Positions 1-29,504 of a stretch of 29,504 nucleotides of DNA are shown here, piece after piece. The notes under the pieces were generated by a model. It was not told the DNA's origin and did not search any database. It saw only the letters and a list, made by a program, of their open reading frames with translations. A program made the translations under genes and the position numbers. The DNA comes from a virus. Positions within the stretch are counted from its first letter, which is position 1; each line of letters starts with the position of its first letter. The stretch covers positions 1-29,504 of IMG/VR virus record IMGVR_UViG_3300036791_001411. One strand, written 5' to 3'.

Positions 1-1242
1 GGCTAACTGCTTATGACGGGCGGCGCTGTTCTGCGCGATGCCCTGGCTGGCTTCGCTGATGAACTTGCCGCGCACGGCGTTGACTGCGCGCCGCGCCATC
101 GTCATGTAGTGACTGACCAGCGCCTCCTGATCCTCCTGGCTGCGCGTCCTTTGGGCGCGCTCCATGGCAATCGCGAACTGCCGCCGCCCGAAATCGTCGC
201 TCCGGAGCTGCTGCTGCAGCCGGCCGATAAATTCGTTGCGCACGGCATCGAAGCTCACGGGGTTGGGATAGAAGGCTTGGAGGGGCGCCAGCGCCTGGCC
301 GATGGACGCATCCATCTGCTGCCCGATCTGCCCGTTCACGCTATCAGCGAAATGCGTCCACTGCGCCTGCTGACTGCGCTGCTGGATCTGGGCGAGCTGC
401 TGGCGGGAATACGCCAGCTCGCGCTCCACGGGAGAAGGCTGCGGCTGCTGGGGCTTGAGAATCTCCTGGTCGCTGCGGTAGGTCCCGCCGGTAGGACCGC
501 CCTTGAGCCACCATTCGGCGGCTCTGGCGCCGTTCAGGATGTAATCCCGCACCTGCGGGTCTTCCTGCTGCGCGCCCATCTGGTACATGTAATCGAGGAA
601 GCTGTGCAGGACCGGCGTCGCCATGGCCTGGTAGGCTTGCGGCTGATTCTGGGCGAGGAAGCGCGGCATGACCGCCGCCACCATGCCCATGCCCTGCGGC
701 GAGAAAGCATGCCAGTTCTGCACCCACTGCTCCGCGTTCTGCGGATCGCCGGATGCAAAGTCATGCTCCATCGCAATACGGTCGCTGTACGCCTCGCGCA
801 TGGCCTGAACCTCCTGCGCGGGCGGGAACATATTGATGTCGACGCGGCCGTCTTCGCCCACCAGGCCGAGCGCGCGCCCGATTTCCTGCGCGTACTTGTA
901 GCCTGCATGGACCGTCTTCCAACGCGTTTCGTTGAGGTTGGGAATGTCGGGCTTCTCATCGATGTTATCGGTGATCCCCTCCTGCCCCGGCTCCTCAATG
1001 CCAGGCGCTTCCTGTTCCTGTTCTCCGATAGCAACTTCGCTCTCGTCGGGAATCGCGTTGATCTCGCTGCTGACTTCCTCCGATACCGCTGGCGCCTCAG
1101 TGACTGAGCCAGATCCGTTGCTCAGTCCCAGGTCGGCGTTGATCAGGTCGCGGCTGGAGGGTGCCGCCGCCGTGCCGGAAGTGGACACGGAAGGCGGAAT
1201 TACGGGTGCGGAAGATGAAGCTGTAGTTAGGGACGTTCCCAT
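1..1242 (-). CDS. Scaffold-like/capsid assembly protein, 3' end missing
   Basis: An open frame of 414 codons runs from ATG at 1242 off the left edge with no stop. AAGAGG at 1248-1253 (minus) is a well-placed ribosome-binding site 5 nt before the ATG. The N-terminal ~100 residues are Ser/Thr/Ala-rich and then strongly acidic (many Glu/Asp, with Pro and Gly), suggesting disorder. The remainder is Gln- and Ala-rich and probably helical (QQQ clusters around residues 260-350). Such acidic, helical, Gln-rich proteins directly after the portal gene are usually scaffolds or head-assembly proteins; the major capsid gene would then lie beyond the left edge. I recognise no catalytic motif. The assignment rests on position and composition, not on a motif. 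The other long frames here look like shadows, because only this frame has protein-like composition and a ribosome-binding site. Confidence 0.7.
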   Translation of the reverse strand, partial: MGTSLTTASSSAPVIPPSVSTSGTAAAPSSRDLINADLGLSNGSGSVTEAPAVSEEVSSEINAIPDESEVAIGEQEQEAPGIEEPGQEGITDNIDEKPDIPNLNETRWKTVHAGYKYAQEIGRALGLVGEDGRVDINMFPPAQEVQAMREAYSDRIAMEHDFASGDPQNAEQWVQNWHAFSPQGMGMVAAVMPRFLAQNQPQAYQAMATPVLHSFLDYMYQMGAQQEDPQVRDYILNGARAAEWWLKGGPTGGTYRSDQEILKPQQPQPSPVERELAYSRQQLAQIQQRSQQAQWTHFADSVNGQIGQQMDASIGQALAPLQAFYPNPVSFDAVRNEFIGRLQQQLRSDDFGRRQFAIAMERAQRTRSQEDQEALVSHYMTMARRAVNAVRGKFISEASQGIAQNSAARHKQLA

Positions 1243-1276
1243 ATAAACCTCTTACCCGCCCCCACTGGGGCGTAGT

Positions 1277-1302
1277 TATCCGGTGGCGCTATCCGGTGGC
1301 GC
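1277..1302. repeat. 13-bp perfect tandem duplication across the portal stop codon
   Basis: The 13-mer TATCCGGTGGCGC occurs twice head to tail (1277-1289 and 1290-1302). The portal TAG stop (1289-1291) spans the junction between the copies. Because 13 is not a multiple of three, gain or loss of a unit would change the C-terminal reading frame of the portal. Confidence 0.9.
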
Positions 1303-3712
1303 CCATGCCTGCGGGCGGCGCGGTTCCGGAGAGATGCGGCGCGGCCGGGACGGTACCCGGCATAGCGCCGGTAGGCGGCGGACCCGCCTTACCTTGCGGT
1401 GGCCTTCCAGGCGGTGCTGCTGGTCCTGGACCTGCCGGACCGGGAGGCGCTGGACCGGGTCCCGCTGGACCTGGGCCAGGCCCGCCGGGTCCCGGAGGAC
1501 CGGGGGGACCGGGAGGCGTACCGGGGGGCGGCATGGTCAGATCGAGATGCGCCATCCCCCACGCAATCACGTTGCTGTAGCCCTGCGGATTGGTGTCCTT
1601 CGCGGTACGGCCGGTCTCGCTCTGACACCATTCCTTGGTTACGCTCGCGCAGAACTGGTGATCGTCCTCCCAGACATCTACCGGGGTGGACGGATCGACT
1701 TTGCCGGTCTGCGGATTGGTGCTGGGCTGTCCCTGCAAGAGCCGCGCAATCACGGCATACACTTTGTCGCGATTGTTCAGATTGGGGACCGTCCAGTTGT
1801 CCATCCCGAATACCTGCTGCACCTGCGGCAGGTTGTTGGGATGCTGGATTCCAAACAGCGGCCAGGTCTGCGGCTTGTCCATCAGGAACATGAGGAAGTC
1901 TCTGCGCTGCCCCCACGTCATGGGCATGGCCTCTTCCGTCTCGCAGTGCCACTTACCGTCGGCTAACTCGGCGAGCGAGGCGAGCTGCTCTTCGGGCGCT
2001 CCCTCCTCGTCGCCGCCGCTCGCGGCCGCATACTTCGCCTTAAGGCGAATGCCGTTCTCAAAGACTTGCGCCCAAAAACCGCGCATCTCGCTCCAGGTGA
2101 CACCCAGTTGCATCAGCGCCTGGTTGCGGCGCAGCTCCGCCTCGCGTGCGGTCTGGCTGGGACCTTCGCCGCCAAAGATGGCGGGCAGGACGCCGGTAAT
2201 CTCTCTGCCGGTCTCGCGCAGCCCCGCCGTCCACTGCGCGACCTGCGAATCCATGCTCGCGGTGGGCGCCTTCCAGATGGAGTTACTGAGCTGCTGCCCC
2301 ACGCCCGGCCGCGCCGGGACGCCTTCGCCGGGCAACAGGGCATGCTGGCGCATCTGCACCGGGTCCAGGATCATGGGGTCGAAGAGGAACCAGGGGATGG
2401 CCCGTTCAAAAGTCTCGACCGCGATATTGTGCATATCGTTGATCAGGTCCTGGATGCTCACGAAGTCCTGGCAGATCGGGTCCGCGAAGATGTAGTCGCT
2501 GACGTCGGGCTTACACATGGCCCAGTGCTCACACAGCTTTTCCTCCTCGATATCCACCAGCTCGTCGGCAATCATGGTCAGCTTGCAGCCGCGCGGGAAA
2601 TTCTCCGTCAGCAGATTGCGCTTCTCCTCGTCGTCGATAAGCTGGTACATCAACGGTTCCAGCCAAATGCGCGAGAACAGGATGCGGTTGCGCCGGCTGG
2701 TCATCTGCACGCTGGTGGGCGACATGGCGGCTTCGCGCGCCACCGTGCCCGCGCTGCTGCTCCCGCCGCCCGCGCCGAGCGCCGGGTACGGCGCGTCGTT
2801 CGCCACCAGGCGCTCGCGGATGTCCTTGTTGTCGCCGTAGAGCGCGAGCAGGCGCCCCTTATGCTCGTCATATTCGTAGAGCAGCCAGGGCAGGTCCTTG
2901 ATGTCGCGCGAGTAAAAGGGCGCGGTCACCTCAAAGATGTTGGCGAGGGTAAATTCCACCGCGCCCTTGGCGTAGCTGGTGGTGCCCTGCATCTGCGGGA
3001 CCTGCGAAGACTGCGGCGCGATATAGGACTCCGGGCCGAGCGGCGCGGCGCAGTTGGGGCAGATGTTGCCGGCCTGCTCCGCCTGCTCTTCGGGGATCTC
3101 CGCGCCGCACTGCAGGCAACGGTAGTAGCCGTCCTCAAACTGCTGGTCCTCAAGCCCGACAATGGGCTCGTCCACGGTGCCGTACTTGCTCTTGTCGGTG
3201 ACAAAGGCGGTGTAACCGAACGTGGTGCCGGCCTTCCAGACGCTGTTCGCCAGGTTGCGCTGCTTGCGCTCCACCTCCCACTTGAAATACAGCTTGCGCG
3301 CCTCCAGATCGGCGCGGCGCGCCAGCCGTGTCGCGGTCTCGTCGTCGGTGCGGTCGGGCATGCACTTGACCACCGGGGCGCGCTGCCCGAGAACGGCGAC
3401 GAACTTACGCTTGTCGCCGCGTATCATGTTCAGCACGTAGTCGTAGCGCCCGGTAGTGGCGCCGCGATCCGTGTAGCGCACCGTGCCGATGGGCGTCCAG
3501 TCCGCGATCTGCCCGTCGACCAACTGCGGCGCCAAGTACTGATGCCCCCGGTCGTAATACTCAAAACGCCGCGCCTGGTTGTACTGGTAAGTCTTCTCCG
3601 GATCGGCGTCGCCGCGCACATCCAGCTTGACCATGTTGGTCAAATCCGGCTTGAGGGTCTCAAGAATTTGCTGTTTGGACGGTGCGGCTTTCGCCGGTCC
3701 TAAGTCGATCAT
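1289..3712 (-). CDS. Portal protein with zinc ribbon and collagen-like tail (807 aa)
   Basis: Forms the dodecameric head vertex through which TerL pumps DNA. Length, charge pattern and place between terminase and a scaffold-like gene fit a large P22-type portal. It starts with ATG at 3712, overlapping the upstream stop as ATGA. Residues 1-180 hold the portal-like alpha/beta N-terminus. Cys199/Cys202 (CLQC) and Cys218/Cys221 (CPNC) form a zinc ribbon, probably in the wing or clip region. The body continues to about residue 726. The last ~81 residues (727-807) are almost pure Pro, Gly and Ala in GPP/GPG collagen-like order, unusual for a portal. The stop lies in a 13-bp tandem repeat. No signature unique to portals is quoted; the call is from overall similarity and synteny. 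Confidence 0.8.
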   Translation of the reverse strand: MIDLGPAKAAPSKQQILETLKPDLTNMVKLDVRGDADPEKTYQYNQARRFEYYDRGHQYLAPQLVDGQIADWTPIGTVRYTDRGATTGRYDYVLNMIRGDKRKFVAVLGQRAPVVKCMPDRTDDETATRLARRADLEARKLYFKWEVERKQRNLANSVWKAGTTFGYTAFVTDKSKYGTVDEPIVGLEDQQFEDGYYRCLQCGAEIPEEQAEQAGNICPNCAAPLGPESYIAPQSSQVPQMQGTTSYAKGAVEFTLANIFEVTAPFYSRDIKDLPWLLYEYDEHKGRLLALYGDNKDIRERLVANDAPYPALGAGGGSSSAGTVAREAAMSPTSVQMTSRRNRILFSRIWLEPLMYQLIDDEEKRNLLTENFPRGCKLTMIADELVDIEEEKLCEHWAMCKPDVSDYIFADPICQDFVSIQDLINDMHNIAVETFERAIPWFLFDPMILDPVQMRQHALLPGEGVPARPGVGQQLSNSIWKAPTASMDSQVAQWTAGLRETGREITGVLPAIFGGEGPSQTAREAELRRNQALMQLGVTWSEMRGFWAQVFENGIRLKAKYAAASGGDEEGAPEEQLASLAELADGKWHCETEEAMPMTWGQRRDFLMFLMDKPQTWPLFGIQHPNNLPQVQQVFGMDNWTVPNLNNRDKVYAVIARLLQGQPSTNPQTGKVDPSTPVDVWEDDHQFCASVTKEWCQSETGRTAKDTNPQGYSNVIAWGMAHLDLTMPPPGTPPGPPGPPGPGGPGPGPAGPGPAPPGPAGPGPAAPPGRPPQGKAGPPPTGAMPGTVPAAPHLSGTAPPAGMGATG

Positions 3713-4110
3713 GCGGCGGGGGTCTCAGGCTGATGGTTCAACGCCTCAAAGAACTGGCGCTCCATCTCCTCGCACACGGCACGTCCCTGCTGGCGCTTCT
3801 GCACCAGTTCGGGCGCCATCTTGGGTTCGGGGAGATCGGGGGAGGCCGCGAATATCTTGCGGCCAAACATCTGCTGGGCGAACCAGTCGCCCACCAGCAT
3901 GACGGCATGGGTGGTCTCCTGGCGGGACGCGGCCAGCTCCTCGTTCACCTTGTGGAGCCGCGCCTCCAGGTCGCGCATCCGGTCCTGCGCCTCCACTTTG
4001 AGCGCACTCTCCTGGTGAAGACGCTCGCGCAGGGTCTGCCAGTCGTCCCCGAATTTGGGGAAGAGCCAGACCGCCAGGCGCCTACGCAGCTCAACGATAA
4101 GCCGGTGCAT
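3709..4110 (-). CDS. Small coiled-coil protein between portal and Cys4 gene (133 aa)
   Basis: Starts at ATG 4110, preceded by a purine-rich GAAGAGG/GAAGAG ribosome-binding stretch, and its stop overlaps the portal start (ATGA). The start lies 20 bp inside the upstream gene, so translation is probably coupled on both sides. The N-terminus (MHRLIVELRRR then AVWLFPKF) is amphipathic; residues ~25-65 are a heptad-like charged helix (LRERLHQ, LEARLHKVNEEL), and the rest is helical and charged. A longer in-frame open region upstream reads as low-complexity Arg/Pro and is a shadow of the neighbouring gene. Function unknown; position suggests a portal or terminase accessory factor. Confidence 0.75.
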   Translation of the reverse strand: MHRLIVELRRRLAVWLFPKFGDDWQTLRERLHQESALKVEAQDRMRDLEARLHKVNEELAASRQETTHAVMLVGDWFAQQMFGRKIFAASPDLPEPKMAPELVQKRQQGRAVCEEMERQFFEALNHQPETPAA

Positions 4111-4618
4111 TCTCTTCTTCCTCTTCGCCGGCTTCTTCCGGCTCGTACTGTTCGGCGCTCTCGTCCGCGTCGCGGCCGCTGGAATCGGCAAACAGATTGC
4201 AGCCGTCGCCTTCGGAGACCGGAATATGCAGACGCTCGCACTCGCCGTCGTCCTGCATGTGCACGCAGTTCTGGCAGGTCTCCTGCTCGCTGCGGTAATT
4301 GACCGCCTCCGGTAGAATCGGATGATCCGCGCCCCCGCCGTCCAGTCCAGCGGGAGGCGCAGGAGACCGCGCGGAGGGCGCGGGGCCGGGCCGCGCGGAG
4401 GGCGGCGCGAGCTTCCGCCCCGCCGCGCGTGGAAACGGCGAGCCGCCGGGGCGAGGAGCGGGCCCGTCGTCGCCATCGTCGCCACCTGGGGAAGGACCGG
4501 GTCCGCCCTTGGGAATGGCGGCAATCATCACCGCCATGTGCGGCTTCTCGCCTACTTTGGGCGGCAGGCCGCTCTTCTTACGCGGGGGACCGCCGGTAAT
4601 TCCGATATTAAGAGGCAT
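4091..4618 (-). CDS. Pro/Gly-rich protein with C-terminal Cys4 motif and acidic tail (175 aa)
   Basis: ATG at 4618 lies 3 nt after the TerL stop (4622-4624). Residues 1-105 are Pro/Gly/Ala-rich and probably disordered. Residues 106-145 hold four cysteines, Cys115, Cys118, Cys127 and Cys140 (C-x2-C-x8-C-x12-C), which could bind zinc or an Fe-S cluster; similar short Cys4 modules occur in phage head-region proteins. Residues 150-170 are a run of Glu/Asp, including EEEEE. The product overlaps the next gene by 20 bp. Function unknown. The overlapping frames are Arg/Pro-rich and lack natural composition. Confidence 0.75.
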   Translation of the reverse strand: MPLNIGITGGPPRKKSGLPPKVGEKPHMAVMIAAIPKGGPGPSPGGDDGDDGPAPRPGGSPFPRAAGRKLAPPSARPGPAPSARSPAPPAGLDGGGADHPILPEAVNYRSEQETCQNCVHMQDDGECERLHIPVSEGDGCNLFADSSGRDADESAEQYEPEEAGEEEEENAPAYR

Positions 4619-4621
4619 ACG

Positions 4622-7576
4622 TCAGTTCCTCCAGGTTTCCTTAGCGCGGCGCCCGGCGGCGCGCGGAAAGTAGATCGGCTTGCTCACCGCCTCCGACTCC
4701 GCCTTGTAGTCCTCTTCCGCCTTGCGCGCCACCCAGACGCGCGTGTTGCCGTCCAGCACGCCGCCATGCATCGCCGTGACCTGCTCCAGGCGCCGGTTGA
4801 AGTGCTCTTCAAACGGCTCGCGGCGCTTCTCCCTGGAGTGCGCGAAGACCAGGTAGCGGAAGCCGTCGTAAGGATCGTCGCCGTCGCGCTTCTCCACGTC
4901 CTCCGGGTTGCTCAGAGAATGCACCACGTTCTGCAGGACCTCGATGATGCACGGGCAGGAATCGTGGATCAGGAGACCGGGCAGGACCTCCTGCTTCTCG
5001 CGGGTCATGAAGGCGTCGCGGTATTCGATGGCGCGCACCGGATCGGCACGGAGCAGGCGCAGAAACAGCTCATGACTGAAGGTCTCCTTCGCCACCTTAG
5101 TGAGCGGCCACCAGCGCAGTTGCGAACGGATGTACTGCGCCCCCGCGATGCGCTGGTTGGGCGCGCGCCGCACCATGATGCCGTAGCCCTGCTGGTGCCG
5201 CATGCGGTCGACCTGGTCCGCGTCGCCGGTCTCTTCTTCGGTGAGCAGGACGCTGTTGGGACCGAGCACGCGGCGGATGCCGGCCGCGAGCTGGTCCGCG
5301 ATGGTGCGCGTGTCGCTGCGTTTCTCCCACGCGTCGGGCGAGAGATACAGGGTCAGGTAGTTTTGTTCCAGGCCCTTCAGGTCCTCGATGGAGGCGAGCG
5401 CGATCTCCACGCCCCACGCCTCCGCGCCTAACCTACTGCGCACCAGCTCGCGGTAAACATGGAAACGGCCATCGTCGTTCTCGCAGCCCCAATACGCCGC
5501 GCCATCGTGCGCATAGCCCCAGTCCATGGCAATCAGGCGATTCAGCCAGGGCTTGAGCGGTTTCGCCGCGATCACATGACGGGCTTCTTCGGGCTCGCCG
5601 GTCAAGGGGCCGGTGGGACGAAATTCAGAGAAAAAGATCCCAGAAAGTGAATCCCAATCGCCATCGAGAAAAGCGCGGCGCTCTGCTTCGGGCAAGCCCA
5701 TCAACTTCTTCACATAGCCGGGATCATTCGCCAGCGCAGGATTATCCTTGAGCTTCATGGGCAGGAAGATGCGCGTCTCGCCCGTGAGCGGGTCGTTGAT
5801 CCGCGTGTTCGGCTGAATGATGCGGCCGTCCGGGCCTTTGGGCTTGATGAAACGATCACGCACCCAGGCATGTCCTGGCCCACCAGGGTTGCAAGTCAGT
5901 AGCGTCTGGCAGTGCAGCTCCGGATGCACGCTGCGGATGCAGGAACGGACCATCAGATAACTCTTGAGATCGGGGACCAGGGTCGCCTCTTCCAGGAGGA
6001 AGCGCTGGAATTCCTGGCCCTGATACTTGGTGTAAGTGTCCGCGTCGTCTAAGTGGCCCAACACGATCTTGGCGCCGGTCCGGAATTCAAAGAGCGGAGA
6101 AGGGCGCTCCCGGAATACGCCGCCGAAGGGCTCGTACATGCGCCGCGCCTTGTCGATCCAGTCGCCTAAGTCAATAACGTTCTTGCGCAAGACCAGCGCG
6201 CGGTAGTAACGATGGTTCAGGTAAGTAATGTCGCAAGGCACTTCATGCGCCGGATCGTGATAGGGATTGCCCTTCATCAGCCAGGCGATGCCCAGGGCGG
6301 TATTATGCGTGACGATAAAATCGTCCGTAATATAAAGATTGTTGGGATGATCGACCTGTATGCACTGCGCCGTCTCGCAACCAACCTTCTCAATCGACAC
6401 CATGCGGCGCATCGGCTCATCCTTAAAAAACTTCCCGGTTTTGCCGCAACGCTCACGCTTTCGCATCAGCTTGAAAAGCGATTGCGGATCGGAGCCATAG
6501 ATGTAGAGCGTAAAGGCATCCCGGCATTGAACATAGTGCCCATTCGGATCGCGGTAGCCAGCGGAGCCGCGCGTCTTGGACACCTTGTAGCCAAGACTCC
6601 AGAGCACGCCACGCATATCATCCGCAAGCTGTTCACTGACTGAGATGAACGAACAATGACCCCGCGCATCCGCATAGCCATCCGTGTCCATCAGGCCCTG
6701 AATCAGCTCGCGCCGCGTCGCGGTGCTCGACCACTTATAACAATCGGGAATAAATTTGTCGTGAGCCAAACAGCCATAGACCTTGAGCGCCGTCAACTTA
6801 TCGCGCAATTCCGTCACAGCCAACACGCGCCAGTCACTACCGCCGGCCTTGACAAATTCCAACCCTGTTCTGGCTCTGACAATATCCACAATTTGGAGAT
6901 CGTCACTTGAAAACCTTATCCATCCCCCACGCAGGCAACCATCACCCAAAAGCACCCCAAGCACATATGGATCAACCGTCGCAGCACTCCCCGAATAACC
7001 GGGAGAATACTCAACCGGCTGCGTAAGCGGAATCAGAACCGCGCTTGCGCCGTTCCCATTCTCGTCACGAACCGGATGCTTTTCGTTCTCGCTGTCGATC
7101 CTGTTTTTGAGAAAGGCGGTGGTATAAACCTTCGCTTCTATCGAATCGTCATCATCGAACGGATAATACCGGCGGTCCGCCTTGATCTTGCGTGCGGTCA
7201 ACCGGGCAAGCCACAAATGATCATCAGTAACAAGAGTTGATGCCCCGTCCGCAAATGTGACCGCAAAAATGTCACGCTCCCCCAGCGGATAAACAGCGAT
7301 TACGTATGCTGTGCCGCCCGTGGGGTTGGAGATTAAAGATCCAACACGAAGCTTCCCCATCGTCGTCCAGCCAAACGGCGTCAAGATCCTGGCGTGAAGC
7401 GGCTGTCCTTTCCCTCCGCCCTTCGCTCCGCCCGCGCAGATCTCGTCCTCTTCCAGGAGCAGAGCTTCGGTCTGCGGTCCGGGGTGCGGACGCCACAGAA
7501 CGTTGACGCCAGGCGGAATAGGATCGTCCTGACGCGCAAAAGCCGCGCGCACCGGCTCAGTCTTACGGGACGGCAC
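4622..7576 (-). CDS. terL: Terminase large subunit, precursor with in-frame intein (984 aa; 616 aa after splicing)
   Basis: Motor and nuclease that cuts and packages phage DNA. It starts with GTG at 7576, right after the TAA of the upstream gene, with AAAGGCGAAGG upstream. The Walker A P-loop (GGAKGGGKG, residues 49-57) is cut by an intein (58-425) and resumes with TALGIAW (426-432). Walker B plus catalytic Glu is FLLEEA (526-531). The coupling-motif region is TCNPGGPGHAW (561-571). The RNase H-like nuclease begins at LIAMDWGY (681-688), with Asp685 as a likely metal ligand and Asp872 in the LIHDS stretch as another candidate. The spliced P-loop reads GKG-T rather than the usual GK[S/T], a slight variant. 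Without splicing the ATPase site is disrupted, so activity depends on protein splicing. Confidence 0.92.
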   Translation of the reverse strand: MPSRKTEPVRAAFARQDDPIPPGVNVLWRPHPGPQTEALLLEEDEICAGGAKGGGKGQPLHARILTPFGWTTMGKLRVGSLISNPTGGTAYVIAVYPLGERDIFAVTFADGASTLVTDDHLWLARLTARKIKADRRYYPFDDDDSIEAKVYTTAFLKNRIDSENEKHPVRDENGNGASAVLIPLTQPVEYSPGYSGSAATVDPYVLGVLLGDGCLRGGWIRFSSDDLQIVDIVRARTGLEFVKAGGSDWRVLAVTELRDKLTALKVYGCLAHDKFIPDCYKWSSTATRRELIQGLMDTDGYADARGHCSFISVSEQLADDMRGVLWSLGYKVSKTRGSAGYRDPNGHYVQCRDAFTLYIYGSDPQSLFKLMRKRERCGKTGKFFKDEPMRRMVSIEKVGCETAQCIQVDHPNNLYITDDFIVTHNTALGIAWLMKGNPYHDPAHEVPCDITYLNHRYYRALVLRKNVIDLGDWIDKARRMYEPFGGVFRERPSPLFEFRTGAKIVLGHLDDADTYTKYQGQEFQRFLLEEATLVPDLKSYLMVRSCIRSVHPELHCQTLLTCNPGGPGHAWVRDRFIKPKGPDGRIIQPNTRINDPLTGETRIFLPMKLKDNPALANDPGYVKKLMGLPEAERRAFLDGDWDSLSGIFFSEFRPTGPLTGEPEEARHVIAAKPLKPWLNRLIAMDWGYAHDGAAYWGCENDDGRFHVYRELVRSRLGAEAWGVEIALASIEDLKGLEQNYLTLYLSPDAWEKRSDTRTIADQLAAGIRRVLGPNSVLLTEEETGDADQVDRMRHQQGYGIMVRRAPNQRIAGAQYIRSQLRWWPLTKVAKETFSHELFLRLLRADPVRAIEYRDAFMTREKQEVLPGLLIHDSCPCIIEVLQNVVHSLSNPEDVEKRDGDDPYDGFRYLVFAHSREKRREPFEEHFNRRLEQVTAMHGGVLDGNTRVWVARKAEEDYKAESEAVSKPIYFPRAAGRRAKETWRN
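6302..7405 (-). mobile_element. LAGLIDADG intein in the TerL P-loop, class 3-like, with Gln at position 1 (368 aa)
   Basis: Intein residues are Gln58-Asn425 of the precursor; the +1 extein residue is Thr426. Block A starts QPLHARILTPFGW, where Gln replaces the usual Cys/Ser nucleophile. Block B (GASTLVTDDHLWLA, 111-124) has Thr at B:7, His at B:10 and Trp122 at B:12. Block F has Cys405 at F:4 (TAQCIQV), and block G ends VTHN-T with Thr423 at G:5, His424 and Asn425. Trp-Cys-Thr at these places is the signature of class 3 inteins, which use the block F Cys as first nucleophile. Homing endonuclease motifs are VLGVLLGDG (205-213) and LIQGLMDTDG (291-300). Hand counts of sample lines give 37-53% GC here against about 68% in a flanking TerL line, which suggests recent arrival. 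Confidence 0.92.
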
Positions 7577-7768
7577 TTAGCCTTCGCCTTTACGACGGTA
7601 TTTCATGCTGTGTTTCGATTCCGGCAGGTTCTTCTCTTTGGTAGAAGCGAAATCATGGAGCTGCTGATGGCTCATCTTCAACAGGCCACGATTTTCCGGG
7701 TTCAGCTCTTCGGGATGATGTTCGGCAATCGCCATGGCGCGGCGTTGCTTCTGACTTACAGCCGGCAT
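7577..7768 (-). CDS. Small DUF3008-like protein (63 aa)
   Basis: Begins MPAVSQKQRRAMAIA and contains KMSHQQLHDFASTKEKNLP; this pattern (MPA-S-x-QQ-R-M near the start, a DFAST-K-LP motif near residues 39-48) matches the small DUF3008-type proteins often found in phages. It is basic, helical and has no membrane segment. Its TAA touches the GTG of TerL, and its ATG at 7768 lies one base from the stop of the upstream gene, so it belongs to the packaging operon. Molecular role unknown. Confidence 0.75.
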   Translation of the reverse strand: MPAVSQKQRRAMAIAEHHPEELNPENRGLLKMSHQQLHDFASTKEKNLPESKHSMKYRRKGEG

Positions 7769-7769
7769 A

Positions 7770-8159
7770 TCAGCTCATGCTCACCACATGCGCGGGACCA
7801 TAGCCCGCCAGGTGTTGCGGCACAATCAGGTTCGCGATGTTGATGTTGGTGGTCTTCTGATAGAAGCCGCAGGTCGCGCACTGCAAAGTAATCACGGTGT
7901 TGACCGCCAGGTTCAACGCCTGGGTCGCGGTCGCCGGCACGGTGTCGGTGACCTGCACGGTGAAGCCAGAGACGCTGCCCGTCTTGGGCGGGGTGCCAGA
8001 GATCACTCCAGCCGGGCTCAAGGTAAGACCGGCCGGTAAGGCACCTGCCGTGATTGCCCAGGTGTAGGGCGGGGTTCCTCCGGTCGCGGAGAGGGTAGCG
8101 GAATAAGGGACGTTGATGAAAGCGTTGGGGAGGGTGGTGGTGGTGACGGCGAGCGCCAT
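7770..8159 (-). CDS. Ig-like (He_PIG) domain protein with CxxC (129 aa)
   Basis: Residues ~5-88 form one putative immunoglobulin-like domain of the He_PIG type, shown by GGTPPYTWAI, LPAGLTLSPAGVISGTP and FTVQVTDT. Such domains on phage particles are often displayed on capsid or tail and may bind sugars. The C-terminal 40 residues carry LQCATCGFYQKT, a CxxC that could bind metal with a partner. There is no signal peptide. The ATG at 8159 directly follows the upstream TGA. Lying between the packaging genes, it is a candidate capsid decoration protein, but that is inference from domain type and position. Confidence 0.75.
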   Translation of the reverse strand: MALAVTTTTLPNAFINVPYSATLSATGGTPPYTWAITAGALPAGLTLSPAGVISGTPPKTGSVSGFTVQVTDTVPATATQALNLAVNTVITLQCATCGFYQKTTNINIANLIVPQHLAGYGPAHVVSMS

Positions 8160-8498
8160 TCAGCGCTCCTCCAGGGAGGCGAAGTAGGCCATGCCACGAT
8201 CCGTGCGGGGCAGGAAGACATTCTCACCGGGACGGTGAGCCGCAGCCGGACGATGGTCGCAACCATTCCACCACAGGACTCCGCCCCGCTCCTGGATCAT
8301 CCGGTCGTCCGCCTGGGTGAGCGCGGTCAGCGCCTCCAGGCGGCGGATCTGCTCGACCGGAAGAAGCGTAATCCCGGCGTGCGTGGCTATCGCCAGGCCA
8401 CGTTGCACCAGGCGTTCGGCATTCTTGGCGGAGGTGTAGCGCGCCTGGTCGGGGAGCGCATTCAGGATGGTGGTTAAACGAGGTTTGACGCGGGGCAC
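8160..8498 (-). CDS. Hypothetical protein, GTG start, possibly frameshifted at its 5' end (112 aa)
   Basis: The frame has natural composition (LPDQARYTSAKNAERLVQRG, then a helical middle and a Trp-rich stretch GGVLWWNGCDHRP). Its TGA precedes the ATG of the Ig-like gene with no gap. The only available start is GTG 8498, and no ribosome-binding site precedes it. A second open frame just upstream encodes CPGC...CPPC and runs into this one in another frame, so a single-base indel would join a zinc ribbon to this protein. No family recognised. Confidence 0.6.
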   Translation of the reverse strand: MPRVKPRLTTILNALPDQARYTSAKNAERLVQRGLAIATHAGITLLPVEQIRRLEALTALTQADDRMIQERGGVLWWNGCDHRPAAAHRPGENVFLPRTDRGMAYFASLEER

Positions 8499-8652
8499 AC
8501 GGAGGGCAATCGCGCTCTAAGATGCGGTGGTGGCGCTCATCGAGCGACCCACAGCCGGGACAAGGACCACCGCCGAGACCATAGCGGTTCCGGCCGCGTA
8601 CCGGCGGGGCGGTTACTTCAGAGGCAATCCTGTCACTAACCGGGTGATGCGG
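8497..8652 (-). pseudogene. Open frame with zinc-ribbon motif but no start codon; possible 5' part of the 8160-8498 gene
   Basis: On the minus strand, the frame after the TGA at 8653-8655 is open for about 142 codons and reads through a clean CPGC (8551-8562) and CPPC (8497-8508) pair 15 residues apart, typical of a zinc ribbon. It contains no ATG, GTG or TTG before the first Cys pair. It overlaps the start of the next gene in a different frame. Either a sequencing or natural indel separated the ribbon from the downstream gene, or the match is chance in GC-rich DNA. Nothing else convincing is seen in 8499-8696. Confidence 0.3.
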
Positions 8653-8696
8653 TCAACCGTTCCGTGCTAAGAATCGCAATTGCCCTTCGCTAAGTG

Positions 8697-9047
8697 CTAC
8701 GCAGATAAGGCAGTAGCGTTTGCCGTATTTTGCCTCTTCTCACGCTTGACACGCTTGCGCGCAGGCAGTTCGGTGACGTCGTACTTCTCACGGAAGTAGG
8801 CGCAGAGCGGCAATTCCGGATTGCGGCGTACGATTTCGGTCTGATGAAAATCGCTCCACGCCTGCTTCCCCTCTTTCGTGGTGTAGAAGCTCCTGCCCGG
8901 CCGGTACGCGACCCAGTTGCGCATCAGCATGCTGCGGAAAGGGCGCTGATCGAAGGCATGCGCCTGGTCAAGAGTCATGTAGCTGTGGTCCCCGCTAGAG
9001 ATGAACGATTGCAGCAAGGGATATTGCCGGTTAGACAAGTTAATCAT
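8697..9047 (-). CDS. Winged-helix-like small protein (116 aa)
   Basis: Starts MINLSNRQYPLLQSF and continues with helices and a wing-like segment (RNWVAYRPGRSFYTTKEGKQAW, residues 43-64) reminiscent of winged HTH folds that end in a 'T-x-EG-x-x-W' helix. The C-terminus is very basic (ARKRVKREKRQ). The ATG at 9047 overlaps the upstream TGA as ATGA. It may bind DNA or regulate the head operon, but the fold assignment is from pattern only. An alternative is an uncharacterised structural accessory protein. Confidence 0.7.
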   Translation of the reverse strand: MINLSNRQYPLLQSFISSGDHSYMTLDQAHAFDQRPFRSMLMRNWVAYRPGRSFYTTKEGKQAWSDFHQTEIVRRNPELPLCAYFREKYDVTELPARKRVKREKRQNTANATALSA

Positions 9048-9574
9048 TGCGCCCCCAAGTGTCCGTTCGCCTTCTGTTGCTTACCCGCAGCCATCGCGGC
9101 CAAGCGCGCTTTTCTCTGCGCGGGCGTCATCGCCGCCCACTCGCGCTTTCTTGCGCGCCCCAGCTTCTTTTTCCATTCCGCATGATCGGGATGAGCTTTG
9201 TCACGCGGACTGAGGTGCTTGACTTGATTTTGCTCACGCTTTTGGTCACGCACCTTGAAGCGGCGCCGCATTTCGCGGCTGCGCTCTTCGGGATCGCTTG
9301 ACCAGCCAGACTCCCGCATTACGCGAACCGTTGGCATTTCCTTGCGCGGCCGGCCACGCCGCTTCATGACAACCGGCTGCTCGCCGTCCAGCTCGTGCCG
9401 CGCGGCCACTCTGGCCGTGCCCACAAGCTGCTGATAACGGCGCTCGACCTCCTCGATGCGCACACGCATGTATTGTTCGGTCTCCCAGTAGAGCTTGCGC
9501 ATGCCGCTCAGCAGGGTTCCGAGGGCCACGCTTTCTATGTCGTTTTCGGGCGTCAAGTTCTTTGGATGCTTCAT
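9044..9574 (-). CDS. Basic coiled-coil protein with AT-hook (176 aa)
   Basis: ATG at 9574 is preceded by AAGGAAGG, a strong ribosome-binding site, making this the first gene of the minus-strand head block. Residues ~10-60 are helical and heptad-like (LSGMRKLYWETEQYM, IEEVERRYQQL). Residues ~71-77 read KRRGRPRK, with the RGRP core of an AT-hook that binds the minor groove of AT-rich DNA. The C-terminal half is rich in Lys/Arg, including WKKKLGRARKREW and a MTPAQRKARLAAM segment. It probably binds DNA; roles could be packaging-site recognition (small-terminase-like) or regulation. No enzymatic motif. Confidence 0.75.
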   Translation of the reverse strand: MKHPKNLTPENDIESVALGTLLSGMRKLYWETEQYMRVRIEEVERRYQQLVGTARVAARHELDGEQPVVMKRRGRPRKEMPTVRVMRESGWSSDPEERSREMRRRFKVRDQKREQNQVKHLSPRDKAHPDHAEWKKKLGRARKREWAAMTPAQRKARLAAMAAGKQQKANGHLGAQ

Positions 9575-10594
9575 ACCTTCCTTGTTTCTTCTTAGACGAA
9601 ATACTATTGGTGCCGTACAGATGTCTTATCACGCCAAACCATTTTGAGGCAAGCATGTGTGCCATTTTGCTGTCGCTAGGGAAATGCCTACACGTATTCA
9701 TAGTAACCAAACCCACCAAACAGGCGAACAGGAGCCGAAAAAAAGGTTGAGAAAAGGCGAAACAGCGCTATTCTGCTGTCGATGACACCCGTGCAGTTCT
9801 CGCGGGGCCATCCGGAAAAGCAGACGCAACCGTCGCGCAAAAGGCTCATGTCGTGAGACAGTGGCTGCGGGACGCAGGCGAATCACTGGTCTGAAAGCCA
9901 GCTTGCGGGGGACCGGAACAAGAGTCGAACCCAAAGCGCCCTGCGTTAGCGTCCCTCGATTCCGTCGTCCCGGTGAGCACAGTAGCAGCCGGCGACGTAA
10001 GGTGAAACTCCAGATCGAGGGGAAGAGGAACCGGCCATCAGACACCGAAGAACCATCGGGCGCCTGGTCCTGAGACATTGACAATTGTCACCTCAAAGGA
10101 TTTCAGCGGGCACCCGAAACCAAGCTCTGATCGTACCGTGAAAACCGCCATGGCTCCGTGCCGCAAACAGGCATTTTCATGTCGCGAAGGAAGACTGGAA
10201 AGCAGGTCTTCCTGCGTCCGGGTCTCCGCACTCACCGTCCGCAAAGGGGCAGGCAACAGCCACCCACGCAATGCCCCACAGCCGTCCCGTGCACAGAGAG
10301 TGTGGGGAGGCACCCTACCCGCACCCACCGTTGGACGCAGGGAACGACAGGCGTCAGTACACGGACGCCAGCGACAGACGCTGGTAACAGACGCTGGTAA
10401 CAGACGCCAGCGTCAGTATACAGACGTATAGCGCATAGCGTATAACGCCAGTAACCAGGAACAAAGAACCAGGAACAAAGGCGTAGTCCGTCAATCGTCA
10501 ACCGCAGTAATAAAAATCCCGCAAATCCCTTTTTCCGCACGCAGAGTGAGAACGGGAGCCAGCGGACTAACCAACCAACCAGAGAGGAAAAAAC
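9575..10594. other. Long intergenic region between divergent gene blocks; repeats but no convincing gene
   Basis: Short frames here have unnatural Arg/Ser/Pro composition, so I call none. Seen inside: TGACAATTGTCA, a perfect 12-bp palindrome (10079-10090) overlapping a TTGACA; an 8-bp inverted repeat AGGAAGAC/GTCTTCCT (10188-10213); two tandem copies of CAGACGCTGGTAA (10375-10400) plus a partial third, whose GACGCTGG pairs with CCAGCGTC at 10407-10414; and a perfect 14-bp tandem AACCAGGAACAAAG (10453-10480). AT-rich stretches near 9580-9740 probably carry the promoter of the minus block, but no box pair is clear. The plus block must start from promoters near the right end. Confidence 0.7.
10375..10480. 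repeat. Cluster of short tandem repeats (13-bp x2, 14-bp x2) with dyads
   Basis: CAGACGCTGGTAA repeats at 10375-10387 and 10388-10400; a partial third copy turns into the complementary CCAGCGTC. AACCAGGAACAAAG repeats at 10453-10466 and 10467-10480. Between them lie TATAGCG/CATAGCG direct repeats. The cluster sits 100-220 bp upstream of the first plus-strand gene and resembles in style the larger repeat field at 19200-19600. Confidence 0.8.
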
Positions 10595-11377
10595 ATGCAA
10601 GCGTTCTACATCGTTCCAGTGCCCGAGGGCGGATCGCTGCCGCCAGGGTACGTTTCGGGAGGGCCGGTGCCGCCGGGGTATCCCACCGATCCCGGTTATG
10701 GACAGGGACGGCCGCTGCCGCCGCACCTTGGCGGTGGACCCGCCTACCCGCCCGGCCTGCATCCTGGCGGCGGACCAATTTATAACCCGCCGGTCGATCC
10801 GGGCTGGGGACAAGGACATCCGTCGCCGCCTGGCATCTGGGGCGGCGGACCTCCGGCGCATGTCGGTGGCGGGCCGGCTTATCCTCCCGCTTATCCGGGC
10901 GGAGGACCAGCTTATCCTCCGGGCCTGCATCCTGGCGGAGGCCCCATGCCCGGCGGTCCCACCGACCCCGGCTATGGACAGGGACATCCGCTGCCTCCGC
11001 ATCTGGGCGGTGGACCGGCCTATCCGCCCGCGTATCCCGGCGGCGGGCCTGCTTACCCGCCCGGATTGCATCCCGGTGGCGGGCCGGTCTATCCCGGCCA
11101 GCCCAGCCAGTTGCCGTATCCCACTGCTGGCGGCGGAGACTTCCCCAGCCACCCCATCACTCTGCCGCCCGGCGCAAGCATTCCGCCGGAGGAGATCTGG
11201 CCCCCCGCCAAGCCCGCTGCTCCCGGCGCGCCCAGCAACCCCAGCGTCGTACCGCCGGACAAGGTCGCGGTCTTCATCTTCGTTCCGGGCATCGGGCAGA
11301 AGTGGATGATCGTCGACAAGCCGGCCATCGACGCCAAGCCGCCGGACGCCAAGCCGCCTGCCGGACAGCCGAAATAG
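10595..11377 (+). CDS. Pro/Gly-rich repeat protein with conserved C-terminal core (260 aa)
   Basis: Starts MQAFYIVPVPEGG after an AGAGAGGAAAA ribosome-binding site. Residues ~20-165 are imperfect repeats built from PTDPGYGQG, PLPPHLGGGPAYPP and GLHPGGGP units. After a Pro-rich linker, residues ~222-243 form a short hydrophobic core (KVAVFIFVPGIGQKWMIVD). Uncultured tailed phages often encode such proteins: a highly variable Pro/Gly region and a constant 'VPG-x-G-x-KW-x-x-ID' end. No enzyme motif, signal peptide or membrane helix. The repeats may change length by recombination at the nucleotide level. It could be a virion fibre-like or linker protein. It is followed closely by a related gene. 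Confidence 0.8.
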   Translation: MQAFYIVPVPEGGSLPPGYVSGGPVPPGYPTDPGYGQGRPLPPHLGGGPAYPPGLHPGGGPIYNPPVDPGWGQGHPSPPGIWGGGPPAHVGGGPAYPPAYPGGGPAYPPGLHPGGGPMPGGPTDPGYGQGHPLPPHLGGGPAYPPAYPGGGPAYPPGLHPGGGPVYPGQPSQLPYPTAGGGDFPSHPITLPPGASIPPEEIWPPAKPAAPGAPSNPSVVPPDKVAVFIFVPGIGQKWMIVDKPAIDAKPPDAKPPAGQPK

Positions 11378-11398
11378 AAGGGATTTAAAGGCTGGAAG

Positions 11399-11890
11399 AT
11401 GATCCAAGAAGGCGCCCTGCTGGCGTGGATTATTCCGATTGGCGACGTGCCTGAGCCGCCGCCGCAAGCTGGAGGGGGACCGACTGTTCCCGGTTTCCCT
11501 TCACCAGGTCCCGTCCCTCTTCCGGGACAACCGCCCGGCGGCTGGCCTACATTGCCGGGTCAGCCGCCGGCAGTTGGGGGCGGACCAGTAGAGCCGGGTC
11601 GACCTTCTCCGGGACCCGTACCTCCTGGCACGCCTCCGGGATCTCGACCTCCGCTGCCGCCAGCTCCGGGAGGTTGGATGCATTGCTTCGTTCCCTCCAG
11701 GGGAGGCTGGGAGTACATCTACATCGAGAGCGCGCCGCCCGCCGCCAGAAGCGACCTGCCGCAGCCGGCCAGCGCTTCATCCGTTCCCGCGCAGATCAAA
11801 GGCGAGAGCGGACATAATCCGGCAGACACAGGCGCAGGCAAAGCCGCCGGCATCCATCAGCCCTTGAGCGACCGCCCCCCGGCGCCGTAA
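11399..11890 (+). CDS. Second Pro/Gly-rich protein, related architecture (163 aa)
   Basis: Begins 21 nt after the previous stop with GGCTGGAAG before the ATG. Residues 1-18 are hydrophobic (ALLAWIIPIGDV), 20-92 are Pro/Gly repeats (PSPGPVP, PGQPPGGWPTLPGQPP), and 93-110 form a core GGWMHCFVPSRGGWEYIYIE that parallels the VPGIGQKW core of the upstream protein. The tail (111-163) is Ala/Ser/Pro-rich. The two genes look like diverged paralogues in one operon that ends at the terminator near 11990. Role unknown. Confidence 0.72.
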   Translation: MIQEGALLAWIIPIGDVPEPPPQAGGGPTVPGFPSPGPVPLPGQPPGGWPTLPGQPPAVGGGPVEPGRPSPGPVPPGTPPGSRPPLPPAPGGWMHCFVPSRGGWEYIYIESAPPAARSDLPQPASASSVPAQIKGESGHNPADTGAGKAAGIHQPLSDRPPAP

Positions 11891-11967
11891 ACTGGTACGA
11901 CCCCATTTTGGGTGATGCTCCTACCTTCTTGCCGCCATCGACAGCGCGGACGAAAACGTCCACTTGC

Positions 11968-11990
11968 CCGCTGCCGGTGGCGGTTTTTTT
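11968..11990 (+). terminator. Rho-independent terminator after the Pro-rich gene pair
   Basis: A GC-rich stem (CCGC...GCGG, extendable by G-U pairs) with a small loop is followed by seven T residues (11984-11990). It lies about 80 bp downstream of the second Pro-rich gene and before a new promoter. Confidence 0.75.
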
Positions 11991-12010
11991 GTTAAGCAGC
12001 CAGTAGGCTA

Positions 12011-12039
12011 TTGCAATTGTCGAAGCTTGGGTATATAAA
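12011..12039 (+). promoter_or_regulatory. Sigma-70-type promoter
   Basis: TTGCAA (12011-12016), a 17-bp spacer, then TATAAA (12034-12039). It lies just after the terminator at 11990 and before the gene at 12116, so it probably starts a new transcript at about 12046. Confidence 0.65.
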
Positions 12040-12061
12040 TTCAGTGAAATTGTAATTCAGC

Positions 12062-12111
12062 AACATGTAGATGTTTTCCAATTTCAAATTGCAAGTTGCT
12101 GAAGGAGCAAC
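12062..12111 (+). promoter_or_regulatory. Leader with three inverted repeats, one enclosing the ribosome-binding site
   Basis: AACAT-GTAG-ATGTT (12062-12075 region), CAATTT-C-AAATTG (12079-12091) and GTTGCT-GAAGG-AGCAAC (12095-12111) follow one another. The last hairpin holds the Shine-Dalgarno AAGGAG (12102-12107) in its loop and 3' arm, 9 nt before the ATG at 12116, so it may limit translation. The CAATTT/AAATTG arms recur at 20621-20636. Confidence 0.55.
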
Positions 12112-12115
12112 AGAG

Positions 12116-12400
12116 ATGAATTCGTTTCTGATGAACACTCGCGGTTTCCGCCCCTTTCTTTACACCTTGGTTCTCATCCCCGGCAACGCCGAACCCGGCG
12201 CCCTGCAGAGCATTCGCTGCGACACTCTGAGCGACCCCATCGCGCAACTCACCCGCCTGGGCGCGGTGCAGATCGTGATCGCGAGCGAGAGCGACCGCGC
12301 CCAGATTGAAGACATGGTGCAGCACCAGAACACCGATGCCATGCAACGCTGGCTGGAGAAAGGGCTGCGTGCGGGCACACCCCAAACGGACGCGGCATAG
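12116..12400 (+). CDS. Hypothetical protein (94 aa)
   Basis: Starts at ATG 12116 with AAGGAG upstream; an ATG 45 bp earlier in frame would consume the leader hairpins and lacks a site. The sequence (FLYTLVLIPGNAEPGALQSI, then IVIASESDRAQIEDMVQHQ) looks like a small alpha/beta fold with no recognised motif. It has its own promoter and structured leader and is the only gene before a convergent RHH gene, so it may be expressed separately from the main operon. Function unknown. Confidence 0.65.
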   Translation: MNSFLMNTRGFRPFLYTLVLIPGNAEPGALQSIRCDTLSDPIAQLTRLGAVQIVIASESDRAQIEDMVQHQNTDAMQRWLEKGLRAGTPQTDAA

Positions 12401-12434
12401 CACCTGTCCGAAACAGGATTGCATGACATTGCAT

Positions 12435-12638
12435 TTATTTAGCAGCGCGCGGTTTACGCGTAAGGCCAAGACGCTGCTCCGCTTCATCGAGCGCGCGCAA
12501 CACGGCGCGGATCAAGAACGCCTGCTTGCTGATGTCGTCGTGGTAGCAAACGGCGCGGATGCGGGCACGGACGCCCTCGTCGGTGCGGATCGAGGTCTGA
12601 TACATCTTGGCTTTGGTCTCAGCCGTTTGGCGCGGCAT
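12435..12638 (-). CDS. Ribbon-helix-helix DNA-binding protein (67 aa)
   Basis: Residues ~14-55 fit an RHH fold: a strand YQTSIRTDEG, then helix VRARIRAVCYHDD and helix SKQAFLIRAVLRALDEAE. RHH proteins (CopG/Arc type) dimerise and repress promoters, often their own. GGGGAG lies 8 nt from ATG 12638 but only 2 nt from ATG 12644, so the later start is preferred. Upstream frame extension runs through tandem repeats and is unlikely. A possible operator TGATT-N8-AATCA lies at about 12786-12803. It is convergent with the 94-aa gene. Confidence 0.72.
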   Translation of the reverse strand: MPRQTAETKAKMYQTSIRTDEGVRARIRAVCYHDDISKQAFLIRAVLRALDEAEQRLGLTRKPRAAK

Positions 12639-12645
12639 ATCCATC

Positions 12646-12678
12646 TCTCCCCTGGGCTCTCCCCTGGGCTCTCCCTGG
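12646..12678 (-). repeat. 12-bp tandem repeat carrying duplicated ribosome-binding sites
   Basis: TCTCCCCTGGGC (plus strand) occurs at 12646-12657 and 12658-12669, with a partial third copy to 12678. On the minus strand each copy reads as GGGGAGA, so three Shine-Dalgarno-like sequences stack before the RHH gene start. Changing copy number would move spare sites but keep one in place. Confidence 0.8.
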
Positions 12679-12969
12679 ACGACGGTTCCCCCCGTCATCC
12701 GCCATCCGTCCGGGAAAACTGCTTCAACGTTGACATGGTGGCTTGTGAGCATGGTAACGAGATACGGAGCTGGTGCAAGTGCGAGTGATTTTCAAATGAA
12801 TCATACTACAATGGCAGCAATGAACCAGCTTGGGCCGCGTGCTCGGTCACCCGCGTATCGATTCGGACCGAACCCCGGATCTCCGCCGGGCGAATGTACC
12901 TTCGCGCCGGTAACCGTGCCGAACAATAATCGGTCATAAATAGGGAAAGAAAGACCAGGAGGCAATACT

Positions 12970-13233
12970 TTGAGGCTCATACAGCAGAAAGACCTGCGTT
13001 TTGTCGGGGAGGAGCTGCAGTTTCGCGGCGGCGTGCTGGACTTCATCAAACAGACCGCACTGGACGAAACCGAACGCACCGGGCGCGCGATCAGCGCAAA
13101 CCAGGTCGCGGAGGGGCTGGTTTCGGGCATCCGGCAAGGCGTAGACGTTCAGGCAACTCTCCTGCTCGCCATCGATAAACTGCGCCGGCTTTCGGCGAAG
13201 CTGAGCGCAAAAAAAAAACTCAGAAAATCCTAA
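12970..13233 (+). CDS. Small helical protein with TTG start (87 aa)
   Basis: TTG at 12970 is supported by a perfect AGGAGG (12957-12962) seven bases upstream. The protein is helical and ends in a lysine-rich tail (SAKLSAKKKLRKS) encoded by a run of ten A (13209-13218). No known motif; the segment VAEGLVSGIRQGVDVQATLLLAIDKLRRL resembles a small helical bundle. It is the first gene of the run of short plus-strand genes. Function unknown. Confidence 0.7.
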   Translation: MRLIQQKDLRFVGEELQFRGGVLDFIKQTALDETERTGRAISANQVAEGLVSGIRQGVDVQATLLLAIDKLRRLSAKLSAKKKLRKS

Positions 13234-13254
13234 AACATTTGCGTGTGAAATTGT

Positions 13255-13440
13255 ATGAGCTACTCCCTCGTCAACGGCCGCGTGCATATTGAACTGACGC
13301 GGGAGGAATATCACCTGCTCCTGATGGCGCTGGGCGCCGCCACGGCGAGCGAATTCGGGATGCAGGAAAGCTTCATACGCCTGGCAAACAGCATCAACGA
13401 CGGCAACCCCAGTTGGACGCCCTTTGAGGTGAAGCAATGA
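13255..13440 (+). CDS. Hypothetical protein (61 aa)
   Basis: Starts MSYSLVNGRVHIELTREEYHLLLMALG; a beta hairpin then a helix (EEYHLLLMALGAATA). The stop overlaps the next start (ATGA at 13437-13440), typical of translational coupling. No strong ribosome-binding site. Unknown function. Confidence 0.7.
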   Translation: MSYSLVNGRVHIELTREEYHLLLMALGAATASEFGMQESFIRLANSINDGNPSWTPFEVKQ

Positions 13441-13646
13441 TCGAATTTGAGACCGTAGACGGCAGCATCATCACCGCGTGCGCGCACGCAGTACTTTATA
13501 CCCGCCAGCGCAAGGACAAGACGTGCCACGTCGTGCTGCAGGGCGACCCGGAGGGCACGGGCTGGGAAGTGAGCCGGGCGACCTACGACAAGATTCGCGC
13601 CGCGATTCGCGGGTTTGACCAGGAGGATGCGAGTGCCTCTGCTTGA
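13437..13646 (+). CDS. Hypothetical small beta-rich protein (69 aa)
   Basis: Starts MIEFETVDGSIITACAHAVLYTR with alternating strands, then VVLQGDPEGTGWEVSRATYDKIRAAI. It overlaps its neighbours at both ends (4 bp with the gene before, 14 bp with the one after). No recognised family. Confidence 0.7.
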   Translation: MIEFETVDGSIITACAHAVLYTRQRKDKTCHVVLQGDPEGTGWEVSRATYDKIRAAIRGFDQEDASASA

Positions 13647-14085
13647 CCGTCCGGGGATGACGGGGAACTACGTCTTGATCGGGCAGACGCCGGTCGTGGA
13701 ACCCGACCTGTTGACGTGGGCGCGATGGTTTGAAGAGAACGACCGCCGCGTCGCCCTGAGCCGGGTGCTCGATATCGCCGTCGTCAGCACTGTCTTCCTG
13801 GGGATCGATCACAACTACTTCCGCTTTGCCGGCTACGGCAAGCCTTTGCTGTTTGAGACCATGGTCTTTTGGGAAGACGAAGGCGGCGAAGAGCAGGACC
13901 GCTGCAGCACTTGGGCGGAGGCGGAAGCCATGCATGCCGCCATGGTCAGAGAAGCCGGCGCGCCGCGCACTTACTTCGCACACCTCTTGCGCCAGGCGCG
14001 GGGAGCCCTGCGCGAGGCGCGCGATAGTCTGAGAGAAGCAATCAAGGAGCTGAGATGGCACAGTGCCCCATGCGACCGGAGTTGA
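13633..14085 (+). CDS. Conserved phage protein with 'EPDLLTWARWFE' motif (150 aa)
   Basis: AGGAGG (13621-13626) sits 6 nt before GTG 13633, which fixes the start; ATG 13627 directly abuts the site and TTG 13615 precedes it. The protein has YVLIGQTPVVEPDLLTWARW, NDRRVALSRV, VSTVFLGIDHNYF and LLFETMVFW, a pattern I know from many small phage proteins whose function is unknown. The C-terminal ~50 residues are helical and charged (LREARDSLREAIKEL), an addition beyond the usual family length. Its end overlaps the homing-endonuclease-like gene by 31 bp. Confidence 0.75.
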   Translation: MPLLDRPGMTGNYVLIGQTPVVEPDLLTWARWFEENDRRVALSRVLDIAVVSTVFLGIDHNYFRFAGYGKPLLFETMVFWEDEGGEEQDRCSTWAEAEAMHAAMVREAGAPRTYFAHLLRQARGALREARDSLREAIKELRWHSAPCDRS

Positions 14086-14708
14086 CGCCGCTGCCCGAGC
14101 GCATGAAGAACCTGCCGCTAGATGCGCGGGGGTATAAACAGCAGCACCCGCTTTTCGATACGTGGCGTGGCATGATCCGGCGGTGCCATGATCCGGCATA
14201 TCGGTATTACCGGAACTATGGCGCCAGGGGAATCATGGTCTGCCAACGCTGGCGCGAATCGTTTTGGGCCTTCGTGGACGATGTCAGCCCTAAACCTTCA
14301 GGCGCTTTTTCCCTGGATCGCAGAGAAAATGACGGACACTATGAACCGGATAATGTACGCTGGGCGACACGGCAGGATCAGGCGCGCAACACACGATTCA
14401 ACCGGAAGATTACGTTGGCTGGCAGAACACAAACGCTAGAGGATTGGACTAGAGAATTAGGGATTGCCAAGTCCACATTGTTTAATCGCCTTCGTCTCGG
14501 CTGGACTGAAGAACGGACACTAACCACGAAGCCGCACCGGAAGCTCCCCAACTATACCTATTTCCCGCCGTGCGGAACTGCAGTCTGTAAGGCAATGGGT
14601 ATCGCGCGCGAGACCGTAGAGAGCCGTATCCGGCGCGGGTGGTCGTTTGAGGATGCTATTTCTAAGCCTGTAGATCACCGGAGGAATCGCCATGGAGCAG
14701 CCGCGTAG
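14055..14708 (+). CDS. Homing-endonuclease-like protein fused to a duplicated neighbour N-terminus (217 aa)
   Basis: AAGGAG upstream supports ATG 14055. Residues 31-112 match a free-standing phage nuclease family: HPLFDTWRGMIRRC, YYRNYGARGIMVC, W-x4-FW-x-FV, then SLDRRENDGHY-x-PDNVRWAT, in the style of HNH-like homing enzymes. Residues 118-156 (ITLAGRTQTLEDW, ELGIAKSTLFNRLRLGW) and 174-205 (AMGIARETVESRIRRGW) are two similar HTH modules for DNA binding. Residues 8-21 (PELTPLPERMKNLP) repeat the start of the next gene, so the nuclease seems to have joined a copy of that gene's 5' end. It overlaps that gene by 17 bp. It is likely selfish, and nuclease activity is inferred. Confidence 0.82.
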   Translation: MAQCPMRPELTPLPERMKNLPLDARGYKQQHPLFDTWRGMIRRCHDPAYRYYRNYGARGIMVCQRWRESFWAFVDDVSPKPSGAFSLDRRENDGHYEPDNVRWATRQDQARNTRFNRKITLAGRTQTLEDWTRELGIAKSTLFNRLRLGWTEERTLTTKPHRKLPNYTYFPPCGTAVCKAMGIARETVESRIRRGWSFEDAISKPVDHRRNRHGAAA

Positions 14709-15348
14709 GCCCCTCACTCCACTGCCTGAGCGAATGAAGAATTTGCCGGTGTCCAAAGCTGGGTGGCCGGTGCCGTGGTTTGTCGACTGGGTCGACGGCC
14801 AGCCTGAATTCCGCGCCATGGACCCGCGCAAGTGGAAGCGCGCCATCAAAGAACATCTCTGCTGGGTCTGCGGCCACCGGCTGGGTGGGTGGCTTGCCTT
14901 CCTCATTGGACCCATGTGCGCCATCAACCGCGCCACCAGCGAGCCCGCCTCCCACCTGGGCTGCGCGCGCTGGAGCGCGGTCAATTGCCCGTTCCTCTCG
15001 CGGCCCCACATGGTGCGGCGCGAGGGCGGCTTTCCCGAGGAGCCGGTGGGAGGCGCCGGCGTACCGATTATGCGCAATCCCGGCGCCATGGCGATCTGGA
15101 TCACACGCACTTTTCAAATCTTCCAGACCGCGACCGGCCCGTTGATCGAGATCGGGGAGCCGGAATCCGTGGAATGGTGGGCGGAAGGGAAACCGGCGAC
15201 CTACGCCCAGGTCGAACACTCCATCGTGACGGGCTTGCCGGCGCTGGAGGAATTGGCCCACCAACAGAAAGGCGGCATAGAGGCCCTGCGCAAACAACAG
15301 GCGCGGCTGCTACCGTGGTTGCCCAAAGAGGCCGAGGTGCGGGCGTGA
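14692..15348 (+). CDS. Conserved phage zinc-binding protein with CWVCG motif (218 aa)
   Basis: GGAGG precedes ATG 14692. Residues 8-19 read LTPLPERMKNLP and 25-33 WPVPWFVDW, followed by Cys57-x2-Cys60 (CWVCG) and later cysteines in MCAINR, HLGCARW and NCPFL, probably zinc ligands. This family is common in phages and prophages of high-GC bacteria, where it sits beside the CDCC protein found next here. The C-terminal part (from ~130) has a beta-rich region (AMAIWITRTFQIF) and an Ala/Glu-rich helix. Function unknown. It overlaps the next gene by GTGA. Confidence 0.78.
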   Translation: MEQPRRPLTPLPERMKNLPVSKAGWPVPWFVDWVDGQPEFRAMDPRKWKRAIKEHLCWVCGHRLGGWLAFLIGPMCAINRATSEPASHLGCARWSAVNCPFLSRPHMVRREGGFPEEPVGGAGVPIMRNPGAMAIWITRTFQIFQTATGPLIEIGEPESVEWWAEGKPATYAQVEHSIVTGLPALEELAHQQKGGIEALRKQQARLLPWLPKEAEVRA

Positions 15349-15710
15349 TCGGACCGATGACCGAGCACCCCGCCGTCGCCACCCACCCGCGCTTTCTGGA
15401 GTGCGACTGCTGCAGCTCGCTGGCCGACCGCCTGTGGGTCTACCGCCACTATGGCTTCGGCCTGCGCCTGCCCGATGGTGCCCCGCTTGGAGTCCTGGCC
15501 GGCGGCTGGGGCTTCTGCGTCTTCTGCCACGCGTTATGGCAGAAGGGCCATCTCACCGCCCTGGCGGCGCGCGTGGAGATACTCAGTCCCGGAGCGACGA
15601 AAGAGCTGACCGCGCCGGTCTACGACCTGCTTGCGCAATGCGTCTACGGCGAGCCGGTCACCTGGGAAGCAGGCGAGCCATACGCCAAGATCTGGACCGA
15701 GGAGAAATAA
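15345..15710 (+). CDS. Small zinc-binding phage protein, CDCC/CVFC (121 aa)
   Basis: GTG 15345 overlaps the previous stop and has GAGG (15334-15337) at proper spacing; ATG 15357 is a weaker alternative. Cysteines ECDCCSS near residue 22 and FCVFCHALW near residue 59 are spaced as in treble-clef or ribbon-type zinc sites. The family neighbours the CWVCG protein in other phages. Only the last 121 residues of the longer open region are real; the earlier part is out-of-frame with the CWVCG gene. Unknown role. Confidence 0.75.
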   Translation: MIGPMTEHPAVATHPRFLECDCCSSLADRLWVYRHYGFGLRLPDGAPLGVLAGGWGFCVFCHALWQKGHLTALAARVEILSPGATKELTAPVYDLLAQCVYGEPVTWEAGEPYAKIWTEEK

Positions 15711-15980
15711 ATGTTCGTGCTGCCATTTAGCATCGACCCAGAAACCTACAGCATTTTTGTTGTGCTCGATGATGAGAATCTCTCGCGCATCAAAGAATAC
15801 GATCCGGCGGAGGTGGTGACTAAATTGTTCGGCCCCCCTTGGACGGGCCGCAAGGTGAAGGATATCGTCATCACCTACGCGACCGAGGCCGAGCGGGTTC
15901 AGGTTCTCGCCCTGTGCGAACAGGGTAAGCAGAGGCGACATGGAGCTGGAAATTTGAGGAGTGAGTATGGACTCTTTTGA
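15711..15980 (+). CDS. Hypothetical protein (89 aa)
   Basis: ATG immediately follows the previous TAA; GAGGAGAAATAA before it contains the ribosome-binding site. The product (MFVLPFSIDPETYSIFVVLDDENLSRI...) is alpha/beta in pattern with a basic C-terminus. It overlaps the next gene by 14 bp. No family recognised. Confidence 0.68.
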   Translation: MFVLPFSIDPETYSIFVVLDDENLSRIKEYDPAEVVTKLFGPPWTGRKVKDIVITYATEAERVQVLALCEQGKQRRHGAGNLRSEYGLF

Positions 15981-16272
15981 GGCCCGTATCCGTGAACTGC
16001 ATGCGCAAGAGATGCAGGAGCCTACCCGGTGGTGGTACCTGTCTTTTGCCGGCGATGACGGTTGGAAGGGAGCCTGTATCGTTCCCGGCAAGGGCGTGAT
16101 CACCGCAACCCTGATGTCCAAAAGGCTCAAGGCAAATCCCGGCGGCGAGGTGCTGGTGATCCCGGTTCCGGAAGACCTAGCGGAATCGATCCCAGCCGAA
16201 GCCGTGGGCCGTTTATTGACCCGTGAAGAAGTGCAGCGTTACTGCGGCGAATTGGTGGACCTGCGCACATGA
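15967..16272 (+). CDS. Hypothetical conserved phage protein (101 aa)
   Basis: GAGGA lies 6 nt upstream of ATG 15967, preferred over GTG 15961. Residues ~20-75 (RWWYLSFAGDDGWKGACIVPG, then LKANPGGEVLVIPVP) fit a small phage family that often carries W-x-GA and NPGGEV motifs. The end overlaps the next gene by ATGA. Function unknown. Confidence 0.7.
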   Translation: MDSFEARIRELHAQEMQEPTRWWYLSFAGDDGWKGACIVPGKGVITATLMSKRLKANPGGEVLVIPVPEDLAESIPAEAVGRLLTREEVQRYCGELVDLRT

Positions 16273-16589
16273 GACACCTTCTCTGTGAAGCCTGCGGGCG
16301 GGGGCAGAAGCTGGTAGCGGGCGAGCGCCTCGCGCTAGAGGCGACCAAGCTTGAGCCCGCCGAATACGAGCGCGTGGTCTGGGGCACGGCCCGGCTTCCC
16401 AGTCCCGCGCAGCGCGTGATCCACATCAACGACGTGCCATTCCCGCTAGAGCCCGGCGAGTATACCTGCGACCTGTGCAGCGCCGGCATCAAGCCCGGCG
16501 ACCGCTGCTGCGCGCAGACGGTGTGGCTGGAGGGGCAGAAGCCGGCCGGGCCTTGGGAGCAGGAGTTTATGCAGGGCATAGAAAAATGA
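16269..16589 (+). CDS. Zinc-ribbon protein, CEAC/CDLC (106 aa)
   Basis: Cys6-x2-Cys9 (CEACG) at the N-terminus and CDLCSAGI near residue 67 form a two-knuckle ribbon with a long insertion between, and CC at residues ~78-79 follows. It overlaps both neighbours by ATGA, so it is translated as part of the operon. Likely a small metal-binding phage protein; target unknown. Confidence 0.72.
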   Translation: MRHLLCEACGRGQKLVAGERLALEATKLEPAEYERVVWGTARLPSPAQRVIHINDVPFPLEPGEYTCDLCSAGIKPGDRCCAQTVWLEGQKPAGPWEQEFMQGIEK

Positions 16590-16903
16590 CCATCAACCAA
16601 GCCATCGAGCTGGTCAGCGACGAAAAAGACCAGGAATGCATCCGCGCGCGTGACGATCCAGCCTTTAATACCCTGATGTCCGAAGCTATCGGCGCCGAAT
16701 ACGAGGAGATCGACCAGGAACTGCCCAGCTATGTCGGCGGCATAGCGCAGACACACGGCGTCCCTGCCGGCACGATCCTGCCGGACTACGTCTACCAGAT
16801 GGCACGGATGTGTTTCCGCCTGGGGATGCGAACGCAGCGCAAGCTGGACCGTCCCGAGGAACCCAGCTCCATGTTCTGGCGGAGCGACCAGAAAGCAGTG
16901 TAA
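16586..16903 (+). CDS. Hypothetical acidic helical protein (105 aa)
   Basis: Starts MTINQAIELVSDEKDQE at the ATGA overlap. It is helical and acidic, with a middle PSYVGGIAQTHGVPAGTILPDYVYQMARMCFRLGMRTQRKL. No motif recognised. The frame upstream of this start is a shadow of the zinc-ribbon gene. Confidence 0.7.
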   Translation: MTINQAIELVSDEKDQECIRARDDPAFNTLMSEAIGAEYEEIDQELPSYVGGIAQTHGVPAGTILPDYVYQMARMCFRLGMRTQRKLDRPEEPSSMFWRSDQKAV

Positions 16904-16925
16904 GAAGAAAAGAGGCAAACCAACG

Positions 16926-17954
16926 ATGAAGAGAAAACCAAGAACCATGCAGCCGCCCCAGCCCGCGCGGCGCGTGGAAAAGACCAAAGAAGACGAGACC
17001 GTTCTCAACCAGGCGAAGGACTTTCTCCACCACATTGTGCACCAGGGAAGCGGCTCCTGGTTTCATTATGGCGGGACGATCATCGGCGCGGTGTGGATAC
17101 AGGTGATGACGCGCGAGCTGGCGCAGGAATGGCTCGACCGGGTGGACGAAGAGCACCAGCGCAAGCGCCAGGAAAGTAAAGTCAAGGTCTACGCGAACGA
17201 GATAGACCAGGGCCATTTCCGGCCGGGAGTGCCGGTGATCACCTTCGACCATCGCGGCCGGCTGATCAACGGGCAGCACATGCTGGGCGCCTTCCTGAGA
17301 TCGAGCGCGGACGAGATCGTGGTCACGGTGCAGATTAACCTGCACGACAAAGCCTACCAGGCCATCGATGAGAACAAGAAGCGCAGCGCGGGCGACACCT
17401 TGCGCTGGAACGGCGTGGAGAGGCCGGGCGAAGTCGCCGGGGTCGCGGCGGTATTGTTTCAATACTTCAAGGGCTACTACACCAACAAGGGCTACCTGGG
17501 CGCGCGCAACGCCGAGAAGCTGCCCACTAATGCAGAGATCGAAGCCATGCAGAAGCAGTACCCGGAGATTCACAGCCATCTCCATAAAGATCCTGGAAAC
17601 GGCGGTTATTCCTTGCCTGCCTTGCGCGCCGCCAGTGTCGTCCTGGTGCAGATCGACGCGGAATACCACAAGAAATTCTTCGCCGCGCTGATCGACGGCG
17701 TGGGCATCAACGATCCCCGAGAGCCGGTTGCGGTGCTGCGCAACGCCCTGCTCAAGGCCCGGCAGAGCGCCACCGACCGGGGCGGCTGGCGGCATGGGGA
17801 AACCATGCTGCGCATCTTCAAAGCCTGGAACTGCGGCATACGCGGAGAGAGCCTAGGCGGACCGCTCTACCGCAGGGGCGAGCTGTTCCTGCAGGAGCCG
17901 CTGACCGCGTTTCCGATCCCGGAGCCCAGGCGGAGCAACCGCAGGGTACAGTAA
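16926..17954 (+). CDS. ParB/sulfiredoxin-like phage protein (342 aa)
   Basis: The start follows AAGAGGCAAACCAACG. Residues ~85-165 match the phage ParB/Srx-like family: a strand-rich segment PVITFDHRGRLINGQHML (103-120; the usual motif is DGQHRL), IVVTVQINLH (131-140), then IDENKKRSAGDTLRWNG (147-163; family pattern D-x-x-x-KRS-x-x-D-x-L). ParB/Srx folds bind nucleotides and in phages are variously partition-like, nuclease or modification-system (DndB/DpdB-related) proteins. The C-terminal half is helical. It is the largest protein in this operon. Arg to Met in GQHML may alter nucleotide handling. Role not determined. Confidence 0.75.
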   Translation: MKRKPRTMQPPQPARRVEKTKEDETVLNQAKDFLHHIVHQGSGSWFHYGGTIIGAVWIQVMTRELAQEWLDRVDEEHQRKRQESKVKVYANEIDQGHFRPGVPVITFDHRGRLINGQHMLGAFLRSSADEIVVTVQINLHDKAYQAIDENKKRSAGDTLRWNGVERPGEVAGVAAVLFQYFKGYYTNKGYLGARNAEKLPTNAEIEAMQKQYPEIHSHLHKDPGNGGYSLPALRAASVVLVQIDAEYHKKFFAALIDGVGINDPREPVAVLRNALLKARQSATDRGGWRHGETMLRIFKAWNCGIRGESLGGPLYRRGELFLQEPLTAFPIPEPRRSNRRVQ

Positions 17955-17973
17955 GCAAAGAGAGGAAACAGCC

Positions 17974-18471
17974 ATGATGAAGAACAAACCGAAAGCCGCC
18001 GTCAGCTTTGACGAAACCAGCAACATCCAATTCTGGGAGCAGACCTTCAGTGCCGCGCTCACCGGAGCCATGTCCGGCATGAGGCTGGGCGCGCTAGAAG
18101 CGACCCGGCTCGCCAGCAACTGCGCCGATCTGTCCTTGAGCGCGAGAGAAGAATACTGGACCGAGCCCGCGCCGCCCGTACCCTACCTGGTGCCCACCAA
18201 CTTCAACGCCACCGCAGCCGGCGGAAGCGGCAGCTTGGAAGTGAACACAGACGGCAGCACGACCGAATGGACCGCAACCAGCAGCGATCCCTGGCTGCAG
18301 GTAGACAGCCCCACCGCCCCCGAGACTGGTGACGGCACGGTGGCCTTCACTGTCAACCCGAACGTGGGTGTGGCGCGCACCAGCCAGATCAGTATCAGCG
18401 GCCTGAACCTGGTATTCAGCGTGAATCAGCCAGCGGCCGTGCGCACGCCGGCAGAAACTGTCGCCGCCTGA
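17974..18471 (+). CDS. BACON-domain protein (165 aa)
   Basis: AGAGAGGAAACAGCC precedes ATG 17974. Residues 1-70 are a helical N-terminus without signal peptide. Residues ~75-153 form one BACON domain: FNATAAGGSGSLEV, TEWTATSSDPWLQV, GDGTVAFTVNPNVGVART, QISISGLNLVFSVNQ. The family's Trp-x-Ala-x-Ser and final VxQ motifs are present. BACON domains are Ig-like sugar- or protein-binding modules seen on some phage structural and secreted proteins. In this small-gene operon its partner is unclear; it may be displayed on virions. Confidence 0.78.
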   Translation: MMKNKPKAAVSFDETSNIQFWEQTFSAALTGAMSGMRLGALEATRLASNCADLSLSAREEYWTEPAPPVPYLVPTNFNATAAGGSGSLEVNTDGSTTEWTATSSDPWLQVDSPTAPETGDGTVAFTVNPNVGVARTSQISISGLNLVFSVNQPAAVRTPAETVAA

Positions 18472-18606
18472 GGGGCAGGCTCACCCGGCGAGCCACCCGG
18501 TGTGATAGAGCCGCCAGCGGGCCAGAATGCCCGCGTTTCTACGCCAACCGCGCTCACGCCGCGAAGGTGCAGGCGGCTCGCAGACCAGCATAGCAGCAGA
18601 GCAGCT

Positions 18607-18612
18607 TATAAT
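18607..18612 (+). promoter_or_regulatory. TATAAT box six bases before a GTG start (possible leaderless mRNA)
   Basis: TATAAT ends at 18612 and GTG starts at 18619, so transcription would begin at or next to the start codon. No clear -35 box at 16-18 bp is seen, so the promoter is tentative. Confidence 0.4.
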
Positions 18613-18618
18613 GGAACC

Positions 18619-18870
18619 GTGACCGACAACCAGGAATGGCGGCTGAAGCAGCTTGAGGAAGAGATCCGCCACGAGAAAGAGATGCGCGCCTTGCAAGGCG
18701 CACGGATCGACACGCACCAGGACTGGCTACTGAGCATCAACGCAACCCTGGACACAGTAGGCGCGCGTTTGAACCTGATCTCTGAGATGCAGAAGCAGAC
18801 GGAAGCCATGCTGCAGAACCTGATCCAGGCGCTGGCGCGGGAACACAAGAACGGCAAGGGAACAGAATAA
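18619..18870 (+). CDS. Small coiled-coil protein (83 aa)
   Basis: GTG 18619 is chosen because the sequence from there (VTDNQEWRLKQLEEEIRH...) is natural, whereas the upstream extension is Arg/Pro-rich. It lacks a ribosome-binding site but follows TATAAT, suggesting leaderless expression. The product is almost one long helix with heptad repeats (LKQLEEEIRHEKEM, LDTVGARLNLISEMQKQTEAML). No membrane segment. It may be a structural linker or holin-associated factor; not determinable. Confidence 0.65.
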   Translation: MTDNQEWRLKQLEEEIRHEKEMRALQGARIDTHQDWLLSINATLDTVGARLNLISEMQKQTEAMLQNLIQALAREHKNGKGTE

Positions 18871-18901
18871 TCTCTGACGTGCGCCATCTCTGCGTAAGCC
18901 C

Positions 18902-19150
18902 ATGAACAAGCTGATTACCGTCAGGAACGAAGCGACCTACCAGTTGCAAGGCAGGCATTACGGTAAAGGCGCCTGGCGGGACATTCCGAGCCAAGTCTAC
19001 ACAACCCTGCACGAAGCCAGACGCATGAAATGGCTGGGCTCCGGGCTGTGCGTGGGAACGGACGATGAATGGCTGTGGATCTCAGACCTGGAAACACGCA
19101 TCGTGCGCAGGGTGCAACAAACCACCAGTGTGGACGTCGTCTGCGACTAA
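18902..19150 (+). CDS. Hypothetical protein (82 aa)
   Basis: ATG 18902 lies 31 nt after the previous stop; no strong ribosome-binding site. The protein (ATYQLQGRHYGKGAWRDIPSQ...) looks like a small beta-rich fold with Trp-rich patches (WLWISDLETRIVRRV). It is the last gene before the repeat-rich noncoding region. Function unknown. Confidence 0.62.
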   Translation: MNKLITVRNEATYQLQGRHYGKGAWRDIPSQVYTTLHEARRMKWLGSGLCVGTDDEWLWISDLETRIVRRVQQTTSVDVVCD

Positions 19151-19212
19151 AAGCAGCCAGCCAGGCAGGGCCGGCGACCGGCGCCCGGATGGGACCCGCG
19201 CAAGGAAACGGC

Positions 19213-19378
19213 CATAGCCTCTATGCATCACTTCCCCAGGACACTGACTTGTGCGCAGGACAAAGTGCGGCATAGCGCTATGCACAAACGCAGGCCGTGC
19301 AGGCCGTCATAGCACTATGCGTACCTGCATCGATGCACCGAGAATGTGCACCAGCGCAGGTACGACATAGCTGCTATG
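19213..19378. repeat. Four CATAG...CTATG inverted repeats
   Basis: Copies: 19213-19225 (3-base centre CCT), 19271-19282 within the perfect 14-mer GCATAGCGCTATGC (19270-19283), 19308-19319 (centre CA) and 19366-19378 (centre CTG). Each dyad is flanked by GCA or GC. Centres are about 58, 37 and 58 bp apart. Confidence 0.85.
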
Positions 19379-19642
19379 CACGGACGCAAACGACCAGCTA
19401 CTTAGCCACTTAGCGACTAAGCGACTAAGCGCAAGAAACGGGTAACAAGGCGCAAGAGATAGGGCAACCAACGACCAGTGAAGTAAGGCGCTGAGCGCAG
19501 AGCGCAGTTAGTAGGCAGTGTCAAGAATCCGGCGCAAGCTATCTATGTGCAGGGGAAATGCGGCGACTAGGCAATTACTACAAGCAACTAATGTGCAAGG
19601 GAAATGTAGCCAGTAAAACGGTCGATGGGACCCGCGCGCGTA

Positions 19643-19671
19643 GGGGGTGCCGGGGGGCCTGGGCGCCGGGG
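19643..19671 (+). other. Canonical G-quadruplex motif
   Basis: Four G runs (5, 6, 3 and 4 G) separated by TGCC, CCT and CGCC fit G3+N1-7 on the plus strand. It lies in the convergent noncoding region next to a C-rich stretch. Confidence 0.75.
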
Positions 19672-19835
19672 CCTGCCCACGCCCACGCCACGCGGGGCAC
19701 GAGCCTGACGCCCACGCCCAACTAACGCCGCGAGGGCCAGGGCCGGGCACTTGGATAACACTAGGCGTAGGTGTATAACATTGCCTGTCGGTAAGTCTAT
19801 TGCTATGTTACAGCTTCCGATAAGGCAACATTATG

Positions 19836-20357
19836 TCAACTCGTAATTGGTTTGGTTTCAGTAACGTCTATCGTCACGGGGCTTGGCTGCATTGGTACTG
19901 ATGGTAGGACTACGAGGTGCTCGACGTTGACCGTGACATGGTTGTCTGGTCCCCCGGCCAGCACGCCACATGCGCGCAAGCCTGTCTCGATAAGGCTATT
20001 TGCCGTCATCCCGAACCGTGCGACCTGCGGCCATAGCTCCGCGTCCTGTTCGGCGCGGTCCATGCCACGCCTCACCGCCTCGTAGGACTCATTGAGACGC
20101 CTTTCCCACATCCTTGCGACCACTCCCTGCTCTTGTTCCCGGTCCCGGCGTACGGCGTTCACCACCTCCTGGGCGACAGACGCAGGCGTAGCCGTTCCTT
20201 GCACTTGCAGGTGACGCACGACGTGGCGCTGCACGGCGCTGATGGTTAGCCCATGCTGTTTCGCGATGGTTCGCAATGACGCCGCGCCAAGCGCAACAGT
20301 TCGGTCGATAGCGACACGCTCTGGATGCATGCACACCTTGCAGCGGTTTCCGGCCAT
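19836..20357 (-). CDS. Zinc/HTH DNA-binding protein resembling small terminase or regulator (173 aa)
   Basis: From ATG 20357 the protein reads MAGNRCKVCMHPERVAIDR, a CxxC-x-H zinc knuckle, then helix-turn-helix TVALGAASLRTIAKQHGLTISAVQRHVVRH (residues ~20-50). Such 'C-x-x-C-x-HPER-x-x-ID...' HTH proteins occur widely in phages and are sometimes called small terminase subunits. A helical middle (RMWERRLNESYEAVRRGMDRAEQD) and a beta-like tail (NHVTVNVEHLVVLPSVP) follow. GTG 20399 would add 14 residues; neither start has a good ribosome-binding site. It is the only minus gene among the plus block and flanks the repeat field, so it may bind those repeats. Confidence 0.72.
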   Translation of the reverse strand: MAGNRCKVCMHPERVAIDRTVALGAASLRTIAKQHGLTISAVQRHVVRHLQVQGTATPASVAQEVVNAVRRDREQEQGVVARMWERRLNESYEAVRRGMDRAEQDAELWPQVARFGMTANSLIETGLRACGVLAGGPDNHVTVNVEHLVVLPSVPMQPSPVTIDVTETKPITS

Positions 20358-20571
20358 GCCGTCAGCATACACCCGGTTGGCGGCTGGGCGCTGGTTCACC
20401 TAGTCGCCTGCACTGGGCGCCAGCGTCGATTGCGCCTGGTCCCTGGAAGCTGGCACCAGGTGAGCGCACCCCGGCCTGCGCCGCCACCTGGGGGCGCCCG
20501 AGGGGGTGACGCACCCCGGCCAGCATGGCTGTGCAGGTAGCCGAATGCCCGCATTCGCGACTGCCACAGTA

Positions 20572-20636
20572 CCCACATATGTGGGGTGCACCACTTGCAG
20601 GTTGCATGGTACTTAAGGTTCAATTTGTGTAAATTG
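20572..20636. promoter_or_regulatory. Palindrome and inverted repeat upstream of the right-hand operon
   Basis: CCCACATATGTGGG (20572-20585) is a perfect 14-bp palindrome. CAATTT-GTGT-AAATTG (20621-20636) shares its arms with the dyad at 12079-12091. Both lie between the minus HTH gene and the promoter at 20649. Otherwise 20400-20571 shows no gene or clear signal. Confidence 0.6.
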
Positions 20637-20648
20637 TTGTAAAGATTA

Positions 20649-20677
20649 TTGCACTGTGCAGCTAAGCTGGCTATGAT
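20649..20677 (+). promoter_or_regulatory. Promoter with operator dyad; transcript start at or near ATG 20686
   Basis: TTGCAC (20649-20654), 17 bp, TATGAT (20672-20677). The spacer carries CAGCTAAGCTG (20659-20669), an 11-bp dyad also found in the promoters at 23859 and 26468. The ATG is 8 nt beyond the -10 box and has no ribosome-binding site, so the first gene may be read from a leaderless mRNA. Confidence 0.75.
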
Positions 20678-20685
20678 GGCTGTAC

Positions 20686-21000
20686 ATGACACAAACGACA
20701 CGGCAACAACAACTTACGAACGACACACGGCGCCTGACTCAGGCGATTGTGCGGCGGTATGTCCGCCTGCTGGGCGGCTCCTGCTCGAGAACTGGGTTCG
20801 GCGCCGAACTGCGGGTGCGGCTGGCAGGCGGCGAGTACTTCACCGACTGCCTCCAGGACGCCATCGGGACCGCACGCTACATGGCGCGGTTTGACCGCAA
20901 GCTGGCGGCACGGGTTCAGGAAGCGGAAGCGGACCTGATCGTGGCGCTAGGGCAGGACGTTCTGCTCCCTGAGACTGACCTGATCGGAGGTGCACACTAA
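20686..21000 (+). CDS. Hypothetical protein, first gene of right-hand operon (104 aa)
   Basis: ATG 20686 lies directly after a promoter, without a ribosome-binding site. The N-terminus is Gln/Thr-rich; the remainder has RRYVRLLGG, ELRVRLAGGEYFTDCLQDAIGTARYMARFDRKL and a helical C-terminus. No family recognised. Its TAA shares an A with the next ATG (TAATG). Confidence 0.68.
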   Translation: MTQTTRQQQLTNDTRRLTQAIVRRYVRLLGGSCSRTGFGAELRVRLAGGEYFTDCLQDAIGTARYMARFDRKLAARVQEAEADLIVALGQDVLLPETDLIGGAH

Positions 21001-21398
21001 TGGCACACCAGCAACGGCAACCTGCCCTGGCGCCGCAACCTGCGCCTGTCCTCCGCGAATTGTCCGCGCTGGAGGCGGCGCTGGAAGTCGGCGTCCGCGA
21101 GACTGCACCCGCCCTGGCGCCTGCGCCGCCTTCCCTGCTCGACACCGTCGCCTCTGAGCCAGTCGCCCGGTGGTCCCGTGGGCGCCGGATCACCGTCTCC
21201 CACGAAGTCATCCGGCAGGATGAAGACCTGCACTGCGTCGGTGGTCTGTTCGGGGCGGTGGAGGAGGCCACGGAGCCATCCCGCCCCGTGCACGGGCAAC
21301 AGATTCCCCTTGGGGCTGTGGCGACCGACCGAGGCACTGGCATCTGCATCTGCGGCGACAAGGGCTGCGGTATCGGCCCTTTCGTACGCGTTGGTTAA
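21000..21398 (+). CDS. Hypothetical protein with C-terminal CxCxxxxC (132 aa)
   Basis: Coupled to the previous gene by TAATG. Residues 1-55 are Ala/Pro/Gln-rich and probably flexible; the rest includes GRRITVSHEVIRQDEDLHCV and ends GICICGDKGCGIG, a cluster of cysteines. No match to a known family. Confidence 0.6.
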   Translation: MAHQQRQPALAPQPAPVLRELSALEAALEVGVRETAPALAPAPPSLLDTVASEPVARWSRGRRITVSHEVIRQDEDLHCVGGLFGAVEEATEPSRPVHGQQIPLGAVATDRGTGICICGDKGCGIGPFVRVG

Positions 21399-21492
21399 GC
21401 GAAACGCCCCGTCGCGATGACGGCGCGTCTGTCCGGGACTGGCCCCCCGGCGCTGAATGAGCTAGGCCACAAACGACAACGGACAAACGACA

Positions 21493-21954
21493 ATGAACAC
21501 GGACACACAGTACCAACCAACCGACAACCAGCAACGCTGGACGATCCACGTCCCCGATGCCCACAAGATCTGGCGTACGCTTCCCCGGCGCGCCCTGGAC
21601 GGCTTCAGCCAGGACGCGCTGTACCTGACCTGCACGCTGGCAGAGGCCCAGGCGGCAGCACGGCAGGTAGGCGCGACGCGGCTGCAGGGCAACGGCTGGC
21701 CTACCCGGATCGTAGGCCGGGGCCAGAGCAAGCGCGAACGCCCCGACCTGGAGTTTGAGACGTGCGACAACTGCGGCTGGACTGGCTCTTACGCCTGGGG
21801 CGCCTGCGTCAACGGCAAGATGACCCACCGGGGCAATTGCTTCCAGTGCCAGGGCAAGGGCTACCAGGACCGCGACGATCAGAAGCGGAATTTCGGCTAC
21901 TTCAATCACCTCTGCCGCAAGGCGTTCAACGTGGGCACCGGGAGGGAGGCATGA
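21493..21954 (+). CDS. Zinc-binding protein with DnaJ-like Cys cluster (153 aa)
   Basis: After a leader rich in ACAAACGACA comes MNTDTQ. The C-terminal half holds CDNCGWTGSY, CVNGKMTHRGNCFQCQGKGY and HLCRK: several CxxC units, one as CFQCQGKG, like DnaJ-type zinc fingers (CxxCxGxG). The N-terminal half (IWRTLPRRALDGFSQDALYLTCTLAEAQAAARQ) is alpha/beta. It overlaps the next gene by ATGA. It may bind DNA or a protein partner; function unknown. Confidence 0.72.
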   Translation: MNTDTQYQPTDNQQRWTIHVPDAHKIWRTLPRRALDGFSQDALYLTCTLAEAQAAARQVGATRLQGNGWPTRIVGRGQSKRERPDLEFETCDNCGWTGSYAWGACVNGKMTHRGNCFQCQGKGYQDRDDQKRNFGYFNHLCRKAFNVGTGREA

Positions 21955-22259
21955 GCGACAACGTGCGTTACGACTACACCAACCAAGCCTGGATCGAGGA
22001 TGGCCGCTACAGCAACTGCGGCCATCCCGCCACCATGGCGTGCGGCTGCTACGGCAGGCTGCACGCCGGGGAACTGGCGCCCATCGAGCCGCCCATCGCT
22101 GGCGAATCGGACCGGGAGTACTCGACGCGCATCGACGCCGCGCGTGTGACGTGGCAATTCCAGGACGTCATCCGTCCACGCAAACCGCAGGCATCACCGG
22201 AAGACCTGCCGTTGTTCGGCGGCGTCCGCCAGGGCGGGCTGTTCGGGGAGGCGGAGTGA
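21951..22259 (+). CDS. Hypothetical Cys/Tyr-rich protein (102 aa)
   Basis: GGGAGG precedes ATG 21951, which overlaps the previous stop. The N-terminus holds NCGHPATMACGCYGRLH, possibly a metal site. Residues ~45-75 are charged helix, and the tail is PLFGGVRQGGLFGEAE. Unknown function. Confidence 0.7.
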   Translation: MSDNVRYDYTNQAWIEDGRYSNCGHPATMACGCYGRLHAGELAPIEPPIAGESDREYSTRIDAARVTWQFQDVIRPRKPQASPEDLPLFGGVRQGGLFGEAE

Positions 22260-22429
22260 TGGACGCAAACGAGCTGTACCGCGTCACGCGGCGACACAAC
22301 CGCAACGGCAGCGAGACGCCCGCCGCGCGCGGCGTGAGCCTGGAAGCGGCTGCGGAGCTGGCCTTCCGCTTTGAGCTGCTCCAGATCGAGCACGGCGGCG
22401 TCGATTCCTACATCGTGGAGGTGGACTAG
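22259..22429 (+). CDS. Very small hypothetical protein (56 aa)
   Basis: The ATG overlaps the previous TGA by one base, with GGAGGCGGAG upstream. Sequence begins MDANELYRVTRRHNRNG and ends DSYIVEVD, with a central helix (SLEAAAELAFRFELLQIEH). No family recognised; its frame alone has natural composition. Confidence 0.65.
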   Translation: MDANELYRVTRRHNRNGSETPAARGVSLEAAAELAFRFELLQIEHGGVDSYIVEVD

Positions 22430-22695
22430 TGCCCAAGGCCATCTTTAGAATCGACGGCATGCCGCGCGATGCGGAATATAACCGCCTCCCGTTCGGCCGA
22501 CAGATCGAGTACAACGCGCAAATCAACCGCTTCAAGGCATCGGCCAAATCGGTCCACTTCAACGCCAAGGGAACCTCCACGGCTACGGCTTTCTGCGAAT
22601 TCCGGCGACTCTACAGGCCGGGACAGTGGTATCTGGTCAACCGGGATGCACCCGAGTACCACGATGATTCCTTTCAGGTCTGGTACACCGCATGA
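22429..22695 (+). CDS. Hypothetical protein (88 aa)
   Basis: GTG 22429 overlaps the previous TAG by one base, and GGAGG lies upstream. It contains CEFRRLYRPGQWYLVNRDAPEYHD, a basic and aromatic-rich segment. It overlaps the transglycosylase gene by ATGA. Function unknown. Confidence 0.68.
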   Translation: MPKAIFRIDGMPRDAEYNRLPFGRQIEYNAQINRFKASAKSVHFNAKGTSTATAFCEFRRLYRPGQWYLVNRDAPEYHDDSFQVWYTA

Positions 22696-23480
22696 TTGCC
22701 CCCGCCGTCACCTACTTCTCCGGGCTGCACACCCCCCGCATCGCCGCCACTGCGCGGCGGCGGGGGGATATCGGCCTCGTAATCACGCCCGACCACAACG
22801 CCTACACCGAAGCGGCGGACTATCCCGCGTACATGGTCGACAACGGCGCCTTCAGCCAGAAGGGCTTCCGCCCCGGCGCCTTTGAGCGGTTACTCACGCG
22901 CGTCGCGGCGGACGACGCGATCCGGCGCAAGCTCTGGTTTGTGGTGGCGCCCGACGTAGTCTGCAACCATACCCGTACCCTGGAACTGTTCCGCTGGTGG
23001 GAACCGCGCATCCATGCGCTGGGTCTGCCTGTCGCTTTCGTCGCGCAGAACGGCATTGAGGAACGCCTGGACGAGGTCCCCTGGGACCGCATGGACACGC
23101 TCTTCCTGGGCGGCGACACCGCCTGGAAGGAAGGCGACCTGGGGCAGATGGAATGGGCACAGAGTCGCGGCCTGCCGCCCATTGGGGAGATCGGGCATCC
23201 CGGTTACGCGAACTGGTTGCGCATGTGGGAAGAGGCCGAAGCACGCAACATCCCGATTCACATGGGGCGCGTCAACTCGCTGCAACGCATGGAACTGGCG
23301 CATGTGTTCTACGATGCACGCAGCTCTGACGGCACCATGCTGAAGTTCCAGCAGACCGACCGCATGCAGCAGTTGGAGCGCTGGCTGGACTGGATCAATC
23401 ACAGCACCGGGATGCTGGTGGAACCGCGCAAGCCCAAGCCATGCGACGAACGGCAGTATGGCCTGGAGCTGTGCGGCTGA
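22692..23480 (+). CDS. TGT/DpdA-like transglycosylase (262 aa)
   Basis: A TIM-barrel family related to tRNA-guanine transglycosylases; phage DpdA members place 7-deazaguanine bases in DNA. Seen: AYMVDNGAFSQ (47-55; Asp50 matches the TGT DSGGFQ base-binding site), VVAPDVV (84-90), FVAQNG (116-121), LFLGGDTAWK (137-146), MGRVNSLQR (191-199) and ARSSDGT (209-215). The last two are typical of phage DpdA-like proteins. Length is shorter than bacterial TGT (about 370 aa). No queC, queD, queE or folE homologue is visible here, so the base would come from the host or genes outside the window. Substrate (DNA or tRNA) is inferred, not shown. Confidence 0.75.
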   Translation: MIAPAVTYFSGLHTPRIAATARRRGDIGLVITPDHNAYTEAADYPAYMVDNGAFSQKGFRPGAFERLLTRVAADDAIRRKLWFVVAPDVVCNHTRTLELFRWWEPRIHALGLPVAFVAQNGIEERLDEVPWDRMDTLFLGGDTAWKEGDLGQMEWAQSRGLPPIGEIGHPGYANWLRMWEEAEARNIPIHMGRVNSLQRMELAHVFYDARSSDGTMLKFQQTDRMQQLERWLDWINHSTGMLVEPRKPKPCDERQYGLELCG

Positions 23481-23497
23481 TTGGGCATCAACCTTGA

Positions 23498-23536
23498 GGC
23501 ACTCTCACGAGTGCCGATAGGCCGATATCTGATCGG
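23498..23536 (+). promoter_or_regulatory. Two stem-loops before the DUF6874-like gene
   Basis: GGCACTC-TCAC-GAGTGCC (7-bp stem, 23498-23515) is followed by CCGAT-ATCTG-ATCGG (23522-23536) and then a ribosome-binding site GGACAAAGGA before ATG 23555. The first hairpin shares its loop and inner stem with the element at 24286. Confidence 0.7.
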
Positions 23537-23554
23537 ACAAAGGAACGACAACGA

Positions 23555-23854
23555 ATGAAACGCGACACACAGATCAACTGGACGCTCAGCGCGAATGACT
23601 TCGCCGTGATCGTCAAGATTGCCGAACGCGCGACCGCGCTGGCGAAGCGGCTGCACGTAGTCTACCCGGAGGAAACCATCCTGCGGGACCTGCAAGCCTG
23701 CCACGCGAACGGCTGCGCCCTGGACCTGGAAGGGCTGCTGGCGGCAGGCGATGGCGATTTCGGTCATGACGTATTCGGAATCAACAAGCACCTGAACCGC
23801 GAGACGGGAAAGCTGGAGGGCTTCTTTATCCCGCGCCTTGCGTCCCGGTATTAA
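23555..23854 (+). CDS. DUF6874-like phage protein (99 aa)
   Basis: Contains FAVIVKIAERATALAKRL, ILRDLQACHANGCALDLEGLL and DFGHDVFGINKHLNRETGKLEGFFIPR. The motif order 'I-x-ACHANG-x-x-LDL' then 'HDVFGI-x-x-H-x-x-R-x-TG-x-L' fits a phage family I know as DUF6874. No catalytic site is obvious. It is preceded by stem-loops and followed by a new promoter, so it may be a single-gene unit. Confidence 0.68.
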   Translation: MKRDTQINWTLSANDFAVIVKIAERATALAKRLHVVYPEETILRDLQACHANGCALDLEGLLAAGDGDFGHDVFGINKHLNRETGKLEGFFIPRLASRY

Positions 23855-23858
23855 TCGC

Positions 23859-23887
23859 TTGTAATCGCCAGCTAAGCTGGTTAAGAT
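23859..23887 (+). promoter_or_regulatory. Promoter with operator dyad, second copy
   Basis: TTGTAA (23859-23864), 17 bp, TAAGAT (23882-23887). CCAGCTAAGCTGG (23868-23880) lies in the spacer at the same position as in the 20649 promoter: both dyad centres lie 8 bp before the -10 box. Confidence 0.75.
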
Positions 23888-23892
23888 AGATG

Positions 23893-23911
23893 GGGCCGGG
23901 ACTCCCGGCCC
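23893..23911 (+). promoter_or_regulatory. Stem-loop at or near the 5' end of the mRNA
   Basis: GGGCCGGG-ACT-CCCGGCCC forms an 8-bp GC stem with a 3-base loop, starting where the upstream promoter should initiate and ending 2 nt before AAAGGA. It could protect the mRNA or modulate initiation. Confidence 0.65.
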
Positions 23912-23922
23912 GAAAGGACACA

Positions 23923-24273
23923 ATGCCGAACAACGAACACACCGAAACCGAACGCACTATCACCCTGACGCCGAATTACGAGCACCTGTTCCGCACCATG
24001 ATCAAGAGCGCCCAAGAGCAGGGCGACGCACACCGCATGTTTCTAGGACGCGCGGACCGCGCCGAGCTGCTGCGCGAGGTGCAACGCTGGTTCGCGCCCT
24101 TGACCATCGCGACCAACTCCGCCGCCACAGTCCCGGCGATTGAGGAGCTGCGCGGAGTCATGACCGACATGCTGACGGCGCTGGATCAGGAGGCCCAGCG
24201 CGTGGAGCGCGTCACGTGGGAGGCAGAAGACGCCCTGGAGATGAGCGAAGATCGCCGGAAAGGTCTGCTCTAG
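23923..24273 (+). CDS. Hypothetical helical protein (116 aa)
   Basis: ATG 23923 has AAAGGA upstream, preferred over an ATG in the leader hairpin. The product is charged and helical: TLTPNYEHLFRTMIKSAQEQ, AELLREVQRWFAPL, then MTDMLTALDQEAQRVERVTWEAEDALEMSED. No family recognised. Expressed from the operator-containing promoter. Confidence 0.68.
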   Translation: MPNNEHTETERTITLTPNYEHLFRTMIKSAQEQGDAHRMFLGRADRAELLREVQRWFAPLTIATNSAATVPAIEELRGVMTDMLTALDQEAQRVERVTWEAEDALEMSEDRRKGLL

Positions 24274-24274
24274 G

Positions 24275-24336
24275 CGCGCACGGTCGCGCACTCTCACGAG
24301 TGCGCCTCCGCGTGCATCTGGCACGGACAAGGACAA
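24275..24336 (+). promoter_or_regulatory. Structured intergenic element, copy B
   Basis: An 8-bp stem GCGCACTC/GAGTGCGC with loop TCAC (24286-24305) is flanked by GCACGGTC and CCTCCGCGTGC, whose GCACG/CGTGC can pair as an outer helix. The flanks match those of the element at 25791. It ends at the ribosome-binding region GGACAAGGA of the next gene. Confidence 0.7.
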
Positions 24337-24337
24337 C

Positions 24338-24781
24338 ATGAACAACAACAAACCAACCAACGACGGCCCAGCACAGCCGCAGGCGCCCAGCGTGAGCTTC
24401 TGGGCGGATGCGGTAGTGATCAGCCGTTACACCCGCGCCCAGGCGCTAGAGGACGGCGTGCTGGTGGACGCTGGCACGATGGCGAAGGAGGCAGGCTTCA
24501 CCTTCCCGGTCGCCCTGACGCACGCGGTCTGGCACGGCTTCATTGAGCCGGACCCGCGCGCTATGGGACTGGGGCAGTCCACCGATGGCAGGCTGTGGGA
24601 CACGCTGCAATGCCTGCGCGTCGCGATCCGCAAGGCGCCCGTGGGTCAAGACACCATCCGCTTCCGCGTGCTGTACGTCATGGCGACCGCACAGCGCAAG
24701 CTGGTGGACCTGAAAGCGGTATGCGGCCCCGGCGACAACGCCGAGCCAGTGATCACCGTGATGCTTCCGGAGGAGGACTGA
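24338..24781 (+). CDS. DUF6573-like protein (147 aa)
   Basis: Contains WADAVVISRYTRAQALEDGVLVDAG, then AGFTFPVALTHAVWHGFI, a motif series I recognise from DUF6573 proteins on plasmids and phages; later FRVLYVMATAQRKLVDLKAVCGPGD. Length fits the family. Family function is not established. The ATG follows GGACAAGGACAAC. Confidence 0.72.
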   Translation: MNNNKPTNDGPAQPQAPSVSFWADAVVISRYTRAQALEDGVLVDAGTMAKEAGFTFPVALTHAVWHGFIEPDPRAMGLGQSTDGRLWDTLQCLRVAIRKAPVGQDTIRFRVLYVMATAQRKLVDLKAVCGPGDNAEPVITVMLPEED

Positions 24782-24782
24782 G

Positions 24783-25004
24783 ATGCCATACGACAAGCCG
24801 TACAACTACGTCAACGTCACTGAGTCGGTTGACACCACGGACGTGATGGAGGCCGTCGCTCACGACACCGATGGCCCCGAGCCGGAAGCTGCCGACGCCA
24901 GCGCGTGGCTGCTTGAACACACCGACCGCTTGGGCGAGGTGATGACATACGCCGCCCGTGAGTACATCCAGAAGAATTGGGGGAAAGACCGCAATGGCAA
25001 ATAG
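24783..25004 (+). CDS. Hypothetical acidic protein (73 aa)
   Basis: ATG lies two bases after the DUF6573-like gene's stop, with GGAGGA upstream. Acidic N-terminal half (SVDTTDVMEAVAHDTDGPEPE) and a helical C-terminal half (DRLGEVMTYAAREYIQKNW). Overlaps the next gene by 11 bp. No family recognised. Confidence 0.65.
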   Translation: MPYDKPYNYVNVTESVDTTDVMEAVAHDTDGPEPEAADASAWLLEHTDRLGEVMTYAAREYIQKNWGKDRNGK

Positions 25005-25212
25005 CATGATCCGCATCATGCTGTGCAGCGATGAGTTTGGGGGCGAACACGCCCCCATCACCGTGCAGACGGCGGACCTGGAAGAGTTGACCTCGTTGGG
25101 CTACCGCCGGGTGCACGAGGCGGGACACTACGACGACGGCGCCGAGACATGGCAGGGACCAGCGCGCACAATGGCACGATGCTGGAAGAAATGGGGAAGG
25201 AAAACACGATGA
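24994..25212 (+). CDS. Hypothetical protein (72 aa)
   Basis: Start ATG 24994 follows GGGGGAAAGA; an extension upstream to 24958 overlaps the previous gene and looks less natural. Sequence MANSMIRIMLCSDEFGG, then TVQTADLEELTSLGYRRVHEAGHY. Overlaps next gene by ATGA. Unknown function. Confidence 0.65.
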   Translation: MANSMIRIMLCSDEFGGEHAPITVQTADLEELTSLGYRRVHEAGHYDDGAETWQGPARTMARCWKKWGRKTR

Positions 25213-25580
25213 CGAAAACTAACGAGCTGCCTACCGAACGCACGATCCAGATGGCCGCACGCCGCGCACGCAAGGCGGGCCGAAACATGAAAGACTCCTG
25301 GGCCAACTTCAAGCGTCTCTACGGCATCACCGACATCCCGCTGCTTACGCGCTGTGAGCTGGAAGAGATCTACGCGGGCACGTTCTGGAATACCGAGGTG
25401 GACCCACGCTACGGGCATTACTGCCAGTGCTGCGGCGCGGTCGAGGGCAAGCCTCACCACGACCCGGACTACACGCACGTGATTACGAATATCGTGCGCC
25501 ATCCTAGACGCAGGCAGTATCTATGCCAGATTTGCCGCGAAGGTTTAGACCAACTCGCCGCCGAAAGGAAGGCACGATGA
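25209..25580 (+). CDS. Zinc-binding protein with HNH-like C-terminus (123 aa)
   Basis: GAAGGAAAACACG precedes ATG 25209. Residues ~66-110 contain CQCCGAVEGKPHHDPDY and YLCQICREGLDQ: two CxxC pairs with histidines, and the phrase GKPHHDPDY resembles the 'LH-x-HH-x-D' core of zinc-HNH folds, though key residues for a nuclease cannot be confirmed. Many phages encode such 'HH-D' treble-clef proteins of unknown function. N-terminus basic. Coupled to the next gene by ATGA. Confidence 0.68.
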   Translation: MTKTNELPTERTIQMAARRARKAGRNMKDSWANFKRLYGITDIPLLTRCELEEIYAGTFWNTEVDPRYGHYCQCCGAVEGKPHHDPDYTHVITNIVRHPRRRQYLCQICREGLDQLAAERKAR

Positions 25581-25789
25581 CCACCGAACGCAAGCGTTGC
25601 CTGGGACGGACCCCAGGCAATATCCTGAGCAGCTACCAGTGCGCCAACCACGCACGCGCCGGATCGGAGTACTGCTACGCGCACGATCCGGCGACCGAGA
25701 AGGAACGCATGGCGCGGGTTAAGCGGGCGATGGACGACCGCCGCCTGGAGCGCCTGGACCGGGAGCGGCGGCGCCAGGAGAGCCGCTAG
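25577..25789 (+). CDS. Zinc-finger-like small protein (70 aa)
   Basis: N-terminal CLGRTPGN, then QCANHARAGSEYCYAHDP: a C-x(n)-C-x10-C-x2-H arrangement seen in small phage and host proteins. The C-terminal 40 residues are a highly charged helix (ERMARVKRAMDDRRLERLDRERRRQ). GAAAGGAAGGCACG upstream. Likely nucleic-acid binding; inference only. Confidence 0.7.
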   Translation: MTTERKRCLGRTPGNILSSYQCANHARAGSEYCYAHDPATEKERMARVKRAMDDRRLERLDRERRRQESR

Positions 25790-25865
25790 GCGCCCACGGT
25801 CGCACACCCACCCATCCAGGGCGGTGTGCCTCCGCGTGCGCCTGGAGCGTACGGCAAGGAGCAAC
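25790..25865 (+). promoter_or_regulatory. Structured intergenic element, copy C
   Basis: GCACACC/GGTGTGC form a 7-bp stem (25802-25829) around a 14-base loop. Flanks GGCGCCCACGGTCG and CCTCCGCGTGCGCC can pair as an outer helix. The flanks closely match copy B while the inner stem differs by compensatory changes. Ends at the ribosome-binding site CAAGGAG before ATG 25871. Confidence 0.7.
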
Positions 25866-25870
25866 AACAC

Positions 25871-26047
25871 ATGAAACGACTAGAAGGCTTTGCCGCTATC
25901 GAGTACGCGGAGGCCCACGGCCTTACGCTCGACAAGTACAACGACCCGACTGAAGAAGCCCGCGAGGGCCTCTCGCCGGATGAAGCCCGCGCCGTAGCCC
26001 GTGAAGACGCGCGCCTGATCTACCTCGATATCATTGGAGAAGGGTAA
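25871..26047 (+). CDS. Small acidic protein (58 aa)
   Basis: ATG 25871 has CAAGGAG 10 nt upstream; an upstream in-frame start would run through the stem-loop element. Sequence MKRLEGFAAIEYAEAHGLTL, then PDEARAVAREDARLIYLDI. Helical and acidic; unknown. Confidence 0.65.
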   Translation: MKRLEGFAAIEYAEAHGLTLDKYNDPTEEAREGLSPDEARAVAREDARLIYLDIIGEG

Positions 26048-26050
26048 GCC

Positions 26051-26185
26051 ATGACCGACCTCAACGAGCTGGAACCCTGCGACTGGATCGACTGGGACGA
26101 AGGGCGGGATTTTCCCGCCCCCGACCAGGGCCAGGACGACCGGGACGAAGAGCACATCGCGACCAGGAGCACCCAGCGATGGTAG
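26051..26185 (+). CDS. Very acidic 44-aa protein
   Basis: ATG 26051 lies 3 nt after the previous stop, with GAGAAGGGTAA upstream. It reads MTDLNELEPCDWIDWDEGRD, and about one residue in three is Asp or Glu. Its TAG overlaps the ATG of the next gene. Such small acidic phage proteins may mimic DNA, but that is speculation. Confidence 0.6.
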   Translation: MTDLNELEPCDWIDWDEGRDFPAPDQGQDDRDEEHIATRSTQRW

Positions 26186-26463
26186 AGGACCGCGACCCCA
26201 AGGTGGGCGACCGCATCGAGGTGAGCGGCGGCACACGCGCGTTTGTCGGCACGGTGCTGGGCGCGGATGACGCGCTCGTGATCGTTGCCGAGGCGCCAGG
26301 GCGCATGACCTACCTCAGAAGGAATGCCGGCAGCACCGACCCCAAGACCTGGCGGTGTGCCGGCCGCGCCGTGCGCGTCAAGATCATTACACGCGCGATC
26401 ACACGCGCTCAGCAGCAGACCTTCTCCAAGGCGCTCAAGGACCTGGAGCGCAAGACCCGGTAG
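26179..26463 (+). CDS. Hypothetical KOW/SH3-like protein (94 aa)
   Basis: DPKVGDRIEVSGGTRAFVGTVLGADDALVIV resembles the opening of a small SH3-like barrel (KOW or similar, 'G-D-x-V-x-V' then 'G-x-V'), followed by basic strands and a helix (TFSKALKDLERKTR). Fold assignment is weak. It is the last gene before a new promoter. Confidence 0.62.
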   Translation: MVEDRDPKVGDRIEVSGGTRAFVGTVLGADDALVIVAEAPGRMTYLRRNAGSTDPKTWRCAGRAVRVKIITRAITRAQQQTFSKALKDLERKTR

Positions 26464-26467
26464 AACC

Positions 26468-26496
26468 TTGAAGCAGCTAAGCTGTTAAACTATAAG
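26468..26496 (+). promoter_or_regulatory. Promoter with operator dyad, third copy
   Basis: TTGAAG (26468-26473), 17 bp, TATAAG (26491-26496). CAGCTAAGCTG (26474-26484) lies directly after the -35 box. It precedes the two-gene unit with the DUF29 protein. Confidence 0.7.
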
Positions 26497-26538
26497 CAAG
26501 TTGTTGTCTAAAGGACTAAAGGAGACGAACCAAGAAGT

Positions 26539-26748
26539 ATGCTGAACCGGGAACCCATTCTCACAGCCTTAGCGCAAGCGACCTACGAAGAGATTCAAAG
26601 CGAGTACAAGAGGCGTATCGCTGGTCTGCGCAAGACGCGATCCGGCGGCAATCGTTGGGCAAAGCACAACCCGAGTGCGCTTAAGGGTTGCCGCTGCGGA
26701 AAGTGCATCGCCGCCAGAAAGCGCAGAAAGTCGCAAGAGGCAGCTTAG
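26539..26748 (+). CDS. Small basic protein with CRCGKC (69 aa)
   Basis: AAAGGAGACGAACCAAGAAGT precedes the ATG. N-terminal helix EPILTALAQATYEEIQSEYKRRIAG, then basic RKTRSGGNRWAKHNPSALKGCRCGKC, ending in RKRRK. The Cys cluster and charge suggest nucleic-acid binding. No family recognised. Confidence 0.66.
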   Translation: MLNREPILTALAQATYEEIQSEYKRRIAGLRKTRSGGNRWAKHNPSALKGCRCGKCIAARKRRKSQEAA

Positions 26749-26750
26749 AC

Positions 26751-27161
26751 ATGAACCTATACGAGACCGACTTCCATGCCTGGGCGTTTGAACAGGCTCA
26801 GAAGATACGCGCTGGCGAAGCCATCGACGCCGAGAATGTCGCAGAGGAGCTGGAAAGCTTGGGACGCAGCGAACAGCAACAACTGGAAAGCCGTCTGACG
26901 ATCCTCCTGACGCACTTATTGAAGTGGGAGTTTCAACCCGACCGGCGCTCATCAAGCTGGAAGGGAACCATCAAGGAGCAGCGCCATCGCATTGCCAGGC
27001 TGCTTTTGAAGATGCCCAGCCTGCAAGCCTGCCTGGACGAGAGCATTGCCGATGCTTACGCCATCGCACGGATCAGCGCAGGCGTTGAAACCGGGATGGT
27101 CGAGGAGGACTTCCCGTCAGAGTGCCCTTACAGCACGGAACAGATCTTGAGCGAGCAATGA
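26751..27161 (+). CDS. DUF29 family protein (136 aa)
   Basis: Full-length match to DUF29 by pattern: YETDFHAWAFEQAQKIRAG, AEELESLGRSEQQQLESRL, LTHLLKWEFQPDRRSSSWK, IKEQRHRIARLL and FPSECPYSTEQIL. DUF29 proteins are common in bacterial chromosomes and less usual in phages; function unknown. ATG 26751 has GAGG nearby. In a unit ending at the bidirectional terminator, it may be a transferred accessory (moron) gene. Confidence 0.85.
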   Translation: MNLYETDFHAWAFEQAQKIRAGEAIDAENVAEELESLGRSEQQQLESRLTILLTHLLKWEFQPDRRSSSWKGTIKEQRHRIARLLLKMPSLQACLDESIADAYAIARISAGVETGMVEEDFPSECPYSTEQILSEQ

Positions 27162-27208
27162 TACACTGGGGTGGTTCGTTGTTTGCAACTTGTTGTCGTT
27201 GTGTCATG

Positions 27209-27250
27209 ACGCGGCTGGGAGTATAGCTCACTCCTGGCCGCGTTTCGTTT
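27209..27250 (+). terminator. Probable bidirectional terminator between convergent genes
   Basis: CGCGGC/GCCGCG stem (27210-27242), one mismatch region, then GGAGT/ACTCC; followed by TTTCGTTT on the plus strand. It overlaps the end of the minus-strand gene. Confidence 0.65.
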
Positions 27251-27608
27251 CTGCCTCAGGTTCTTGACGCTGCTCTTTGAGGAGCTGCTCTCTGAGCCCT
27301 TCCACTTCGTCCAGCTCCAGCTCCACTTCAATATCCAAGTCGGTCTCTTTGCGCCAGTCGTGCAGAAAGAGCGGCGTGTATTCACCGCAATAGGCACCGA
27401 GTACGTTAAAACTCATCCACTCGTGCGCGTCCTCTTCGCTCATGCCTTTCGCCATGAAGATCTCGACGCACTTCTCGTAGTCGTAGCAGGCGACCGGCTC
27501 CCGGCAGGCGCCGTCGACTACCCCGACCAAGGCGCCCTCAAAGCCGTCCGCTACCAGACACTCCGGGTAGTTGTCGCGCAGACTTTCCAGGATCTCCTCA
27601 GGCGTCAC
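27228..27608 (-). CDS. Conserved phage protein, acidic (126 aa)
   Basis: GTG 27608 follows the upstream TAA by 6 nt. Contains VADGFEGALVGVV, then YDYEKCVEIFMAKGMSEEDAHEWMSFNVLGAYCGEYTPLFL, a motif run I know from a widespread small phage family without known function. The C-terminal ~40 residues are a Glu-rich helix (DIEVELELDEVEGLREQLLKEQ). Probably operonic with the membrane protein upstream. Confidence 0.72.
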   Translation of the reverse strand: MTPEEILESLRDNYPECLVADGFEGALVGVVDGACREPVACYDYEKCVEIFMAKGMSEEDAHEWMSFNVLGAYCGEYTPLFLHDWRKETDLDIEVELELDEVEGLREQLLKEQRQEPEAETKRGQE

Positions 27609-27614
27609 GCGCGC

Positions 27615-27758
27615 TTACCCCTGGCTCACCAGCACGGCCAGCAGCCAGAACGCCAGGCCCAGCGGCTCCAGCTTCACGCGCTGCGGCTGAATCTCCAGCG
27701 CCGCCAGCACCAGGCAGACGAAGCCCAGCAGCATCAGAATCGCACGCGGAGTCACCAT
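27615..27758 (-). CDS. Small two-helix membrane protein (47 aa)
   Basis: ATG 27758 is preceded by GGGAGGG. Residues 5-20 (RAILMLLGFVCLVLAAL) and ~32-46 (LGLAFWLLAVLVSQG) are hydrophobic helices separated by EIQPQRVKLEP. Similar tiny two-helix proteins occur in many bacteria and phages. Function unknown. It is too short for most automatic calls. Confidence 0.72.
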   Translation of the reverse strand: MVTPRAILMLLGFVCLVLAALEIQPQRVKLEPLGLAFWLLAVLVSQG

Positions 27759-27859
27759 CGGTCCCTCCCTTGCGGAACGAAATCGCTACGTGTAGTAGTT
27801 TAATACAGGGCACAACCACAGAGAGTATGCGGCAGGACTGCTTGGAGGGGAAGGAGAAA

Positions 27860-27946
27860 ATGTGCGGCTACTTTACAAGCAAGAAAGCAGCCGCATCTCA
27901 GACAGTACGCAAGAAGCCCAAACGACTTCTTGAAACGACTTCTTGA
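27860..27946 (+). CDS. Possible 28-aa basic peptide
   Basis: ATG 27860 follows GGAGGGG and AAGGAG, a very strong ribosome-binding stretch. Reads MCGYFTSKK and ends in a Lys/Arg-rich part; an inverted repeat TGCGGCT/AGCCGCA covers its start, and a 13-bp tandem repeat covers its end. It could be a leader peptide or a chance frame. Confidence 0.35.
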   Translation: MCGYFTSKKAAASQTVRKKPKRLLETTS

Positions 27947-27960
27947 AACTTCTTAAAGCG
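27918..27960. repeat. 13-bp tandem repeat
   Basis: ACGACTTCTTGAA occurs twice in a row near 27919-27944, followed by a partial ACTTCTTAA. Lies between the small peptide and the convergent RHH-like gene. Confidence 0.75.
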
Positions 27961-27976
27961 TCCTTTAAAGAACTGC

Positions 27977-28342
27977 CTAGCGGGTCGCATATTCAAGCAG
28001 CAAGTTGATACATTCGATCAGGCGCCGGTCCCTGGTCTTGAACAACTTCTCGCTATTTACCTGATAGCGTTGGCGCTGTTCCCGATCACTACGGCGAGGG
28101 CTGGCTGACTTGGCCTGTTCAAATCCCCCCCTGTCCTGAATGTCGTTAAAGCACTTGGCTAAATACTCCGTCATCGTCAATGGCGGCGTGTGTCCGGCTG
28201 CGGCAACCTTGAGCTGCTGCCGCAACGTGCTCGGCCAACGCACTGCAATGTAGTCCTTAAGCTCTTTGTCGTTTTCCTCCTTGGCAGTGCCTTTCTTGCC
28301 ACTCTTCTCCTCCTTCTTGTTGAGCTTTCTGTCCGGTGTCAT
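27977..28342 (-). CDS. RHH-like DNA-binding protein with charged N-terminus (121 aa)
   Basis: ATG 28342 has GAGGA 8 nt upstream. Residues 1-30 are Lys/Glu-rich. Residues ~31-70 read YIAVRWPSTLRQQLKVAAAGHTPPLTMTEYLAKCFNDI: a strand then two helices, as in RHH repressors that use a longer turn. The C-terminus is charged and helical. Divergent from the HTH gene at 28568; the pair may form a regulatory switch. Fold inferred. Confidence 0.65.
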   Translation of the reverse strand: MTPDRKLNKKEEKSGKKGTAKEENDKELKDYIAVRWPSTLRQQLKVAAAGHTPPLTMTEYLAKCFNDIQDRGGFEQAKSASPRRSDREQRQRYQVNSEKLFKTRDRRLIECINLLLEYATR

Positions 28343-28567
28343 GGGGTTGTTCCTCGTTGTTGGGTTGTGTTCTACCCGTTACGCACTTGAAGGTTGTCCC
28401 TTTCCTTAAGCTGTTTCCCGGCCGACTGCGACCGGGTTCTCTTGTGATTGTTTATATCACACAAGGTATAGTTCATCACACGTAACATCCGATCTGGCCT
28501 GAAAAATTATATTTGATTTGTTTCGTTAAAACTAGCGAAACATCTACACGTCGCCGTATTGCAGCGG
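28343..28567. promoter_or_regulatory. Regulatory region between two divergent regulators
   Basis: ATCACAC occurs twice 19 bp apart (28456-28462, 28475-28481), about two helical turns. GTTTCG-N10-CGAAAC (28520-28541) is a dyad operator candidate. TATAGT occurs at 28467-28472 and 28571-28576. AT-rich compared with surroundings. No convincing -35/-10 pair was fixed. Confidence 0.55.
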
Positions 28568-28855
28568 GTGTATAGTCGACTCATCAGAAAAGGGAAGCGA
28601 AAGAATCGCAGAAGCAACTTCCCCACCGCGCTGGAGCTGCACGCGATGGCGCGTGCCGTACGCTCCTGCAGGGGAAGCGTCGTCCAGATCGCCGCACGCG
28701 TCAGGCGGCGGGATGGCGGGATCGGTGTTGCCCATTCGGCGGTCAGCCGGACCCTGAGCGGCTACGAACGCAACCGCCCGGTGATCGCGGCGGTGGTCAA
28801 GTTCCTGCGGCGGCGTGGCTACGGGTTCGCCACCAACGGATACGGCAGCGCCTGA
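28568..28855 (+). CDS. HTH DNA-binding regulator (about 95 aa)
   Basis: Residues from SNFPTALELHAMARAVRSC through GSVVQIAARVRRRDGGIGVAHSAVSRTLSGYERNRPVIAAVVKFLRRRGYG form a Cro/XRE-like HTH. The second helix QIAARV and recognition helix AHSAVSRTLSGY are clear. The start is uncertain: TTG 28559, GTG 28568 or ATG 28646 (GGAG upstream); helix 1 begins before the ATG, so an earlier start is likely. Opposed to the RHH-like gene. Candidate for repressor of the CAGCTAAGCTG sites, untested. Confidence 0.65.
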   Translation: MYSRLIRKGKRKNRRSNFPTALELHAMARAVRSCRGSVVQIAARVRRRDGGIGVAHSAVSRTLSGYERNRPVIAAVVKFLRRRGYGFATNGYGSA

Positions 28856-28888
28856 GACAAGGTAGTGTCACAACCTCCCCCAAACCAC

Positions 28889-28911
28889 GCGCAGGCGGAG
28901 TGTGCCTGCGC
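28889..28911 (+). promoter_or_regulatory. Stem-loop before the ssDNA-binding gene
   Basis: GCGCAGGC-GGAGTGT-GCCTGCGC gives an 8-bp stem. AAAGGAG begins 4 nt later and precedes ATG 28931. Confidence 0.65.
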
Positions 28912-28930
28912 ACGAAAGGAGTAAACGGCA

Positions 28931-29504
28931 ATGGCAATCATGGTGAAACGAACCGGGAGCGACTTCATCCCCTGCCCCGCTGGCACCTGGCCTGCGGTCT
29001 GCGTGGACGTGATCGACCTGGGCGAGATGAGAAACGAATGGAAAGGCGAGATGGTGCACAAGATCCGCCTGGTGTGGCAGGTGTCGGAACGTATGCCCGA
29101 CGGCAGGCCGTACATCGTCCAGCGCATGTACACCGCCTCGCTGCACGAGAAGAGCAGCCTACGCAAGGACCTGAGCACTTGGCGGGGAATGGACTTCAAG
29201 CCCGAAGAACTGGCCGGGTTTGACCTGGAGAACGTGCTGGGCGTGGGTTGCCTGCTTTCTGTGATTCAACAGGCGGGGAACGACGGACAGATGTACTCCA
29301 ACGTAATCGCGGTCATGCGCCTGCCGACCGGCTACGAGGCCCCCCAGCCGGACGGGTACGTGCGTACGATCCACCGTCCTGACACGACGCCACGGCCTGC
29401 GCAAGGTCAGCCGCAGAGCTTCCAGCCACGCGCCCCGCTGGCGTCCACCCCGCGCAGCTTCCAGCAGGAGCAATACCGACCGCCGGGCGCGCATGACGCA
29501 GGAG
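28931..29504 (+). CDS. Putative OB-fold ssDNA-binding replication protein, 3' end missing
   Basis: AAAGGAG supports ATG 28931; the frame is open to the right edge (191 codons). It carries GTWPAVCVDVIDLGEMRNEW, IRLVWQVSERMPDGRPYIVQRMYTASLHEKSSLRKDLSTWRGMDF, then ELAGFDLENVLGVGCLLSVIQ and YSNVIAVMRL, the pattern of a phage family predicted to fold as an OB-type single-strand-binding protein, usually beside replication or recombination genes. The C-terminus becomes Pro/Gln-rich. It may start the replication module continuing beyond the window. Family function is by prediction. Confidence 0.7.
   Translation, partial: MAIMVKRTGSDFIPCPAGTWPAVCVDVIDLGEMRNEWKGEMVHKIRLVWQVSERMPDGRPYIVQRMYTASLHEKSSLRKDLSTWRGMDFKPEELAGFDLENVLGVGCLLSVIQQAGNDGQMYSNVIAVMRLPTGYEAPQPDGYVRTIHRPDTTPRPAQGQPQSFQPRAPLASTPRSFQQEQYRPPGAHDAG

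What the first reader, a model, noticed from the sequence alone, without database searches (positions are those of the whole stretch)
6302..7405. Gln1 class 3-like intein interrupting the TerL ATP-binding loop
All three class 3 marks are present: Trp at B:12 (W122), Cys at F:4 (C405) and Thr at G:5 (T423), with a non-nucleophilic Gln at position 1 and Thr as +1 residue. It also keeps both LAGLIDADG motifs, so it may still be mobile. It sits inside Walker A, next to the catalytic Lys, so packaging is impossible until it splices. Class 3 inteins are rare, and a Gln1 version with a complete homing endonuclease in a terminase is worth biochemical study.
Basis: partly seen in the sequence, partly recalled or inferred. 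Interest (0 to 1): 0.85.

Follow-up and report, generated by a model that had tools for sequence, protein, structure and literature searches.

The report
Ordinary phage class 3 intein, Gly1
A phage DNA-packaging gene carries a self-removing protein insert (an intein) of a well-known kind at a well-known site; the reported unusual first residue (Gln) comes from placing the start of the insert one residue too late.

Summary
The 984-aa TerL gene (window 4622-7576, minus) does carry an intein with the class 3 signature (W122 at B:12, C405 at F:4, T423 at G:5), B:10 His, terminal His-Asn, Thr+1 and both LAGLIDADG motifs. Three lines agree. (1) 105 related WCT inteins at P-loops start directly after the Walker A Lys; Gln58 aligns with their common position 2 (usually "AQPL"). 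(3) An AlphaFold model (pLDDT 87) aligns Gly57 with residue 1 of solved class 3 inteins 6bs8, 6riy and 6rix. Lys|Thr is the published "classic" P-loop site (TerL1-a). Class 3 inteins are not rare (1701 published) and 82.5% carry LAGLIDADG motifs. It is a new member of a known kind, in a phage with almost no close relatives in the collections searched. A small point of interest: Gly1 occurs in 6 of 126 WCT inteins here, this one included, although an engineered A1G change abolished splicing of one class 3 intein. Splicing and homing were not shown.

The parts
7409..7576 (-). N-extein of TerL (residues 1-56), GTG start, ending in Walker A ...GGAKGGGK
   Evidence: GTG directly follows an in-frame TAA; PHROG terminase matches
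6302..7408 (-). class 3 intein, residues 57-425 (369 aa), Gly1 to Asn369
7406..7408 (-).
   Evidence: profile register; model residue 10 aligns with residue 1 of 6bs8, 6riy, 6rix, 1vde
7217..7219 (-). His120, B:10
   Evidence: invariant column
7211..7213 (-). Trp122, B:12 of the WCT triad
   Evidence: invariant column
6938..6961 (-). first LAGLIDADG motif (block C), LGVLLGDG
   Evidence: invariant G columns
6677..6706 (-). second LAGLIDADG motif (block E), LIQGLMDTDG
   Evidence: PF14528 LAGLIDADG_3 above its gathering score
6362..6364 (-). Cys405, F:4, inferred initiating nucleophile
   Evidence: invariant column
6308..6310 (-). Thr423, G:5 of the WCT triad
   Evidence: invariant column
6302..6304 (-). 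Asn425, G:7, last intein residue
4622..6301 (-). C-extein of TerL (residues 426-984 plus stop), starting with Thr+1 = Walker A Thr
   Evidence: residues 430-984 are 88% identical to L149

Best explanation
It is a class 3 (WCT) intein with a LAGLIDADG homing-endonuclease domain, inserted between the invariant Walker A Lys56 and the Walker A Thr (T426) of a phage TerL. Position 1 is Gly57. Inferred mechanism: Cys405 (F:4), assisted by His120 and Thr423, attacks the Lys56-Gly57 peptide bond to make the class 3 branched thioester. The acyl group passes to Thr426, Asn425 cyclises, and an O-N shift joins Lys56 to Thr426, restoring GGAKGGGKT and an active 615-aa packaging ATPase. The endonuclease would cut intein-free TerL alleles and so spread the element by homing. 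Shown here: anatomy, register, family membership by sequence and fold, and the intein-free site in a relative. Inferred: splicing, order of steps, endonuclease activity.
For: Key residues fall in invariant columns. Of 126 distinct inteins with all three WCT marks (this one included), 105 are preceded by ...GK, and all 105 have T or S as +1; position 1 is mainly Ala (64) and position 2 mainly Gln (58), so 'GQPL' aligns with 'AQPL'. Intein-less TerLs read GARGGGK-TAAGIFW (L152, the closest annotated relative), GGAAGGGK-S (L017, L018, L156) and GK-T (L153-L155) with no extra residue. AlphaFold model pLDDT 87.4, pTM 0.88. VIA-align: class 3 inteins 6bs8_C Z 18.4 (rmsd 1.5, 123 aligned), 6riy_A Z 18.3, 6rix_B Z 18.0, with model residue 10 (Gly57) at their residue 1; PI-SceI 1vde_B Z 26.9, model 10..378 aligned to 1..454. 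The tree puts it in a group of 29 that are mostly TerL-like P-loop inteins (SH-aLRT 94). Lys|Thr is the published TerL1-a site (PMC5050341).
Against: No splicing data. No closely related intein copy was found, so purifying selection could not be tested. Gly at position 1 is a minority state (6 of 126), and A1G abolished trans-splicing of the divergent class 3 AceL NrdHF intein (PMC7891396), so reduced or conditional splicing is possible.
Confidence: 0.92

Rival explanations
1. One reading: a Gln1 class 3 intein of 368 aa that leaves GGGK-G-T in TerL.
For: Gln is also non-nucleophilic. One relative, L096, has a true Gln at position 1, so Gln1 is possible in the class.
Against: It needs an extra Gly between Lys and Thr of Walker A that no intein-less relative examined has. 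It shifts block A by one residue against the relatives. The structural alignment places Gly57, not Gln58, at residue 1.
Confidence: 0.03
2. The intein has lost or impaired splicing (a Gly1 pseudogene-like intein), so this TerL is inactive or splices only under certain conditions.
For: A1G abolished splicing in AceL NrdHF. [quoted passage not shown]
Against: All other catalytic residues are intact and the 984-codon frame is open. TerL is normally essential. Five other WCT inteins also have Gly1, including L022, which groups with this one (support 91).
Confidence: 0.1
3. Splicing follows a class 2-like route in which Thr+1 attacks the N-terminal junction directly, and Cys405 is dispensable.
For: Position 1 lacks a nucleophile, as in class 2 inteins.
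Against: The complete WCT triad and close kinship with WCT inteins; class 2 inteins had been found only in KlbA (PMC3196547).
Confidence: 0.02

Closest known systems
Class 3 P-loop inteins of phage TerL and other ATPases (e.g. Pseudoalteromonas phage HM1, Methanosarcina virus MetMV, Parabacteroides phage PF672P2; IMG/VR L019-L022)
   Same: WCT triad, insertion directly after the Walker A Lys, T/S at +1, LAGLIDADG endonuclease, about 30-45% identity
   Different: Most have Ala at position 1; this one has Gly
TerL1-a intein site of mycobacteriophages (PMC5050341)
   Same: Insertion between the invariant Lys and Thr of the TerL P-loop
   Different: Different phage; whether the TerL1-a inteins are class 1 or class 3 was not checked here
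Class 3 DnaB inteins of M. smegmatis (6bs8) and M. chimaera MchDnaB1 (6rix, 6riy)
   Same: Splicing fold (Z about 18), WCT triad, catalytic residues
   Different: The solved chains are 139-146 aa, without this endonuclease domain, and come from DnaB
AceL NrdHF split class 3 intein (PMC7891396)
   Same: Class 3 chemistry inferred here, shown there
   Different: AceL is split, has Met at B:12 and Ala1, and its A1G mutant is inactive; this one is contiguous with Trp at B:12 and natural Gly1

Membership tests
Class 3 intein | no Cys/Ser/Thr nucleophile at intein position 1 | tested here: met
   position 1 is Gly57 by alignment, empty site and structure
Class 3 intein | Trp at B:12, Cys at F:4, Thr at G:5 | tested here: met
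   W122, C405, T423 in invariant alignment columns
Class 3 intein | His B:10, His-Asn at the C terminus, Ser/Thr/Cys at +1 | tested here: met
   H120, H424, N425, T426
Class 3 intein | HINT fold like solved class 3 inteins | tested here: met
   AlphaFold model vs 6bs8, 6riy, 6rix: Z about 18, rmsd 1.5-1.9
Class 3 intein | splicing through an F:4 Cys branched thioester | not testable with these tools
   needs expression and C405 mutants
LAGLIDADG (DOD) homing-endonuclease intein | two LAGLIDADG motifs in one chain with acidic residues | tested here: met
   LGVLLGDG and LIQGLMDTDG; PF14528 23.0 bits vs cutoff 22.5; PI-SceI fold matches up to Z 28
LAGLIDADG (DOD) homing-endonuclease intein | site-specific cleavage of the empty allele | not testable with these tools
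   needs a cleavage assay
TerL1-a type P-loop insertion | insertion between Walker A Lys and Thr of TerL | tested here: met
   K56|G57...N425|T426; empty site GARGGGK-T in L152; site defined in PMC5050341
   Gln58 is position 2

The most novel reading that the evidence does not exclude
A naturally Gly1 class 3 intein that splices efficiently. This would show that the strained Ala1 junction inferred from AceL NrdHF (where A1G is inactive) is not a general requirement, and that other residues compensate in the TerL P-loop lineage.
Probability: 0.6. Interest if true: 0.3.

Novelty: new member of a known kind. Interest (0 to 1): 0.2.

Why it matters
It adds one more phage lineage to the known spread of class 3 inteins at P-loop Lys|Thr sites. 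It corrects a boundary that would have produced a false "Gln1" report and a wrong mutagenesis plan (Q58 instead of G57). The Gly1 state gives a small, testable question about how class 3 inteins activate the N-terminal bond.

Tried and rejected
Gln1 register: rejected. Exact degenerate search of viral contigs for the joined empty site of this lineage: no match, so an intein-free allele of the same species was not found; L152 is the nearest empty site. TerL C-extein alone as query in viral contigs: none. The portal query found one close relative, L149, but that contig starts about 12 bases downstream of the insertion site, so its intein status is unknown; a two-row TerL query found only the same contig. 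The window's first 25 kb has no near-DNA match among phage records. Relatives of the genome cannot be drawn for a virus record. Tori and Perler 2011 (PMC3133030) is not held. Survey biases: the search patterns came from endonuclease motifs and the seed alignment from mostly P-loop inteins, so the fractions with endonuclease motifs (103 of 126) and at P-loops (105 of 126) are not population estimates.

Full report
What is there. The window is a 29.5-kb virus record. On its minus strand, 4622-7576 is one open frame of 984 codons with a GTG start directly after an in-frame TAA. It matches several PHROG terminase-large-subunit families across the N-terminal, intein and C-terminal parts. A portal-like gene follows downstream (1289-3712; weak PHROG portal match), as expected for a packaging cluster.

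The class 3 marks are real. In an alignment with 12 inteins from other phages and viral contigs, the B:10 His, B:12 Trp, F:4 Cys and G-block Thr-His-Asn are invariant. Both LAGLIDADG motifs are present, and PF14528 passes its gathering score.

The N-terminal boundary is off by one codon. I profiled 147 open frames from the fetched loci and the window with an HMM of the alignment. Among 126 distinct inteins with all three WCT marks (this one included), 105 are preceded by ...GK, and in all 105 the +1 residue is Thr (78) or Ser (27). Position 1 in those is Ala 64, Leu 6, Val 6, Gly 6, Ser 6, Cys 5 and others; position 2 is Gln in 58. The typical relative reads GK|AQPL...TP.GW, and the window reads GK|GQPL...TPFGW. 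So Gly57 is position 1 and Gln58 is the ordinary position-2 Gln.

The empty site agrees. The closest annotated intein-less TerL found (MW202566.1, L152; 41% identity over the aligned part) reads GARGGGK-TAAGIFWLIKP. Arthrobacter, Vibrio, Escherichia and Sulfitobacter phage TerLs read ...GK-S or ...GK-T at the same place.

Structure agrees. An AlphaFold model of the intein with 9 extein residues at each end (mean pLDDT 87.4, pTM 0.88; model residue 10 = Gly57, 378 = Asn425) was aligned to solved structures. For the class 3 inteins 6bs8_C (Z 18.4, rmsd 1.5, 123 aligned), 6riy_A (Z 18.3) and 6rix_B (Z 18.0), and for PI-SceI 1vde_B (Z 26.9), model residue 10 is aligned with residue 1, and 378 with the last intein residue (in 6riy the range runs one residue further). 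The extein tails are low-confidence (pLDDT under 50), so the model says nothing about the geometry of the scissile bond itself.

How it most likely works. The anatomy predicts class 3 splicing as described in PMC7891396 and PMC7664689: Cys405 attacks the Lys56-Gly57 bond, the acyl group passes to Thr426, Asn425 cyclises, and Lys56 is joined to Thr426. Until then the ATP-binding loop is interrupted, so an unspliced TerL should not hydrolyse ATP. The endonuclease would let the element home into empty TerL alleles. None of these steps was tested here.

Comparison with what is known. [quoted passage not shown] PMC7891396 counts 1701 class 3 inteins, 82.5% with LAGLIDADG motifs. In crAss-like Delta phages TerL typically contains an intein (PMC7886860). 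In the tree, the window intein sits in a group of 29, most with TerL-like P-loop flanks (SH-aLRT 94), next to L022, which is also Gly1 (support 91; long branches, quick method). In the phage collection 749 records match it, the best at about 30-36% identity. It is therefore a new member of a known kind.

What remains of interest. Gly1 is a minority state (6 of 126 here). In the divergent class 3 AceL NrdHF intein, A1G abolished splicing, which its authors read as loss of a strained junction (PMC7891396). If this intein splices well, that requirement is not general. The near-relative contig L149 (TerL 88% identical, portal 87%) begins about 12 bases downstream of the insertion site. That would fit an assembly break at an intein-polymorphic site, but it may be coincidence.

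Noticed in passing
L149 (IMGVR_UViG_3300010397_000780) 1-1666: The only close relative found (TerL 88%, portal 87%) is a contig that begins about 12 bases downstream of the intein insertion site, perhaps an assembly break at an intein-polymorphic site.
   Followed up: partly
L096 (viral contig, P-loop QTGGGK): A relative with a true Gln at intein position 1 and all three WCT marks; it would be the real Gln1 class 3 case.
   Followed up: no
L029, L050, L051, L081, L102, L105, L106 and others: Inteins with Ser or Cys at position 1 as well as Cys at F:4, so both the class 1 and the class 3 nucleophile are present; which one initiates splicing is unclear.
   Followed up: no
L004 2875-6264: A TerL frame that appears to hold two inserts: the class 3 P-loop intein and a second, different intein-like insert further downstream.
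   Followed up: no
L152 (MW202566.1) about 2400-2560: The N-terminal part of this TerL, just before Walker A, is in a different frame from the rest (frameshift or sequencing error).
   Followed up: no
window 14055-14708: HNH endonuclease gene (phrog_3377, E 1.7e-57), another possible mobile element in this phage.
   Followed up: no
window 26688-27161: DUF29 protein (PF01724, E 1.3e-45).
   Followed up: no
window 10595-11377: Gly/Pro-rich frame with repeated GGGPAYPPG-like units; no Pfam match.
   Followed up: no
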